Positions 1 to 64,000 of a stretch of DNA of 64,000 nucleotides are shown in pieces. Numbering within the stretch: position 1 is the first letter of the stretch; every line of letters begins with the position of its first letter. The DNA lies in NCBI RefSeq assembly GCF_000331735.1, contig NC_020126.1, positions 5,350,501 to 5,414,500 of the forward strand. The letters run 5' to 3'. The translations under genes were made by a program, and so were the position numbers. The DNA is from Myxococcus stipitatus DSM 14675 (lineage in GTDB: Bacteria; Myxococcota; Myxococcia; Myxococcales; Myxococcaceae). The notes below the pieces were generated by a model, which saw nothing but the letters and a program-made list of their open reading frames with translations, was not told where the DNA came from and did not search any database.

Positions 1-460
1 GCTCCGCGAAGCAGCGGTCCACGAGCGCGGCCGCCGTCTCCAGGCCCGAGCACAGGTAGACGGCGGCGAAGACGGCCTCGAGGGCGTCCGCCAGCACGGA
101 GTTCTTCTCGCGCCCGCCCGACTGCAGCTCGCCCCGGCCCAGGAGCAGCAAGTCCCCCAGGGGGATGCTCCGAGCCACCCGCGCCAGCCCGTCCTCGTTG
201 ACCACCCGGGCGCGCATCTTCGTGAGGTCGCCCTCCGACACGCCAGGGAAGCGGTCCATCAGCCGGTGGCTCACGGCGAGGTTCACCACCGAGTCCCCCA
301 GGAACTCCAGGCGCTGGTTGTCCTTGAGGTCCTTGTCCCGCGACTCATTGACGTAGGTCTTGTGGGTGAGGGCCTCCAGCGCGACTTCCCTGCGCGAGAA
401 CACCAGCCCCAGACGCTTCTCCAGGGTCTCCACCCGCTCCGCCACACTCAGCTTCTCCAC
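1..460 (-). CDS. rnc: Ribonuclease III, 3' part outside the window (partial)
   Basis: Double-strand-specific endoribonuclease for rRNA and mRNA processing. The visible N-terminal part holds the RNase III signature NQRLEFLGDSV near residue 45, with the metal-binding Glu and Asp, and a second acidic motif LADALEAVFAA with Asp and Glu. The dsRNA-binding domain would lie beyond base 1. I chose the GTG at 460 (VEKLSVAERV); AGGAG lies about 12 bases upstream, and a second in-frame GTG lies 15 bases inside. It starts 9 bases after the stop of the upstream hypothetical gene, so it is probably the last gene of the acyl-CoA dehydrogenase operon. Confidence 0.93.
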   Translation of the reverse strand, partial: MEKLSVAERVETLEKRLGLVFSRREVALEALTHKTYVNESRDKDLKDNQRLEFLGDSVVNLAVSHRLMDRFPGVSEGDLTKMRARVVNEDGLARVARSIPLGDLLLLGRGELQSGGREKNSVLADALEAVFAAVYLCSGLETAAALVDRCFAE

Positions 461-469
461 GGACGTCTC

Positions 470-1330
470 TCACTCCTGAGGCGCGTCAGGGCCCACGAGC
501 CTCACGGCTTCGGGACGGACCTTCAGCAACGCCGCCACCATCCGGACAATGCCCGGAAATTCATCCAACTCGAATCGGCCCGCCCACACCTTGCCCTGGG
601 CACCCGCCAACAGTCCCCGGAAGGTGCGTCCCGCCACCCTCGCGGCGGCGAAGCGGTACGGCCGACCCTCCACCTGCAACTGCGCCAACAACTCCAAGCT
701 GCTGCGGGGTGGAACCAACGACTCCGCCCCGAACTTCTCCACGATGTCGGAGAAACGCACCAGCCCCGCACCGGGAGGTGGCTGAGGCCGGCTGGCGGGC
801 TCTCCCAGGAGCGCGGCCAGGTAGCCCGTGAGGGCCGCCCGCTCCCGGAACTCCGACAGCTCCAGCGTGTGCCCCGCACCACCGGCCACGTCCGACTGGT
901 CCCGCTGCGCCCGCGCGATGCGGAAGTTGCCCAGCCGGTCCGCGGCGAGCAGCACGGCCAGGTCCCCTTCGAGGACCTCGGTGGACAGCTCCAGCGTCTC
1001 CGGGTCCACCCGAGGCGGGAGCCCCAGCACCTGGAGCTCCGCGGAGCGGCGCTGCACGTGGAAGATGTGCTCGTTGAAGGCGTCCGACAGCAGCGCTTCG
1101 ATATCCGCGACGTCGCTGAGCGCCCCCACGAGGATGGGCGCGAGCCCCACCACCGCCGCCGGGGAGATGGGGATGAGCCGGTCCCCCATCACCTGGAAGG
1201 TCACCTCGGCGATGAAGGCCTTGGTCACGGGATTGACGAGAGGCGACGACTCCAGGTCCAGCACCGCCTCGATGCCGGCCGCATCCTCACGTACCTGAAG
1301 CCCGAGTGCTTCCAGCCGTGCCGTGTCCAT
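470..1330 (-). CDS. Conserved hypothetical protein, 286 aa
   Basis: I do not recognise the family. The protein is soluble, with no signal peptide or membrane segment. A hydrophobic stretch around residues 55-75 (ISPAAVVGLAPILVGALSDV) reads as a buried helix. The ATG at 1330 overlaps the stop of the acyl-CoA dehydrogenase (TGATG), which argues for this start over a TTG one codon earlier. It sits between a catabolic dehydrogenase and rnc with short spacing, so it is co-transcribed. The context gives no clear function. Confidence 0.75.
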   Translation of the reverse strand: MDTARLEALGLQVREDAAGIEAVLDLESSPLVNPVTKAFIAEVTFQVMGDRLIPISPAAVVGLAPILVGALSDVADIEALLSDAFNEHIFHVQRRSAELQVLGLPPRVDPETLELSTEVLEGDLAVLLAADRLGNFRIARAQRDQSDVAGGAGHTLELSEFRERAALTGYLAALLGEPASRPQPPPGAGLVRFSDIVEKFGAESLVPPRSSLELLAQLQVEGRPYRFAAARVAGRTFRGLLAGAQGKVWAGRFELDEFPGIVRMVAALLKVRPEAVRLVGPDAPQE

Positions 1331-2475
1331 CAAGCCCCTTTGAAGGTCTCTCTCGCGATGATGGTGCGTTGGATTTCGCTCGTTCCCTCGCCAATTTCAC
1401 ACAATTTGGCGTCGCGCAGGTAGCGCTCGACGGGGAATTCACGGGTGTAGCCATAGCCGCCGTGGATCTGCACGGCCTTGGAGCTGGCGCGCATGGCGGC
1501 CTCGGAGGCGAACAGCTTCGCCATCGCGGCCTCCCGGGAGTACGGCTGACCCGCGTCGGCCAGCCGTGCCGCGCGGTGGACCAGCAGCCGCGCCGCGTCC
1601 GTCTCCGTCTTCATGTCCGCCATCATCCAGCGCAGCGCCTGGAACTCGCCAATGGGCTGGCCGAACGCGGTGCGCTCCTTCGAGTACCGCGCCGACTCCT
1701 CCAGCGCGCCCCGGGCCAGGCCCACCGCCAGCGCGCCGATGGTGATGCGGCCGCGGTCGAGGATCTTCATCGTGTCGATGAAGCCATGGTTCACCTCGCC
1801 CACGCGGCTGGAGTCCGGGACGACCACGTTCTCCAGGATGAGCTCCGCCGTGTCCGACGAGCGCATGCCCAGCTTTCCGTGGATGGCGCGCTGGCTGAAC
1901 CCGGGCATCCCCTTCTCCAGCAGGAAGGCGGTGATGCCCTTCTGCCGCTTCTCAGGAGCCGTCACCGCGAGCACCACGAAGACGTCGCCCACGGTGCCCT
2001 GGGTGATGAACATCTTGGTGCCGTTGAGCACCCAGTCGTTGCCCTGGCGCACCGCCGTCGTCTTCATCCCCGACGCGTCCGAGCCGGACCCGGGCTCCGT
2101 CAGGCCCCACGCGCCCAGGTACTCACCCGTGGCCAGCTTGGGCAGGAACTTCTCGTGCTGCGCGGCGTTGCCGAAGACGCGCAGGTGGCTGGTGCCCAGG
2201 CCGTTGTGGCTGGCCACCGTCAGCGCCAGCGAGCCGTCGTACCGGGCGATCTCCTCCACGGCCACCGCCACGGCGAGCGAGTCCATGGCCGCCCCGCCGT
2301 ACTTCTCCCCGACGAGGATGCCCATGACGCCGAGCTGTCCCAGCTCGCGCACGACTTCCATGGGGAACTTCTCCTCCTTGTCCCACTGGCCGGCGTACGG
2401 CTTCACCTGGCGTTCGCAGAAGTCTCGGAGGGAGGACTGGAGGGCGCGATGACTCTCGGGAAGTTCGAAGTCCAT
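1330..2475 (-). CDS. Acyl-CoA dehydrogenase (short/branched-chain type)
   Basis: FAD enzyme that makes the alpha,beta double bond in an acyl-CoA, passing electrons to ETF. The 381-aa length is typical. Family landmarks are [10 protein letters not shown] and FITQG (flavin and substrate site) and the C-terminal [10 protein letters not shown], whose first Glu is the catalytic base of short/medium-chain enzymes. Classical isovaleryl-CoA dehydrogenases carry Ala or Gly there and use a different Glu, so this is not a textbook isovaleryl-CoA dehydrogenase, although the neighbours suggest branched-chain acyl-CoA breakdown. It starts 68 bases after the carboxyltransferase stop and overlaps the next gene by TGATG. 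Confidence 0.93.
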
Positions 2476-2543
2476 GGTCGGTGGATCTATAGCAAAGGGT
2501 TCCGGAAGGCAGAGCGCCTTCCGGACAGGTCAAGAATACCTAC

Positions 2544-4073
2544 TCAAACGGGATAGACGCCGTGCTTCTTCTCGGCACGGGGCTGCTGGCGCTCGACGTA
2601 CAGGCCATAGCGCTGGGTCAGCTCGTGCCTCAGCCGGTCTCCCGGGACGATGTCATCGATGACCAGCTCGCTGGCCAGCTTGTAGATGTCCACGTCCGCC
2701 TTGTACTCGTCCCGCAGCTTCTGGACATAGGCGGGGCGGTCGGCCTCGGGCAGCTCCTGGATCTTGTTGTAGTAGACGGCGTTGACGGCCGCCTCCGGGC
2801 CCATGACGGCGATCATCGCGCCGGGCAGCGCCAGGGTGGCCTCCGGGGCGAAGCCCGGGCCGCTCATGGCGTAGAGGCCCGCGCCGTAGGCCTTGCGCAC
2901 GACGACGCAGATGCGCGGCACGCTGGCCTCGGACACGGCGGAGATCATCTTCGCGCCGGAGCGGATGATGCCCGCGCGCTCCACCTTGGTGCCGATCATG
3001 AAGCCCGGCACGTCGGCCAGATAGAGCAGCGGGATGTTGAAGGCGTCGCAGAGCCAGATGAAGCGCGCGGCCTTGTCGGCGCTGTCCACGAAGAGCACGC
3101 CGCCCTTGTACTTGGGCTGGTTGGCGACGATGCCCACCGGGCGTCCGTCGATGCGGGCCAGGCCCGTGATGAGCTCCTGGGCGAAGAGCTTCTTCACCTC
3201 GAACCAGCTCCCCTCGTCGATGAGCTCGGTGATGAGCGCATGCATGTCGAAGGGCTTGTTCTGGTCGACGGGGACGATCTCCTCCACCTTCTTCCCGCTG
3301 GCCTTGGGCGCCTTGGGCTCATCGCGGGGAGGCAGCTGGCTGCAGTTCTCCGGGAAGAAGGCCAGGTACTTCTTCGCCGCGGCGATGGCCTCCTGCTCCG
3401 TCTTCACCAGCACGTCGCCACAGCCGGAGATGGAGCAGTGCATCTTCGCGCCGCCCATCTCCTCCAGCGTCACCTTCTCGCCGATGACCATCTCCGCCAT
3501 GCGCGGGCTGCCCAGGTACATGGAGGCATTGCCGTCCACCATGATGACCAGGTCGCAGAAGGCCGGGATGTACGCGCCACCCGCCGCCGAGGGTCCGAAG
3601 AGCAAGCACACCTGGGGCACGTCCCCGGACATGTGCACCTCGTTGTAGAAGATGCGTCCGGCGCCTCGGCGGCCGGGGAACATCTCCACCTGGTCCGTGA
3701 TGCGGGCCCCCGCGGAGTCCACCAGGTAGAGCAACGGGCAGCGCAGCGAGCGGGCGGTCTCCTGGATGCGGAGGATCTTCTCCACCGTGCGGGCACCCCA
3801 GCTCCCGGCCTTCACCGTGGAGTCGTTGGCCATGATGGCCACCGTGCGGCCCGCCACCTTGCCCAGGCCGATGACGACGCCATCCGAGGGCAGCTCCGGG
3901 TCCAGGTTGTTGGCGAGCTTCGCGTCCTCGACGAAGGAACCCTCGTCGACGAGCAAGCGGATGCGCTCGCGCGCGAACAGCTTGCCGGCCTCCTGGTTCT
4001 TCGCGTGGTACTTCTGCGCGCCACCCTTCTCCACCTGGGCGATCTTCTCCAGCAGCTTCGAGTCTTGGGACAT
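2544..4073 (-). CDS. Acyl-CoA carboxylase carboxyltransferase (beta) subunit
   Basis: Carboxyltransferase half of a biotin-dependent acyl-CoA carboxylase (methylcrotonyl- or propionyl-CoA type), 509 aa. It has two crotonase-like halves: YLVDSAGARI and PSAAGGAYIPAFCD in the N-half, and ADVPGFMIGTKVE and YGAGLYAMSGPGF in the C-half, the usual CoA and biotin sites. The ATG at 4073 (MSQDSKLLEK) is preferred because the open frame upstream reads as low-quality coding. No biotin carboxylase or biotin carrier gene is in the window. With the dehydrogenase downstream and the hydratase and lyase nearby, 3-methylcrotonyl-CoA is a plausible substrate. This is an inference. Confidence 0.9.
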   Translation of the reverse strand: MSQDSKLLEKIAQVEKGGAQKYHAKNQEAGKLFARERIRLLVDEGSFVEDAKLANNLDPELPSDGVVIGLGKVAGRTVAIMANDSTVKAGSWGARTVEKILRIQETARSLRCPLLYLVDSAGARITDQVEMFPGRRGAGRIFYNEVHMSGDVPQVCLLFGPSAAGGAYIPAFCDLVIMVDGNASMYLGSPRMAEMVIGEKVTLEEMGGAKMHCSISGCGDVLVKTEQEAIAAAKKYLAFFPENCSQLPPRDEPKAPKASGKKVEEIVPVDQNKPFDMHALITELIDEGSWFEVKKLFAQELITGLARIDGRPVGIVANQPKYKGGVLFVDSADKAARFIWLCDAFNIPLLYLADVPGFMIGTKVERAGIIRSGAKMISAVSEASVPRICVVVRKAYGAGLYAMSGPGFAPEATLALPGAMIAVMGPEAAVNAVYYNKIQELPEADRPAYVQKLRDEYKADVDIYKLASELVIDDIVPGDRLRHELTQRYGLYVERQQPRAEKKHGVYPV

Positions 4074-4279
4074 GGCCCGGGCGACATAGCAGAAAGGCTC
4101 CCAACTGGCTGCTCTCTCACCAAGGGCACGACGCACCCTGTCAGCCAGGCCATGACGCGCTGAGCGAACCCCTGGGTCCGGGGGATGCCGGCACGGGCTC
4201 ACCTGCCTACCTTCAACCCTCGAGGGAGACGCTCCGCGACGCGGCGCGTCCCCGGGCAGCACCGGCTCTGGAGGGATGC

Positions 4280-4639
4280 ATGTTCGCGAAGAAAAAGGCG
4301 ATGTGGACGGCGAAGGGATTGGCCAAGAGCGAGCTGTACCGGAAGTGGATGGCTCACAAGCTCCTCAACGAGCTTCCGCGCGTGGCCCGGGAGCGGTGGG
4401 ACGAATTCGACCCGGATGATGCGCTGCGCCACGTGGGGCTGACGACCTACAAGCCGGGCCGCGCCGGCGTGGGCGGGCTGGGCCTGTTCCTCCTGGGCGC
4501 GGTGGCGGGCGGCGTCGTCGCGCTCCTGCTCACGCCGAAGACGGGCGATGACTTCCGCACCACCGTCAAGGACAAGGCCATGGGCTACATGAACAAGCAG
4601 AACATCGGCCTGGCGCCGGAGAAGAGCGCCAGCGCCTGA
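4280..4639 (+). CDS. YtxH-like small membrane protein
   Basis: 119 aa. One transmembrane helix around residues 65-87 (GLGLFLLGAVAGGVVALLLT) is followed by PKTGDDFR, the pattern of YtxH/gas-vesicle-like proteins, which are linked to envelope stress in other bacteria. The N-terminus is basic. GGAGG stands five bases before the ATG. It is monocistronic and divergent from the carboxyltransferase. The molecular role of the family is poorly defined. Confidence 0.8.
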   Translation: MFAKKKAMWTAKGLAKSELYRKWMAHKLLNELPRVARERWDEFDPDDALRHVGLTTYKPGRAGVGGLGLFLLGAVAGGVVALLLTPKTGDDFRTTVKDKAMGYMNKQNIGLAPEKSASA

Positions 4640-4651
4640 GGCAGCGGGGAG

Positions 4652-4686
4652 CTCGCGCGGAACGTCGCTCGCTCTCCGCGCGTGAG
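4652..4686. terminator. Weak hairpin between convergent genes
   Basis: CGCGCGGA pairs with TCCGCGCG (8 bp) around a 13-base loop, between the convergent ytxH-like and enoyl-CoA hydratase genes. There is no T-tract, so it may only contribute to termination. Confidence 0.3.
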
Positions 4687-4766
4687 GGCAAAGCGAGGGG
4701 CCGCGGGAGCTCCGTCAGGACATCGAGGGCGGGGGCCGGAGATCCAGGCCGCCGCCCTTCGTGTCT

Positions 4767-7663
<2,897 letters not shown>

Positions 7664-7686
7664 GAAATCCAGCCCACTCCCGGCAC

Positions 7687-9198
7687 TCAGGGGGTGGGAG
7701 GCTTCTCTGGCTGGTAGGTCTGGATGACGCCCTGCACGCGGTCCGTCACGGACTGGAGGGCCCAGGTGGCGGCCGTCGCGGCGTCCAGGCGCGCCAGGGT
7801 CTCCGCCATCATCGTGGAGAGGTCATTCACGGCCCCGAAGAGCTGGGAGACACCCGCGGCCTGCTGCCCCACCGCGGCGGAGATGCGGCGAACGCTGTCG
7901 GTGCTGTTGTCCATCATCGACGAGAGTCCCCGCAGGCTCTCTCCCGACGCGCGCACCACTTCCAGGTCCTGCGCCATCCGGTCGGAGCCCCTGCGGCTCA
8001 GGTCCACCACCGTGTTGATGGACTTGAGCGTGTCATCGAGGATGACGCGCACCTCCTTCGTGGCCTCCTGCGACTGGCGCGCGAGGCGGCGCATCTCCGT
8101 CGCGACGACCGCGAAGCCTCGCCCCTTCTCGCCCGAGCGCGCGGCCTCGATGGCGGCGTTGATGGCCACCATGTTGGACTGGTCCGCCAGGTCCTTCACG
8201 GTGGAGGCGACGGCGGTGAGCTGACGGGCCCGAGCCCCCAGTCCCTCGAGCTGACTCGACAGCAGGGTGGCCTGCTCGCGGATGCCCTCCAGCCCTCGCA
8301 TGCTCTTGCCGATCATCGCCTGCGCGGAGGCTCCCGCATCCCCCGCCTGCGTCGTGGACTCGAGGATGACCTCCGCCTGCCGCGCGGCCACCTCGGACGT
8401 GCGCTGGATCTCCGTCGCCGTCACCTGCGTCTCCGTCAGGGCCTGCGCCTGACGCGACAACATGCGCCGCTGCTCCTCGGTCGACGCGCTCAGCGCGCGC
8501 ACCGCATCCGTCAGGTGGCGGGTGGAGTCCACGAGCGGCTCCACCACTCGCGCCTGGACCTCTCCCTGCACCAGCTCCAGCCGCGCCTGACGAGACGCCA
8601 GGTCCCTCAAGTCCCGCAGGCCGCTGCGGCAGGTGAGGATGAGGAAGACGAGCTCGAACACCACCCACCCCGCATGCTCCAGCGGGCGCAGCATGCTCAC
8701 CAGGCTCGTGCCGAAGATGGACTCGGGCCAGAAGAGGCCGCGCGCCACGTGGTCCACCACGACGACGCCGGCGTAGATGAACAGCACCCGGACGTCCCGG
8801 TACACGGCCAGGAAGGCCAGCGAACCGAAGACGTGGAAGTGTGTCTCGATGCGGCCATCCGTGAGGTGGATGAGCAGCGCGGACGTCAGCGCCTGGGCCA
8901 CGGCGATGGAGAAGCGGGTGGAGGGGCTCCCGGGGCGCAGCAGGCTCAGCGTCACCGGGAGGCTCGCGACGATGAAGCCGAGCACTCCCGCGGCCCAGAC
9001 GTGGGGATGCACCTGGCTGGAGGTCCCCTCCCAGGTCCGAGGCGACAGCACCAGCGCGGTGACAAGCCCGCCCAGCCACTGGAGCCCCATCAGCACCGCG
9101 AACATCCGGTCCGTCCGGCGGCTGAGGGCGTTTTGATGCTCGTCGAAGATGTCCCGCGAGCGTCGCGCGAGGGCCTCCGCGTCGACCGTGTGCGTCAT
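7687..9198 (-). CDS. Methyl-accepting chemotaxis protein with multi-helix membrane sensor
   Basis: 503-aa chemoreceptor-type signal transducer. The first ~200 residues hold about six hydrophobic helices and no large periplasmic loop; a segment IETHFHVF lies between helices. The C-terminal half is a long coiled-coil signalling domain whose hairpin tip, MVAINAAIEAARSGEKGRGF, is the kinase-control region. No HAMP domain is obvious. It would dock on a CheA/CheW complex, but no other che genes are in the window, so the pathway is unknown. The start has no competing candidate nearby. Confidence 0.92.
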   Translation of the reverse strand: MTHTVDAEALARRSRDIFDEHQNALSRRTDRMFAVLMGLQWLGGLVTALVLSPRTWEGTSSQVHPHVWAAGVLGFIVASLPVTLSLLRPGSPSTRFSIAVAQALTSALLIHLTDGRIETHFHVFGSLAFLAVYRDVRVLFIYAGVVVVDHVARGLFWPESIFGTSLVSMLRPLEHAGWVVFELVFLILTCRSGLRDLRDLASRQARLELVQGEVQARVVEPLVDSTRHLTDAVRALSASTEEQRRMLSRQAQALTETQVTATEIQRTSEVAARQAEVILESTTQAGDAGASAQAMIGKSMRGLEGIREQATLLSSQLEGLGARARQLTAVASTVKDLADQSNMVAINAAIEAARSGEKGRGFAVVATEMRRLARQSQEATKEVRVILDDTLKSINTVVDLSRRGSDRMAQDLEVVRASGESLRGLSSMMDNSTDSVRRISAAVGQQAAGVSQLFGAVNDLSTMMAETLARLDAATAATWALQSVTDRVQGVIQTYQPEKPPTP

Positions 9199-9366
9199 GA
9201 AGCCATTTCCCGGGTGCGAATGCAGGGTCGTTTCTACCCCAGGCTACCAGCCGCGTCGCATCACGGGAACCGCTGTCGAAAACTTACGAAGTCACCACCC
9301 CACCTCCACGAACCCAGCCAATCAGGCTCGCTCATGGAGGAGGCAGGCGGGCGCGCGCCCCGCCGC

Positions 9367-10341
9367 TCAGGTCTGCGCGCGCCGAGAGGCCTTCTTCTCC
9401 CGCTCACCCAGCGCGGCCTGGAGGTACTTGCCCGCCAGCTTGCGGCCGATGAGCTCCTGGGCGATCTCGCCCGCTTCGACGAGCCGATCCAGGTTGATGC
9501 CCGTGTCCACGCCCATGCCGTGGAACATGAAGACGGCATCCTCCGTGGCCAGGTTGCCCGCGGCCCCAGGGGCATAGGGACAGCCGCCGAGTCCACCGAT
9601 GCTCGCGTCGAACGTCGTCACGCCGGCCGCCAGGCCCACGAGCGAGTTGGCCAGCGCGGTTCCGCGCGTGTCGTGCAGGTGCAGCGCGAGCTTCTCCACG
9701 GGAATGTGCTGGAGCAGCGCGCCGAGGATCTCCTCCGTCTGCCGGGGCGTCCCCACGCCGATCGTATCGCCCAGGCTGAGCTGGTAGATGCCCGCGTCCA
9801 CCAGGTAGCGGCAGATGTCCACCACGCGCTCCACGGGGACATGGCCCTCGTAGGGGCAGCCCCAGACCGTGGAGAGGTAGCCTCGCACGCGCATCCCGGC
9901 CTGGAGCGCGGCGCCGGTGACTTCGCGCGCGCTCGCCATGGCCTCGGCGATGGTCTTGTTGATGTTCTTCTTGGAGTGGGCCTCGGAGGCGGAGATGAAG
10001 ACCGCGGCCTCCTCGAGGCCCGCGTCCTTCGCGCGCTCCAGGCCCTTGAGGTTGGGCACCAGCGCGGAGAACACGACACCCTCGCGCCGCCCCACCAGCT
10101 TCAGCAACTCCTCCGCGTCCGCCAGCTGGGGAATCCACTTGGGCGAGACGAACGAGGTGACCTCGATGCGCTTCTCACCCGCGCTCACCAGCGCGTCGAT
10201 GAGCCGCGCCTTGTCTCGCGTGGGCAGCGTGCGCAGCTCGTTCTGCAAGCCATCGCGAGGCCCCACTTCGTACACTTCGACCTGCTTCGGAAGCTGGCCT
10301 AGCAGGGTACCGCGCGCTCGTGAATGTGGGGTCTCAGCCAT
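9367..10341 (-). CDS. Hydroxymethylglutaryl-CoA lyase
   Basis: Splits HMG-CoA to acetyl-CoA and acetoacetate, the last step of leucine catabolism. 324 aa, TIM-barrel of the HMGL/DRE family: VGPRDGLQNE near the N-terminus (metal and substrate Arg/Asp), HLHDTRGTALAN (metal His pair), and the HMG-CoA lyase signature with the active Cys, GGLGGCPYAPGAAGN. ATG 10341 overlaps the end of the upstream methyltransferase gene (ATGGCTGA). A 7-residue longer form is possible. Together with the hydratase, carboxyltransferase and dehydrogenase it completes most of a leucine pathway. Confidence 0.92.
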   Translation of the reverse strand: MAETPHSRARGTLLGQLPKQVEVYEVGPRDGLQNELRTLPTRDKARLIDALVSAGEKRIEVTSFVSPKWIPQLADAEELLKLVGRREGVVFSALVPNLKGLERAKDAGLEEAAVFISASEAHSKKNINKTIAEAMASAREVTGAALQAGMRVRGYLSTVWGCPYEGHVPVERVVDICRYLVDAGIYQLSLGDTIGVGTPRQTEEILGALLQHIPVEKLALHLHDTRGTALANSLVGLAAGVTTFDASIGGLGGCPYAPGAAGNLATEDAVFMFHGMGVDTGINLDRLVEAGEIAQELIGRKLAGKYLQAALGEREKKASRRAQT

Positions 10342-11062
10342 CTCGAAGCACCGCTCCAACAATCAGGTCGGCAGACAACTGCGTCAGCGGCTCACCGTCG
10401 AGACCGCCGTGTACCCAGGCGATTGAAAACCCGGTGCTTTCCAACAGCCCGGCAAGTTCCGCAAGGGGATAGTAACGAATGGCGTAGCACGCAGACAGGA
10501 CTCGGCCATCCTTCAGCGTCAACGTCCGCCGCCCCACGTCGCGTCCGGTGGACACGTCGAACTGGCTCTCCTCTTCCAGCACGGCGCCGTCGGGGAGCCT
10601 CCGTTGGAAGGCGGCGCGGGGTGACGCGGCGAGCCGCTCATGCGGCACCGTGTGAAACACCAGTCGCCCTCCTCGCTTCATCGCCCGAGCCACCTCTCGG
10701 AGGATGCCCACGTGCTCGTCGTCCGTGAAGGCGAACAGCGTGGAGTACCAGGCGTAGGCTCCCGACAGCGTCCCGTCCTGGAACGGCAGCGCGCGGAGAT
10801 CTCCTCGGACGACGGGGAAGCCACGGCGCCGCATCGACAGCGAGAGCGCGTCGTTCTCCAGGCCGATGATGCGCTGCGCCAGCGGCCCCGAGGCGTTGAG
10901 TCGCGAGGCATGTCGCCCATGGCCACAGCCCAGGTCCGCGATGAAGCCGGAGCCCGGTGCGTCAGTGAACGCGCGCGCGAGATAGTCCGCCTCTCGCGCC
11001 GTGACTGCTTCGGAGAGGAACGGCAACGTGCTGCGCAGATACAGCTCGCCGAAGAAGTCCAC
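10334..11062 (-). CDS. Class I SAM-dependent methyltransferase
   Basis: 242 aa. The SAM-binding motif I is ADLGCGHGRHASRL near residue 42; a motif II-like acidic residue sits at IGLENDALS and a motif IV-like YSTLFAFTD region follows. The fold is the methyltransferase-11/25 type, so the substrate cannot be predicted. Starts at GTG 11062. It overlaps the HMG-CoA lyase gene by 8 bases, so the two are translated together, though no metabolic link is evident. Confidence 0.85.
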   Translation of the reverse strand: MDFFGELYLRSTLPFLSEAVTAREADYLARAFTDAPGSGFIADLGCGHGRHASRLNASGPLAQRIIGLENDALSLSMRRRGFPVVRGDLRALPFQDGTLSGAYAWYSTLFAFTDDEHVGILREVARAMKRGGRLVFHTVPHERLAASPRAAFQRRLPDGAVLEEESQFDVSTGRDVGRRTLTLKDGRVLSACYAIRYYPLAELAGLLESTGFSIAWVHGGLDGEPLTQLSADLIVGAVLRDG

Positions 11063-11163
11063 GCGAACACGCGGTGGCCGGGGAGTACGGCACCGCCCTC
11101 CTCTCGGAGGGATGTAGCAACCGCGCTCGGGCGTCGCAATGAACCGGACGCGGGCCTGCGAAG

Positions 11164-12357
11164 TCAGCGCCGGGGCGTGAGCTTCGCGCGCAGCCTCCGA
11201 GAGGCCTCGTCGAGCACCGCGTCCGTCTTGCAGAACGCGAACCGGGCGAGCCCCTGTCCCAGATGCCGGTGCTCCGGACTGTAGAAGACACTCGGGGGAA
11301 TGGCCGCCACGCCCACCTCCGAGACGAGGTGCCGGCAGAACGCCACGTCATCGGCGAAGCCGAAGCCAGCGATGTCCGCGAGGATGAAGTAGCTACCGTC
11401 CGGTAGGTAGGCTTTCAGCCCCGCCTCGCGCAGCCCCGCCATCAAGCGCTCACGTCGGGCGAGGTACGCCGCCGCCAGGTCCGTGAAGTAGGCCTCTGGC
11501 AGTCGGAGCGCCGCCGCCATGGCCGCCTGGAGGGGGGACGCGGTGGCGAAGGTCACGAACTGGTGCGCGCGCTGGATGGCATCACGCAAGGCGGGCGGCG
11601 CGATGATCCACCCCACCTTCCAGCCCGTGAGGCTGAAGCTCTTGCCTCCGCTGCTCACCGTCACCGTCCGGTCCGCCAGCGAGGGCACCGTTGCTGGACG
11701 CACGTGGCGCGCGGGCGCGAAGGTGATGTGCTCGTAGACTTCGTCCGACAGCACCTTCACGTCGTGCTCGGCGCACAGCGCGCCAATCCGCTCCAGCTCC
11801 TCGCGCGTGAAGACCTTGCCCGTGGGGTTGTGCGGCGTGTTGAGGATGAGCAGCCTCGTGCGGGGCCCGATGGCCGCGCGCAGCTCGTCCCAGTCGAACC
11901 ACCACTGCGCATGTGCCGCATCGGGCGGACGCAGCGGAACCCAGCGCGGCGTGGCTCCGACGAAGGTGATGTTCGCGTCGTACGAGTCGTAGAACGGCTC
12001 GAAGGCGACCACCTCGTCCCCGGGGTCCACCAAGCCGAGCAACACATCGAGGATGGCCTCGGTGGCGCCGCTGGTCACCGTCACCATGGTGTCCGGGTCC
12101 ACCGTCTGGCCGTGGAAGCGCGCGGCGTGCTCGGCGATGGCCACGCGCAAGTCCCGTGCGCCCGTGGTGATGGCGTACTGGTTGACGCCCTCGCGGATGG
12201 CTCGCTGCGCGGCCTCCTTGACGGCATCGGGCCCGTCGAAGTCGGGGAACCCCTGCCCCAGGTTCACCGCGCCGTGCTTCTGCGCCAGCGCGCTGAACTC
12301 CGAGAAGACAGTGGTGCCAAACCGGGACACGCGCTGCGACAACACGGACCTGGACAT
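11164..12357 (-). CDS. PLP-dependent class I/II aminotransferase (methionine/kynurenine aminotransferase-like)
   Basis: 397 aa, fold-type I. Landmarks are the N-terminal GQGFPDF, TSGATEAI (phosphate site), NTPHNPTGKV (Asn for the pyridine ring side), DEVYEH, the Schiff-base lysine in SSGGKSFSLTGWKVG, and an Arg near the C-terminus in ARFAFCK. GQGFPDFDGP and overall pattern resemble YbdL-like methionine and kynurenine aminotransferases more than aspartate aminotransferase. It is located 39 bases after the PAP2 stop on the same strand, so possibly read from the same transcript. Confidence 0.9.
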   Translation of the reverse strand: MSRSVLSQRVSRFGTTVFSEFSALAQKHGAVNLGQGFPDFDGPDAVKEAAQRAIREGVNQYAITTGARDLRVAIAEHAARFHGQTVDPDTMVTVTSGATEAILDVLLGLVDPGDEVVAFEPFYDSYDANITFVGATPRWVPLRPPDAAHAQWWFDWDELRAAIGPRTRLLILNTPHNPTGKVFTREELERIGALCAEHDVKVLSDEVYEHITFAPARHVRPATVPSLADRTVTVSSGGKSFSLTGWKVGWIIAPPALRDAIQRAHQFVTFATASPLQAAMAAALRLPEAYFTDLAAAYLARRERLMAGLREAGLKAYLPDGSYFILADIAGFGFADDVAFCRHLVSEVGVAAIPPSVFYSPEHRHLGQGLARFAFCKTDAVLDEASRRLRAKLTPRR

Positions 12358-12396
12358 GGAGGCTCCCGAGGGCCGGCGTGGGTCGCCGGGCCGGAC

Positions 12397-13374
12397 TCAG
12401 GGGCGCAAGATAGCGTCAGCCGGGACGGAACGCCCGGCCCTCTCGCTCTCGCGCTGCCGCGCCGCTCGGGTCAGCGCCGCGGACAGGCCCACCACCACCA
12501 TCACCAGCGGCACCGCGCACAGCAGGTCCGTGGCGTAGTGGAAGCGCCCGGCCAGCGTCGCGATGATGAGGCCGATGCCCGGGAGCAACATGACCCAGAA
12601 CAGCTTCCGCGAGAACCGCCACGCGTAGAAGAGCACCACCAGCGTGGTGCCCGTGTGCCCTGACGGGAAGCAGTCTCGCGCGAACGGCGGGCGCCGCATC
12701 AGCGAGTCGAGCAACGGCGTCAGCGTGCCCTGCAGCGGCCCGGAGAACGAGTCGATGAGGAAGTAGCGCGGCCCCACCGCTGGCACCAGCGAGTAGGCGG
12801 AGTAGTTCAGGATGAAGAGCAGCCCCAGCCCCAGCAGGTACTCGTCGAACTCCGCCGAAGCGGAGGTCCGCCCCCGGGCGTACAGCCCGAACCCCAGCAC
12901 CAGCGGCCAGACGAAGTGGCCGTAGTAGCAGATCATCAGCACGTCGTTGAGCCACGGAGGAACGACGTGCGCGAGCACCACCGACGCCTGGAACCCGAAG
13001 ATGCGCTGGTCCGCGGCCACGAGCTGCGCGTCGCGGAGGAAGGGATTGAGCGTGTCGACCACGGGCGTGAGCCAGCCGTGGGTGAGCACCGCCACCGGGA
13101 GCAGCCAGAAGTCCGCGACGACGCGCAGCAGCCGGTTCCGAGGGAAGTACGACTCCAGGGTCCGCAGGACCAGCGGGCCCGCGGCCATGAAGGCGAAGAG
13201 GCCCGCACAGTTGAGCGAGTCAGGGGCCCATCGCCCCGGCCCCAGCAGCACCAGGGCCGCGATGGAGCAGGCGGCCACGATGATGAGGTCCACCGCGTTC
13301 AGTCGAACCAGAGCCTCCCGGGCCCCCTTCGCCGGGACGGAGCCACGCGGACTTTGAAAGGTCACGAGACTCAC
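12397..13374 (-). CDS. PAP2/Aur1-like integral membrane phosphatase or phosphotransferase
   Basis: 325 aa with at least six transmembrane helices. PAP2 motifs: CFPSGHTG (motif 2, His) and AGRFHYATDLL (motif 3, His and Asp nucleophile relay). Upstream, YYGHFVWPLVLG and LVPAVGPRYF match the Aur1/inositolphosphotransferase-like branch of the superfamily. GTG 13374 overlaps the stop of the MMPL gene (GTGA), so it is translationally coupled to a lipid exporter. This exporter is divergent from a ceramide-type operon, so a head-group transfer or lipid phosphatase role on sphingolipids is attractive. This is an inference. Confidence 0.85.
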   Translation of the reverse strand: MSLVTFQSPRGSVPAKGAREALVRLNAVDLIIVAACSIAALVLLGPGRWAPDSLNCAGLFAFMAAGPLVLRTLESYFPRNRLLRVVADFWLLPVAVLTHGWLTPVVDTLNPFLRDAQLVAADQRIFGFQASVVLAHVVPPWLNDVLMICYYGHFVWPLVLGFGLYARGRTSASAEFDEYLLGLGLLFILNYSAYSLVPAVGPRYFLIDSFSGPLQGTLTPLLDSLMRRPPFARDCFPSGHTGTTLVVLFYAWRFSRKLFWVMLLPGIGLIIATLAGRFHYATDLLCAVPLVMVVVGLSAALTRAARQRESERAGRSVPADAILRP

Positions 13375-15878
13375 GCCGATTTCCGCTCCCCCGATGACTC
13401 GGCCTTCGCGCCGGCCACTTCGAGCTCCAGACTCTGGACGACGGTACCCTCCCGCCCGGCCGACCCCTTTCTCCCCTTCCAGCGCTCCAGGAGAGCAAGC
13501 AGTGCGGGGAAGAAGACCGTGGTCCCCAAGAAGGTGCACACGACCCCGAGCAGCGCAATCTGTCCGATGCTGCGCAGCCCCTGGTGGTTGGCGACCAGCA
13601 GCGCTCCGTAGCCCGCCGCGTTCGACAGGGTGGCCACCACGGCCGCCAGCCCCGTGTGCCGCACCACCTTGCCGAGCGAGCCGGGGCCCTCCTCCTCGTA
13701 CCGGTGGTACAGGTGGATGGAGTTGTCCACCGCGATGGCCAGCAGGTTCGGCAGCACCACCGCGTTGATGAAATTCAGTTGCACGTCGAAAAGATACATG
13801 CCGCCCGCCAGGCATGTCATGCCCAGGAACAGCGGCCCCGTCACCAGCAGCGCCCGCTTCAAGCTGCGCAGGCTGATGAGGATGACCCCGAACACCACCG
13901 CGGCGGCGGACCACAGGATGAGCGGGCCATCTCCTCGCACCAGGGCGAAGATGCGCGCGGCGATGCGGTTGCTGTCCAGCACGGACATGTCCACGCCCCG
14001 CGCCGTCGCCGCCTCCACCACCTGGTCAATCTGCGCGGCCCACCGCTTGAGGTCCTCGGTGTCGTAGTTGGACACCGACGGGAACAGCAGCAGGAAGGTC
14101 CCCTTGCCGTCGGTCGCCTCGAAGCGGCGGCGGACCTCCACCGGCAACGCGTCCAGCCCATAGGGCTTGGCGTCCACCATGCGCTGGAAGTCCTTCAGGC
14201 GAGGCTCCTCCTGCACGGACTCGGGCAGCCCCTGGAGCAGCGTGCGGATGCCGGAGATCTCCACCTCCCGGCGCTTCAGGTCCCCAGGCACCAGGTCGTT
14301 CAGCGACGTGGTGCGGAGGAACACGGAGTCAGCGCCATTGCGCTTCTTCACCTCCGCGATGATCTCCTCCACCTTCGCCGCCTGGGCCAGGTCGTCGACC
14401 AGGAAGATGGCGGGATTGAGCGGCTGCCCGAGCTGCGCGGTGACATGGTCGTCCAGCCGCGAGGCCGGCGAGTCACCCTTCAGCTTGCGCATGTCCGTCT
14501 CGAAGCCCAACCGAGGCGCGATGGCCACCGAGAACCCGGCGAGCCCCACCACCACCAGCGCGATCAGCGCGATGACCGGCGTGGGCCACCGCTTCCACTG
14601 GCGCTCCGGAGCCGAGGGCGCGGCCTGGACCTCGGCCGCCGCGGCGGGAGCATCCTCCTTGCGCGCGGGACGGAGCCGCTCGGCGATGGCGAGCAGCGAG
14701 GGCCCCAGGCCATACGCCGCCAGCACCGCGAGCAGCACCCCCAGGCCCGCGAGGAAGCCGAACTGGTTGAAGGCGTGGAACTGCGCCAGCAAGAGCACGA
14801 AGAAGGCCGCCGCGTTCGTCACCGCCGAGGTGAGCGCGCCGCTGAAGGTGCCACCCACGGCCATGGCCAGCGCGTCGCGGGACGAGCGCGTCCTCCGCTC
14901 CTCCCAGTAGCGCATGCACAGGTGCACGCCGTACTCGATGCCCAGGCCGATGAGGATGGCCACCAGGAAGCCCGTCACCACGTTGAGGTGGCCGATGGCG
15001 AGCCAGGCGACGCCGAACGTCACCACCAGTCCCACCATCACCGGCACCCCCACCACCAGCAGCGCGGAGACGCGCCGGGTGGCCAGCAGGATGAGCCCCA
15101 CCGCGATGAGCGCCGACAGCAGGCCCGAACGCGAGAGGTCCTGGCGCATCACCGCGTCTTCCTCGATGCGGTTCTGGAAGTTGCCCGTCGCCTCCAGCTT
15201 CACGGCCGGGAAGCGCTCCGAGGCGAGCGTCCGTCCCGTCCCCATCGCCAGCTCCACGAAGCGGCGCGCGAAGTCCAGATCGCCCGCCGTCCCCATGGGC
15301 TTCACCATGAGGTAGACCTCCGTACCGTCCGCGTTGGCCAGGTGCTCCCGCATGGACACGTCGGGCGAGTGCTTGCGGGCAATCTCGTCGAAGGTGGGCG
15401 GCGGAGGGGTGGCTCCCAGATCGATGTAGAAGGGGTTCGCCTGCTGCCGCTCGTAACGAACCCGTGCCGTCAGGTCCTCACGCAGCTGGGTCAGCTTTTC
15501 CACTGGCAGTAGCAGCAGGCCGTGGCGCTGGAAGAACTCCACATCGTAGCTGTGCTCGACGTAGCGGACCTCGGGGAGGGCTTCCAGGCGAGCTTGAAGC
15601 TCTTTCGCGTAAGCCTTGAGCCGCTCCGGCGTGTCTCCCTTCGCCAGGATGACGAGGTACCCGTCCCCGCCTGCCTTCTGTGACACGCGTGTCAGATCTT
15701 GAACTTCCCGGGCGCCCTGCGGCAGCAGCTCGACAAAAGAGCCGCGAAACTCCAACCGCGACGCCAGCGCCATACCTCCGATGGACAGCAATACGGAGAC
15801 CAGCAGCACGTACCAGGGCCGGGAGACCGCCGTCTGGATGAAGCCTTCGAACAACCGTTGCCGCAGAGACCTGGCCAC
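13371..15878 (-). CDS. MMPL/RND-superfamily exporter (hopanoid/lipid transporter type)
   Basis: About 835 aa with the duplicated RND plan: one N-terminal helix, a large periplasmic domain (residues ~60-250), five helices, a cytoplasmic linker rich in Ala/Pro, then the same again. The membrane halves show ILIGLGIEYGVHLCMRYWEE and LLAIAVDNSIHLYHRYEEE, typical of COG1033/HpnN-like MMPL proteins rather than drug pumps. GTG 15878 follows GAGGAG at ideal spacing; an ATG 45 bases upstream is the alternative. Divergent from spt. Likely moves a lipid across the envelope. Confidence 0.88.
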   Translation of the reverse strand: MARSLRQRLFEGFIQTAVSRPWYVLLVSVLLSIGGMALASRLEFRGSFVELLPQGAREVQDLTRVSQKAGGDGYLVILAKGDTPERLKAYAKELQARLEALPEVRYVEHSYDVEFFQRHGLLLLPVEKLTQLREDLTARVRYERQQANPFYIDLGATPPPPTFDEIARKHSPDVSMREHLANADGTEVYLMVKPMGTAGDLDFARRFVELAMGTGRTLASERFPAVKLEATGNFQNRIEEDAVMRQDLSRSGLLSALIAVGLILLATRRVSALLVVGVPVMVGLVVTFGVAWLAIGHLNVVTGFLVAILIGLGIEYGVHLCMRYWEERRTRSSRDALAMAVGGTFSGALTSAVTNAAAFFVLLLAQFHAFNQFGFLAGLGVLLAVLAAYGLGPSLLAIAERLRPARKEDAPAAAAEVQAAPSAPERQWKRWPTPVIALIALVVVGLAGFSVAIAPRLGFETDMRKLKGDSPASRLDDHVTAQLGQPLNPAIFLVDDLAQAAKVEEIIAEVKKRNGADSVFLRTTSLNDLVPGDLKRREVEISGIRTLLQGLPESVQEEPRLKDFQRMVDAKPYGLDALPVEVRRRFEATDGKGTFLLLFPSVSNYDTEDLKRWAAQIDQVVEAATARGVDMSVLDSNRIAARIFALVRGDGPLILWSAAAVVFGVILISLRSLKRALLVTGPLFLGMTCLAGGMYLFDVQLNFINAVVLPNLLAIAVDNSIHLYHRYEEEGPGSLGKVVRHTGLAAVVATLSNAAGYGALLVANHQGLRSIGQIALLGVVCTFLGTTVFFPALLALLERWKGRKGSAGREGTVVQSLELEVAGAKAESSGERKSA

Positions 15879-15952
15879 CGTCCACTCCTCGATAAACGCC
15901 GGGCCTAGCAAGTTCCCGGCCAAGCGTAGCCCCTGGAAACAACGGACAGCCC

Positions 15953-15972
15953 CTTCCAGTATTGACTGGAAG
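15953..15972. promoter_or_regulatory. Perfect palindromic candidate operator
   Basis: CTTCCAGT-ATTG-ACTGGAAG: 8-bp perfect arms and a 4-base centre, 75-95 bases before the exporter start and ~100 bases before the spt -35 box. With no T-tract and a divergent setting, an operator is likelier than a terminator. Confidence 0.45.
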
Positions 15973-16069
15973 ACGATGTGGGTCGGCGGGGTGCCACCAA
16001 TGCCACGGTGCTGTCAAGCAGCGGAGGACAGCGGCACTCTTGCCCGGGCTTCAAGCAACAGTCGGCGCC

Positions 16070-16098
16070 TTGACACTGCCCCTCCGCCTCTTTATTCA
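16070..16098 (+). promoter_or_regulatory. Candidate sigma-70-type promoter for the spt operon
   Basis: TTGACA at 16070-16075, a 17-base spacer, and TATTCA at 16093-16098. The -35 is a perfect consensus and the -10 keeps TAT. The leader to the spt ATG would be about 140 bases. Confidence 0.45.
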
Positions 16099-16244
16099 CG
16101 GCCCCGCGTCCCCCGTGGGAGGTCGCCGGACGCATGGTTGCCCCCGGCTCGGAACGAGCCCTGCATGGTGAGCGGCGACCTGGTTTCGCATCCGCCCGAG
16201 AGGCGACAAATCCTCCCCCGACGCAGACTCAAAGAAAGACCACC

Positions 16245-17792
16245 ATGAGCGACGTCTTCGACAAGTGCAGCAACTGGAAGGACTACCGCATCGCGAAGGC
16301 CACCGGCCTCTACCCGTATTTCCGCGTCATCGAGGCGTCTCACGGCGCCACCGAGGTGGAGATCGAAGGCAAGCGGGTGATCATGGTCGGCTCCAACAAC
16401 TATCTCGGACTCTCCTCTGACCCGCGCGTCAAGGAAGCCGCCATCAAGGCGACCGAGAAGTTCGGGACGACGTGTTCGGGTTCGAGATTGCTCAACGGCA
16501 CGCTCGCGCTCCATGAGGAACTGGAGGGGCGGCTCGCCAAATTCCTCAACCGCGAATCCGCCATCGTCATCTCCACCGGATTCCAGACCAACCTGGCGCT
16601 GGCCTCCATCCTGGGCCGACACGACATCGTCTTCAGCGACCGGGCCAACCACGCGTCGCTGGTCGACGGCATCCGTCTGTCCTTCGCGACCGAGCGCAAG
16701 TTCCGCCACAACGACATGGACCACCTGGAGCAGTTGCTCTCCCAGGCGGATCCCGGCGCGGGGAAGATCATCATCACCGACGGCGTGTTCTCCATGGAGG
16801 GAGACGTCTGCAACCTGCCGCGCATCGCGGAGCTGGCGAAGCAGTACAACGCCCGGGTGATGACGGATGACGCCCACGCCATGGGCGTGCTGGGCGACAA
16901 GGGCCGCGGCACCTCGGAGTACTTCGGCCTGGAGAAGGAGACGGACCTCGTCATGGGGACGTTCTCCAAGAGCTTCGCGTCCCTGGGCGGCGTGCTCGCG
17001 GGTCCCTTCGACGTCATCAACTACATCCGCCACAAGTCGCGCTCGGTCATCTTCTCCGCGTCCATGACGCCGGCATCCATCGCCTCGGCGCTCAAGGCGC
17101 TGGAGATCATCGAGGCGGAGCCCCAGCGTCGCGCCCGGCTGCTCGACATCGCCGAGAAGATGCACAACGGCTTCCGCGCCATGGGCTTTGACACCGGCGT
17201 GTCCGTGACGCCCGTCGTTCCGGTCCACATCGGCGACCAGGTGAAGTGTTTCCGCTTCTGGCGCGCGCTGCACGAGGCGGGCGTCTTCGCCAACCCGGTC
17301 ATCCCCCCGGCGGTCGAGGCGGGCCACGCGCTCATCCGCACGTCGTTCATGGCCACGCACACGGACGCGCAGCTGGACCGCGTGCTGGACACCTTCGAGA
17401 CCATCGGCCGGAAGCTGGGCGTGATTCCGGAGACGCGTCCCACGGTGTACGAGCCTGTGCAGATTGCCCGGCCGGGCACGTCGGTGCGCTCCAACAAGGC
17501 GAGCGACAAGTGGGCGGCGGGCTCCGCGGGCCTGCTCGCGGACAAGGGCGGCCTCACGCTGGATCAGCTCTCTCGCATGTCGTCGCGCGAGATGGCCGGC
17601 AAGCTCTTCGACGCGGTGGAGCAGCTCACCTGGCGAGCGGCCAACCTCCAGCCCGAGGACCTGCGCCAGCTGCGCGCGGCGCCCATGAAGCTGTGGGAGA
17701 AGCGCGGCGAGATTCCCGGCCTCCTGCTGGAGAAGGGCGCCAACTTCTTCCTGCGCAACGGCACCGACGGCAACTCCGCCGAGAGGACCTGA
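16245..17792 (+). CDS. spt: Serine palmitoyltransferase-like alpha-oxoamine synthase
   Basis: PLP enzyme that condenses serine with an acyl-CoA to 3-ketosphinganine, the first step of sphingolipid synthesis. 515 aa. Landmarks: GSNNYLGLS, the substrate-anchoring SGSRLLNGTLALHEELE, DDAHAMGVLG (Asp and His that hold PLP), and the lysine in GTFSKSFASLGG. Residues ~1-410 are the standard domain; about 100 extra residues follow (from ~410), a helical, charged extension unlike KBL/BioF. The start ATG 16245 gives MSDVFDKC. Next genes are a GNAT-like acyltransferase and an epimerase, the trio known for bacterial ceramide synthesis, which favours Spt over KBL or BioF. Confidence 0.85.
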   Translation: MSDVFDKCSNWKDYRIAKATGLYPYFRVIEASHGATEVEIEGKRVIMVGSNNYLGLSSDPRVKEAAIKATEKFGTTCSGSRLLNGTLALHEELEGRLAKFLNRESAIVISTGFQTNLALASILGRHDIVFSDRANHASLVDGIRLSFATERKFRHNDMDHLEQLLSQADPGAGKIIITDGVFSMEGDVCNLPRIAELAKQYNARVMTDDAHAMGVLGDKGRGTSEYFGLEKETDLVMGTFSKSFASLGGVLAGPFDVINYIRHKSRSVIFSASMTPASIASALKALEIIEAEPQRRARLLDIAEKMHNGFRAMGFDTGVSVTPVVPVHIGDQVKCFRFWRALHEAGVFANPVIPPAVEAGHALIRTSFMATHTDAQLDRVLDTFETIGRKLGVIPETRPTVYEPVQIARPGTSVRSNKASDKWAAGSAGLLADKGGLTLDQLSRMSSREMAGKLFDAVEQLTWRAANLQPEDLRQLRAAPMKLWEKRGEIPGLLLEKGANFFLRNGTDGNSAERT

Positions 17793-17799
17793 GCCACTT

Positions 17800-18981
17800 A
17801 TGGCCCTACCCGCCGAGCCCCCCGCAGCACAGCCTTCCCTTCCTCCCCTCGCCCCGGATGTCCTCGTGACGCCGGTGCGGGACGCCGCGTCGCGGATGGC
17901 CTTCATCCGCTTCCCGGCCTCGCTCTACGCGGGAGATCCGAACTGGGTTCCCCCGCTGGAGATGGAGCGCAAGGACTTCCTCGACCCGAAGAAGAACCCC
18001 TTCTTCGAGTACGGGGAGGTGGAGCTGTTCCTCGCGCGCCGGGGGCAGGAGGTGGTGGGACGCATCGCCGCCATCCGCAATCCGCGCCACCAGGAGATTC
18101 ACGGCACGAAGGAGGGCTTCTTCGGCCTCTTCGAGTGCGTGAATGACGGGGGCGTCACGCGCATGCTGCTCGAGGCCGCGGGGGCCTGGCTCAAGGAGCG
18201 GGGCCTGGACGCCATGCTGGGGCCGGCCAACTTCTCGTCCAACCAGGACTGGGGGTTGCTCGTCGAGGGCTACGACACGCCTCCGGCCATCATGATGCCG
18301 TACAACCCGCCGTACTACGCGACGCTGCTGGAGTCGTGCGGGTTGGTGAAGGCGAAGGACCTCTTCGCATTCGAGCTGTCCGCCTCCGCGGAGCCGCCCG
18401 AGAAGGTGGTTCGCATCGCGGAGAAGATGCGCCAGCGCGAGGGCATCACCGTGCGCGCGGTGAACCTCAAGGACTTCGCCAACGAGGTCGAGCGCATCCG
18501 CGACATCTACAACTCCGCATGGGAGAAGAACTGGGGCTTCGTGCCCTTCACGGACCGGGAGTTCGACCACCTGGCCAAGGACATGAAGGCCATCGTCCGG
18601 CCGGAGCTGGTGCTCATCGCCGAGGTGAAGGGCGAGCCCGTGGCCTTCTCCATGACGTTGCCGGACGCCAACCAGGCCCTCAAGGCGGCCAACGGACGGC
18701 TGACGACGTTCGGTCTCCCCATCGGCCTGGTGAAGCTGGTGCTGGCCTCGCGCCGCATCGACCGGCTGCGCCTCATCACCCTCGGCATCAAGGAGGGCTA
18801 CCGGCGCCGGGGCCTGGACGCCATTCTCTACCTGGACACGCTGCGCACCGCGCACCAGCTCGGCTATTCGGGCGGTGAGATCTCCTGGACGCTCGAGGAC
18901 AACCACCTCGTCAACCGCGCCATCGAGTCGATGGGCGGCAAGCGCTCCAAGGCGTACCGCATCTACCAGCGCCCGCTGTAA
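17800..18981 (+). CDS. GNAT-fold acyltransferase, candidate bacterial ceramide synthase
   Basis: 393 aa, related to YghO-like proteins. The N-terminal half carries FIRFPASLYAGDPNWVPPL and GPANFSSNQDWGLLVEG; the C-terminal half ends in a GNAT-like region with ITLGIKEGYRRRGLDA (CoA-pyrophosphate loop) and SWTLEDNHLVNRAIESMGG. It starts seven bases after spt. In Caulobacter a GNAT-type protein encoded near spt acylates the sphingoid base to give ceramide; the gene order here supports the same role. The function is by analogy, the fold by sequence. Confidence 0.75.
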   Translation: MALPAEPPAAQPSLPPLAPDVLVTPVRDAASRMAFIRFPASLYAGDPNWVPPLEMERKDFLDPKKNPFFEYGEVELFLARRGQEVVGRIAAIRNPRHQEIHGTKEGFFGLFECVNDGGVTRMLLEAAGAWLKERGLDAMLGPANFSSNQDWGLLVEGYDTPPAIMMPYNPPYYATLLESCGLVKAKDLFAFELSASAEPPEKVVRIAEKMRQREGITVRAVNLKDFANEVERIRDIYNSAWEKNWGFVPFTDREFDHLAKDMKAIVRPELVLIAEVKGEPVAFSMTLPDANQALKAANGRLTTFGLPIGLVKLVLASRRIDRLRLITLGIKEGYRRRGLDAILYLDTLRTAHQLGYSGGEISWTLEDNHLVNRAIESMGGKRSKAYRIYQRPL

Positions 18982-18999
18982 TCCTCAGGGAGTCCTGTC

Positions 19000-20007
19000 G
19001 TGCGTTTCCTGCTGACCGGAGGCACCGGCTTCATCGGCCAGCGGCTCGCGAGCCGCATCATCGAGCGAGGCGACTCGCTCACCGCGCTCGTGCGCCCCAG
19101 CTCTCGGCGTGACGCCCTGGCGGCGCTCGGCGCGCAGTTCGCGGTGGGCGACCTCACGACGGGCGAAGGCCTGGCCGAGGCTGTCCGCGACGTCGACTGT
19201 GTCCTGCACCTGGCCGGAGTCACCAAGGCCCGGGAGCCCGCGGGCTACTTCGAGGGCAATGCGAACGGCACCCGCCGCGTCGCGGAGGCGATGGCCGCCC
19301 TCCCCCGCCCTCCCCGACTCGTCTACTGCTCGTCCCTGGCCGCCGCCGGGCCCTCCACGCCGCAGCGCCCTCGCCGCGAGGAGGACACTCCCGCGCCCGT
19401 CTCCACCTACGGCCGCAGCAAGCTGGGCGGCGAAGAGGCCGTGCGCGAGCTCGCGGACCGGGTGCCCTCCGTCATCGTCCGGCCCCCCATGGTCTACGGC
19501 CCGGGCGACGCGGAGTTCATCCCCTCCGTCATGCCCATGGCCCGAAGGGGCCTGGCGCTCAAGAGCGGCTTCGGCCCCAAGCGCTACTCCCTCATCCACG
19601 TGGATGACCTGAACACCACGCTGCTCGCCGCCGCCGAGCGAGGCCTCACGCTGGACAAGTCCGACCCGGCGCGAGGCGTCTACACCGTGTCCGACGGGCG
19701 CGAGTACACGTGGGAGGAGATCTGCGCCGCGGTGGCTCGAGCCATGGGCCGTAGGCCGCCCACCGTGCTGCCCATGCCGGACAGCCTGAGCTACCTCATC
19801 GGGCTCGGCTCCGAGGCCGTCGCGCGGCTCCGTGGCACCATCCCCATCCTCAACCGGGACAAGGTCCGGGAGATGACGTGCCCCTCGTGGACGTGCACCA
19901 CCGAGCGCGCGTCGCGTGAGCTGGGCTTCGCGCCCACCATTCCGCTGGACCGGGGACTCCTCGAGACGCTCGCGTCGTATCAAAGGGCCGCTCTCGCCCT
20001 GCCCTGA
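19000..20007 (+). CDS. NAD(P)-dependent epimerase/dehydratase, candidate ceramide reductase (CerR-like)
   Basis: Extended short-chain dehydrogenase, 335 aa. The Rossmann motif is LLTGGTGFIGQRLA at the N-terminus; the catalytic tyrosine and lysine are in STYGRSKLGGEEA, with a Ser in YCSSLAAAG. GTG 19000 follows AGGGAG at seven bases. It is the third gene of the spt operon, 18 bases after the acyltransferase. In Caulobacter the equivalent protein reduces the 3-keto group after acylation, so CerR-like is the best call; a sugar epimerase role is less likely here. Confidence 0.8.
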   Translation: MRFLLTGGTGFIGQRLASRIIERGDSLTALVRPSSRRDALAALGAQFAVGDLTTGEGLAEAVRDVDCVLHLAGVTKAREPAGYFEGNANGTRRVAEAMAALPRPPRLVYCSSLAAAGPSTPQRPRREEDTPAPVSTYGRSKLGGEEAVRELADRVPSVIVRPPMVYGPGDAEFIPSVMPMARRGLALKSGFGPKRYSLIHVDDLNTTLLAAAERGLTLDKSDPARGVYTVSDGREYTWEEICAAVARAMGRRPPTVLPMPDSLSYLIGLGSEAVARLRGTIPILNRDKVREMTCPSWTCTTERASRELGFAPTIPLDRGLLETLASYQRAALALP

Positions 20008-20015
20008 AACGCCGA

Positions 20016-20050
20016 AGGCCGAGGCCCCTCCTGAGAGGGAACCTCGGCCT
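20016..20050. terminator. Bidirectional hairpin terminator
   Basis: AGGCCGAGG (20016-20024) pairs with CCTCGGCCT (20042-20050), with an inner CCCTC/GAGGG stem closing a CTGA loop. Lies between the convergent spt operon and the MlaC-like gene. Confidence 0.65.
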
Positions 20051-20085
20051 GGGTGCTTCAGGGGTTCAGCGCGGAGAAGGCCCGC

Positions 20086-20706
20086 TCACTTCCCGGGGCC
20101 GGCGGAGCCACCCGTCGCGGAGGAGCCCTTCGCGGACTGCGCCGCGTTCTCCTTCTCGAGCTGTGCCCGCTTGGTCTTCAAGGTGGAGAGCAGCCCGTCG
20201 AAGCCCTTGGTGCCCAGCAGCTTCTGGAACTGACCCTTGTAGGTGTCCACGAGGGACACCTCATCCGTGACGACGTCGTAGATGCGCCAGTCCGCCTTCG
20301 CCGTCTGCTTGTACAAGCGGTAGTCGACGGGAATCTGGTCCTTCTTGAGGGTGAGCGTGGTGTTGACGGTCGCCTCGGTGCCCTCGACGGACTCCTTGCC
20401 GTACTTCACGTCCGCCTGGGCCTGGCCAATGGCCTTCTGGGCATAGGACGCACGCAGGAGCCCCGTCATCGTCTCGGAGAAGTCCTTGCGCTGAGCGGGC
20501 GTGAGGGACGTCCACGTCTTGTCACCCAGGGCGCGCTTCGCCAGCTCCTGGAAGTCGACGAACTTCTCGACGACGGTGGCGAGTGACTCGACGGTGGCGC
20601 CGGGGGCGTTGGCTGCTCGCTGGACATCCGCGTTCCCGGACTTGACGACAGTGAGGGGAGTGGGCGCCGCGGCAAGCAAGGTGGCGGCAAGCAGGGAAGC
20701 AATCAT
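20086..20706 (-). CDS. MlaC/Ttg2D-family periplasmic phospholipid-binding protein
   Basis: 206 aa. N-terminal signal peptide (MIASLLAATLLAAAPTP). The MlaC pattern is present: VEKFVDFQELAKRALG, LTPAQRKDFSETMTGLLRASY, and the WRIYDVVTDEVSLVDTYKGQF strand-helix end. The tail is Gly/Ser rich. MlaC carries lipid between an inner-membrane MlaFEDB complex and the outer membrane. Here it is about 21 kb from the mlaEFD-like genes and lies after tolC on the same strand, so it may serve the nearby sphingolipid locus or the remote Mla complex. Confidence 0.85.
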   Translation of the reverse strand: MIASLLAATLLAAAPTPLTVVKSGNADVQRAANAPGATVESLATVVEKFVDFQELAKRALGDKTWTSLTPAQRKDFSETMTGLLRASYAQKAIGQAQADVKYGKESVEGTEATVNTTLTLKKDQIPVDYRLYKQTAKADWRIYDVVTDEVSLVDTYKGQFQKLLGTKGFDGLLSTLKTKRAQLEKENAAQSAKGSSATGGSAGPGK

Positions 20707-20759
20707 GAGATTCGACTCCGTGAAGGAGGACGGTACAGCGGACAGACGCGAGGGCCCGA

Positions 20760-22514
20760 TTATTCACCCGGGGCCGGGGGCGTTCCCGTCACACGCGCGA
20801 GAGCCGCCATTCCCAACCGGACGTCGAACCAGCTCTTCGCCCGGTCGCCTGTAACCTGTGCATAGGCGGTGAAAGCGTCCACCAAATCGCGCGTCTCGCC
20901 CGTCCCCAGGTCGAACGCGGCGAAGGCGGCCGTCACCCAGCGGCGAGCGCTCTTCTCGGCATCGGTGAAGGCGCGGGCCTTGGCCCACGCGGCCACCAGC
21001 TCTCCGTGCACCTTCGTCACTTCCAGCCGGATGCCGGCGCGAATCTGCTTCTCCTGGGCGCGAAGCTTGTCGAGCTCCGCCCGCGCCTGGTCGAGCTGCG
21101 CGTCCTTGATGGGGATATCGAAGGTGCCCCGCATCACCAGGCCCAGCCCGGCGGTGCGGTCGTTGTAGGGGTCGAACGCGAACGGGTTCTTCTGTCGCGT
21201 CGCGCTGGTGGTGTAGCGGACGTCGTAGAAGCCCGCGAGTCCCAGGTCCGGGAAGTAGCTGCGCTCGCGGATGAACACTTCCGCCTCGCGCGCGATGATT
21301 CCGGCGGCAATGGCGGTGAGCTCCGGCCGGTAGTTCTCGGCCAGGGTCAGCGCTCGCTCCAAGGAAGGTGGTTCCACCGCGGCCTGCGGCTCGAGGTCCT
21401 CCTCGACGACCTCCACCTCGGCCCCCGGCGACGCGTTGGCCAGCACACCGATGGCCGTCAGCGCGAGCATCTTCCCCTGCTGGGCCTCCGCCTTGCGCGC
21501 CTCCACCACCTGCCGGAAGAAGCGGACCTTGTACGTGTCCACCTGGGAGACCTGGGGCGACTCTTCCTTCAAGAGCGCGGCGATCTTCTCGGCGGCGTCC
21601 TCCAACCGCTTGGCAACCTCGTCGATCTGCTGGAGGCCCGAGCGCGCCAGCTGATAGCTGAAGTAGGCCTGGGCGGCCTGGAAGCCCGCCTCATCTCGGG
21701 CCCGCTCTCGCAGCGCCGCACCGAGGACAGGCCCCTGTGCTCCCGCCTTCTTGAGCGCCGTCAGCTTTCCGAAAGTGTAGAGCGGCAACACGGCGTTGCC
21801 GTTCGAGAACATCGTCACGCCGACCTTGCCGAAGTTGAGGTCACCTTCGTAGGAGGCCTTCGTGGTGGGCGGCCCGCCCAGGGAGTTGTTCCGGGCCTCA
21901 GGCACCGGACCGCCCATGCCCACTGAGATCTCGAACTTGGGGAACCACGCCCAGCGCGCCTGTTCATAGAGCGCCTCGAACTTGCGCAGCTCCGCGCTCG
22001 CCTCCTCCACTCGGGAGTCCGACGTGCGAGCCCGCTCCACGAGCTGCTCCAACGTCAGGGGCGAGGCCTTTGCCGGAGCGGCCTCTGCGTCGGGCGTCTG
22101 GCGCACCTTGTCCCCGGCCTGCTGCGCCTCGACCGCGGTCTCCCGCATCGGAGCGGGCGACACCGTCCGGCCCTCGATCTGCGGCGTCGGATTCTCCACC
22201 GTCTCGGGAGCAATCACCGGAGGTGCTGGAGGAATCACCGTACCCGCGCTGGGATTCGTATTGGGCGAGGGCGTTCTCGGCGCCGAAGGCGTCGAGACAG
22301 AGGGCTTCGCGCCAGCACCTGTCGAGGAATCACCGCCGGTTCCGGTCCCCGTCGCACCCGAGGTGGAGGGGCCGCTCGGCGTCGGCGCGCTTCCCGTGGT
22401 TCCCGGCGTCGCGCCGCCACCCTGCCCCGTGGAGCCGGGTGTGAACTGCGCGGCGGACAGTCCGGCCGCGAGCACCAGCGCCACTGTCACGCCTCGATCC
22501 AGGTGTCTGCGCAT
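20760..22514 (-). CDS. TolC-family outer-membrane efflux protein
   Basis: 584 aa. Signal peptide (VALVLAAGLSAAQ) then about 125 residues of Thr/Ser/Pro/Gly-rich low complexity (~25-150) before the first OEP repeat at LTLEQLVERARTSD. The two repeats hold helical pairs with LQQIDEVAKRLEDA and VEPPSLERALTLAENYRPEL. ATG 22514 follows AGAGG seven bases upstream. Provides the outer-membrane channel for RND or ABC exporters. The MMPL exporter 5 kb away is a possible partner. It precedes the MlaC-like gene by 53 bases. Confidence 0.88.
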   Translation of the reverse strand: MRRHLDRGVTVALVLAAGLSAAQFTPGSTGQGGGATPGTTGSAPTPSGPSTSGATGTGTGGDSSTGAGAKPSVSTPSAPRTPSPNTNPSAGTVIPPAPPVIAPETVENPTPQIEGRTVSPAPMRETAVEAQQAGDKVRQTPDAEAAPAKASPLTLEQLVERARTSDSRVEEASAELRKFEALYEQARWAWFPKFEISVGMGGPVPEARNNSLGGPPTTKASYEGDLNFGKVGVTMFSNGNAVLPLYTFGKLTALKKAGAQGPVLGAALRERARDEAGFQAAQAYFSYQLARSGLQQIDEVAKRLEDAAEKIAALLKEESPQVSQVDTYKVRFFRQVVEARKAEAQQGKMLALTAIGVLANASPGAEVEVVEEDLEPQAAVEPPSLERALTLAENYRPELTAIAAGIIAREAEVFIRERSYFPDLGLAGFYDVRYTTSATRQKNPFAFDPYNDRTAGLGLVMRGTFDIPIKDAQLDQARAELDKLRAQEKQIRAGIRLEVTKVHGELVAAWAKARAFTDAEKSARRWVTAAFAAFDLGTGETRDLVDAFTAYAQVTGDRAKSWFDVRLGMAALARVTGTPPAPGE

Positions 22515-22756
22515 CACTCGGCCTCTCGCGAGCCCCCATACCCGAGAATCTCGCGATGGCGCAGCATCTTCGTTCGCCGACACACAGTCACCGCCCAACT
22601 TCATTGGCAACCCAGAGTCCGCCTTCGTCACGCTTGGATCAGTCCCCGCACCGGCTCGGTGGGTTTTCTGAACGAAACACCGCAGCCACCGCGACGTGTC
22701 CTCGAGCCCCGCCGCCAGAATCATTGGGAGCCTGGGGCCCGGCGAAGACACCGGAA
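22515..22756. other. Intergenic region upstream of tolC
   Basis: About 240 bases with no credible gene. It must hold the tolC promoter on the minus strand, but I could not see a convincing -35/-10 or sigma-54 motif. Confidence 0.5.
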
Positions 22757-22789
22757 AACAAAAAAGCCCGCCTGGTTTCCCAGGCGGGC
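22757..22789 (-). terminator. Rho-independent terminator after tRNA-Ala
   Basis: Minus strand: GCCCGCCTGG, loop GAAA, CCAGGCGGGC, then TTTTTT. The stem is a perfect 10 bp with a GNRA loop and a T-run. Confidence 0.93.
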
Positions 22790-22804
22790 CTTTCTATTTC
22801 AGAG

Positions 22805-22877
<73 letters not shown>

Positions 22878-22932
22878 GATTTTTTGCTGCTGGCCGCCTT
22901 GGGAAGCGGCCGGCGTCGGAAGTGGGTGCCTT

Positions 22933-23334
22933 CTACCGTTTCTTGTTCCCAGGTGCCAGAACTGTTTGAGGCTTCGGTGCATTTTTTCCAACCTTCAACC
23001 GCTCGGCGATCTCCTCGCCCTCCCGAAGGATGTCCGTGAGCTCACGGGCATGCGCTTCCGCCGCCTGCTCGGCCGCCTCGATGGACTTGAGCGCCGAAGC
23101 GAATCCAGCGGGGAGCTCCAGCTTCCCCTTCTGGATCTGCCGGTAGACGAGCTCGCCCAGCTCCTTCAGGGCGCGGTCCTTCTGGTCCTTGAGGACGGTG
23201 GCCTTGGCGTTCGCGCGAGCGAGGTCCGTGTTGCGCTCCACCGCTTCGCGGAGCTGCGTCAGTCGCGCCTGCGCGGACTGGAAGGCCTCGTTGATCTGCT
23301 TCATCACTTCGGTCTGCTTCGCGTCGGCCGCCAC
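22933..23334 (-). CDS. Small coiled-coil protein, 133 aa
   Basis: Hypothetical. Almost entirely helical with heptad-like Ala/Leu/Glu/Lys pattern (residues 10-115) and a basic tail (NKKR). No signal peptide or Cys. GTG 23334 (VAADAKQTEV) has AAGGGG about ten bases upstream. An internal ATG at residue 11 is an alternative. It sits between rsmB and tRNA-Ala. A structural or nucleoid-associated role is possible, but nothing proves it. Confidence 0.65.
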   Translation of the reverse strand: MAADAKQTEVMKQINEAFQSAQARLTQLREAVERNTDLARANAKATVLKDQKDRALKELGELVYRQIQKGKLELPAGFASALKSIEAAEQAAEAHARELTDILREGEEIAERLKVGKNAPKPQTVLAPGNKKR

Positions 23335-23396
23335 GTGGGTATCACCCCTTGAAGAACCTTCGCTGGCGTAGCGTGTGGCCTCGTGGACTGTCAACC

Positions 23397-24776
23397 CTAC
23401 CGAGTCCTGCGAAGCCTCGCGGCGAAGAAGCCGCCCCCGGGCACGCGCGGAGGCAGCGCCTTGAGGTACGGGCCCTGCGCGGCACGTGCGGACTGCTCCG
23501 CCCCCAGCACGTCCGAGACCGGCTCCAGCGTGAACTCCGGGTGCTTCGCCAGGAAGGCCTCGACGACCGCCTCGTCCTCCTCGGGCAACACCGAGCAGGT
23601 GGCATAGACGACGAGTGCACCGTGCTTCACCTGGCGGGAAACCTCCTCCAGCAGCTCCGACTGGGTCGTCTGGAACTTGGAGATCTCCTGCGCGGTCAGC
23701 TTCCACTTCTGGTCGGGCTCTCGGGCCAGCGAGCCCGTGCCGCTGCAAGGCGCATCGATGAGGAGGACATCCGCCTCGGACAGCGGCATCGGCTGCGGGA
23801 AGGCGACCTGCCGGAGGGAGAAGTGGCGCACGCGCTCACGGGCCTCGGCCAAGCGGCGCCGGGAGCGATCTCCCGCGAGCACCTTGCCCGACGGACCGAC
23901 GAAGTCCGCCAGCGCCAGTGTCTTGCCGCCCGCGCCCGCGCAGACATCCGCCACGGTGAGCCCCGTCATCGAGCCCCCCACGGGACGGCACACCTCGGAG
24001 ATGAGCTGGCTGCCCACGTCCTGGACCTGGAGCCGGCCCGTCTTCATGACGCGCGTCTCGAAGACGCGGTGGCTGGCATCCACCACCCGCACCGCGTCGG
24101 GCGCCGCGAGCACCGCCTCCGCGGCGACCCCTTCCTCGATCAAGGCCGCGAGCACCACATCCCGCGTCCCCGGAGGACGGACCCGGAAGTGCAGCCCGGG
24201 GTCTTCATCCAAGGAGGACAGCAGTCCCTCGAGAACCTCTTCGGGATAGGCCTGCGCCAGCTTCTGGACGAGCCAGTTGGGGAACGAGTACCGGACCGCG
24301 AGCCGCTCCGCGTGTGAGTCCGGAAGCGGCGGCTCGGACAGCGGCGACTCCACCACGTTCTGGAGGATGTCGTCCTTGATGGTGCGCGGCCGGACAGGCC
24401 CCGGAAGCCGGACCTCCGGACCGATGCGCGCCCAGTTCTCTCCACAGAAGAGGCGGCGCCACAGCGCATAGCGCACCAGGGCCTGGTCCTCCGTCAGCCC
24501 CAGCTTCCCAGGGGGATGCCCCAGGGTCCGCGAGGCCAGGTCCAACAAGCGTTGGTGCCGTGACAGCTCCCGCACCACCAGGGCCGCGAACCGGCGCTCC
24601 TGTCCTCCGAGCCCATCCGCGTCTCGGAGTGCATTGGCCAACGCCGCCTTGAGCGGCTCGCCGCGCAGCACCGCGATGTGTGCTTCCAGTGCCGCCGTCG
24701 CCGCGCGTCGCGAGGGACGCCCCAGGCGCGCCGCATCCAGCGGAGTTGTGGGCCAGACAGTGTCCACGGGTCCCAA
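23397..24776 (-). CDS. rsmB: 16S rRNA (cytosine-967-C5)-methyltransferase, RsmB type
   Basis: 459 aa. An N-terminal NusB-like helical domain (residues ~20-150) precedes a NOL1/NOP2/Sun methyltransferase domain. The SAM site is VADVCAGAGGKTLAL; the two catalytic cysteines are in DAPCSGTGSL and YATCSVLPEEDE. The C-terminus GGGFFAARLRR is the usual family end. It starts nine bases after the receiver-cupin gene, so they form an operon. Another RsmF-like target cannot be excluded, but the NusB domain favours RsmB. Confidence 0.88.
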   Translation of the reverse strand: MGPVDTVWPTTPLDAARLGRPSRRAATAALEAHIAVLRGEPLKAALANALRDADGLGGQERRFAALVVRELSRHQRLLDLASRTLGHPPGKLGLTEDQALVRYALWRRLFCGENWARIGPEVRLPGPVRPRTIKDDILQNVVESPLSEPPLPDSHAERLAVRYSFPNWLVQKLAQAYPEEVLEGLLSSLDEDPGLHFRVRPPGTRDVVLAALIEEGVAAEAVLAAPDAVRVVDASHRVFETRVMKTGRLQVQDVGSQLISEVCRPVGGSMTGLTVADVCAGAGGKTLALADFVGPSGKVLAGDRSRRRLAEARERVRHFSLRQVAFPQPMPLSEADVLLIDAPCSGTGSLAREPDQKWKLTAQEISKFQTTQSELLEEVSRQVKHGALVVYATCSVLPEEDEAVVEAFLAKHPEFTLEPVSDVLGAEQSARAAQGPYLKALPPRVPGGGFFAARLRRTR

Positions 24777-24785
24777 CCTGCCCTT

Positions 24786-25454
24786 TCAACCGTCCAGGCC
24801 CAGCGTGATGACGAGGCACCCGTTGGGTGAGCGCACCTCCGGGGCATCCTCCGCGCCCACGAAGAACGTCGCCGGGGCGACGAATCGCGCCCCTTCAATG
24901 ATCAACTCGCCCTCCAACAACAGGGCCGCCTCCCGCCCCCGGGGCCGAGCCGACCAGGCCCACGTCCCCTCCGCCACCATCCGCACCCAGATGGCCCCAC
25001 CCACACCACCACCCGGCGAGGCCAGATGCACCCCAGGCGCGCACTCCACCCAATCGCCTTCAGAGGGAATCGTCCCGCGAGAGGCCGCCGCCACCCCCCG
25101 GTGCGCGGCCAGGAAGCGCTCCACCAGGCCGAGGATGTCCTCGATCTGAAAGGGCTTCACCAGGATGCCGTCGGGAATCGAGGGCCGCAGGGCCCGCGCG
25201 ACTTCCTCCGGGGACGCCGCGCTGACGATGGCCACCGCCTGACGCCCCTTCCGGGCCGCCTCCAGCACGGCGCGACCGCCCGCCTCGCCCCCACCTATCC
25301 GAAGGTCCGTCACGACGAGCTCGAAGCGCTCCTGCCTCAGGGCCGCCAGCGCCTCAGCGACCTCACCCACCGAGCGCACCTCCGCCAGGTCGGAGATCAG
25401 CTCACCCATGCCTTCCCGGAGGCTCGCGTCGTCCTCGACCAGCAGAACCTTCAT
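24786..25454 (-). CDS. Response-regulator receiver fused to a cupin-like domain
   Basis: 222 aa. Residues 1-120 are a receiver: acidic pair in LLVEDDAS, phospho-Asp in VVTDLRIG, Thr/Ser position in AIVSAAS, Lys in LVKPFQIED. Residues ~130-222 look like a cupin barrel (WVECAPGVHLA, LLLEGELIIEG, APATFFVGAEDAP), similar to ChrR-type anti-sigma cupins but without the usual His ligands. No DNA-binding domain. No kinase gene is adjacent. Co-transcribed with rsmB. The output may be ligand- or protein-binding. Confidence 0.8.
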   Translation of the reverse strand: MKVLLVEDDASLREGMGELISDLAEVRSVGEVAEALAALRQERFELVVTDLRIGGGEAGGRAVLEAARKGRQAVAIVSAASPEEVARALRPSIPDGILVKPFQIEDILGLVERFLAAHRGVAAASRGTIPSEGDWVECAPGVHLASPGGGVGGAIWVRMVAEGTWAWSARPRGREAALLLEGELIIEGARFVAPATFFVGAEDAPEVRSPNGCLVITLGLDG

Positions 25455-25553
25455 CTCGGGGTCTCTCCGACGCCCCTGACAGGAGCACGTCCTCCACCCT
25501 CCCAGACAGGGGGGCCGGCGCTACCATGCCGGTCGTCCACCCTTCTTGGGAAG

Positions 25554-25639
25554 TGGCCCTCCCCGGACTCGAACCGGGACGCGGGGTCAGCCGCAGCGGA
25601 TTTTGAGTCCGCCTCGTCTACCAATTTCGACAGAGGGCC
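25554..25639 (-). tRNA. tRNA-Leu(CAA)
   Basis: Class II tRNA of 86 bases. Acceptor GGCCCTC/GAGGGCC, anticodon stem GCGGA/TCCGC with loop CTCAAAA giving CAA, a long variable arm (TGCGGCTGACCCCGCG region), and T-arm CCCGG-TTCGAGT-CCGGG. CCA is not encoded. Confidence 0.96.
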
Positions 25640-25736
25640 GTTTGTTGGCGAAGCGGCCAGACGTATACCGCGACCGCCGCCCAGATGCATCCGAAGATTG
25701 CGGTGCCGAACGCACATCGCTATGAGGGGCCCCCGC

Positions 25737-26483
25737 ATGTACAACCTTCTCATTTCGCTGGCAGTGGGATTCTTGGTCGCGCTGCTCGTGAAGCTCGCGA
25801 ACTTCTCCATCTGGGCCGGGCTCGTCCCGGGCCTGATTGCCGCCGTCATCACCTTCATCCTCCTGGCAAGGCGGGTCGCCAGCCGCATCCAGGGGCTCAT
25901 GTCGACGGTGCAGCAGGACCTCCAGTCCCAGCCCACCAGTCAGAAGGACGCGCAAGGTCGGGTCGACCGCGCCGTCAAGACGCTGGAGAAGGGCCTGGTC
26001 TACGAGAAGTGGCAGTTCATGGTGGGCCCGGAGATTCACGCCCAGATTGGCATGTTGAAGTACATGGTGAAGGACCTGGAAGGCGCCCAGGCCCACTTCA
26101 ACAAGGGCAGCTCCCGCAACTACATGGCCAAGGCCATGGAGGCCGCCCTCTACTACCAGCGTGACAATGTCCCCGCGATGAAGGCCTCCTTCGAAGCCGC
26201 GTGCAAGAGCGGCAAGAAGGAGCCCATCGTCTGGGCCGCGTACGCCTGGTGCCTCCTCCAGAAGAAGGAGAAGGACGAGGCCCTCAAGGTGCTCGGCCGC
26301 GCCGTCGAGGAGAACCCCAAGGACGAGAAGCTCAAGGGCAGCCTCGCCCAGCTCCAGAACGACAAGCGTCTGAAGATGAAGCCCTACGAGCCCACCTGGT
26401 GGCAGTTCGGCCTGGAGGCGCCGCCGATGATGCCGCCCTCGGGTGGCGGCGGGCGCCGGATGCAGTTCGTTACGCGACGCTGA
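25737..26483 (+). CDS. TPR-like membrane protein, 248 aa
   Basis: Two N-terminal transmembrane helices (residues ~3-22 and ~27-47), then a soluble part with tetratricopeptide-like helix pairs (VYEKWQFMVGPEIHAQIGML, AYAWCLLQKKEKDEALKVLG, AVEENPKDEKLKGSL). The C-terminus is Gly/Arg rich. ATG 25737 has AGGGG seven bases upstream; an ATG 15 bases earlier is possible. Likely a scaffold at the inner membrane. It is alone, between tRNA-Leu and a regulator. Confidence 0.78.
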   Translation: MYNLLISLAVGFLVALLVKLANFSIWAGLVPGLIAAVITFILLARRVASRIQGLMSTVQQDLQSQPTSQKDAQGRVDRAVKTLEKGLVYEKWQFMVGPEIHAQIGMLKYMVKDLEGAQAHFNKGSSRNYMAKAMEAALYYQRDNVPAMKASFEAACKSGKKEPIVWAAYAWCLLQKKEKDEALKVLGRAVEENPKDEKLKGSLAQLQNDKRLKMKPYEPTWWQFGLEAPPMMPPSGGGGRRMQFVTRR

Positions 26484-26495
26484 TCCCCGACGCAT

Positions 26496-26515
26496 GGAGG
26501 GCATCCGTGCCCTCC
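26496..26515 (+). terminator. Hairpin after the TPR-like gene
   Basis: GGAGGGCA-TCCG-TGCCCTCC: a perfect 8-bp stem with a tight 4-base loop, 13 bases after the stop. Weak T-tract (TT). Confidence 0.55.
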
Positions 26516-26626
26516 TTCGCCCGGGAATTCCTACCGGGCGACGCCTCGTCCACGCTGGAACGACTTCCGCTCCGGTTCCTCCAGGGCGTGGGTTGTCACT
26601 CCAACCCCCTGAAATGACTCCTGCCC

Positions 26627-26649
26627 GCATGCCCTGGGAGAGGGCATGC
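26627..26649. promoter_or_regulatory. Perfect inverted repeat upstream of the diguanylate cyclase gene
   Basis: GCATGCCCT-GGGAG-AGGGCATGC: 9-bp arms, 5-base centre, 82 bases before the next start. No T-tract follows. An operator in the cyclase promoter is possible; a second terminator is the alternative. Confidence 0.4.
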
Positions 26650-26731
26650 AGCTTGCTCATTGTCTTCGCGCGCCGACGGGGAATGTCGCCGTCACGTGGA
26701 GTGGACGGGCAAGGCGGCGGCGGAGAGGGTC

Positions 26732-27688
26732 ATGCAAAGGCGAGGGCGCACCTCGGAGCGGTCCCTCCTCCTCATCATCGAGGATGACGCGGGTGTACTG
26801 GAGAGCCTGTCCGACTTGCTCGCGGCGCGTTTCGACGTGCTGGCGGCGGCGGACGCGGGCATGGGGTTGGAGTTGGCCCGTGAGCACGGCCCGGACCTCA
26901 TCCTCCTGGACAGATTCCTGCCCAGTGGGGATGGGCTGACAGTCCTGGAGGCCCTGCAGCTCGACTCCCATACCGAGTCCACGCCCGTCATCTTCCTCAC
27001 CGGGGACGCGGACGAGGCCACCCTGGAGCGCTGCTTGGAGAAGGGCGCGGTGGACTTCATCCACAAGCCGGCGAGCGCGAGGGAGCTCATGGCACGGATT
27101 GACCGGGCGCTGCGGCAGAGTGAACAGCAGCGGCGGTTGCAGATCCTCGCCCAGACGGACGCCCTCACGGGCCTGGCGAACTTCCGGGCCCTCTCCGTGC
27201 GGCTGGAGGAGGAGCTGCGCCGCGCCCACCGGTATGGCTACCCGCTGAGCGTGGTGGTCATCGACCTGGACCACCTCAAGGCCATCAACGACGGGATGGG
27301 CCACGACGTGGGGAACCAGGCCATCCTCGCGCTGGCCAATCAGCTCAAGGGGAACCTGCGCGAGTCGGACTTCGCGGCGCGCTTCGGCGGAGATGAGTTC
27401 ATCGCGCTGCTGCCGCACCAGACGGCGGAGGAGGCGGCGGTGTTCGCCGAGCGGATCCGCGCCGGGCTGCGTTCCGTCGGCGTGCAGAAGGGCGATGGGC
27501 GCCCCGCCTCCTTCGGGTTGAGCGTGAGCGTTGGCATCGCCGACCACACATTGGAATCACCCCGGGACGACGCAGAGACGCTGATGAAGGCGGCGGACGC
27601 GGCCCTCTATGAGGCCAAGCGCGAAGGACGTGACCGGGTGGTGGTGTTCGGCCGTCCGGCGCTGTCGCCGCCCGCGCATCAGCACTGA
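26732..27688 (+). CDS. Receiver-GGDEF diguanylate cyclase
   Basis: 318 aa; makes the second messenger c-di-GMP. Residues 10-130 are a receiver (LLIIEDD, LILLDRFLP with the phospho-Asp, FIHKPAS with Lys); ~155-305 is a GGDEF domain with an intact RFGGDEF active site. RESD lies five residues before it, the inhibitory I-site (RxxD), so product feedback is expected. GGAGAG stands four bases before ATG 26732, which decides against a start 24 codons upstream. The next gene also carries a receiver. Confidence 0.92.
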   Translation: MQRRGRTSERSLLLIIEDDAGVLESLSDLLAARFDVLAAADAGMGLELAREHGPDLILLDRFLPSGDGLTVLEALQLDSHTESTPVIFLTGDADEATLERCLEKGAVDFIHKPASARELMARIDRALRQSEQQRRLQILAQTDALTGLANFRALSVRLEEELRRAHRYGYPLSVVVIDLDHLKAINDGMGHDVGNQAILALANQLKGNLRESDFAARFGGDEFIALLPHQTAEEAAVFAERIRAGLRSVGVQKGDGRPASFGLSVSVGIADHTLESPRDDAETLMKAADAALYEAKREGRDRVVVFGRPALSPPAHQH

Positions 27689-27735
27689 GCGCGGTGCCCG
27701 GCAAGCAGGCGACGGTGGGAAGCAAGAGGGCGCGG

Positions 27736-29475
27736 ATGACTCTAGGCAACAGGCTGGCGAGCGGTTCGAGGGTGGCAATCGTCGGAGGCGGCATCGCGGG
27801 GGCGGGACTGGCGGCCTCCCTTCTCTTCAATGGTCGAGCGCGTGGGCTGACGCTGGACGTTCGCGTCTATGCCGGAGGGCTGTCGGAGCGGACCTCGCCT
27901 CCCGTCGTGCTCACCCCCGAGTGCCGCTCGCGGCTGGCGGCGCTCGGGTGCCGCATCCCCCCTGAATGGCGCACGCACGAGCTGCGCGGCGTCGAGATCA
28001 TCGCCGAGGGCCGGCGCGAGCTCCTCCCCTCCTCTCCTGGCGGCATGTGGCTCGTTGATGGCTGGCCCTCCGGTGAGGGAGGACTGGCGCAGGTGCGCGG
28101 CATCCTCGCCAACGCCGCCAGCGCGCAGGGGGCTCGGTTCGTCGAGCGACATGTCGACCGGGTGGAGCGCCAGCCTCCCGCGCCAGATGCTCCCGTCGCC
28201 GTGCGAGGCACCGGGCCCATGGTGGTCCGTGCCCAGGGAAGCGGTGAGCGCTATCACGCGGTCGCCCTCGCGTGCGGCGCGGGTCCACTCCTAGGGGACG
28301 CCTTCTTCCCCGGGTTCCGCCCTGCCCCCACCATGCCCGCCGTCCAGGCGCGGCTGCGGCATGCGTCCTCGCGGCTGGAGATTGCCCCCGTCGCGAGGCT
28401 CTGGGTGGCGCCGCTGCCGACGGTCGATGGCCTGTTCCTCCTGCCCGGCGTGGACTCCGTCTACGCGCTGGCCTTCGGTCCCGCGGTGACTCCCGCGGAC
28501 CTGTGTCAGGCGCTGATGATGGCGGCCCGCGATGGCCTGCTGAGCGAGGGGTTCGAGCTGGCCGCGCTCGAGACCACGCGGCTTCCCTATGGCCCGGGCC
28601 GCACGCTCGTGGCTCCGGGACAGCTCGCGGTGGGGCCCGCGGCCTTCGGGCACCCCCTCCAGCTTGGACTGTCGGAGACGCTCGCCTCGTGCAGTCGCGC
28701 GGCGGTGGCGCTCCTGGATGGAGGACTGGACGCTCCCGCCCTGGAGCGCCGCTACGTCCGCGAGGGCCTTTGTGAGCTGATGGAGGACGCCGCCGCCGGA
28801 GCACGCTCGGTGGCGTGGATGCGCCGTGCCGGCAAGCGCGCGCCCGCGGCCTTCCTCGCGGCGAAGGGCCGGCGCACGTCGCTGGGCATCTATGGCGGCG
28901 GAGTCCTGGGGCTCAGCGCGCCCACGCCCCTGGCGTTACTGGGTGCGGTGCGCTGGGCGGGGCTGCGCGAGGTGGTGAGCGCCTGGCTTCGGACGACGGT
29001 GGACCCGGTGCCCATGGCGGTGCCGGACCTGGAGCCCGACCTGTACTACGTCGTGGATGACGACCCCGATGCTCGCGAGGCGCTGACGGCGCTCCTGGAG
29101 AGCACGGGCGCCAAGGTGGTGTCGTTCGCGGACGAACTGGCGCTGTTCTGCGCGGTTGCTCGCAGGCCGCCCACGGCCATCCTCCTCGACGTCGTGCTGC
29201 ATTGGGTGGATGGGCTCCGGCTCTGCGAGGGCTTGAAGCAACACCCCCTGACGCGTGGCACCCGGGTGGTGGTGATGAGCGGACTGAACCGGCCCCATGT
29301 CCGCCAGCGGGCGCTGGACGCGGGGGCGGAGGCCTTCCTGCCCAAGCCCGTGGACCCGGAGCGGCTGCTGCGCATCCTCACCGGACGCATGCCCGCGCCG
29401 AGCACGCCCGCGGACCCCACCTCTCCGCGACTGTCGGGTGATGCCAGCACGTCGGACCGCTACGCGGCGTCCTGA
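27736..29475 (+). CDS. FAD-dependent oxidoreductase fused to a C-terminal receiver domain
   Basis: 579 aa. Residues ~10-430 resemble flavin oxidoreductase/monooxygenase-type proteins: Rossmann VAIVGGGIAGAGLAAS at the N-terminus and a later GPAAFGHPLQLGLSET, near the usual FAD-ribityl position. Residues ~435-550 are a receiver: acidic triplet in YVVDDDPDARE, Asp in AILLDVVL, Lys in FLPKPVDPE. ATG 27736 has GAGGG upstream; a GTG 42 bases earlier is weaker. It follows the GGDEF gene by 47 bases. The fusion is unusual; substrate unknown. Confidence 0.8.
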   Translation: MTLGNRLASGSRVAIVGGGIAGAGLAASLLFNGRARGLTLDVRVYAGGLSERTSPPVVLTPECRSRLAALGCRIPPEWRTHELRGVEIIAEGRRELLPSSPGGMWLVDGWPSGEGGLAQVRGILANAASAQGARFVERHVDRVERQPPAPDAPVAVRGTGPMVVRAQGSGERYHAVALACGAGPLLGDAFFPGFRPAPTMPAVQARLRHASSRLEIAPVARLWVAPLPTVDGLFLLPGVDSVYALAFGPAVTPADLCQALMMAARDGLLSEGFELAALETTRLPYGPGRTLVAPGQLAVGPAAFGHPLQLGLSETLASCSRAAVALLDGGLDAPALERRYVREGLCELMEDAAAGARSVAWMRRAGKRAPAAFLAAKGRRTSLGIYGGGVLGLSAPTPLALLGAVRWAGLREVVSAWLRTTVDPVPMAVPDLEPDLYYVVDDDPDAREALTALLESTGAKVVSFADELALFCAVARRPPTAILLDVVLHWVDGLRLCEGLKQHPLTRGTRVVVMSGLNRPHVRQRALDAGAEAFLPKPVDPERLLRILTGRMPAPSTPADPTSPRLSGDASTSDRYAAS

Positions 29476-29497
29476 ACGCCCCTCGAGACAAAGCACC

Positions 29498-29526
29498 GGG
29501 CGCGGAGCCATCCAGCCTCCGCGCCC
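29498..29526. terminator. Bidirectional hairpin terminator
   Basis: GGGCGCGGAG pairs with CTCCGCGCCC (10 bp) over a 9-base loop, between the convergent oxidoreductase-receiver and HdeD-like genes. Confidence 0.6.
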
Positions 29527-29552
29527 TCGGTCCCCGTCATGAGGTCACGCCT

Positions 29553-30137
29553 CTAGGACGAGAAGCTCCGCACGGCGCGACGCAGCTCCAGCGAGCCCGC
29601 CATGAGGGCGATGCCGCGCATGAGGATGGAGATACCCACCAGCGTGCCCACCAGCCACACCGCGGAGATGGGCCACTGGGACATGATGGTGATGCCCAGC
29701 AGGATGGAGATGGCGCCGTAGGCGAAGTCCCAGCCCCACTGCGCATACCGGTCCATCAGCGACGTGACGACGTGGAACAGGCCGCTCGCGAAGAAGTACC
29801 CCGCGAGCAACAGCGTCAGCGCCCCGAGCCCCGCCGCCGGGTACGCGAGGACGAAGACGCCCACCACCGTGGAGAGCACGCCGCCCAGCAGGTAGAGCCA
29901 GAAGGGTCCGCCGGACTTCCGGACCCGGAACGCGGAGATGATCTCCGCGATGCCCGACCCCGCCAGCAAGGCTCCGAAGAGGATGATGGAGACCATGCTC
30001 GTGAGGAACGAGGCCCCCAACGCGACGAGGCCGAGGATGGCCGTCAGCAGCCCCAGGATGAAGGGCGGCCCCCATGCGGCAGAGGCCATCCGGCCCCCGT
30101 CGCCCGTCGCAGGTTCACGTTTGAAGCTGGTGTCCAT
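29553..30137 (-). CDS. HdeD/DUF308-family membrane protein
   Basis: 194 aa with six hydrophobic helices arranged as three pairs. HdeD-like pattern: PFILGLLTAILGLVALGASF, LLAGSGIAEIISAFRVR, and IALMAGSLELRR near the end. In enterobacteria HdeD is tied to acid tolerance; in other groups the role is not known. It begins on the minus strand 106 bases after miaA and appears to have its own promoter. Confidence 0.85.
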   Translation of the reverse strand: MDTSFKREPATGDGGRMASAAWGPPFILGLLTAILGLVALGASFLTSMVSIILFGALLAGSGIAEIISAFRVRKSGGPFWLYLLGGVLSTVVGVFVLAYPAAGLGALTLLLAGYFFASGLFHVVTSLMDRYAQWGWDFAYGAISILLGITIMSQWPISAVWLVGTLVGISILMRGIALMAGSLELRRAVRSFSS

Positions 30138-30243
30138 GTCGGTCTGCTCCCGCGTGGAGGAAAAGATTCAGCGGCGAACATGGGTGCCGCGGAGAGCCGG
30201 AGCAATGGTGGCCCCTCTCCCCTGCTCCTCCTCGCGGGAGGGC

Positions 30244-31161
30244 TCAGCCGTGGGGGCGCTCGAGCACCGCGTCATAGGGCGGCGCCACGAACACCGCTCC
30301 CGCCTCCTTGCGAAACCAGGTGAGCTGGCGCTTGGCGTATCGCCGCGTCTCCTGGGCTGTGTCTCGAATGGCCTCGTCCACGGACATGCGCTCCTCCACC
30401 ACCGCGCGCGCCTGTACGTAGCCCACGCTTCGCATCGGCGCCGCGTCCGCGTATCCCCGCGCCAGCAGAGCCCGCGTCTCCTCGACCAACCCCGACGCGA
30501 ACATGGCCTCCGTGCGCGCGTTGATGCGGGCGTAGAGCACGTCGCGAGGCGGCTCCAGCACGAAGAGCCGGAAGGGATATCGGTCCGCGGAGAAGGCATG
30601 GGCCTTGTGGAACTCCGAGGCTGGGACGCCCGTCCGCGCATGAATCTCGAGCGCGCGAATCACTCGGACCAGGTCCTGGGCGTGCAACCGCGCGGCGGTC
30701 ACCGGGTCCACCTGCGCCAGTCGACGGTGCACGGCCTCACGTCCTTGCTCCGCCGCGAGTGCCTCCAACTCCGCGCGCAGCTCCGGCAAGGCCCCGGGCG
30801 CATCCACCACGCCGTGCAGGAGGATGCGCAGGTACAGGCCCGTGCCGCCCACGACGATGACGGGCCGGCCTCGGCGAGTGATGTCCTCGATGACGGCATC
30901 CGCGCGGCGTTGGAACTCGGCCGCCGAGAAGGTCTCCAGCGGGTCCACCTCCGACACGAGGTGGTGCGGCGCCGCAGCCAACTCCTCCGAGGAAGGCTTC
31001 GCGGTGGCGATGTCGAAGTGGCGGTACACCTGCTGCGAGTCCGCGCTGACGATTTCACCGCCCACGCGACGCGCCAGCTCGATGGCCAGGGCCGTCTTCC
31101 CCGACGCCGTCGGCCCGGCCACCACCGTCAATGTCGGCCGTCCCTCCTGTCCTTCACCCAT
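30244..31161 (-). CDS. miaA: tRNA dimethylallyltransferase
   Basis: Adds a dimethylallyl group to A37 of tRNAs that read UNN codons. 305 aa. P-loop VVAGPTASGKTALA, then SADSQQVYRHFDIATAKP (substrate loop), VVGGTGLYLRILLHG, and the basic C-terminal TRRYAKRQLTWFR. ATG 31161 overlaps the stop of the HPr-kinase-like gene by 8 bases, so it is the last gene of the peptide-modification operon described upstream, probably by read-through rather than shared function. Confidence 0.95.
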   Translation of the reverse strand: MGEGQEGRPTLTVVAGPTASGKTALAIELARRVGGEIVSADSQQVYRHFDIATAKPSSEELAAAPHHLVSEVDPLETFSAAEFQRRADAVIEDITRRGRPVIVVGGTGLYLRILLHGVVDAPGALPELRAELEALAAEQGREAVHRRLAQVDPVTAARLHAQDLVRVIRALEIHARTGVPASEFHKAHAFSADRYPFRLFVLEPPRDVLYARINARTEAMFASGLVEETRALLARGYADAAPMRSVGYVQARAVVEERMSVDEAIRDTAQETRRYAKRQLTWFRKEAGAVFVAPPYDAVLERPHG

Positions 31162-31969
31162 GCTCCGCTGCTCCCAGGGCTGTTCGCACCTCGGCCACCG
31201 CCGAGGCGTCCCGAGCAAACACCAACCGCGCCGGCGCCACCTCCGACAACAGCCGGCCCGCGGAGGCGAGCATCGCCGAACGCCCCGCCCCCGAGGACTC
31301 GCACAGCAGGACGTTCTGCACCAGCACCCGGCCCACCTCCCCGGCCCCGGGTCGCTCCCAACGGGAGCTCGAGTCCCAGCCCAGGACACCCACCGCGCGC
31401 AGCCGCGCCTCGCGAGGGAACCCCACGTTCCACGGCGTGCCGGCCACTCTCCAGGCACGCGGCGCGGGCCCCCGTGGATCCTCGGGCCATACCGCCACCA
31501 GCTCATCCGAGAGCAAGGCCTCGCCCGCGGCCGTCCACAGTCCGCCCAGCGTGCTCTTCCCAGCACCCGAGTGCCCCGTGAACAGCGCCGCCTCCTCGCC
31601 GTGCATCAGCGCCACGCCATGCACCAGCAGCCCATCTCGGCGGCGAAGCTCCGCGGCGAGCATCACCCGCAACACCACCTCCACGGGGAATCGGCCAGCG
31701 CCCACCACCTCGCCGCGCAGACCATCCGCCTCGAGTCGCGCGGAATAGTCCTCCCCTTCCAGCACGAGCGCGCCATCCTCCGCGCGCCAGGGTCGAGGAA
31801 TCTCGCGCGTCGCGGGCTCGGGGTGGACCACCGAGGGAGCCACCACCTCCAGCACCGAGGCGCGGACACCCGGCGGAGGCCGAGGCGTGATGAAGCCCGC
31901 GAGTGACCGACGAAGCAGCGCCTGGACGCGGGCGTCCGGCACCTGGAGCCCCACGGTCCATCCCGCCAT
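31154..31969 (-). CDS. HPr kinase-related P-loop protein
   Basis: 271 aa from ATG 31969; the true start may lie up to 100 bases upstream, because the ribosome site is weak. P-loop in LFTGHSGAGKSTLGG, then LLSDELVAVWPE, which matches the acidic region after the Walker A of HPr(Ser) kinase. Before the P-loop, LVHGVALMHGEEAALF is the usual lead-in strand. Lacks the HPr kinase N-terminal domain, like the HprK-related kinases found with PqqD proteins and with lasso peptide clusters, some of which phosphorylate the precursor. Lies directly after a small peptide gene. Confidence 0.8.
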   Translation of the reverse strand: MAGWTVGLQVPDARVQALLRRSLAGFITPRPPPGVRASVLEVVAPSVVHPEPATREIPRPWRAEDGALVLEGEDYSARLEADGLRGEVVGAGRFPVEVVLRVMLAAELRRRDGLLVHGVALMHGEEAALFTGHSGAGKSTLGGLWTAAGEALLSDELVAVWPEDPRGPAPRAWRVAGTPWNVGFPREARLRAVGVLGWDSSSRWERPGAGEVGRVLVQNVLLCESSGAGRSAMLASAGRLLSEVAPARLVFARDASAVAEVRTALGAAEHG

Positions 31970-32055
31970 CGTGAGCCAGGGGCCCGACGGCTCGGAGGAA
32001 CCTCCGTCGGGGCCACCAGCCCCCCGGGAACCGGACGAACCGGCACCCGGAGGAC

Positions 32056-32238
32056 TCAGGGCGTGCACTCCGACTCGCCCGGGATGTTGCACTGCGACAT
32101 CATCGCGAGCGCGACGAAGGGCTGCTCCCACAGGATGGCCGGTGCCTCATAGCGAGGCGCCCCTGCCGGGTGTTCCTCTCGCGAGCCCTCCGCCGTGGGT
32201 GACCGGGAGGATGTCGGAGTCGAAGAAGTTCGGGTCAT
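32056..32238 (-). CDS. 60-aa peptide, candidate RiPP precursor
   Basis: The N-terminal 28 residues are Ser/Thr/Pro/Arg-rich. The middle RYEAPAILWEQPF (residues ~29-41) fits the Y-x-x-P-x-I/L...F leader motif that PqqD/B1-type chaperones bind in lasso precursors. The tail FVALAMMSQCNIPGESECTP has two Cys (50 and 58), Ser and Thr. ATG overlaps the stop of the beta-propeller gene (ATGA). No signal peptide. No similarity to a known protein that I recognise. Role as modified-peptide precursor is inferred from the leader motif and the adjacent chaperone and kinase genes. Confidence 0.7.
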   Translation of the reverse strand: MTRTSSTPTSSRSPTAEGSREEHPAGAPRYEAPAILWEQPFVALAMMSQCNIPGESECTP

Positions 32239-35200
32239 GGGAACGGTACCGGGAAGGAGCAGATGAAGCCGTCCTCGGAGCCCACGTGCAGCCGGGAGGA
32301 GGTGGTGTCGATGGTCGGCGTGCCGATGCGCAGGCCGCTGCTCAGCGACACCTGCGCCGAGTCCGCGCCGCCCACCATCTCGAGCTGATGCACCTTTCCG
32401 TCCCCCCCGCCGACGTAGATGCGGACCACGCCGTTGCGGTTGAGGGTGAAGGTGCCGGAGGGATTCGGGACGGGCGTCGACCACTGGCGCGTGGGCATCG
32501 CGGCCCCAGGCGCCGAGTAGTCCCAGAACTCCACATGGCCACTCGCGAGGCTGGCCACGAAGCCGCCGCCCAGCGGACGCACGAAGCTGGTGAACGCGGG
32601 CGTGCTCGGCGCGGGCCGGGTCGCCACGTTCAGGCTCCACGCCACCTGGCGGGTGACCGCGTCGACGGCGTGGACCACGCCATCGCTGTTGGTCGCGAGG
32701 ACATGCCCCGTCACACCGTTGCGAACCAGGCTGTGCTCCAGGTCCCCGAGCGCCAGCCGAGCCACCTCGGCGCCGGTGAGCGTGTTCAGGACGCGGAGAG
32801 AGTCCGCCGACACGCCATTCACCTTCGCGCCGATGAACAGCAGGTTGTTGACGTAGTCCACCACCATGCCGCCGTTGACCATGCCCAGGTCCCCGGGCTG
32901 GTACGTGAAGACAGGGGTCCCCGTCCTCGCGTTGAGCGCCACCACCCGGTTGGCCGCCGGGTTCGCCAGGCGCGTCGCGAAGAAGACGAGGTCCAGGTTC
33001 GGACGCGCGGCCTGGTAGGCGGCATTCGCGTAGTCATGCAACTGCGTGACGGGGAAGGACTGGATGGTGCCGACAGGCGTGCCGTTGTTGTTCCACCGCC
33101 ACAGCACCGCCCCCGTCGTGGCGCTGATGGCATAGGCCACGCCGTCCTGGTCCGCGGTGAGGATGTACTGGCCCGTCAGTCCGCGCAGCGGCACCACCGG
33201 GAACCGGCTGCCGATGGGAGCGCCCAGCTGCAGCGGACGCCACCGCTCCGCGCCATCGGTCGCGGGATTCGAGACCTGGGTGAGGTTGGCGACGACGGTA
33301 TTGTTGAAGGAGCTGAAGATGCCCACGCCCAGCTCCGTGATGGGCTGGAGGCGCGCATCCAGGCCCACGGAGTAGCACCAGAGCGGCGCGGCCCCCACGC
33401 GGGCGCGCGGCGTCGCCTTGAGCGCCGCGGACGTGGGCTGGTTGCCCGCCGAGTAGAAGCCCGCGTCGTCCGAGTTGAACACCCGGTAGTAGTACGTCGT
33501 GCCGTTGGTGACGGCGCTGTCGACGAAGGTGGACGTGCTGGTGAACGTCTCGGAGAGGACGACCGTCGCATTGCCCAATGTCGAGCCCTGGGCATACGTC
33601 CGTCCGGCGACGGGCACGGTGTTGGGTGCGCTGCCCGTGGCACGCAGGACCAGCACGCCGTTGTGCGAGGCGGGATTGTCCCACGCCAGCGACACGCTCC
33701 CGTCCCGGGCCACCGCCGTGAGCCGCGCGACCTCCGGCGCCACGCCACCCGCCGCGAGCGTCACGGGCGCCTCGATGCGCGCCGCGGATTGGGACTCGTA
33801 CGCATCCGGGATGTGCATCCGATGGCGGAACGTGGTGGGCGCCGTGACGGCCGAGACGCTCGAGTACGTCACCTCGAAGCTGCGCTCCTGGTTCACCCCG
33901 ATGGGCTGCCCGTTGGCGACCGTCCAGGTGAAGCTCGCGGTGTTGCTGGTGACCGACCAGCCCCCCGCCGAGGCGGGACTCCCCGTGGCGAACCGGAAGT
34001 AGTTCGTCGCGGGCCGCAGCAGCGTGACCTGGTAGAGGGGCTGACTCCCACGATTCTGGACTGTGTAGAGGACCGTCTGGTTCGCGAGGCCCGGCACCAG
34101 CACGGACGGGCTCACCTTGAGGCGATGGGCCACGATGCGGCCCTGCCCCGTGCGCACGAGCGGCGTGGAGACGACCGCGCCATCCAGGCTCGCGTCCGCC
34201 CTCACATCGAAGGCATAGCTGGAGAACTCAGCGCCCGTCACCGTGTAGTGCCAGACGAAATGAGCGGAGGCGCCCGGCGCCAGTCGCGTCGCGGTCGCCG
34301 GCTGAGGCCCTTGCGTCAACGTGGCCTGGGCCGAGCCCACGAGGACCGGAGCCCTGGGCGCCACGTCGAGATACGACGCCGTGGCGGACGTGTTGGTGAC
34401 GCTCAGCCGCACCCTCACGGCTTCTCCCGTGAAGAGCTGGGTCGAGTCGACGTCGGCGGCAGCGGCCAGCGGGCCCACGTTCACCATCGCCGTGTCGACC
34501 ACGCTCGAGGTCACCGAGCCGCCCGTGTTCGTGGCGCGAACACTGGCCACCATGGTCCCGTCAGTTTCCACCGTCGCTCTCGCCGCCAGGATGCCCGCGC
34601 CTCTCAGCGGAAGGCTCACCCGGAAGTTCGTGGGCTCGAGCTCGACCACCTCGAACGTGACGTCACCCGCGCCGGTGCTGGGCCCCTCCGCGGTGATGTT
34701 GGCCTGGGCGCTCGACTGCCCCGTGCGGTTCTCGATGACCAGGCGCGCGATGAAGTCCTCGCCCACGGGAAGGGCTCGCGGCTGGAGGGAGACCTGCGTG
34801 GACAGGCCCGCGCGCAGCCACTGCGCCACGGTGCTCGTCCGGTTCGTGCCGAAGGTGCCATTCCAGCTGCACTGCTCGTTCGCCTCGAGCCGCGAGAACA
34901 CCTGCCCCGTGGCGTTCTGGTTCGACACCGACGGAATCATCCGGAGCGTGAACGTCTCGGTCGCGTTCGTCCCCAGTCCGACAGCGGGGCCCGAGCAGTT
35001 GAGGCTCGGGATGTAGTAGTACCTCACCTGCCGCAGCGTCGTGTACTGCTCGGCCGCCCAACCCGGCGGCGGCGGACTCTCGAGCAGCGTGTAGCCACTC
35101 GGGAGCTGGAACAGCACGTCGTTGATGGGCCTGAAGCTCGGCGAGGAGCTCGACGTGTTGTTGCGGACCTGGACCCGCAACTCCGAGGCCTCATCCATCG

Positions 35201-35354
35201 TCACCGTGGCCTGCGTCTCCCCCGGCCTCGTGAGGGTGGAGAAGACGGCGGTGCGGTTCATCGTCGTCTGGGCCATCACCGTCGACGGCAGGGCCAGGGC
35301 GGCGAGGAGCACCGCGAGGCGGGCATTCACGGGTGTCATCGAAGCGGGCCTCAC
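32235..35354 (-). CDS. Large secreted PQQ-like beta-propeller protein
   Basis: 1039 aa. Signal peptide (ARLAVLLAALALPSTVMAQ). Residues ~30-560 are tandem Ig-like/CARDB or DUF11 beta-sandwich units; ~570-640 look like a fibronectin III unit (VSLAWDNPASHNGVLVL). The C-terminal ~400 residues are PQQ-type propeller blades such as GVAYAISATTGAVLWRW, VVALNARTGTPVFTY and VVHAVDAVTRQVAWSL. GTG 35354 has GGAG seven bases upstream; ATG 35339 is the alternative. 'PQQ-like' describes the fold, not cofactor binding. Surface or periplasmic adhesion/sensing is plausible. Confidence 0.8.
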   Translation of the reverse strand: MRPASMTPVNARLAVLLAALALPSTVMAQTTMNRTAVFSTLTRPGETQATVTMDEASELRVQVRNNTSSSSPSFRPINDVLFQLPSGYTLLESPPPPGWAAEQYTTLRQVRYYYIPSLNCSGPAVGLGTNATETFTLRMIPSVSNQNATGQVFSRLEANEQCSWNGTFGTNRTSTVAQWLRAGLSTQVSLQPRALPVGEDFIARLVIENRTGQSSAQANITAEGPSTGAGDVTFEVVELEPTNFRVSLPLRGAGILAARATVETDGTMVASVRATNTGGSVTSSVVDTAMVNVGPLAAAADVDSTQLFTGEAVRVRLSVTNTSATASYLDVAPRAPVLVGSAQATLTQGPQPATATRLAPGASAHFVWHYTVTGAEFSSYAFDVRADASLDGAVVSTPLVRTGQGRIVAHRLKVSPSVLVPGLANQTVLYTVQNRGSQPLYQVTLLRPATNYFRFATGSPASAGGWSVTSNTASFTWTVANGQPIGVNQERSFEVTYSSVSAVTAPTTFRHRMHIPDAYESQSAARIEAPVTLAAGGVAPEVARLTAVARDGSVSLAWDNPASHNGVLVLRATGSAPNTVPVAGRTYAQGSTLGNATVVLSETFTSTSTFVDSAVTNGTTYYYRVFNSDDAGFYSAGNQPTSAALKATPRARVGAAPLWCYSVGLDARLQPITELGVGIFSSFNNTVVANLTQVSNPATDGAERWRPLQLGAPIGSRFPVVPLRGLTGQYILTADQDGVAYAISATTGAVLWRWNNNGTPVGTIQSFPVTQLHDYANAAYQAARPNLDLVFFATRLANPAANRVVALNARTGTPVFTYQPGDLGMVNGGMVVDYVNNLLFIGAKVNGVSADSLRVLNTLTGAEVARLALGDLEHSLVRNGVTGHVLATNSDGVVHAVDAVTRQVAWSLNVATRPAPSTPAFTSFVRPLGGGFVASLASGHVEFWDYSAPGAAMPTRQWSTPVPNPSGTFTLNRNGVVRIYVGGGDGKVHQLEMVGGADSAQVSLSSGLRIGTPTIDTTSSRLHVGSEDGFICSFPVPFP

Positions 35355-35355
35355 G

Positions 35356-35865
35356 TCACGGCTCCAGGGTGAAGGAGGCCGTGGTCAACGGCGCCCCATC
35401 GAGGAAGAAGCGCACGCTCCACGTCCCGCTCATGATGGACGTGGCGACCGTCGTTCCGGCCACGGGCATGGAGAAGCGCAGCGTCTTCGCCGCATCCGGC
35501 TTCCCCACCACGACCGAGGAGCGCCGCTGGTAGGGATGTCCCTCTGGAGACACGAACTCCGCCTCCACGGTGCGCTTGCCGGAGACGCCGCTGACCGTCA
35601 GGTCCACGTCCACCTGGGACACGTCCGACAGCCCCCGCGAGGCCAGCCCCACCACTTCGGCCTGCCCCATCGGCCGAGGCACTTCGACCTCCGCGTCCTC
35701 TTCCCAGGACGGCGGGCGGGCCACTTCGGTCCCCTCGCCCAGCACGTCCGTCGGAGCCACGGGCGTGACTTCGCCAGGGCCTTCCCCACCCTTGGGCGGA
35801 TGAGTGCCCTCCGTACACGCCGACAGCAGCAGCGCCGCCACGAAGCCCGCTCTGCGCGCTCGCAT
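35356..35865 (-). CDS. Lipoprotein, 169 aa
   Basis: Lipobox LLLSAC at residues ~13-18 after a basic start. A Pro/Glu-rich linker (20-70) precedes a beta-rich domain with SGTWSVRFFLDGAPLTT near the end. AGGAGG stands seven bases before ATG 35865, which overlaps the PqqD stop (TGATG). Only one base separates it from the propeller gene. Likely partner of that secreted protein. Family not recognised. Confidence 0.75.
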   Translation of the reverse strand: MRARRAGFVAALLLSACTEGTHPPKGGEGPGEVTPVAPTDVLGEGTEVARPPSWEEDAEVEVPRPMGQAEVVGLASRGLSDVSQVDVDLTVSGVSGKRTVEAEFVSPEGHPYQRRSSVVVGKPDAAKTLRFSMPVAGTTVATSIMSGTWSVRFFLDGAPLTTASFTLEP

Positions 35866-36161
35866 CACCGTACCTCCTGAAGCTCGTCGATGAGGCCCAG
35901 CCGGGCCAACTCCGAAAGAAATCGCAGCGTGTCCGTGAGCGACCGAGCCACGTCCATGGAGAACTCGCGGGCCACGACCTCCGCCACCGAGCGCGCCGAA
36001 CGTGTCCCGTCACTGAGCTCCCAGACCCGCATCGCCGTCGCGTTGAGGCCCCGCAGCGTGCGGCCCTCCGCGTCCAGCAAGATGAAGTCCGCGCCGAAAC
36101 GCTCCCCCTCCGCGCCCGCGCGACGACGGGGAACACTCTCCGCGCCGAAGCCGCCACTCAT
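35865..36161 (-). CDS. PqqD-family peptide chaperone
   Basis: 98 aa, winged-helix PqqD fold: FGADFILLDAEGRTLRGLNA, then AMRVWELSDGTRS and VAREFSMDV, ending in FLSELARLGLIDE. PqqD-like proteins bind the leader of a precursor peptide and hand it to a modifying enzyme. No pqqA, B, C or E genes are here, so PQQ synthesis is not implied. ATG 36161 overlaps the peptidase stop (ATGA). Confidence 0.85.
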   Translation of the reverse strand: MSGGFGAESVPRRRAGAEGERFGADFILLDAEGRTLRGLNATAMRVWELSDGTRSARSVAEVVAREFSMDVARSLTDTLRFLSELARLGLIDELQEVR

Positions 36162-36565
36162 GGGCACCCTCCCCGTCCCAACCACCGAGCCACCCGGCCC
36201 CGCACCCACGCGCGGACACGGCCCACCGTCGAGGGCCCCCGGTCCCACTCCGCGCCCAGCTCCACGCGGCCTCTCCGGACCCGCAGCACCGTCCCGAGGA
36301 TGCGCGAAGCGGCAATCGGAGGATCCCCCGCGGGGGCATTGTCGCCACGCAGGGACAGCACGCCCGAACGCAGGTCCTGGACCCGGTGAAGCACCAGCGC
36401 GTCGTCGAACCGCGCCAGCACCACCTCTCCAGGCCGAGGCTCCCGCGTCAGCGGCGCCACTCCCGCGAGGTCCCCAGCCCGCAGCGACGGCCACATGCTG
36501 TCTCCCCGTACGGGAATCCAGCGCAAGGCCGAAGGCGACGCGGTGGGGAGGGACTCACTGGACAT
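36158..36565 (-). CDS. Soluble S24/S26 signal-peptidase-like serine protease
   Basis: 135 aa. VRGDSMWPSL holds the catalytic Ser of the GxSM box; PGEVVLARFDDALVLHRV gives a His at the position used by SipW/ER-type signal peptidases in place of Lys, and SLRGDNAPAGD gives an Asp region. There is no N-terminal membrane anchor, unlike true signal peptidases. First gene of the peptide-modification operon. Might cleave the leader of the small peptide. ATG 36565 is chosen; an upstream start adds eight residues. Confidence 0.78.
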   Translation of the reverse strand: MSSESLPTASPSALRWIPVRGDSMWPSLRAGDLAGVAPLTREPRPGEVVLARFDDALVLHRVQDLRSGVLSLRGDNAPAGDPPIAASRILGTVLRVRRGRVELGAEWDRGPSTVGRVRAWVRGRVARWLGRGGCP

Positions 36566-36663
36566 TTCCACCCAAGTGTACCGCAGCACCTGGGGTGGAG
36601 CGAATGCGTCCCGTCGACTTCCCCTAGAATTTCCCAGGGGTTACGAGGAGCTTCTGACTTCCA

Positions 36664-36692
36664 GCGAATCCCCGGGAAGCCCGAGGATTCGC
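36664..36692 (-). terminator. Hairpin terminator after hisS
   Basis: GCGAATCC (36664-36671) pairs with GGATTCGC (36685-36692); an inner CGGG/CCCG extends it around an AAG loop. Placed just after hisS, it would isolate the next operon. Confidence 0.6.
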
Positions 36693-36703
36693 CTTCAGAC
36701 GTC

Positions 36704-37999
36704 TCAGGTGGCCGCGGGTGCGACCTGCGGAGCACCCGACTGGGCCCGCACCGTGCGTGCGATGTCGTCGAGCGCCACGGGGATGGGCTCCCCCCCGGCC
36801 ATCCGCTTGAGCTTCGCCTGGCCGCTGGTGAACTCCTGTCCCCCGAGCACGAGCGTGAAGGCCGCCCCGCTCTTGTCGGAGCGCTTCATCTGGCTCCTGA
36901 GGCTGCCGCCGCGGGTGTCGAAGTCCACGCGCAGTCCCTCGCGGCGCAGACGGCTCGCCAGGGTGAAGGCCGCGTCCTGCGAGTCCGCGTCCGCCACCGC
37001 GATGAACAGGTCCGGGGTGGCAGCGAACTTCTGCTGGCTCTCCTTCAGCAGCAGCACCAGCCGGTCCACGCCACACGCGAAGCCCACGGCGGGCACGTCG
37101 GGGCCGCCCAGGCTCTTCACCAGCTTGTCATAGCGGCCGCCGCCGCCCACCGTGCTGGCGGTGCCCAGCGCGGGGTGCGACGCGACGAACTCGAAGACGG
37201 TGCGCGTGTAGTAGTCCAGGCCGCGAACCATGCGCGGATTGACGACGAACCGGACCCCCAGCGCCGTCAGCTTGCGCTGCACGTCGTCGAAGTGGTCACG
37301 GCACGGCTCGCACAGGAACTCGAGCACGCTGGGGCCCTTGGCGGCCACCGCCTGACATGCCTCGTTCTTGCAATCGAGCACGCGCAGCGGGTTCGTCTCG
37401 AGGCGCCGGTGACAGTCCCCGCACAACTCCTCGCGGTGCGCCTTGAGGTACTCCACCAGCTTCTCGTAGTAGGCGGGCCGGCAGGCCTCGTCCCCCAGCG
37501 AGTTGAGGTTGAGCGTGATGTCCTGGAGCCCGAGCGCCTGGAGGAACTGGGTCACCATGTCCATCACCTCGACGTCCTGGGCGGCCTCCTTCGCGCCGTA
37601 GGCCTCCGCGCCGATTTGATAGAACTGCCGGTAGCGGCCCGTCTTCATCCGCTCGTACCGGAACATCGGCCCCATGTAGTACCAGCGCGTGAGCGGCTCC
37701 TGGTTCAGCACGGAGTGCTCGATGTACGCGCGCGCCGCGGGGGCGGTGCCCTCGGGACGCAGGGACAGGCTGCGGCCGGCCTTGTCGTCGAAGGTGTACA
37801 TCTCCTTGCCGACGATGTCCGTCTCCTCGCCCACGCTGCGGACGAAGAGCGACGTGTCCTCCACGATGGGCGTGCGGATCTCGCTGTAGCCGAACCGGCC
37901 GAACAGCTCTCGCGTCAGGCGCTCGACGTGCTGCCAGATTTCAATCTCCCCTGGCAGGAGGTCGTTCATGCCCTTGACGGCGACAATCTTCTGACTCAC
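36704..37999 (-). CDS. hisS: Histidyl-tRNA synthetase
   Basis: Class II aminoacyl-tRNA synthetase that charges tRNA-His, 431 aa. Motif 2 region FRYERMKTGRYRQFYQIGAE, histidine-specific RGLDYYTRTVFEF, motif 3 GFACGVDRLVLLL, and a C-terminal anticodon-binding domain (LFIAVADADSQDAAF). A Cys cluster (CGDCHRR, CKNEACQ, CEPCRDH) is seen in many proteobacterial forms. GTG 37999 overlaps the psd stop by GTGA. Confidence 0.96.
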   Translation of the reverse strand: MSQKIVAVKGMNDLLPGEIEIWQHVERLTRELFGRFGYSEIRTPIVEDTSLFVRSVGEETDIVGKEMYTFDDKAGRSLSLRPEGTAPAARAYIEHSVLNQEPLTRWYYMGPMFRYERMKTGRYRQFYQIGAEAYGAKEAAQDVEVMDMVTQFLQALGLQDITLNLNSLGDEACRPAYYEKLVEYLKAHREELCGDCHRRLETNPLRVLDCKNEACQAVAAKGPSVLEFLCEPCRDHFDDVQRKLTALGVRFVVNPRMVRGLDYYTRTVFEFVASHPALGTASTVGGGGRYDKLVKSLGGPDVPAVGFACGVDRLVLLLKESQQKFAATPDLFIAVADADSQDAAFTLASRLRREGLRVDFDTRGGSLRSQMKRSDKSGAAFTLVLGGQEFTSGQAKLKRMAGGEPIPVALDDIARTVRAQSGAPQVAPAAT

Positions 38000-38838
38000 G
38001 GCAACACTCCGATGCGCTGCCCCAGCCGGAGCGGCGCCTCCGGCTGCAGGCTCGACTCCCACTTCACGCGGCCAGCCTCGAACAACAGGATGACGGTGGA
38101 GCCCATCTCGAAGCGGCCCAGCTCGCCGCCCTTCTCCACCTTGTAGCCCTCCTGGTACTGGTGCACCTTGCCCGGCTGGCCCGTGTGCGTGGTGATGTCG
38201 TCGTAGGACGCCTTGATGCGCGACACACACGTGGCGCCCACCTTCACCACCGCGCACTGCCCCGCGGCGGTCTGGAGGTACGTCACCAGCCGCTCGTTCA
38301 CGCAGAACAGCGACTGCTTGTTCATCACCGACGCGGGGTTCACCGGCCAGAACTCGCCAGGGATGTACGCGTAGCCGGTGATGGTGCCCGCCAGCGGCGC
38401 GTGGATGCGGTGATAGTCGCGCGGCGACAGGTAGATGGTCGTCCAGGCACCACCGTGGAACGGCTTCGCCGCCTGCGAGTCGCCCAGCAGCTCATCCACC
38501 GTGTACTCGATGCCCTTGGCCTGGAGGCACCGGCCGTGCTCCGAGTAGCCCACCTGGGACACGCGGCCATCCACCGGCGACACGACGGCCTTCTCGTCCG
38601 GGTCGATGGGGCGCAGGCCCGGCTTCAGGCTCCGGGTGAAGAACTGGGCGAAGGTCGGATAGTGCTCGATGGGGTGCTCGGCCTCCGCCATGTCCACGTT
38701 GTAGGACCGGGCGAACGCGCGCATGGCCGCCTGATGGACGGGCGCCGGAATGGGCACTCGCGTGGCCATCCCCACGGCGGAGGACAGGGCGGACTTGGGC
38801 AACAACCGCATCAACTTCATGAAGGTCTGGTCGTTCAT
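37996..38838 (-). CDS. psd: Phosphatidylserine decarboxylase proenzyme
   Basis: Makes phosphatidylethanolamine. 280 aa. Charge-relay Asp in SPVDGRV, His in DYHRIHAPLAG, and the self-cleavage site FEMGSTVIL, where Gly-Ser is split to give the pyruvoyl group; the usual LGST is MGST here. ATG 38838 gives MNDQTFMKLM. It is coupled to hisS and starts 13 bases after a lipoprotein gene. Phosphatidylserine synthase is not in the window. Confidence 0.94.
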   Translation of the reverse strand: MNDQTFMKLMRLLPKSALSSAVGMATRVPIPAPVHQAAMRAFARSYNVDMAEAEHPIEHYPTFAQFFTRSLKPGLRPIDPDEKAVVSPVDGRVSQVGYSEHGRCLQAKGIEYTVDELLGDSQAAKPFHGGAWTTIYLSPRDYHRIHAPLAGTITGYAYIPGEFWPVNPASVMNKQSLFCVNERLVTYLQTAAGQCAVVKVGATCVSRIKASYDDITTHTGQPGKVHQYQEGYKVEKGGELGRFEMGSTVILLFEAGRVKWESSLQPEAPLRLGQRIGVLP

Positions 38839-38851
38839 GGGGCGTCTTTGA

Positions 38852-39568
38852 CTAACGGCCGGCGTCATTCCCCGCGGGGGGCTGCGTCCCGGCATCCTGC
38901 GTCTGGGTCACCGTTCTCACGGAGCTCTTGGGCAACAAAGTCAGCACCCTGCCCTCTTCGGTGAGGAGCACCATGCCCGTATGGCTGGGGTACTCCAGGC
39001 GGCAGGCCGTGCTGTCGTTCAGCTCCCACGCCTCCCGGATGCCGCGCCCCTCCACGTTGATGGGCAGGCCGCGCTTGAAGCAGCCGCGGAAGCCCGCGAC
39101 CAGCTCGCTCGCCGGGGTGCCCGTCTGCGGGCCATTCACCACGCCAGCGTCGGGAGAGCCCGCGTCCTCGGCCTCGGCCTTGGGCGCGGGAGGCAACGGC
39201 GGGAGCGCGGTGGAGGGCGTGCCCGGGGGGAGCTCGCGGGCGCTGGCCACCGCCTTCTGCCGGGCCGTGGCCGCGTCCTGCATGCGGGTGCGGTTCTGCT
39301 GGATGCGCTGGAGCAGATCACGCGAGGCTGGCGCATCCACGCTGTCCTGGGGCACGCGCTGGAGCTGCGCCTCGATGGTCCCCATCTGCGGGTCCAGGTA
39401 GGCCTCGTCGAGCTTCTGTGCGTACAGCGCGGTGAACTGGCGACTGGCCTGCTCGAACTCCGCGGACGGAGGCCCTGCCTCGCGGCGACAGGCCGACAGC
39501 ACCAGCAGGAGGGAGGACAGGAGGGCCGCAAAGGGCCGGAGGGTTGCTCGGAGGACCTGGGGGCGCAC
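38852..39568 (-). CDS. Hypothetical lipoprotein, 238 aa
   Basis: Lipobox LLLVLSAC after a basic N-terminus. A helical segment (residues 40-110) is followed by a Pro/Ala/Asp linker and a small beta-rich domain with two Cys (FRGCFKRG, DSTACRLEY). Start GTG 39568 is the only one that keeps the signal. A good ribosome site lies further upstream, over a two-codon frame (ATG AAA TAA). Family not recognised. Joined to psd-hisS. Confidence 0.65.
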   Translation of the reverse strand: MRPQVLRATLRPFAALLSSLLLVLSACRREAGPPSAEFEQASRQFTALYAQKLDEAYLDPQMGTIEAQLQRVPQDSVDAPASRDLLQRIQQNRTRMQDAATARQKAVASARELPPGTPSTALPPLPPAPKAEAEDAGSPDAGVVNGPQTGTPASELVAGFRGCFKRGLPINVEGRGIREAWELNDSTACRLEYPSHTGMVLLTEEGRVLTLLPKSSVRTVTQTQDAGTQPPAGNDAGR

Positions 39569-39624
39569 AGACCCGGTTTATTTCATTTCCTCCCGGCTGT
39601 GCCCAATTTTCCGAAAGCGGTGCG

Positions 39625-40356
39625 TCAAACCCCGAGGAACAGGCGCTTGCCGAAGTTGAGCGCCAGGTCCGCGTCGAAGATCTTCTGCGCGGCCGTCTCG
39701 ATGTCGTACTCCACCCGGACGTACTCCACCGTGCGCGCGTCCGTGTCGCAGATCACGAAGCAGGCCCGGTTGTCGTAGTCGCGCGGCTGGCCGACGCTGC
39801 CCACGGAGATGATGTACTTGTAGCCCCGGCGGATGCCGAACTTCTGGGCCACCACGTCGTTCACCTCGCCATTGCCGATGGCGAACGCCCGGCACAGGTG
39901 GCTGTGGCCGATGAACGTCACCTCCGGCAGCTCCTCCACGTAGGGCGTCAGCTCTCGCGCCTGCTCCAGCGCGAAGATGTACTCGTACGCCTTCGGGTCG
40001 ATGGGCGAGCCGTGGCAGAAGCCCACGTCGCCAATCCGGTACGTGTACGGGAGGCTGCGCAGCCAGGCCATGTTCTCGTCCGTGAGGACGTTGGCGGACC
40101 AGTCCAGCGCGTGCCGGGCGGCGTCGTAGTAGTACGAATAGTCCATCCGCCCCGCCACCGCGGCGTCGTGGTTGCCCAGCAGCGTCACCTCCGCCACCGA
40201 GCGCACCAGCTCACAGCACGGGTTGGGCGACGCGCCATAACCGACGATGTCCCCCAGGGACACGATGCGGTCGACCTTCTGGTGCTCGGTGACTCGGAGC
40301 ACCTCGGTGAGCGCCTCGATGTTGGAGTGGATGTCGGAGATGACGGCGATACGCAT
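39625..40356 (-). CDS. Metallophosphoesterase (calcineurin-like, YfcE type)
   Basis: 243 aa. The five metal-binding blocks are complete and in order: SDIHSN, GDIVGYG, LLGNHDA, GFCHGSP and GHSHLCRA. Fold and size fit the YfcE/MJ0936 branch of small phosphodiesterases. No signal peptide, so cytoplasmic. The tail DADLALNFGKRLFLG has no known role. The substrate is unknown. Lies 28 bases after the PilZ gene. Confidence 0.92.
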   Translation of the reverse strand: MRIAVISDIHSNIEALTEVLRVTEHQKVDRIVSLGDIVGYGASPNPCCELVRSVAEVTLLGNHDAAVAGRMDYSYYYDAARHALDWSANVLTDENMAWLRSLPYTYRIGDVGFCHGSPIDPKAYEYIFALEQARELTPYVEELPEVTFIGHSHLCRAFAIGNGEVNDVVAQKFGIRRGYKYIISVGSVGQPRDYDNRACFVICDTDARTVEYVRVEYDIETAAQKIFDADLALNFGKRLFLGV

Positions 40357-40384
40357 GGATGCCTCGGTCGGTGCCGCCCGGCGT

Positions 40385-40738
40385 TCAGCCGGCCCAGACC
40401 GCCTTCACGGGGTTCTTCTGCTGGTGGGAGATAATCCGCCGGAGCCGCCCCAAGGTTTCCGCATCCAGTTCTTCGAACTGGAGCCCCATCCCTGGCGGGT
40501 AGCTCTTGTCCTCCGCATCCCGCAGCCATACCACCGTGGCTTCGGCCTGCACCTCGGGATGATCTCCCGGCGTCAACCGGAGCACCGCTTTCGCCCCACG
40601 GGCCAGCGGCGTGCTCGTGCGAAGGAAGAGGCCCCCTTCGCTCAGATTCGCGATGCGCGCGTACAACGTGACATTGTCCGCCTCGCACCAGCAGCGAAGC
40701 AGCGTGGGAACACGCGCGGACTTTCGGTTATCGCTCAA
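40385..40738 (-). CDS. PilZ-domain protein (c-di-GMP receptor candidate)
   Basis: 117 aa, a stand-alone PilZ domain. The two c-di-GMP contacts are present: RKSAR (RxxxR) at the N-terminus and NLSEGG (D/NxSxxG). TTG 40738 is preferred because AAGGA lies six bases upstream; GTG 40759 gives seven more residues. Likely a c-di-GMP-dependent adaptor for motility or envelope functions, matching two GGDEF cyclases elsewhere in the window. Confidence 0.88.
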   Translation of the reverse strand: MSDNRKSARVPTLLRCWCEADNVTLYARIANLSEGGLFLRTSTPLARGAKAVLRLTPGDHPEVQAEATVVWLRDAEDKSYPPGMGLQFEELDAETLGRLRRIISHQQKNPVKAVWAG

Positions 40739-40842
40739 CCTGCTTCCTTCCCCGAGCACCAAAGCATGGGAGCCTAGGGACTGCCTGAATCGAACGTCAA
40801 GTTCGTGGGTAGAGCGGGACCCCGCCCTACCCCCACTCGCAC

Positions 40843-41769
40843 TCAGCGCTCCAGCGGCCCCAGGTCGTCGAAGTGGGTCAGCGTCCGGAACTCCGCGAAC
40901 CGCGCCTGGATTTCGGGGCGCGTCACCTCGCGCAGGCGCTCCAGGCTGAACTTCTCGACGGTGAAGGACGCCATCACGCTGCCCATCACCATGGCCCGGC
41001 GGAGCATGGAGGAATCCACGCCGACCGCGGAGGTGGCGAGCATGCCCATGAAGCCACCCGCGAAGGTGTCACCCGCGCCGGTGGGGTCGAAGACCTCCGC
41101 CAGGGGGAACGCGGGGCACGCGAAGACGTGCTCCTTGTCGAAGAGCAGCGCGCCGTACTCGCCGCGCTTGATGACGACGCGCTCGGGGCCCATGCGCAGG
41201 ATGGCGCGGGCGGCCTTCACGACGTTGTGCTCACCGGCGAGCTGGCGGGCCTCGGCGTCGTTGACGAAGAGGAGGTTGACGCGCTCGAGCGTCTTGAGCA
41301 GCGCCTCGCGGCTGCCCTTGATCCAGAAGTTCATCGTGTCGGCGGCCACCAGCTTCGGCGAGCGCACCTGGTCCAGCACGCGAGACTGGAGCTCCGGGTG
41401 GATGTTGCCCAGGAAGACGTAGGGCGTGTCCCGGTAGGCGGCGGGGAGGTCCGGCGAGAAGGTCTGGAAGACGTTGAGCTGGGTGTCCAGCGTCGTCGCC
41501 TCGTTGAGCTCGTAGCCGTAGCGGCCCTTCCAGCGGAACGTGCGGCCGGGCTGCCGGGTGAGGCCCTCCAGGTCGATTCCCCGCCCCTTGAGGAAGCTCA
41601 GGTGGGCCTCTGGGAAGTCCTCGCCCACGACGGCCACCACACGCGCGGGGACGAAGAACGACGCGGACGTGGAGAAGTACGTGGCGGAGCCGCCGAGGAC
41701 GTCCTCCTTCTGTCCGAAGGGGGTCTCCAGCGAGTCCAAGGCGACTGAGCCAACGACGAGCAGGGTCAT
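40843..41769 (-). CDS. PfkB-family carbohydrate kinase
   Basis: Ribokinase fold, 308 aa. N-terminal VVGSVALDSLETPFG, and the PfkB signature 2 with anion hole and catalytic Asp, DPTGAGDTFAGGF. The start at ATG 41769 follows AGGAAG at five bases. Substrate may be a nucleoside or sugar phosphate; the sequence does not decide. Flanked by a PilZ gene and the mlaD-like gene, with no sugar operon. Confidence 0.9.
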   Translation of the reverse strand: MTLLVVGSVALDSLETPFGQKEDVLGGSATYFSTSASFFVPARVVAVVGEDFPEAHLSFLKGRGIDLEGLTRQPGRTFRWKGRYGYELNEATTLDTQLNVFQTFSPDLPAAYRDTPYVFLGNIHPELQSRVLDQVRSPKLVAADTMNFWIKGSREALLKTLERVNLLFVNDAEARQLAGEHNVVKAARAILRMGPERVVIKRGEYGALLFDKEHVFACPAFPLAEVFDPTGAGDTFAGGFMGMLATSAVGVDSSMLRRAMVMGSVMASFTVEKFSLERLREVTRPEIQARFAEFRTLTHFDDLGPLER

Positions 41770-41874
41770 GCGAGCTTCCTGGGTAGGCCGAGGGAGCACG
41801 GCGATCAACCAGGAACCCCGTGCCCGTGCCGGGTACGTGGTTTTGCGCCCGGCGTCAAGCCGCGCCGTCCCGGA

Positions 41875-43404
41875 TCAGAAGTTGGGGAGGCCCGTGGCCG
41901 TGATGATGGCCTTCAGGTCGTCGTCGGTGAAGTACAGGCCGCCGCCCACGAAGAAGTCACGCCCGGCGATGAGCCGCTGCGTCGCCGTGTCGCGCTGTTG
42001 GGCATTGAGCATATCGTCCATGCCGGCGACCACGAACAGGTGGTCGAAGGCCTGGGCCCGGAGCGTGGCGCGCAGGCGGGGGTAGCGCAGCTCGTCCGCC
42101 GCGAAGTTGAAGGCGTCCAGCTTGAGCGTGAGGGCGTCCTCGAAGAGGTGGAGGTCGGCGCCCACGCCGCCCGTGGACTCGATGAGGCCCACGCGCAGGG
42201 TGGTGAAGTACCAGCGCTTGGCGAACTGCGCGCTGACCTTCAGGCTCTCCTTCGTCACCTTGCGGGTCTGGATGACGGGCTCGCCCTCCGACGGCGGGTT
42301 GGACTGCACCACCTCCGTCGTCACGGTGCCGCGCGGGTCGTCGACCAGCTCCAGCAGGTAGTACTTGTCCGGCTTGGGGATGAGCCGGACGGAGAACACG
42401 TTCTTCGAGCGGCCCTGCGCGGCCAGGTAGCTGCTCTGGATGCCCACCTCCGCCTGGAGGTCGGTGAGCTTGGAGGCGAAGCGGGCCACGTCCTGGACCG
42501 TCTCGCGAACCTCGCGGCCCACGCTCTCGTCCGCCAGCAGCACGCCCGCGGCGCCCTCGCCGTCCTTCACCTTGCGGGTGATCTCCTCGAGGTTGCCCAG
42601 CGTGTTGTCCAGCTTGGTGAGCGTCTGCTTCAGGCTGGCGACGCTCTCCTTGAAGTCACCCTCCCCGCTCCCGACGATGCTCTTGACGCTGGCGAGCACC
42701 TCGCGGACGTCGCGGGTGATGAACTCGATGTTGTCGACGATGCGGCCGACGTCGGCCTGGTTGCTCTGGGTGATGGTCCGCACGTCGGAGGACACACCCT
42801 CGAAGTTGGAGAGGATGACGTCCAGGCGGTCCGCGTTGCGGCGCACCGTCGCGTCGACGGAGTCCGACAGTCGCACCAGGTTCTCGACGATGCGCTGGAG
42901 CGAACCGGCGCCGCGCTCTCCGCCCAGCACCTCACGCAGCGCGCCCGTCACCTGCTGGATGTCGGAGGTGATCTGCGACAGCGACTCGAAGATGGCCTCC
43001 ATCCCCTGCGTGTCGATGACGCGGCGAATCTGGCCGCCGTCCTCCAGCTTGGGCGCGCTCTCCGTGCCAGGATTCAAATCCAGCAGGTAGTCGCCCAGCA
43101 GCGACTCGGAGCGCTTGGTGAGGATGGCGTCCTCGCGCAGGTCCACGTCCTTGCGAATCTTCAGGAAGACGCGGGCGCGGGTGCCCTCCAGGGAGATCTC
43201 ATCGATTTCGCCCACCCGGATGCCGGCGATCTGCACGCGGCCGCGCACGGCGAGGCCGGACGCATCCCGGAAGTAGGCCCAGACACGCGTGGAGTCACTG
43301 GCGCTCAGGCCGCCCTCGCGCGCGAACAACACGAAGGCGACGAAAAAAGCCCCCGCGGCGATGACCAACAGGCCAACACGGAAGGGCGTAACGAGCTTCT
43401 TCAC
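41875..43404 (-). CDS. mlaD: MlaD/MCE-domain lipid transport protein
   Basis: 509 aa, longer than E. coli MlaD. One N-terminal transmembrane helix (~8-28), an MCE domain (WAYFRDASGLAVRGRVQIAG, VGEIDEISLEGT), a long helical region with heptad-like repeats (~150-300), and a beta-rich C-terminus (~330-500) with LEDALTLKLDAFNFA. Substrate-binding subunit of an ABC lipid transporter with the MlaF and MlaE genes beyond a 100-base gap. The gap carries a sigma-54-like site, so it may be separately expressed. Confidence 0.9.
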   Translation of the reverse strand: MKKLVTPFRVGLLVIAAGAFFVAFVLFAREGGLSASDSTRVWAYFRDASGLAVRGRVQIAGIRVGEIDEISLEGTRARVFLKIRKDVDLREDAILTKRSESLLGDYLLDLNPGTESAPKLEDGGQIRRVIDTQGMEAIFESLSQITSDIQQVTGALREVLGGERGAGSLQRIVENLVRLSDSVDATVRRNADRLDVILSNFEGVSSDVRTITQSNQADVGRIVDNIEFITRDVREVLASVKSIVGSGEGDFKESVASLKQTLTKLDNTLGNLEEITRKVKDGEGAAGVLLADESVGREVRETVQDVARFASKLTDLQAEVGIQSSYLAAQGRSKNVFSVRLIPKPDKYYLLELVDDPRGTVTTEVVQSNPPSEGEPVIQTRKVTKESLKVSAQFAKRWYFTTLRVGLIESTGGVGADLHLFEDALTLKLDAFNFAADELRYPRLRATLRAQAFDHLFVVAGMDDMLNAQQRDTATQRLIAGRDFFVGGGLYFTDDDLKAIITATGLPNF

Positions 43405-43450
43405 CTGGTGTGACTCCGAGGGCTACCGGCCGGGCGCGACTCTAGCGTTT

Positions 43451-43466
43451 TGCATCCGGAGTGCCA
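43451..43466 (-). promoter_or_regulatory. Candidate sigma-54 promoter before mlaD
   Basis: Minus strand TGGCAC, five bases, ATGCA: the invariant GG and GC dinucleotides are ten bases apart, as the sigma-54 (RpoN) consensus requires; only the first T of TTGC differs. Transcription would start about 36 bases before the mlaD ATG. Confidence 0.5.
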
Positions 43467-43504
43467 CATTTTCCTGAAAGCGGACCCGTTCCGGGACCCA
43501 CCCC

Positions 43505-44293
43505 TCAGTTCTTCCCGAACCACGTCTCCAGGAACACCTTCACCGCGGGGTGCTCCGACTCCCGCAGCTGCTCCGGCGGGCCATTCGCCACGATGACGCC
43601 CTTGGACAGAAAGGCAATCTGATCCGCCACGTTGAAGGCGGAGGAGATGTCGTGACTGATGACGACGCTGGTGACACCCAGCCCCTTCTGGGCCGCGAGG
43701 ATCATCTCGTCGACGTAGTCCGTGGTGATGGGGTCCAACCCCGTCGTGGGCTCGTCATAGAGGACGATCTTGGGGTCCAGCACCACCGCGCGGGCAAGCC
43801 CCACCCGCTTGCGCATGCCGCCCGACAAGTCGGAGGGGAACTTGGACTCCACCTCCCGCTTGAGGCCCATCAGGTCCAGCTTGGCGCGGACCTTCTCGTG
43901 CAGCTCGTCCTCGGAGAGCTGCGTGTGCTCCCGCAGCGGGAAGGCCACGTTCTCGAACACCGTCATCGAGTCGAAGAGGGCCGCGGCCTGGAACACCATG
44001 CCGAACTTGTTGCGCACCCGCTGCAGGCCCTCGACACCGAGGGGGATGATGTCCTCTCCGTCGATGATGACCTGGCCGCTGTCGGGGCGGAGCAGGCCAA
44101 TCATGTGTTTCATCAACACCGTCTTCCCGGAGCCGGATCCTCCCAGGATGACGCACGTGCTTCCCGCCGGCACGGTGAGGTTGATGCCCGTGAGGACCTT
44201 GTTCTCACCGAAGGTCTTGTGCAGGTCCACGATCTCGATCATCGGCTTCGTGGACACGCCGGCCGCGGAATCGGAAGGACCCTGGGCAGCCAT
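43505..44293 (-). CDS. mlaF: MlaF-type ABC transporter ATPase
   Basis: 262 aa. Walker A LGGSGSGKTVLM, Q-loop VFQAAALFDSMTVFENV, ABC signature LSGGMRKRVGLARA, Walker B VLYDEPTTGLDP, and the H-loop in VVISHDI. The LSGGMRKRV form is typical of Mla/TGD/Mce lipid ATPases. ATG 44293 overlaps the mlaE stop (TGATG). Drives lipid movement by MlaE across the inner membrane. Confidence 0.95.
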   Translation of the reverse strand: MAAQGPSDSAAGVSTKPMIEIVDLHKTFGENKVLTGINLTVPAGSTCVILGGSGSGKTVLMKHMIGLLRPDSGQVIIDGEDIIPLGVEGLQRVRNKFGMVFQAAALFDSMTVFENVAFPLREHTQLSEDELHEKVRAKLDLMGLKREVESKFPSDLSGGMRKRVGLARAVVLDPKIVLYDEPTTGLDPITTDYVDEMILAAQKGLGVTSVVISHDISSAFNVADQIAFLSKGVIVANGPPEQLRESEHPAVKVFLETWFGKN

Positions 44294-45108
44294 CAGTGCA
44301 TCACGATGCCGACGAAGAAATCGAGGATGAAGATGGACAGCGCGCTGGCCACCATCGCCTCGGTCGTCGCCTGGCCCACGCCCTTGGCGCCACCTGAAGC
44401 GTTGAAGCCCTTGTAGCAACAGATGAGCGCGACGGAGACGCCGAAGATGGCGCCCTTGATGACACCTTCGTAGATGTCCGCGGGCTCCAGCCACTGCTGC
44501 GTGCGCGTCAGGAAGGTGCCGGGAGAGATGCCCAGTCCTCCGACGGCGACGAAGTACGCCCCCGCCATGCCCGCCGTGCTGAACAGGATGGTGAGCATGG
44601 GGACCATGAACAGACCCGCGAGCACCCGAGGCACCAGCAGGTACTGCACCGGGTTGACGGCCATGGTCTCCAGCGCATCCACCTGCTCGGTGACCCGCAT
44701 GGTGCCCAGCTCCGTGCACATGGCGGAACCGGCGCGCATGGTGACCATCAGCGCGGAGAATACCGACGCCAGCTCGCGGGTGAGCGTCAGCGCCACGGTG
44801 GGGCCGACCAGGCTCTCCGCGTCGAAGAGCTGGAAGGCCTCGGAGGTTTGAAGGGCGAACACCATGCCGGTGAACAGCCCCGTCAACCCGACGATGAAGA
44901 TGGAGCCCACCCCCACGAAGTCCAGCTGGGCGAACAGGTTGTGGAGCCGGTAGGGACGGCGGACGCTCCAGCGAGCCACGTCCACGGCCAGGGTCACGAC
45001 GCCGCCAATGCTGGAGACGATGTCGATGAGGCCCTTGCCGAAGCCGGCCACCGTCTGGACGAAAAGCCCTGGCTCCTGGGCCGGCTTGCTGGGGGTCTGC
45101 GTGGTCAT
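44293..45108 (-). CDS. mlaE: MlaE-family ABC permease
   Basis: 271 aa. MlaE/YrbE fold: an amphipathic N-terminus, helices with FVGVGSIFIVGLTGLFTGMV and TRELASVFSALMVTMRAGS, and the conserved ALETMAVNPVQYLLVPRVLA. The end LSIFILDFFVGIVM is a hydrophobic helix. First gene of mlaEF; divergent from a zinc-ribbon gene. A MlaC-type carrier is encoded 24 kb away, but no MlaB gene is seen. Confidence 0.95.
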   Translation of the reverse strand: MTTQTPSKPAQEPGLFVQTVAGFGKGLIDIVSSIGGVVTLAVDVARWSVRRPYRLHNLFAQLDFVGVGSIFIVGLTGLFTGMVFALQTSEAFQLFDAESLVGPTVALTLTRELASVFSALMVTMRAGSAMCTELGTMRVTEQVDALETMAVNPVQYLLVPRVLAGLFMVPMLTILFSTAGMAGAYFVAVGGLGISPGTFLTRTQQWLEPADIYEGVIKGAIFGVSVALICCYKGFNASGGAKGVGQATTEAMVASALSIFILDFFVGIVMH

Positions 45109-45305
45109 GCGTTCAGGCGCCTACTCTTACGTGCCAGGACGGGGGGCACAAGCGAAGTGTTCCCTCCCCGGCCTGAGCCGGGCACCAGCAGGGGGGCGTG
45201 CGTCGAAGGGACTACCTCACTTCGAAGCGATGCGTTTATGTTCCGCGCCCCTTTCCTTCCATGCCCTGCGCCCGAGAGGCGCGCGGGGCCGAGACACAGA
45301 CGAAC

Positions 45306-45881
45306 ATGGCAACTCAAAAGGTCGGCGGCGAGGTCGACGCGTACTGCACCCGCTGCAAGCTCACCCTCGCGCACACCATCCTGGCGATGGTGGGGACGAA
45401 GATCGCACGGGTGCGCTGCAATACCTGCAACGGAGACCACGCGTACCGCGGGGCCCCCGGCACGACGGACCGCCCCACGTCCAGCAGCACCCCGCGCGCG
45501 AGCCGGGCCTCCAGCTCCTCCGGCGGCTCCTCGAGCAAGGCCGAGAAGATCATCATCTCCTTCGAGGAGCAGCTCGCGGGCAAGGACATCGCCAATGCCC
45601 CGCGATACAGCCCGAAGGACACGTATCAGGTGGATCAAGTCATCCAGCACCCGACGTTTGGCGTCGGTCTGGTGACGGCGGTGCGGGGTGACAAGGTGGA
45701 CCTCACCTTCCGCACCGACACCAAGACGCTGGTGCACGGACGCGGTGGCCCCCCGGCGGAGAAGCCCGCCTTCAGCCCGCCCGTTCGCAACGCCAGCGGC
45801 CCGGCGGACAAGCCGCAGGCCGTCGCGCTCGACACGCCGTCGGACGAGGCTGTCAGCGAGTCCCCGGCTAGCGGGGATTGA
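45306..45881 (+). CDS. Zinc-ribbon protein with SH3-like segment
   Basis: 191 aa. N-terminal four-Cys ribbon (YCTRCK...RCNTCNG, residues ~14-42), a Ser/Thr-rich linker, then a small beta segment YQVDQVIQHPTFGVGLVTAV, the KOW/SH3-like pattern seen in CarD- or UvrD-tail-like domains, and an acidic tail. This suggests RNA polymerase or nucleic-acid binding. It is divergent from mlaE; the spacer has an inexact TCGAAG/CTTCGA repeat. Confidence 0.75.
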   Translation: MATQKVGGEVDAYCTRCKLTLAHTILAMVGTKIARVRCNTCNGDHAYRGAPGTTDRPTSSSTPRASRASSSSGGSSSKAEKIIISFEEQLAGKDIANAPRYSPKDTYQVDQVIQHPTFGVGLVTAVRGDKVDLTFRTDTKTLVHGRGGPPAEKPAFSPPVRNASGPADKPQAVALDTPSDEAVSESPASGD

Positions 45882-45921
45882 CCGGAACGAGGCGGGAGGG
45901 CGAAGTTGGGCGGGACCGCTC

Positions 45922-47295
45922 GTGCGAAACCGCCTGCCGCCCCTGCTGCCGTTCCTTGTGCTGGCCGTGGCCGCTTCGACGGCCATGGCGGCGGCCCCCT
46001 CCAGCCCTCCTCCGCTGAAGGTGGTGGCCTCCCCGGCTCGAGTCCTCCTCGGCCGGGACTCCGCTGTCTCGCTTCAGGTTCGAGTCCCCGCGGGGACCGG
46101 GCCCGTGTGGGCAGCGGCCTCGTCCGGGCGCTTCGCGAAGGAGCGACTGGACGAAGGCGCGGTCCGCGAATTCCAGTGGACCCCGCCCTCGGTTCGCCAT
46201 CCCTTGATGGCCGTGTTCGTCTTCTGGGTGGAGGCCCGCGAGGGTCCGCCCGAGACCACCGTCTTCCGTCTTCCCTTGTCGGGCCACACGACGCTCGACG
46301 TGGCCACCGCGCCTGGAGCCTCGGTCGAGGTGTGGCTGGGTGAAGCGCGCTTCGGCCCCGTGCAAGCGAATGCCCGAGGCAAGGCGCGTGTGCGGCTGGA
46401 GGTGCCTCCCGGCATCAGCGCCGCGCGAGTCCTCGCTACCCGGGGAGCGCTGCGCACGGACGCGGCCACGCCCCTGGATGTTCCCCGCACGAGCCCGCGG
46501 GTCGTGGTCCTCACGCCGTCTCCTCTTCCCGCCTCCGGAGGCTGGTTGCTCGTGGCGGGTGACGTGCCCCTCGACGCGGAGTTCGTGAAGCCCTCCATCG
46601 ACGGGGCCACGCTCGAGGACGCCACGGGGCAAGAGCTCGCGCGCTTCCGCGTCGTTCCGGCGCCCGAGGCCGCTGTCGTCACCGCCCGGGTGCGGGGTGA
46701 TGACGCGCGGGAGGCTCGCACGCAGGCGACGGTGCTCTGGGACTTGCCTCCGGGGCCTCCCGCGTCCTGGACGGAGGAACACGCACGAGGCTCCTGGCGA
46801 CCCGCGCTCCACCTCCTGGTGGGAGGCACCTTCGCCCGAGGCGAGAACTCGGGTCCTTCGGGGGCGCTGGGCGCGTCGGTGGCCACGCCTTGGTGGGCGG
46901 GGAGACTGGCGGCGGAGCTCGAGCTGGGGGTGCGCGGCGCGAACTTCCGAGGGCCCGTGGGCACTCTGGGCGAAGTGCGCTCGCAGCTGCTCGCGGTTCC
47001 CGTCCTCGCCTCGGTGCGCGCGGAGGTCTTCGATGCCGCCGCCTTCACGCTGCACATTCGAGCAGGAGGCGGAGTGGCGCCTTTCCGTCATCACCTCCGC
47101 AGCGACTTCCAGGCGGAAGTGAAAGAGAGCAAGCTTTCCGGCATGGCATTCATGGCCATCCAAGGCGCATACCGGTTCGGACGCTGGAGCGCGCTGGGAG
47201 AGGTTCGTGGCGCCTGGGCCCCCGCGAGGACTCCGCTGGTGGATGCGCAACTGGGTGGCGTCTCCACGCTGCTCGGGATGAGGTTCGAGCCATGA
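45922..47295 (+). CDS. Secreted protein with predicted beta-barrel C-terminus
   Basis: 457 aa from GTG 45922; signal peptide (LLPFLVLAVAASTAMAA). The first half is beta-sandwich-like. The second (~280-457) alternates polar and hydrophobic residues in short strands ending in GVSTLLGMRFEP, like an outer-membrane barrel with a C-terminal aromatic residue. Family not recognised. It overlaps the next lipoprotein gene by ATGA, so the two are likely partners. Confidence 0.65.
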   Translation: MRNRLPPLLPFLVLAVAASTAMAAAPSSPPPLKVVASPARVLLGRDSAVSLQVRVPAGTGPVWAAASSGRFAKERLDEGAVREFQWTPPSVRHPLMAVFVFWVEAREGPPETTVFRLPLSGHTTLDVATAPGASVEVWLGEARFGPVQANARGKARVRLEVPPGISAARVLATRGALRTDAATPLDVPRTSPRVVVLTPSPLPASGGWLLVAGDVPLDAEFVKPSIDGATLEDATGQELARFRVVPAPEAAVVTARVRGDDAREARTQATVLWDLPPGPPASWTEEHARGSWRPALHLLVGGTFARGENSGPSGALGASVATPWWAGRLAAELELGVRGANFRGPVGTLGEVRSQLLAVPVLASVRAEVFDAAAFTLHIRAGGGVAPFRHHLRSDFQAEVKESKLSGMAFMAIQGAYRFGRWSALGEVRGAWAPARTPLVDAQLGGVSTLLGMRFEP

Positions 47296-48026
47296 GCCGC
47301 GTCGCCGCCGTGATGCTCGTGTTGCTGTTGTCAGCGTGTGACTCGAATGCGACGCTGCCCGCGCCGAGCATCCGCTCCATCAGTCCTCGGGAAGTGCAGC
47401 CCGGCTACCCTGGCGTCATCCGCATCACGCTCGAGGCGATGGTCCCCATCCGCGTGGACTACACCCGCCAGGAAGCACAGGCGGGGCTGGGCGTGAGCCT
47501 GTGGTTCGGCACGGTGGAGGCTCCCCTGCTCGAGCTGGATGAAGACAACACGCTCGAGGTGTTCCTGCCGGCGACCCTCCCTCCGGGCGTCCACGACGTG
47601 CGTGTCGTCCTGGCCGATGGTCGCGAGGCGGTCCGAGCCCAGGGGTTCAGCGTGCTCTCGAGCATCAATCCCGCGGTCGACGCGGGGAGCTCGAACCTCC
47701 CCGACGGAGGAACCCGCACGGGGACTCCGATGGCCGAGGGCGACATCACCGGCTTCGAGTTCACGCCGGTGGAGGAGCAACGTCAGGGGCAACCCTTCGT
47801 CGTCACCGTCCGGGCCCTCGGTCCTCGGGCCGCGGAGTTCGAGGAGAAGGTGGACCTGTCGCTCGGTGCGGGCGAAGGGCGCGTCACCCCCTCCACCCTG
47901 GACCAGTTCATCGGGGGCGTCTGCACACAGAGCATCACCCTGGACAGTCAGAGCACCGGCGTGAAGCTCCAGGCAACGGACCGGTTCGGCGTGAGCGGGA
48001 CCTCCAATGCCTTCGGGGTCCGGTAG
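47292..48026 (+). CDS. IPT/TIG-domain lipoprotein
   Basis: 244 aa. Lipobox LLLSACDSN after a short signal. Residues ~25-120 look like an IPT/TIG immunoglobulin-like fold (SIRSISPREVQPGYPGVI, LPPGVHDVRVVLADG). The C-terminal part has FIGGVCTQSITLDS with one Cys. Asp follows the lipobox Cys, though myxobacterial sorting rules differ from E. coli. Coupled to the barrel protein and convergent with the pseudouridine synthase. Confidence 0.75.
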   Translation: MSRVAAVMLVLLLSACDSNATLPAPSIRSISPREVQPGYPGVIRITLEAMVPIRVDYTRQEAQAGLGVSLWFGTVEAPLLELDEDNTLEVFLPATLPPGVHDVRVVLADGREAVRAQGFSVLSSINPAVDAGSSNLPDGGTRTGTPMAEGDITGFEFTPVEEQRQGQPFVVTVRALGPRAAEFEEKVDLSLGAGEGRVTPSTLDQFIGGVCTQSITLDSQSTGVKLQATDRFGVSGTSNAFGVR

Positions 48027-48043
48027 TCCCGCGTCGTGCTTCG

Positions 48044-48742
48044 TCAGCGCAGCGTGAGCCGCAGCAATTCGCGCGTCCGCGCCATGTCCGCTGGCAGCGG
48101 CGACTCCACCGCCCTGGCCGCCACCCCTGGAAGCGCGGGCCACTCGACTCGCGCGGCGTGCAGCGGCGTGCGCTCGAGGACCCGGGTGTCCCCTTCCCCG
48201 CCCAGGTCCTTCTCCGTCACGGGTTGCTCCCGGCCGTACTGGTGGTCCAGCAGCAGCGGGTGCCCGAGCGACAGCAGGTGGACGCGAATCTGGTGCGTGC
48301 GGCCGGTGAGCGGCTCGGCCTCCACCAGCGTCGCGCGGTCGAAGCTCTCCACCGGGCGAACCCGCGTGCGAGAGGGCTTCGCGTCGGGCTCATCCGCTCT
48401 CGCCACGCGCATCCGGCCCTTGCGCGCGGCCACCAGCGCCGCGTCCACGAGCCGAGGCTCGTCGAGCCGCCCCTCCACCCACGCGAGGTAGCGCTTGCGC
48501 ACCTTGCCGGCCTCGAAGGCGACGGAGAGCGAGCGGTGGGTCTGGGCGTCGAGCGCGAAGACGAGCGCCCCGGAGGTGTCGCGGTCCAGCCGGTGGACGA
48601 CGAAGATCTTCTGCCCTCGCCGAGCCTCCAGCATGTCCCGCAGCGACGCTCCGCCGTCACGCCCGGGGATGACCGGCATCCCGGGCGGCTTGTCCACCAC
48701 CAGCAGCCCGCCGTCCTCGAAGAGGATGCGAACCTCGGTCAC
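48044..48742 (-). CDS. RluA/RluD-family pseudouridine synthase
   Basis: 232 aa, no N-terminal S4 domain. The catalytic Asp is in VVHRLDRDTSG; LVVDKPPGMPV and LTGRTHQIRVHL are the other family motifs. Which rRNA or tRNA uridine it modifies is not evident. GTG 48742 overlaps the stop of the M16 peptidase (GTGA). Confidence 0.93.
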   Translation of the reverse strand: MTEVRILFEDGGLLVVDKPPGMPVIPGRDGGASLRDMLEARRGQKIFVVHRLDRDTSGALVFALDAQTHRSLSVAFEAGKVRKRYLAWVEGRLDEPRLVDAALVAARKGRMRVARADEPDAKPSRTRVRPVESFDRATLVEAEPLTGRTHQIRVHLLSLGHPLLLDHQYGREQPVTEKDLGGEGDTRVLERTPLHAARVEWPALPGVAARAVESPLPADMARTRELLRLTLR

Positions 48743-50166
48743 TCGTACTCCGACGCCGGCACCACGGTGATGGGGCCCAGCCCGCGAAGCTGCTTCTTCA
48801 CCGCGTCGGCCTTGCCCAGCACCACCACGGCGGGCGACTCCGCGAAGCAGTACTTCCGCGCCACCGCCAACACCTGCTTCGGCGTCACCGCCCGCAGCCT
48901 GTCGCGGAACTCCACCACCCAGTCATCCCCGAGCCCATTCAGGCGGATGTCGGCGATGCTGTGCGCGATGGACTCGTTCGTCTCCGTGCGCAGCGGGTAG
49001 AGGCCGCTCATGTACGTCTGCGCGTCGCGCAGCTCACCCGGCTTGATGCCCGAGTCGCGCACCTTGGTGATCTCGCCGAGCGACACGTCGATGATCTCCC
49101 GCGTCGACTCCGTCTTCGTGAAGGTGGAGAGCGCGAAGATGCCCGCGGCGTGCATCGCGTCGAACCAGCAGCCGATGCTGTACGTGAGGCCCCGGTTGAC
49201 GCGGACTTCGTTCATCAGCCGCGACGTGAAGCCGCCGCCCAGCGCGATGTTCATCGCGGTGGACGGGAAGTAGTCCTCGTGGCCCATGCGGTAGCCCGGA
49301 CCGCCCAGGCGCACCTGGGACTGCGTCTGGTCCGGCTTGTCCACCACCACCACCCGGCCCGCGCCCACGACGCGGTTCAGCGCGGGGATGACCATGGGCG
49401 CATCGGGGCCGCCGCTCCATCCGGCGAAGGCCTTCTCCGCCGCCTGGGCCACCTTCTTGGGGTCCACGGAGCCCACCACCACCAGCATGGCCACCTTGGG
49501 GCCCAGCCGCTCCTGGTGGAAGCGAACCACGTCCTCGCGGGTGAACGTGCTCACCGTCTTCGTCGAGCCACTGACGTCATGCCCGTAGGGATGGTCTCCC
49601 CACAGGGCCCGCACCAGGGCGCGGTCGGCGATGACGGACGGCTCGTCCAGGTCGTTGGCGAACTGGGCCAGGGCCCGCTCGCGCGCGTCGGCGACCTCCG
49701 ACTCCGGGAAGGTGGGCTCCATCACGAGCTGGCCCATGACCTCCAGCATCTGCGCGAAGTGCTCGGCGGGCGTGGTGATGGCGACGGACAGGGTGTCCTC
49801 GCCCACGCCGACGCCCAGGCTCGCGCCGACGAACTCCACGGCCTCGTCGATGGCCTCCGCCGTCATCCGGCGAGTGCCTCGGCGCAGCAGCCGCGCGGCG
49901 AAGTCCGCGATGCCGTGCTTGCCCTTGGGGTCGGTGGAGCTGCCGGCGCGAATCACCAGCCGCATGGACACCATGGGCAGGGGACCGCGCTCCGCGGAGA
50001 CCACCTTCAGGCCGCTGGACGTGGTGCTGTCATGCAGTTCAGGGAACACCAGCGGGCGACTGGTGGGGGCGGCCTTCGTCGCGGCCGGCTTCTTCGCGCG
50101 GGACGGCGCCTTCTTCGCGGCGGGGCGCGGGGAGGACTTCGGGGTGAGGCTCTTGCGGGAGGCCAT
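48739..50166 (-). CDS. M16-family peptidase-like subunit, zinc site lost
   Basis: 475 aa. M16 (pitrilysin/MPP) fold with a basic Lys/Ala/Pro-rich N-terminus (residues 1-38). The inverzincin HxxEH site is replaced: the segment reads KHGIADFAARLLRRG, so it has no catalytic Glu or second His. The C-half keeps FTSRLMNEVRVNRGLTYS with the Arg-Tyr pair that binds substrate. It is encoded next to an active M16 gene, so the two probably form an alpha/beta dimer like MPP. Confidence 0.9.
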   Translation of the reverse strand: MASRKSLTPKSSPRPAAKKAPSRAKKPAATKAAPTSRPLVFPELHDSTTSSGLKVVSAERGPLPMVSMRLVIRAGSSTDPKGKHGIADFAARLLRRGTRRMTAEAIDEAVEFVGASLGVGVGEDTLSVAITTPAEHFAQMLEVMGQLVMEPTFPESEVADARERALAQFANDLDEPSVIADRALVRALWGDHPYGHDVSGSTKTVSTFTREDVVRFHQERLGPKVAMLVVVGSVDPKKVAQAAEKAFAGWSGGPDAPMVIPALNRVVGAGRVVVVDKPDQTQSQVRLGGPGYRMGHEDYFPSTAMNIALGGGFTSRLMNEVRVNRGLTYSIGCWFDAMHAAGIFALSTFTKTESTREIIDVSLGEITKVRDSGIKPGELRDAQTYMSGLYPLRTETNESIAHSIADIRLNGLGDDWVVEFRDRLRAVTPKQVLAVARKYCFAESPAVVVLGKADAVKKQLRGLGPITVVPASEYE

Positions 50167-50198
50167 GGGTGGCTTCAGCTTTCCTTGTCAGTCCGGCC

Positions 50199-51512
50199 TC
50201 ACGCCTCGGAGGGCGCGGGCAGCACCGTCACGACGGAGCGGCGCTCGGGGGTGAGGTATTTCGCGGCGGCGGCCTTCACCTTCTCGCTCGTGATGGCGGC
50301 GTAGGCGGAAGGCAGGGTGAGCACGTGCCGCCAGTCACCCAGCAGGGCCTCGTAGTTGCCCATCGCGTGGGCGCGGCCGTTGTTGGTGCCCAGCTCGCGC
50401 AGGTGGTCCGAGCGCAGGTTGTTGAGCGCCTTCTGGAGCTCGCGCTCGGTGATGCCGTCGCGCGCCAGCTTCTCCAGCTCCGCGTACAGCGCGGCCTCCG
50501 CCTTCAGCGGGTCGGAGTCCGGCTTGAGCTCCAGGAAGAAGAGGATGGTGCCGGGGTCGATGCGCCAGGACCAGTCCAGACCCACGCCCACCGCCAGCTT
50601 CTGCTCGTACACCAGCGAGCGCGTCAGCCGGCTCCCCTCCCCCTTGGTGAGCACGTACTGCGCCACGTCCAGGGCCAGGGTGTCCTCGTCGCGCGCGGCG
50701 GGGCCTCGGTAGCCGATCATCACCGCGGGGGACTGCGCGGGGTGGCGCACGGTGGAGCGGCGCTCACCGCGCTGCTCGGGCTCCGCGTTGATGACGGGCA
50801 GCGGCGCGGGGCCTCGGGGGATGTCGCCGTAGTAGCGGCGCACCAGGGCCAGCGTCTTCTTCGGGTCGATGTCGCCCGCGATGTAGAGCATCGCGTTGTT
50901 GGGGGCGTAGTACGTGCGGAAGTACGTCTGGCAGTCCTCGCGGGAGATGGCCTCGATGTCCGCCATCCAGCCAATCACGGGCCAGCGGTACGCGTGGGCC
51001 TTGTAGACGAGCGTGCCCAGCTCCTCGTCCATCATCCCGCCGATGTCGTTGTCCATGCGGACGCGGCGCTCTTCCTTCACGACCTCGCGCTCGCTGGTGA
51101 GCATGTCCTGGGAGATGCGCAGCGAGCGCATCCGGTCCGACTCCAGGTCCAGCACCGTCTCCAGCGCGTCCGACGCGAAGTCGTCGTAGTACACCGTCAT
51201 GTCGTGGGACGTGTACGCGTTGGAGCTGCCGCCGTTGGCCTCCAGCGTCTTGTCGAACATCTTGGGGCCGTACTTCTTCGCCCCGTTGAACATCATGTGC
51301 TCGAACAGGTGGCTGATGCCGGTGATGCCGGGGCGCTCATTGCGGCTGCCCACGTTGAAGAAGGTGTAGAGGCTGACGACCGGCGCCAGGTGATTGGGCA
51401 GCAGGCGCACCTGGAGGCCGTTGGGCAGCGTGGCCTCGTGCACGTCGAACAGGGACTCGAGGGAGGGGTCCGCCGCGCGAGCGGGAGCGGACTTCGGGGA
51501 AGCCTTGCGCAT
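50199..51512 (-). CDS. M16-family zinc metalloprotease, catalytic subunit
   Basis: 437 aa. Zinc motif HLFEHMMF (HxxEH), with the distal Glu in SEREVVKEERR about 76 residues on. N-terminal LPNGLQVRLLPN is typical. No signal peptide, although the N-terminus is basic. Lies 32 bases from its inactive partner gene. May process peptides or act in the envelope; the substrate is unknown. Confidence 0.93.
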   Translation of the reverse strand: MRKASPKSAPARAADPSLESLFDVHEATLPNGLQVRLLPNHLAPVVSLYTFFNVGSRNERPGITGISHLFEHMMFNGAKKYGPKMFDKTLEANGGSSNAYTSHDMTVYYDDFASDALETVLDLESDRMRSLRISQDMLTSEREVVKEERRVRMDNDIGGMMDEELGTLVYKAHAYRWPVIGWMADIEAISREDCQTYFRTYYAPNNAMLYIAGDIDPKKTLALVRRYYGDIPRGPAPLPVINAEPEQRGERRSTVRHPAQSPAVMIGYRGPAARDEDTLALDVAQYVLTKGEGSRLTRSLVYEQKLAVGVGLDWSWRIDPGTILFFLELKPDSDPLKAEAALYAELEKLARDGITERELQKALNNLRSDHLRELGTNNGRAHAMGNYEALLGDWRHVLTLPSAYAAITSEKVKAAAAKYLTPERRSVVTVLPAPSEA

Positions 51513-51538
51513 AGGCCCCCACCGTATACAGCGCGGGG

Positions 51539-52204
51539 CTACAGGTCCACGACCCCTTCACGCAGGGCCATCACCACCGCCTCCACATGGGAGTTGACGC
51601 CCATCTTCCGGTAGATATGCGACAGGTGCGTCCGGACCGTCCGCCGCTCGAGCGTCATCACCTGCCCCACCTCCGCGTTGGACAGGCCCTTGGCCACGAA
51701 GCGCAGCACCTCGAACTCGGTGGGCGTCAGCTTCCACGGGTTGTCCGCCTTCTTCTCGGGCGTGGCGGGCTTGGCCTGGACGGACTGGAAGTAGTTCCAG
51801 AAGCGGCGGGCGATGATGGGCTCCAGCACGGTGCCCCCCGCCATGACCTCGTGGATGCCGGCGCGGATCTTCTCCGGCCCCACCCGCTTCACCAGGTAGC
51901 CGGAGGCGCCGGCCTGGATGGCCTCGTAGACCTTCTGCTCGTCGTCGAACGACGTGAGGATGAGGATCTCCACCTCGGGGGCCTGGCGCTTCACCTTCTG
52001 CGTCACCTGGATGCCGTTGATGCCGGGCAGCTCCAGGTCCAGCAGCACGAGCTGCGGCCGGACGCGGACGATGTCCTCCACCGCCACCTCGCCCTCCTGG
52101 CTGCTGCCCACGACGTCCAGCTCCTCGAACGTGCTCAGCACCTTGAGCAGGTTCTTGAGCAGCTGGGGCTGGTCCTCGACGACGAAGATTCGAGTGCGGT
52201 CCAT
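51539..52204 (-). CDS. NarL/FixJ-type response regulator
   Basis: 221 aa from ATG 52204; a GTG two codons upstream overlaps the kinase-like gene's stop (GTGA). Receiver: VVEDQPQLL, LVLLDLELPGING (phospho-Asp), LTSFDDE and LVKRV (Lys). The output is LuxR-type HTH: LTPTEFEVLRFVAKGLSNAE and VRTHLSHIYRKMGV. It is directly coupled to a membrane pseudokinase gene rather than to a histidine kinase. Confidence 0.93.
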   Translation of the reverse strand: MDRTRIFVVEDQPQLLKNLLKVLSTFEELDVVGSSQEGEVAVEDIVRVRPQLVLLDLELPGINGIQVTQKVKRQAPEVEILILTSFDDEQKVYEAIQAGASGYLVKRVGPEKIRAGIHEVMAGGTVLEPIIARRFWNYFQSVQAKPATPEKKADNPWKLTPTEFEVLRFVAKGLSNAEVGQVMTLERRTVRTHLSHIYRKMGVNSHVEAVVMALREGVVDL

Positions 52205-52206
52205 GT

Positions 52207-54285
52207 TCACCGTCGAGACAGGGGGCGGAAGTCCAACACCGACAACTGGTAGTCCTTGCCGCGCTGGATGCGGATGGCGGCTTCCTGCGGCTCGCTCGTC
52301 GCCAGCGCGACCACCCGGACTTGATGCGGTCCGATGCGCAGGGGATAGCGCCGGAGGGGCGTCGAGCGGCTGATGAGCACCCCGTCGAGATACACCTTCG
52401 CGGGCATGTTCGTGATGACGGAGAGGTAGCCCCGCTGCGCCTTGGGTGGCGCCTTCACGTGCGAGACGGGCTCATCCGCCGCGTCCTCGCCCGCGCTCTC
52501 GGGCGCGGCGGGCGCGGCGGCCTCGGCGAGGGCCTTGGGCCGGGGCGCCGGAGGATGAATCGGCGTCGGCGGTGTCGGACCCACTGGCGCGTCGTCGGGC
52601 ACCGCGGCCGCCTCGGGCTCCGGCGCCTCGGCCTCCGTCCGGGAGGTGGTGACGAGGAGCGTGGACAGGCCGATCAACGCCAGCACACCGGCGACGGCGA
52701 GCATCCGGCCTCGGCGGTCCTGAGTCCGGAGGATCTTCCGCTCGTTGGTGTTCGGAGGCGCGCTCTTGGAGGCAGACAGCGCGGGCGACGACGGCGCCGG
52801 CACCGCGATGTCATCGCGCGCCTTCCCCTTCGCCATGACGGCCGGGAACGCGTCGGGGACCGTCGGAGGCCCCTTCTCCACTGGCGGCGGGGGGCGCTTC
52901 GCACGTGCCGCCGCTCGACGTCCCGCGACGGAGAACTCCTCGTCGTCATCCGGTGGCTTGGGCGTGGAGAAGTCCTCCACCACGCGCATCCTCGCGTTGC
53001 GAGCGGCGACGCGCGTGCCGCCCTGCCCCACGCTTCCACCCTGGGGCACCAACTGCCGACGAGGCTTCGGCGGCGCGGCGCCCGGAGGGGCCTCCCAGCC
53101 CTGCTCGAGCATGGCCGTTCCCCCCGACTGGGTCGTCTCCGCCCAGTCCTCTTGGGCTTGGGCCGCCTGCGGGGCGCGAGGCTCGGGCTCGCGGGGGATG
53201 GCCTGCTCGTACTCCTCCGGGCGGTACTCCTCGAACCCCGGCGCGGCCTCCTGCGTGTCCGCGCCCGCTTCCGCCTCCGTGAGCGAACGGCTGTAGGGGG
53301 CGCGCTGGACGATGGAGGCCTCGGACTCCTCGGCGCCCAGGTCGTCCATCTCCGCGCCGGAGATGGGCTCCAGCGTGAAGGGCTCCTTGAACGCGGGGGC
53401 CGCCAGGCTGGCGATGCTCACCTCGTTGGGGAACAGCTCGTTGACGAAGCGGCGCACGTCCTCGACGCCCGGCATGCCGCCGCTGGCGGAGAGGAAGTTG
53501 CGCAGCGCGTTCGCGAACTCCGCGCACGAACGGAAGCGCCGCGCGGCGTTGGGCTCCAGTGCCCGCAAGATGATCGGGTCCAGCCGCGCGTTGATGCGGC
53601 GATCCAACCGGCTGGGCGGCGGCAGGCCCTCGCTGCGGCGCGTGGAGACGCCACTGCCCGGAGCCATGGGCTCGCGCTGGGTGAGCAGCTCGTACGCGAT
53701 GGCCCCCAGCGAATACACATCGGAGGCCTCGCTGGCCGCCTCGCCGCGCGTCACCTCGGGCGCGCGGTACGTCCCGCGTCCCCGGCCCGCGAAGGACTTG
53801 CGCAGCTGCGGCACCGCGAGCAGTGCGCTCATCGCCCCGAAGTCGCAGACCGCGGGGGTGCCATTGCGGCCCAGCACCACGTTGCCGGGCGTGAGGGCCC
53901 CGTGGAGGACCCCCGCCTCGTGCGCTTGATGCACGGCCTCCAGCAGCTGGATGACGATGTAGAGGGCCACCGTGTACGGGAGCACGACCTCCTTCGTGTG
54001 GAGGCGCTGGAGCGCGGTCCCCAGGAGGTAGCCATCCACGTCCTCGCGCACCACCGCGAGCCGCTGGCGCACCACGCCCATGTCCACGACGTGAAGGACG
54101 CCGGGATGGCGCACGGGCTGGAGTCGACGCGTCGTCTCGGCCAGGTCCAGCGCGTAGGCGGGGTCGGACGTCTTGGGGTGGAAGAGCTTCACCACCACTT
54201 CGGCGGAGGGAGCCAGGATGGCCTCGTACAGCTCCGCCAGCTCGCCGGTCTCGATGCGGCCCGTCAGTCGGTAGGTGGCGCTCAT
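52207..54285 (-). CDS. Serine/threonine protein pseudokinase with PEGA domain
   Basis: 692 aa. Residues ~1-270 have the Hanks kinase plan: Lys in VVVKLFH, DFG in VCDFGAMS, APE in YRAPEVTRGE. The catalytic HRDxKPxN is HGALTPGNVV, so the catalytic Asp and Lys are lost, and the Gly-rich loop is poor. A long acidic/Pro-rich linker runs to ~528; a helix (MLAVAGVLALIGLSTLLV) then leads to a PEGA domain (~618-692). ATGA overlap with the zinc-ribbon gene. Probably a binding or scaffolding protein rather than a kinase. Confidence 0.88.
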   Translation of the reverse strand: MSATYRLTGRIETGELAELYEAILAPSAEVVVKLFHPKTSDPAYALDLAETTRRLQPVRHPGVLHVVDMGVVRQRLAVVREDVDGYLLGTALQRLHTKEVVLPYTVALYIVIQLLEAVHQAHEAGVLHGALTPGNVVLGRNGTPAVCDFGAMSALLAVPQLRKSFAGRGRGTYRAPEVTRGEAASEASDVYSLGAIAYELLTQREPMAPGSGVSTRRSEGLPPPSRLDRRINARLDPIILRALEPNAARRFRSCAEFANALRNFLSASGGMPGVEDVRRFVNELFPNEVSIASLAAPAFKEPFTLEPISGAEMDDLGAEESEASIVQRAPYSRSLTEAEAGADTQEAAPGFEEYRPEEYEQAIPREPEPRAPQAAQAQEDWAETTQSGGTAMLEQGWEAPPGAAPPKPRRQLVPQGGSVGQGGTRVAARNARMRVVEDFSTPKPPDDDEEFSVAGRRAAARAKRPPPPVEKGPPTVPDAFPAVMAKGKARDDIAVPAPSSPALSASKSAPPNTNERKILRTQDRRGRMLAVAGVLALIGLSTLLVTTSRTEAEAPEPEAAAVPDDAPVGPTPPTPIHPPAPRPKALAEAAAPAAPESAGEDAADEPVSHVKAPPKAQRGYLSVITNMPAKVYLDGVLISRSTPLRRYPLRIGPHQVRVVALATSEPQEAAIRIQRGKDYQLSVLDFRPLSRR

Positions 54286-54611
54286 CGCTTCTTTCTTCCC
54301 ACCGGCCGGCGCCGCTTCACGGCGGAGAAGACAAAACCGCACCAGACACACGACTCACCGCGTCGGCCTGGAGGCAGCTCCAGGGTACAGCCTGGACACC
54401 GAGGGCGCGCCCGGCGGGAGACCGGGGCCACGGGCTCGGCCGCCCGTCCGGAAGCACCTCGGGCGGCGGGCGCCACGGGGCGTGGGGACGCGGCGCGCAG
54501 CCGGGCCTCCAGGCGTCGCACCCGGTCCTCGAGCGCGGCGACCCGGGAGGACAGGCGCGCATGGACTTCCTCGGGTGACTCCGAGGGCTGACGTCGAACA
54601 GGCGAACGCAT
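54282..54611 (-). CDS. Small coiled-coil/zinc-ribbon protein
   Basis: 109 aa. N-terminal helix with heptads (residues 15-45), a low-complexity Ala/Pro/Arg linker, then PRCPGCTLEL..CVWCGFVF, a four-Cys ribbon, and a basic end. GGAGG six bases before ATG 54611 decides the start over a longer form. Overlaps the pseudokinase start by ATGA. Function unknown; likely acts with the coupled pseudokinase. Confidence 0.75.
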   Translation of the reverse strand: MRSPVRRQPSESPEEVHARLSSRVAALEDRVRRLEARLRAASPRPVAPAARGASGRAAEPVAPVSRRARPRCPGCTLELPPGRRGESCVWCGFVFSAVKRRRPVGRKKR

Positions 54612-54695
54612 CGCGGTCCTCCAGCGTGCCATGCCCTTCCTGTGCCCTCAAGGACCGAGCCGGGGACAGGGGCGCGTGTTATGAGTTGACGTCCC

Positions 54696-56393
<1,698 letters not shown>

Positions 56394-56400
56394 GGCGGAG

Positions 56401-57186
56401 TCACGACCTGGAGGCGGCGGCGATGCGCCCCCAGGCCACATCCGAGAAGCGCGAGAGGGGCTCCGCGGTGAGGCCCAGCTTGCGCAGGTCGTCGGTGTAG
56501 CGCGCGCCCTTCACCACCACCCAGCGGCGCGCAACCCGTCTCCCCTCCTCCAGGGCCTCGGGCGTGAGGGGCGCATGCTCCGCGAAACGGCGAAGGACCT
56601 CGAAGGCCGGCTGCGCCTTCTTCGGCTTGGCGAACATCGGGTCGAAGAACACCACGTCGAAGGACTGGGACGGCAGCGTCTTCAGGTGCGCGTGCGCGTC
56701 CGCGTGCAGCACGTCCACGGCACAGGAGTCCGCCCCCCGCTCGTACCGTCGCAGCCCTTCCGCCACGACGACGCAGAGCGCGAGGCTCTTCTCCAAGCCG
56801 ACGACCCGCCCGGAAGGCCCCACGGCCAGCGACGCCACCAGCGAGTCCTGCCCGAGGCCCAGCGTGCAATCGAGGACCGAATCCCCGGGACTCAGCTCCG
56901 CCACCTTCACGAACGTGTCCGGCTCCCCCGCGCGCAGCCGCATCCGCCTCAGGTGAGCCATGCCCGCGGAGAAGCCGAAGGAGCCTTCGGGCTCCCACAG
57001 CGTCACGCCATCACCGCCCACGACAATCAAGGCGTCTGTCTTCGTCCCCAGCCAGGGGGCGACGCCTTCCTTGGCGCGGCGACGGAGGAATGGCAGGCCC
57101 CACCGCTCCGCGACGGTCCGCGCCTCTTGAATCTGGACATCGTCCACCTTGGTGCTGGTGGTCACGGCGAGCGGCACGGGAGGCAT
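56401..57186 (-). CDS. Class I SAM methyltransferase, YpiP/RsmJ-like
   Basis: 261 aa. N-terminal VTTSTKVDDVQIQEARTVAE and LPFLRRRAK resemble YpiP-type proteins. SAM motif LDCTLGLGQDSL (residue ~118), VVGLEKSLA, and FFDPMFAKPKKAQPAF, close to the RsmJ DPMF loop. Might methylate rRNA guanine. ATG 57186 gives MPPVPLAVTT; a longer form reaches further upstream. Convergent and 7 bases from the nucleotidase gene. Confidence 0.85.
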   Translation of the reverse strand: MPPVPLAVTTSTKVDDVQIQEARTVAERWGLPFLRRRAKEGVAPWLGTKTDALIVVGGDGVTLWEPEGSFGFSAGMAHLRRMRLRAGEPDTFVKVAELSPGDSVLDCTLGLGQDSLVASLAVGPSGRVVGLEKSLALCVVVAEGLRRYERGADSCAVDVLHADAHAHLKTLPSQSFDVVFFDPMFAKPKKAQPAFEVLRRFAEHAPLTPEALEEGRRVARRWVVVKGARYTDDLRKLGLTAEPLSRFSDVAWGRIAAASRS

Positions 57187-57319
57187 GGAGCGCGCATCCT
57201 GCCCGAGCCGAGCGTCGATGCAACGCGTCCGGACACATGCCCTGGCCGATGCATGCCCGAGGCTCATCCCGGGCAGCAGCACCTCGCGAGCGCACGGCGG
57301 CCCTCCCGTTCGAACGGCG

Positions 57320-59482
57320 CTACGCCTCGACCGCCTGGAGCTTCCGGCCGCCCTGCATGATGGCCACGGTGACGGACTGGTTCCGGCCGTTGCGCTTCGA
57401 GTGGTAGAGGCACTGGTCCGCGAGGTCGATGAGCTGCTGCTTCTCCATCCCGTTGTCCGGGAAGGTGGCGATGCCCAGCGACATCGTGATCTTCAGCGGC
57501 CCCATCTCGGTCTGGAAGACCTCCGCCTTCACCGCTTCGCGAATCCGCTCGGAGATGGTGTAGGCGCCCTTGGCGTCCGTCTCCGGCATGATGATGACGA
57601 ACTCCTCGCCGCCGTAGCGGGCGACGACGTCCGTATCGCGCGCCATGGACTTGATGATGCGCGCCACGCCCTTGAGCACCTGGTCGCCCGTCGGGTGGCC
57701 GTAGGTGTCGTTGACGCTCTTGAAGTGGTCCACGTCCGTGAGGACGACGGAGCACTTGCGCTGGTAGCGGCGCGCCTGGGCCAGGATCTCGTCCGCCTTC
57801 GTCTGGAAGGTGCGGTGGTTGAACAGGCCCGTGAGGCCGTCCGTCGTCGCCATCCGCTCCATCTGCTCGTAGAGCTGCGCGCGCAGCACCGCCTGCGCGG
57901 CCTGGATGGCGATGACCTCGATCATCCGCAGCACGTCCTGCTCGAAGTTCGCCTTCTTGCGCGAGCCCGCCACCAGCGTGCCCAGGATGCGGTCACCCGC
58001 CACCAGGGGGAAGATCTTCAGCGCGCCGAGCCCGCGAATCTGCGTCTCGTCGTCGAAGATGATCTGCTGGTTCATCGCCTTGAGGTCGCGCCCCGGCAGC
58101 GGCGCGCCGTAGCGCACCACGTTGGAGACCAGGCCGTTGTTGTCCTGGAACGAGCGCCCCTCCAGCGCCTTGCCCTGCGCCGTGACGCCCGTCATCCGCG
58201 CCACGCGGTGCATCCGCTTGCCGTCGACTTCCGACACCAGTGTCACCGCGCAGAAGTCCAGCCCCGCGAGCTGGCGGGTGCTCTCCAGCACCGCCGCGAA
58301 GACCTGCTCGGGGCTGCCCGCGCGGTTGAGCTCCTCGATGGCGCGGAAGAACCGGTCCTTCTCGTCGCGCGTCTTGCGGATGTACGTCATCACCCGCTCG
58401 ACCTCGATGGAGCGCAGCACCTCGCCGGCGATGGTCGTCAGCAGCTTCTCGTCCTGGTCGCTGAACGGCTCGTTGCCCAGCCGGTCCGCCACGAGCACGC
58501 CGCGCACCAGGCCGCTGCCCTCGATGATGGGGACCGCGAGCAGCGCCTGCACCGTGGGGCCGCCGCCCTCGTAGTACGTCACGCCCTTGAGGCCCTGCGC
58601 TGAATTCATCCGCACCGGCGCGCGGCGCTTCAGCACGCCGCCGATGATGCCCTCGCCCGCGCCGAAGCGGTCGCGGTTCACGCGCTCGGAGCCGGAGCGG
58701 CAGTCGTAGAGCTTGAGGCTCCGGTCGTCGGAGGCCAGCAGGAACGCCGCGCAGGTGTGCGTGCGCAGGCCCGTCTCGGCGATCTCCAGCGCGGCATGCA
58801 CCGCACCCTCGATCTCCTTCACCGACGCGACCAGCCACTTCTCGTCGGAGCTCATGCCGCTGAAGCTGTCGTGCGTGCCGGAGCTGACCAGGCGGAAGGT
58901 GCGCGCGCGCTCCTCCACCTCGCGGATGCGCTTCTGCACCGCGTCGTTCTCCGCGCGGCGCGCCACCGCGATGCGGGACGCCAGCACCAGGTGGTAGAGG
59001 CACGCGAAGAGGATGAGGAACGCGGAGTGCGTCGCGAAGCTCGCGGCGTTCGGCACCGGGCCGCCCAGCGTCACCAGCGCATCGAACACCAGCGCCACGC
59101 CCAGGAGCGTGAGTCCCGCGTTGCGAGGCAGGAAGGCCACCAGGAACGCCATCAACAGGTAGACGATGGGGAAGAGCTCCCCTCCCCCGATGGCCACGAC
59201 GATGAATCCGGCGGCCACCAGCCCGCCGCCCAGCTCCAGGTCGTCTCGCAGGTCGATGACCGCGCCCACCGAGCCCCGCATGGCGCGGCGCCACGCCGCC
59301 ACGGCGATGCCCACCAGCAGGCACAGCACCAGCGCGGCCTCCGTCCACCCCAGCGTCTGCAGCCCGCGGAAGCCTCCGCGCGCCAGGTGGACGAACGTGG
59401 CGATGCCCGCCACGGCGGGAATCGACCGCACGGCATGACGCAGCAACTTCCCGGGCGACGGAAACGCGCTCAGCGACGTCAT
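57320..59482 (-). CDS. Membrane GAF-GGDEF diguanylate cyclase
   Basis: 720 aa. About six N-terminal helices (~15-170), a short coiled coil, two GAF-like domains (~220-375 and ~400-550), then GGDEF (~565-710) with the active RYGGEEF. RDTD five residues before is the I-site (RxxD), so feedback inhibition is expected. The layout is like the membrane GAF-GGDEF cyclases of Myxococcus such as DmxB, as I remember it. ATG 59482 overlaps the ftsB-like stop (ATGA). Confidence 0.93.
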   Translation of the reverse strand: MTSLSAFPSPGKLLRHAVRSIPAVAGIATFVHLARGGFRGLQTLGWTEAALVLCLLVGIAVAAWRRAMRGSVGAVIDLRDDLELGGGLVAAGFIVVAIGGGELFPIVYLLMAFLVAFLPRNAGLTLLGVALVFDALVTLGGPVPNAASFATHSAFLILFACLYHLVLASRIAVARRAENDAVQKRIREVEERARTFRLVSSGTHDSFSGMSSDEKWLVASVKEIEGAVHAALEIAETGLRTHTCAAFLLASDDRSLKLYDCRSGSERVNRDRFGAGEGIIGGVLKRRAPVRMNSAQGLKGVTYYEGGGPTVQALLAVPIIEGSGLVRGVLVADRLGNEPFSDQDEKLLTTIAGEVLRSIEVERVMTYIRKTRDEKDRFFRAIEELNRAGSPEQVFAAVLESTRQLAGLDFCAVTLVSEVDGKRMHRVARMTGVTAQGKALEGRSFQDNNGLVSNVVRYGAPLPGRDLKAMNQQIIFDDETQIRGLGALKIFPLVAGDRILGTLVAGSRKKANFEQDVLRMIEVIAIQAAQAVLRAQLYEQMERMATTDGLTGLFNHRTFQTKADEILAQARRYQRKCSVVLTDVDHFKSVNDTYGHPTGDQVLKGVARIIKSMARDTDVVARYGGEEFVIIMPETDAKGAYTISERIREAVKAEVFQTEMGPLKITMSLGIATFPDNGMEKQQLIDLADQCLYHSKRNGRNQSVTVAIMQGGRKLQAVEA

Positions 59483-59760
59483 GGCGACTCCAGATGAAAG
59501 ACGAGCTCGCCCGGCTTCACGTAGCCGAGCTCTTCACGGACCGCCCGCTCCAATGCCGCGGGGTCCTTTCGCAAGGCGGCGATCTCCTGTCGCAGCGCCT
59601 CGTTCTGCTCGGCCAGCGAGGTGTTCCGCTGCTGGAGCGAATCCACGTCCTGCCGCAAGGAGAGGTAGCGCCGGAAGCCCTTGGCGTCCGCCACGGACAG
59701 CAGGCTCAAGGCCCCCGCCACACCTACCGCCACCACCAGGAGCTTTCCGCGCGCCGTCAT
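59479..59760 (-). CDS. FtsB/DivIC-family septum-formation protein
   Basis: 93 aa. N-terminal helix (LLVVAVGVAGALSLL), then a leucine-zipper coiled coil (VDSLQQRNTSLAEQNEALRQ) and the family end VREELGYVKPGELVFHLE. Fits FtsB/DivIC, which form the FtsQLB divisome complex. The frame stays open upstream, but ATG 59760 leaves the normal length. Coupled by ATGA to a diguanylate cyclase. Confidence 0.88.
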   Translation of the reverse strand: MTARGKLLVVAVGVAGALSLLSVADAKGFRRYLSLRQDVDSLQQRNTSLAEQNEALRQEIAALRKDPAALERAVREELGYVKPGELVFHLESP

Positions 59761-59870
59761 GAACGCTGTCGACGGTACCAGCGAGCCTCGCCCCCGCAAG
59801 AATTCCGCTCCAGCCCTGTAGCACCCGCCTCACGCGCGCCACGAAGGGCCCGCGACGTGAGGGGCGCTCA

Positions 59871-60383
59871 TCAGTCCTGCTTCAGCAACTTCTCGACGGC
59901 CGCCGTCAGCTTGGAGTGACTCTCGACCCCCTGCCATGCCGCCACCGCGCGGCCATGGCGGTCCAACAGGACGGTGGTCGGCAACCCCTTGATGGGGCCG
60001 AAGGCGCTGCGCCCGGCGATCATCCACTCCGACGCGATGAGCACGGGGTAGCGCGGCGCGTAGTGGTTGGCGAACGGCTGGAGGACCTTGGCGCCCTCCA
60101 AGTCCATGCCCACCGAGACGACCTGGAAGCCCTGGGCGCCGTAGTCCCGCTGGAGCGCCTCCAGGTTGGGCATCTCCGCCAGGCACGGGAAGCACCAGGT
60201 CGCGAAGAAGGAGACCAGGACGACCTTGCCCACGAGCTTGCGGACCTCGTGAGGGGTGGGCCCCACCGACGGCAGGGCCAGCGACTGGAGGAAGGCCGGC
60301 CCGGCATCGACGGGCCGCGTCCCGCGACACCCCGCGAGCGCGAGCAGCAGGACACACGCCAGGGCCCGCGCGGCGGAGCTCAT
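59871..60383 (-). CDS. TlpA-like thioredoxin lipoprotein
   Basis: 170 aa. Lipobox LLLALAGC; thioredoxin fold with SFFATWCFPCLAEMPNLE (CxxC) and the cis-Pro loop in IKGLPTTVLLD. Membrane-bound disulfide reductase or oxidant-responsive protein in the envelope. Starts one base after the Fur-family gene stop, so the pair is co-expressed. Confidence 0.92.
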   Translation of the reverse strand: MSSAARALACVLLLALAGCRGTRPVDAGPAFLQSLALPSVGPTPHEVRKLVGKVVLVSFFATWCFPCLAEMPNLEALQRDYGAQGFQVVSVGMDLEGAKVLQPFANHYAPRYPVLIASEWMIAGRSAFGPIKGLPTTVLLDRHGRAVAAWQGVESHSKLTAAVEKLLKQD

Positions 60384-60384
60384 C

Positions 60385-60867
60385 TCAGGCTTCCGTGGCC
60401 CGGGCGCCCGAGCGCTGACAGTCCCGGCACAGCCCGTACAGCTCCATCTTGTGGGACGTCACCGTGAAGCCGTGCTTGCGCGCCACCGCGTCCTGGAGCG
60501 TCTCGATGCGGTCGTTCTCGAACTCGACGATGGTGCCGCACCGGGTGCAGATGAGGTGGTCGTGGTGGTCCCTGCCCGCCGCGGCCTCGTAGCGCGTCTG
60601 CCCGTCGCCGAAGTTGCGGGCATGGGCGAGGCCACACTCGTTGAGCAGCTTCATGGTCCGGTACACGGTCGCCACGGACACCTTCGCGTCCTGCTCACGG
60701 ACCTTGTTCCACAGCTCCTCCACCGACAGGTGGCCCCCGACGGAGAAGAAGGTGTCGATGATGAGGCTGCGCTGCCGGGTGCTCTTCAGGCCGTGCTGGG
60801 CCATGTAGCGGGCGAGCACCTCGTCCTTGTCCTTGATTTCGTCGTGGTCGTGGTTGTGGCCCTGCAT
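60385..60867 (-). CDS. Fur/PerR-family transcription regulator
   Basis: 160 aa. Winged-helix TRQRSLIIDTFF and SVATVYRTMKLL (DNA recognition); metal sites HHDHLICTRCG and the C-terminal LCRDC. The first 15 residues are His/Asp-rich (MQGHNHDHDE), an unusual extra metal-binding tail. Both Cys pairs that bind structural zinc are present. Which metal or peroxide it senses is not clear. Co-transcribed with the TlpA-like gene. Confidence 0.93.
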   Translation of the reverse strand: MQGHNHDHDEIKDKDEVLARYMAQHGLKSTRQRSLIIDTFFSVGGHLSVEELWNKVREQDAKVSVATVYRTMKLLNECGLAHARNFGDGQTRYEAAAGRDHHDHLICTRCGTIVEFENDRIETLQDAVARKHGFTVTSHKMELYGLCRDCQRSGARATEA

Positions 60868-60976
60868 GGAAATCCCTCGGAAGGAGACCGACCCAGCGAC
60901 GGGCCTCCTCAGCCTAACGTGTAACCGCGCCCCGGACCCGCGCGCACCGCCCAGCCCCCCAGGCTCCGGTCATCTT

Positions 60977-61156
60977 CTACGAAGTAAAGTGCCAGCAGCG
61001 ACTGTTGGTCTCCGGACGGGGGGCGTCTGATACCCCCAGCCCGCTCGGGTAGCAACGTCCGGCAGCCAGCGACAAGGAGGGCTTCCCCCCTCCACTGGCC
61101 TCCACCGTGGCTTGCAACCGCCGCAGGCTGTTTAGAATGGAGTCGGACTGGCTCAT
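60977..61156 (-). CDS. Small hypothetical ORF, 59 aa
   Basis: ATG 61156 with AGGTG upstream; begins MSQSDSILNSLRRLQATVEA. The start looks like a real N-terminal helix, but the rest is not recognisable and the frame may be a decayed or regulatory fragment. It overlaps the promoter of the divergent gene. Confidence 0.25.
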   Translation of the reverse strand: MSQSDSILNSLRRLQATVEASGGGKPSLSLAAGRCYPSGLGVSDAPRPETNSRCWHFTS

Positions 61157-61183
61157 TGACACCTGTCTGGCCGCGAAGATAGA
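61156..61183 (+). promoter_or_regulatory. Candidate sigma-70-type promoter
   Basis: TTGACA at 61156-61161, a 16-base spacer, GATAGA at 61178-61183. It would give a leader of about 35 bases to ATG 61225. Confidence 0.45.
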
Positions 61184-61224
61184 GGCATCCGCCCTCGTAA
61201 ACGAGCATTTTTCCGCTACTTTCC

Positions 61225-62442
61225 ATGACCAGCCCCTGGCAGAGAAGACGACAGCCCGACGACGTTCCCACCCCCGTGGCGGTTGCCGTCTCGGATTTCT
61301 GCCGGCGCGCGAAGTCGCCGGCCCCCGCTCCGGAGGTCCGGGAGGCGCTTGCCCTCCTGGCCGAGGACGAGGACTTCCGAGTCCGCGCCCTCACCGACGG
61401 CGAACCGGAGACCTCCCCGCTCGGCCCCTTCGCCGTCGTGGACATCCTCCGGGGCACCGCGCCCTCCGTCGCCGCCCAGCGGCAGTCCTGCGGCTACTAC
61501 GACGTGGCCCGGGAACTGGCCTACGTGCGCGAGGAGAAGACCCCGCCCCGCGCCCCCGCCGCCGACGCGTCCATCCCCTCCTTCGCCTCGCCCTCCGCCG
61601 CCAAGGCCGCGGACAAGGCGGCCAAGAAGGGCGCCAAGGCCGAAGAGGCCAGCGTCATGGAGCGCATCGCGCCCAAGAAGCGCGCCGCCTCGGTGGACGA
61701 GGAGACGACCTCCGCGCCCCCCGAGTTCGATGACGCCCACAGCTTCCTGCGCAGGGACCTGCCCCGCCCCCGAGGCCGCTTCACCCGCGTGGAGGCGCCT
61801 CGCACGCCCTTCGTGGAGCTGACGCGCGCCACCGGCAAGGAGATCCTCGAGGCCACGCTGGAGGGCTCCGAGCACCGCTTCGCCCTGCTGCGCAACCTCT
61901 CCCACCGCTTCAACGGCTCGCGCGGGGACCTGTCCCTGGTGGACCTGGAGACGGTGCTGAGGGATCACGGCCTGCTCGACGCCCTGCAGGAGAAGGAGCG
62001 ACTCCAGCTCCTGGACGCCTACACCAGCCAGCGCGGCGCCACCGGCCGCGTGGGGTGGGCGCTGGGCGTGAGCCCTCCGGAGCTGCAGCGGCTCGTCTCC
62101 GCCGCGGGGCTGACCGAAGAGGTGGAGGCCCTGCGCGAGCGCTTCCGCCGCGAGGCCCTGGCCACTTCTCACCTGACGCACCGGTTGGATCTGCTCGGCC
62201 GCGAGAAGTACCTGGCGGACCTGGGCATCCAACGCAAGTTCAACGACTCGCTGCGCAAGGAGCTGGAGCGGCTGCTGCGGGACGACCTCCCGGGCGCCAC
62301 GGACCTGCACGGACTCTGCGAAGCCGTGGGCCGCAAGTACGGCTCCCCCAGCGAGCTCATCTTCCGCGCCATCGAGCGCCTGGGACTCGCGGAGGGACTG
62401 CGCAAGCAGATCCACTCCGGCGTCCCTCCCACCAATCCCTGA
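61225..62442 (+). CDS. Hypothetical protein, 405 aa
   Basis: No family recognised. The N-terminal ~80 residues are globular, followed by an Ala/Lys/Glu-rich flexible region (~105-150), then a helical C-terminal half (~190-400) with a Fis-like helix-turn-helix pattern TGRVGWALGVSPPELQRLV near residue 275. There is no ribosome binding site, as expected for a short leader. Followed closely by the FmdB-type gene. May be a myxobacterial regulator, but this is not proven. Confidence 0.65.
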   Translation: MTSPWQRRRQPDDVPTPVAVAVSDFCRRAKSPAPAPEVREALALLAEDEDFRVRALTDGEPETSPLGPFAVVDILRGTAPSVAAQRQSCGYYDVARELAYVREEKTPPRAPAADASIPSFASPSAAKAADKAAKKGAKAEEASVMERIAPKKRAASVDEETTSAPPEFDDAHSFLRRDLPRPRGRFTRVEAPRTPFVELTRATGKEILEATLEGSEHRFALLRNLSHRFNGSRGDLSLVDLETVLRDHGLLDALQEKERLQLLDAYTSQRGATGRVGWALGVSPPELQRLVSAAGLTEEVEALRERFRREALATSHLTHRLDLLGREKYLADLGIQRKFNDSLRKELERLLRDDLPGATDLHGLCEAVGRKYGSPSELIFRAIERLGLAEGLRKQIHSGVPPTNP

Positions 62443-62457
62443 AGAGGCACCGCAACC

Positions 62458-62793
62458 ATGCCCATCTACGAGTACGCCTGCCAGAACTGCCAGAAGATCA
62501 TCGACGTCCTCCAGAAGATCTCCGACCCGACGCCGGCCGCCTGCACCGCCTGCGGCACGGAGGGCTCGCTGACCAAGGTCGTCAGCCGCTCCAGCTTCGT
62601 CCTCAAGGGCGGCGGCTGGTACTCCGACCTGTACAGCTCCACCAAGAAGGACGGGAGCACGTCCTCCTCGAGCTCGAGCAGCGGCTCGTCGTCCTCGCCG
62701 AGCACGAGCGCGAGCAGCACGTCCTCCTCCGCGCCGGCGAGCGCCCCCAGCAGCACCCCGGCGCCCGCCGCGGCGTCGGGCGACAAGAGCTAG
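62458..62793 (+). CDS. FmdB-type zinc-ribbon protein with Ser-rich tail
   Basis: 111 aa. The start MPIYEYACQNC..CTAC is the FmdB/CxxC regulatory-type ribbon. The last ~50 residues are nearly all Ser/Ala/Thr/Pro (TSSSSSSSGSSSSPSTSASS). Fifteen bases after the preceding gene, so likely co-transcribed. The family's role is not known. Confidence 0.85.
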   Translation: MPIYEYACQNCQKIIDVLQKISDPTPAACTACGTEGSLTKVVSRSSFVLKGGGWYSDLYSSTKKDGSTSSSSSSSGSSSSPSTSASSTSSSAPASAPSSTPAPAAASGDKS

Positions 62794-62854
62794 AGGCAGG
62801 GCGGAGGGGCTGAAAATTCGCGCGGGGTCCGGGAGCGACGCACACTCGCCCCCC

Positions 62855-63064
62855 GTGCCCTTCCCTCCTTCCAAGCGCCCTCCCCGCTGCTGTGCCCTGT
62901 GTGGCCACCCGGAGCTCACGGATACGCGCGGGTTCGGTCGCTTCCTGCTCGTGCCGGATCCCCACGGCCGAGGCCCCGTCTGCCCCGCGCAGCGAGGCTG
63001 TCGCGGTGGCAAGCGAGAGGCGACGGGCGCCGCGGCGTCCACGCTGACGCAGGCCTCGCGCTGA
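62855..63064 (+). CDS. Small Cys-rich hypothetical protein
   Basis: 69 aa from GTG. CCALCGHPEL and CPAQRGC suggest a compact metal-binding fold; FGRFLLVPDPHGRGP lies between them. The ribosome site is weak, so the start is uncertain. Codon use fits the neighbours. Confidence 0.4.
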   Translation: MPFPPSKRPPRCCALCGHPELTDTRGFGRFLLVPDPHGRGPVCPAQRGCRGGKREATGAAASTLTQASR

Positions 63065-63109
63065 GCTAAGCAGGGGCCTCCCGCGCGATTGCGCCGCGGA
63101 GGTGCCCTG

Positions 63110-63856
63110 ATGCTCGCTCGACGACTGCTCCCCTCTCTGACCTTCCTTGGCCTGGCCGTGCTCGCGGCCGGCTGTGGCAACTACACGCGCATGGCGCCGG
63201 ACACCCGGGCGTCCCTCCAGCGCACCTTCACGGGTCCGGAGGCGGTGCAGTACCTGCGCATCTCCGGGAACGTCACGCCCTTCTTCGGCGACGGCTCCAA
63301 GCGCCTGCTGACGCCCTATGCGCCCGAGGACGTGCGCATGCTGGACGACAGCAGCGGCAAGCCCATCAACCCCGGGGCCGTGGAGCGCACCCTGCCGGTG
63401 GGCACGAAGCTGCGCATCACCAAGGTGGAGTTCCCCACCGCATGGGTGGTGGCCGAGCGCGTCCTCTACACGCCCCGCACCTGGCCCTGGGTCTACCTGT
63501 CCGAGGAAGGCTCCGCCAACGCGCCCCCGCTCATCCTGGTGCTGCCGCCCAACCTGGAGCAGCCCAACGACTTCCGGGCGGAGCTGGAGAAGTACCTCTC
63601 GCCCCAGAACCCGAAGGCCCAGGTCGACGCGCTGGCGCCGCCCGTGCGCGACGCCGTGAGCGCCAAGCGCCTGCTGACGAACATGACGGCGGAGGCCGTG
63701 CGCATGGCGTGGGGCCCGCCGGAGCTGGTGCGGCGCTCGCTGGAGGGCACGTCGAAGAACGAGGAGTGGACGTACCCGGGCGGACGCCGCAAGGCCTTCT
63801 TCACCGATGGCCGACTGGCGCGCGCCGAAGAGTCGGGAGCGCCCATCCTGCCCTGA
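63110..63856 (+). CDS. Hypothetical lipoprotein, 248 aa
   Basis: Lipobox LAVLAAGC. The mature part has beta-rich segments (VQYLRISGNVTPFFGDG, LRITKVEFPTAWVVAERVLYT) and, at the end, a GRRKAFFTDGRLARAEESG turn like those in SmpA/OmlA-type or BamE-like domains. GGAGGT six bases before ATG 63110 fixes the start. Convergent, seven bases from the partial gene that follows. Confidence 0.75.
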   Translation: MLARRLLPSLTFLGLAVLAAGCGNYTRMAPDTRASLQRTFTGPEAVQYLRISGNVTPFFGDGSKRLLTPYAPEDVRMLDDSSGKPINPGAVERTLPVGTKLRITKVEFPTAWVVAERVLYTPRTWPWVYLSEEGSANAPPLILVLPPNLEQPNDFRAELEKYLSPQNPKAQVDALAPPVRDAVSAKRLLTNMTAEAVRMAWGPPELVRRSLEGTSKNEEWTYPGGRRKAFFTDGRLARAEESGAPILP

Positions 63857-63863
63857 GGAGGGA

Positions 63864-64000
63864 CTACCGGCGGCCGCGACGACGCTTGTTGCCGCCGCCG
63901 CCCTGCTTCCGAGCCGCCTGGGCCTCCCCCGGGCGCGTCAGCCGGGGCAGCTCTCCGGCCATCACCGGCCAGAAGTCGCCCTTGAGCAGCTCCGCCACCA
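63864..64000 (-). CDS. C-terminal fragment of a gene continuing beyond the window
   Basis: Only about 45 residues are visible: VAELLKGDFWPVMAGELPRL followed by a Lys/Arg/Gly-rich tail that ends GNKRRRGRR. A basic tail is common in nucleic-acid-binding proteins. Identity cannot be judged. Confidence 0.5.
   Translation of the reverse strand, partial: VAELLKGDFWPVMAGELPRLTRPGEAQAARKQGGGGNKRRRGRR

Follow-up and report, generated by a model that had tools for sequence, protein, structure and literature searches.

A conserved hisS-miaA locus of Myxococcus as a candidate RiPP-like phosphopeptide pathway

What might a peptidase, a PqqD protein and an HprK-like kinase do beside a 60-codon reading frame, a lipoprotein and a secreted propeller protein? 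The question is raised by six minus-strand genes lying between hisS and miaA in Myxococcus stipitatus DSM 14675, at 36565-31154 of the window (the whole 64,000-nucleotide stretch of DNA analyzed). An earlier note on this DNA had suggested an undescribed RiPP-like system in which PqqD binds the leader and a kinase works alongside a protease of unusual type. We propose that the cluster encodes a RiPP-like pathway resembling that of the linear polyphosphorylated peptides (LPPs), and we give this reading as a whole a probability of about 0.7. What we computed comprises genes and their synteny, conservation, motif register, the residues for binding and catalysis, and a fold prediction for the kinase. 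The cluster is noteworthy because the closest described family is reported from Bacillota only and because the myxobacterial version appears stably inherited.

Organization of the locus

All six genes are confirmed (Table 1), and the tight linkage noted for the first five is borne out by four junctions. Peptidase and PqqD genes overlap in ATGA (36161-36158), PqqD and lipoprotein genes meet in TGATG with a single base in common (35865), a gap of 1 base separates lipoprotein from propeller (35356/35354), and propeller and peptide again overlap in ATGA (32238-32235). The kinase is joined as well: its GTG at 32068 lies 13 nt within the peptide gene, and its stop overlaps the miaA ATG (31161) by 8 nt. 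We found this GTG in 24 of 27 same-genus sequences (the exceptions are L041, L047 and L057), with the caveat that its bases also belong to conserved peptide codons. Between 30000 and 38300, we detected no sigma-70-like promoter and a single terminator-like site, as against 1.8 in shuffled sequences.

Table 1. Features of the locus, in 5' to 3' order on the minus strand; miaA follows the kinase gene
Feature	Length or residues	Coordinates	Strand	Basis
Soluble S24/S26-type serine peptidase, putative leader peptidase	135 aa	36158..36565	-	Pfam Peptidase_S24 5.8e-11
PqqD-family RiPP recognition element (RRE)	98 aa	35865..36161	-	Pfam PqqD 4.2e-11
Lipoprotein, lipobox Cys17	169 aa from ATG 35865	35356..35865	-	Alignment
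Secreted protein	1039 aa	32235..35354	-	Signal peptide, beta-domain array, C-terminal BamB-like PQQ_2 beta-propeller
Putative precursor peptide	60 aa	32056..32238	-	Synteny, purifying selection, HMM matches
Predicted leader	Residues 1-45	32104..32238	-	Register against LPP motif (PMC13381572, available text)
Predicted core, MMSQCNIPGESECTP	Residues 46-60	32059..32103	-	Ser48 = +3, Cys50, Cys58
HprK-like kinase (predicted)	304 aa from GTG 32068	31154..32068	-	AlphaFold2 and Foldseek, TIGR04352

A conserved gene for a putative precursor

Conservation shows the 60-codon frame to be a real gene. Its start overlaps the propeller stop as NTGA in 25 of 27 same-genus sequences, while in L048 and L060 the start codon follows that stop immediately, with no overlap. 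Over 351 pairs of these 27 sequences, the last 31 codons have a mean pN of 0.059 against a pS of 0.328; the N-terminal part gives 0.46 against 0.54. The conserved junction and the low pN of the last 31 codons together argue that the frame is not due to chance.

The leader has a variable N terminus, after which comes the Y30-x-x-P33 docking motif and a conserved stretch through A45 (A43-L44-A45 box). The conserved half reads YExPAILWEQPFVALA/xxSxCxIPGESECxP, where the slash marks the predicted cut. The leader motif is conserved among homologues; its absence is what the earlier note would have taken as refutation. We collected 57 class-1 peptides (37 distinct tails) from 58 given loci, with a pattern that preset leader positions Y/W, P, I/V, W and F/L and none from -3 on. 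Ala occupies -3 in 54 of these and -1 in 54, and 56 have two Cys. Core position +3 is Ser in 54 peptides, Thr in two distant ones (L124 and L126) and Val in L059, which has Ser at +1 and +4.

Recognition element, peptidase and kinase

The PqqD gene of the locus is the sole PF05402 match found in the genome, and a search of the protein against plasmids gave no match. When its profile was compared with the PDB, TbiB1 (5v1u) came first and LppB, the LPP counterpart (9x8z), second. N40 and D77, invariant in 30/30 sequences, align with N33 and D70, the leader contacts of LppB in the available text of PMC13381572; they fall on chain residues 51 and 88 of 9x8z_B, and their spacing of 37 equals that of N33/D70. 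As LppB and TbiB1 score alike, we speak of likeness to LPPs and make no claim of descent. The PqqD of PQQ biosynthesis shares the PF05402 family, but with 21.8 of 46 bits our protein falls short of the cut-off of TIGR03859, and the genes of the locus provide it with no radical SAM partner.

In the peptidase, S23, H60, D75 and D81 are invariant in 26/26 sequences. It matches TIGR02228 (archaeal-type signal peptidase I) at 2.9e-6, with 27.2 of 51.85 bits and hence under the cut-off, and it is the only locus protein with PHROGs matches, to S24 repressors.

Pfam yields only sub-threshold P-loop matches for the kinase. In a Foldseek search its AlphaFold2 model (pLDDT 87.7) is matched best by chains of PEPCK and HprK, so that an HprK/PEPCK fold is predicted. 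The HPr-rel-A system (TIGR04352/TIGR04353) likewise combines an HprK-related kinase with a PqqD-family chaperone, but our kinase reaches 26 of 200 bits with TIGR04352 (HprK_rel_A, 4.5e-6) and TIGR04353 gives 15.1 of 35 bits, both far under the curated cut-offs. H150, K171, D188 and E189 are invariant in 24/24 aligned kinases, the alignment covering 24 of 27 prepared sequences (in L041 and L047 the shared start was not found, and L056 is longer). According to the available text of PMC9266682, lasso kinases have and need His-Lys-Asp-Asp; D188-E189 here stands against the Asp-Asp of the paeninodin-type enzymes.

Could the cluster then be a lasso relative, drawing its B2 protease and cyclase from elsewhere in the genome? 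The YxxP motif is that of lasso B1 proteins and TbiB1 is the top match of the RRE profile; in addition, the [Y/W]xxP leader, discrete B1/RRE and HprK-like kinase recall the paeninodin-like lasso peptides, which such kinases tailor (PMC9266682, available text). However, the earlier note's observation that the locus lacks the cyclase and B2 protease of lasso pathways as well as a radical SAM enzyme holds for its genes: we found no B2 transglutaminase-like protease in the cluster, the single PF13471 (Transglut_core3) match of the genome being weak and about 3.7 Mb away, and no asparagine-synthetase-like cyclase among the locus genes. The acidic residue that closes a lasso ring is expected at core positions 7-9, which here are I-P-G. 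Unlike the paeninodin type, class-1 peptides have no C-terminal Ser. We consider a lasso relative of this kind very improbable.

Comparison with the LPPs of Bacillota

LPPs, encoded by lppAKBSDN, were described by Popov et al. 2026 (PMC13381572), whose available text calls them restricted to Bacillota. Their kit includes an SpI-like peptidase, a discrete RRE, an HprK-like kinase and a precursor with the motif YxxPxVLxHQxIxFETxxS. In that text, LppK phosphorylates the Ser at +3, an S3T variant is not phosphorylated, and cleavage occurs just before +1. The word 'undescribed' in the earlier note can thus stand only in part: the combination of peptidase, RRE, kinase and YxxP precursor was already published for Bacillota, whereas the Myxococcota version is distinct. 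For the latter, we found no published account in literature searches covering few subscription journals.

Of this kit, the myxobacterial locus has a discrete RRE and a predicted HprK-like kinase; it also has a serine peptidase that resembles the SpI type, with a TIGR02228 score under the cut-off, and a YxxP precursor that agrees with the motif in part. Residues Y1, P4, V/I6, L7, Q10 and S19 of the motif recur at equal spacing in its peptide, a small residue precedes the cut, Ser stands at +3 and the leader-binding Asn/Asp residues of the RRE are kept. Since the peptide profile has no PDB match up to E = 10, this register rests on the motif as printed in PMC13381572. On the other hand, the motif His and FET are unmatched, the myxobacterial peptide having Glu and VALA (AxA box). 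Its predicted core is short, with two Cys, and almost invariant within the genus, whereas LPP C termini are described in the same text as highly variable. Instead of a nucleotidyltransferase and an exporter, the locus has the lipoprotein and the secreted propeller protein: NTP_transf_5 has four matches in the genome, the closest about 1.6 Mb off and none among the locus genes, and a scan of hisS, miaA, the DUF308 gene and the six cluster genes showed no MsbA-like exporter. Judged by its sequences, the cluster is probably LPP-like, whether by descent or by convergence.

Distribution and related loci

The peptide HMM matches 57 of 195 Myxococcota genomes, or 56 once a match in G184 (L127), discarded as due to chance, is removed; it matches all 27 same-genus genomes. 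The peptide gene stands in identical gene order in 26/26 same-genus relatives, three of these loci being cut by contig ends, and the core is nearly fixed within the genus; synteny and a conserved core were the points that the earlier note proposed to check. In contrast to the patchy gain and loss reported for LPPs (PMC13381572, available text), the locus appears vertically inherited and stable between hisS and miaA in these relatives. The six-gene order is kept in 46 of 50 class-1 loci counted; contig ends cut three of the others and one lacks the peptidase.

Loss of the peptide frame from loci keeping PqqD and kinase, which the earlier note would likewise have taken as refutation, was not seen: of the 29 kinases that match ours best in other genomes (one from each), every one adjoins PqqD and retains the peptide. 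Beside the peptide, no peptidase was found in L059, nor is one present in L120, and no kinase was seen adjoining it in L122 and L123. Genome G149 has an extra class-1-type kinase (L155) with no PqqD or peptide nearby; the peptide, PqqD and peptidase of that genome lie on a different contig.

In related Myxococcota loci this kinase and PqqD, in many cases along with the peptidase, stand beside radical SAM enzymes or giant proteins of FG-GAP type. The distant class-1 locus L124 contains a radical SAM/SPASM gene, and our operon combines a PQQ_2 propeller gene with those for PqqD and a small peptide; we may thus hypothesize a peptide-derived redox cofactor for the propeller, as PQQ derives from PqqA. 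PqqA carries a Glu-x-x-x-Tyr that is missing from our peptide. Moreover, the six genes include no radical SAM enzyme, the propeller is BamB-like, and the propeller-type repeats in five class-2a neighbours examined are FG-GAP. We regard such a cofactor as the most improbable of the readings considered.

A loose scan for precursors upstream of other kinases was uninformative (41/51 loci on the same strand versus 30/51 on the opposite one). A strict YxxP-Cys pattern, devised after the loose-scan results and hence partly circular, finds in 32/51 other kinase loci a same-strand frame no more than 1 kb upstream, as against 0/51 on the opposite strand and 0/47 in a window further upstream (L166, too short, was dropped). 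It has no match in 19/51 loci, including L155.

A proposed phosphopeptide pathway

In the pathway that we favor, PqqD would act as a discrete RRE gripping Y30-x-x-P33 of the 60-residue precursor and would present it to the kinase and the S24/S26-type peptidase. The kinase would place at least one phosphate on Ser48, at core +3, and the peptidase would cut after A43-L44-A45. The released product would be a linear 15-residue phosphopeptide whose two conserved cysteines may form a disulfide. Counting for the pathway are synteny, the LPP register, the RRE residues, the peptidase Ser/His/Asp, the predicted kinase fold and the upstream YxxP-Cys frames. Counting against it are a locus without nucleotidyltransferase and exporter, the near-fixed core, an RRE that matches a lasso RRE as well as it does LppB, the kinase Asp-Glu, Thr at +3 in L124/L126 and Val in L059, the loci without peptidase (L059, L120) or adjoining kinase (L122, L123), the kinase and peptidase scores under NCBIfam curated cut-offs, and the unmatched LPP His/FET.

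Alternatively, the peptide may stay in the cytoplasm, PqqD, kinase and peptidase forming a regulatory switch through which the peptide, once phosphorylated or cleaved, controls propeller synthesis or export. A locus without exporter, a near-fixed core, stable inheritance, a single PqqD in this genome and a peptidase that also resembles LexA/CI-type S24 domains would all agree with this. We nevertheless consider it unlikely: the six proteins have no DNA-binding Pfam domain, although the RRE fold is winged-helix-like, the pair of cysteines conserved in the core would point to an oxidising environment outside the cytoplasm, and leader cleavage has a precedent in LPPs (PMC13381572, available text).

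If the phosphopeptide pathway is correct, RiPPs made with a kinase and a signal peptidase extend beyond Bacillota, their supposed limit in the available text of PMC13381572. We name here the 60-codon gene, the predicted modified Ser48 and the predicted cut after Ala45; with a compact locus, the genome's sole PqqD gene and a tractable Myxococcus, the biological role of phosphopeptides becomes open to deletion testing.

A possible role in the cell envelope

The product would probably work in the cell envelope with the co-inherited lipoprotein and secreted beta-propeller protein, through a putative export route and in a putative partnership with the propeller. The sole basis for display at the surface or in the envelope is the adjoining lipoprotein and secreted protein genes. 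The recurring pairing with secreted propeller-type proteins suggests a cell-surface role and not an antibiotic. Tentatively, and with the odds rather against it, an LPP-type machine that elsewhere makes a variable natural product may in myxobacteria have become fixed as a vertically inherited part of the envelope, supplying a phosphorylated disulfide peptide for one secreted propeller, while a second branch, class 2a, pairs this machine with giant Ig and FG-GAP proteins. On that reading, the pairing of a phosphopeptide with a surface propeller would be a principle general to Myxococcota and hitherto undescribed.

The secreted protein matches Pfam PQQ_2 at 1.4e-7 and has an AlphaFold2 model of pLDDT 81.7 and pTM 0.63. 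Ciliary proteins form its top Foldseek rows and were discounted, with TM of about 0.1; given such values, only the BamB-like propeller (8orr, 7.8e-12, TMt 0.68) is accepted as a clear match. The beta-domain array is tentatively Ig/E-set-like: the Ig-like domains of PrgB (8beg) match at 3.8e-13, yet with TM of just 0.11/0.17. The lipoprotein has no Pfam or NCBIfam family above cut-off, and its lipobox Cys17 is invariant in 14/14 aligned sequences.

A conserved six-gene locus between hisS and miaA

The interval between hisS and miaA in the window, whose host genome is complete (10.35 Mb), holds six head-to-tail genes on the minus strand. The earlier note had described six minus-strand genes, five of them linked by ATGA, TGATG or 1-base-gap junctions. 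The coordinates bear this out, and the kinase gene also overlaps the peptide gene. ATGA overlaps link peptidase to PqqD and secreted protein to peptide, TGATG links PqqD to lipoprotein, a single base separates lipoprotein and secreted protein, and peptide and kinase genes share 13 nt; junctions of these types would be expected for translational coupling. The locus begins 138 nt beyond the end of hisS, at the peptidase start, and the kinase stop overlaps the miaA start by 8 nt.

Positions of the six genes and of one further frame in the window
Feature	Position	Strand
S24/S26-type peptidase	36565-36158	-
PqqD protein	36161-35865	-
Lipoprotein	35865-35356	-
Secreted protein, 1039 aa	35354-32235	-
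Peptide, 60 aa	32238-32056	-
P-loop kinase (GTG start)	32068-31154	-
Putative fusion frame, 593 aa	27694-29475	+

As a check, the earlier note had proposed looking for synteny and a conserved core across myxobacterial genomes, and both were found. A peptide HMM matched all 27 same-genus genomes, including the window's own; across Myxococcota as a whole it matched 57 of 195 genomes, spread over 13 of 90 genera. One match (L127, genome G184) was judged to be due to chance, which brings the totals down to 56 genomes and 12 genera. The loci of the window's type (class 1) counted here come from 50 of these genomes, and in 46 of the 50 the six genes are complete and keep their order: the locus in the window, 23 of the 26 other same-genus loci, two of L055, L058 and L059, all 15 of L173-L187 and all five of L128-L132. 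In the 23 same-genus loci, hisS and miaA flank the six genes as well. The four incomplete loci comprise three that end at contig ends, all from the same genus, and L059, which has no adjoining peptidase. The remaining six genomes (seven loci, L120-L126) show gene subsets or other orders: L125 carries all six genes rearranged, the rest three to five.

Over 351 pairs of the 27 same-genus sequences, the last 31 codons of the peptide gene are under strong constraint (pN 0.059, pS 0.328), while the N-terminal half drifts (mean pN 0.46, pS 0.54). The 60-codon frame is a genuine gene.

Most named records carrying the locus belong to Myxococcus, Pyxidicoccus and Corallococcus. The Myxococcus-type locus is also found in BNCN01000013.1 (L083), labelled Comamonas sp. 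KCTC 72670, a label that is probably wrong. In L132 (7545-10575, genome G129), the propeller gene is spread over three overlapping frames and thus reads as frameshifted or mis-assembled; its five neighbours give matches in their frames.

The lipobox cysteine of the lipoprotein is invariant (14/14). The secreted protein, which adjoins the peptide in all 50 counted class-1 loci, starts with a signal peptide, continues through a long all-beta region and ends in a BamB-like propeller. We tentatively read the all-beta region as an array of Ig/E-set-like domains; Foldseek matches include the PrgB Ig-like domains, with low TM.

Resemblance to linear polyphosphorylated peptides

Linear polyphosphorylated peptides (LPPs) are described by Popov et al. 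2026 (PMC13381572) as having the precursor motif YxxPxVLxHQxIxFETxxS, cut after T. A discrete RRE, LppB, docks the leader, which the SpI-like peptidase LppS removes; the +3 Ser is polyphosphorylated by the HprK-like kinase LppK. From Tyr30, the Myxococcus peptide has the consensus YExPAILWEQPFVALA/QxSxCxIPGESECxP (slash, predicted cut). Its Y, P, V/I, L and Q align with their counterparts in the LPP motif, and Ser48 falls at +3. Among 57 class-1 peptides (37 distinct tails), position +3 is Ser in 54, Thr in two and Val in one; -1 is Ala in 54, Thr in two and Gly in one; -3 is Ala in 54, Pro in two and Gly in one. An A-x-A box is a common preference of signal-peptidase-type enzymes. Exactly two cysteines occur in 56 of the 57 cores.

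A PDB search with the PqqD profile gave matches to the lasso RRE TbiB1 (4.6e-7) and LppB (9x8z, 1.1e-6). N40 and D77 of PqqD, both invariant (30/30), align with LppB N33 and D70, which are reported to bind the leader at its Tyr and around its Pro (PMC13381572). The window's genome has no second PF05402 match. The peptidase keeps S23, H60, D75 and D81 (26/26) and matches TIGR02228, the archaeal-type signal peptidase, below threshold. The kinase keeps His150, Lys171, Asp188 and Glu189 (24/24); the final Glu counts as a difference, since lasso kinases are reported to require His-Lys-Asp-Asp (PMC9266682). Its predicted model (pLDDT 87.7) gave best Foldseek values of 1.1e-5 for PEPCK and 2.1e-5 for HprK (TM to query 0.48 and 0.31), and VIA-align superposed it on PEPCK 2pc9_C with Z 14.3 and rmsd 4.7 over 241 aligned residues.

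By analogy, PqqD would bind Y30-x-x-P33 of the precursor, the kinase would phosphorylate Ser48 and the peptidase would cut after Ala45. These steps have direct precedent in LPPs, and this is probably how the locus works. The 15-residue core, perhaps disulfide-closed, would then probably act in the envelope with the lipoprotein and propeller protein, as their co-inheritance suggests. No exporter that could carry such a cytoplasmic peptide across the membrane was found among the locus genes.

Although the locus probably works like an LPP system, we do not file it as one, because the NTP transferase and MsbA-like exporter reported as conserved in LPP clusters (PMC13381572) are absent from it, the peptidase scores below the threshold of its model and the precursor matches the LPP motif only in part, without its His and FET. 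The same source calls LPPs restricted to Bacillota and the peptidase set 'predominantly' Bacillota; its main text contains no word starting with 'Myxo'.

Two further classes of kinase loci

Matches to the kinase profile occur in 121 of 195 Myxococcota genomes. Among 52 further kinase loci, 51 were long enough for a precursor scan; in 32 of them a same-strand YxxP-Cys frame lies a short distance upstream of the kinase gene, and control scans of the other strand and of a further-upstream window gave 0/51 and 0/47. The 32 fall into two groups.

Twenty loci (class 2a) have a very long upstream open frame (1337-2989 codons). The five examined (L062-L065 and L067; 1273-2342 aa) encode secreted proteins with Ig-like domains and, nearer the C-terminus, FG-GAP repeats, all above Pfam cut-offs. 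A core motif resembling Y-x-x-P-x-V-R-S-E recurs in 14 of the 20 precursors (L062, L063, L064, L133, L134, L135, L138, L141, L153, L157 and L188-L191); the motif differs in L065, L067, L144, L154, L168 and L170. Besides the long frame, the Cys-containing YxxP precursor and the HprK-like kinase, class 2a loci usually have PqqD and often an S24 peptidase. Genomes G020, G033, G036, G108, G115 and G145 carry a class-2a-type locus in addition to class 1.

The other 12 loci (class 2b: L137, L142, L143, L145, L146, L149, L151, L159, L164, L167, L172 and L140) likewise have an HprK-like kinase, in most cases with PqqD and frequently with an S24 peptidase; L164 has its PqqD and peptidase matches on the opposite strand. 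A radical SAM-type CxxxCxxC frame occurs within 2.5 kb in 11 of 12, the sequence of L143 being too short; PF04055 was found in four of five frames tested and was absent from the frame chosen in L164. The precursors end in Gly-Ser in 11 loci and in Ser-Ser in L140. The kinase motif is Asp-Asp in all nine readable class 2b loci (three unread) and Asp-Glu in all 14 readable long-frame loci (six unread). Since class 2b precursors end in Ser, and the known target of paeninodin-type kinases is a C-terminal Ser (PMC9266682), the modified residue may differ between branches. Class 2b loci are candidates for radical-SAM RiPPs phosphorylated on a C-terminal Ser.

L124 (8920-11247) encodes a class-1-like peptide (YEAPAVAWEEDFEPAG/QVTGC), then kinase, radical SAM/SPASM and PqqD, and is a possible link between the branches.

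Elsewhere in the window, the 593-aa plus-strand frame seems, as read from its sequence, to be a fusion of an FAD-dependent oxidoreductase-like N-terminus and a response-regulator receiver-like C-terminus.
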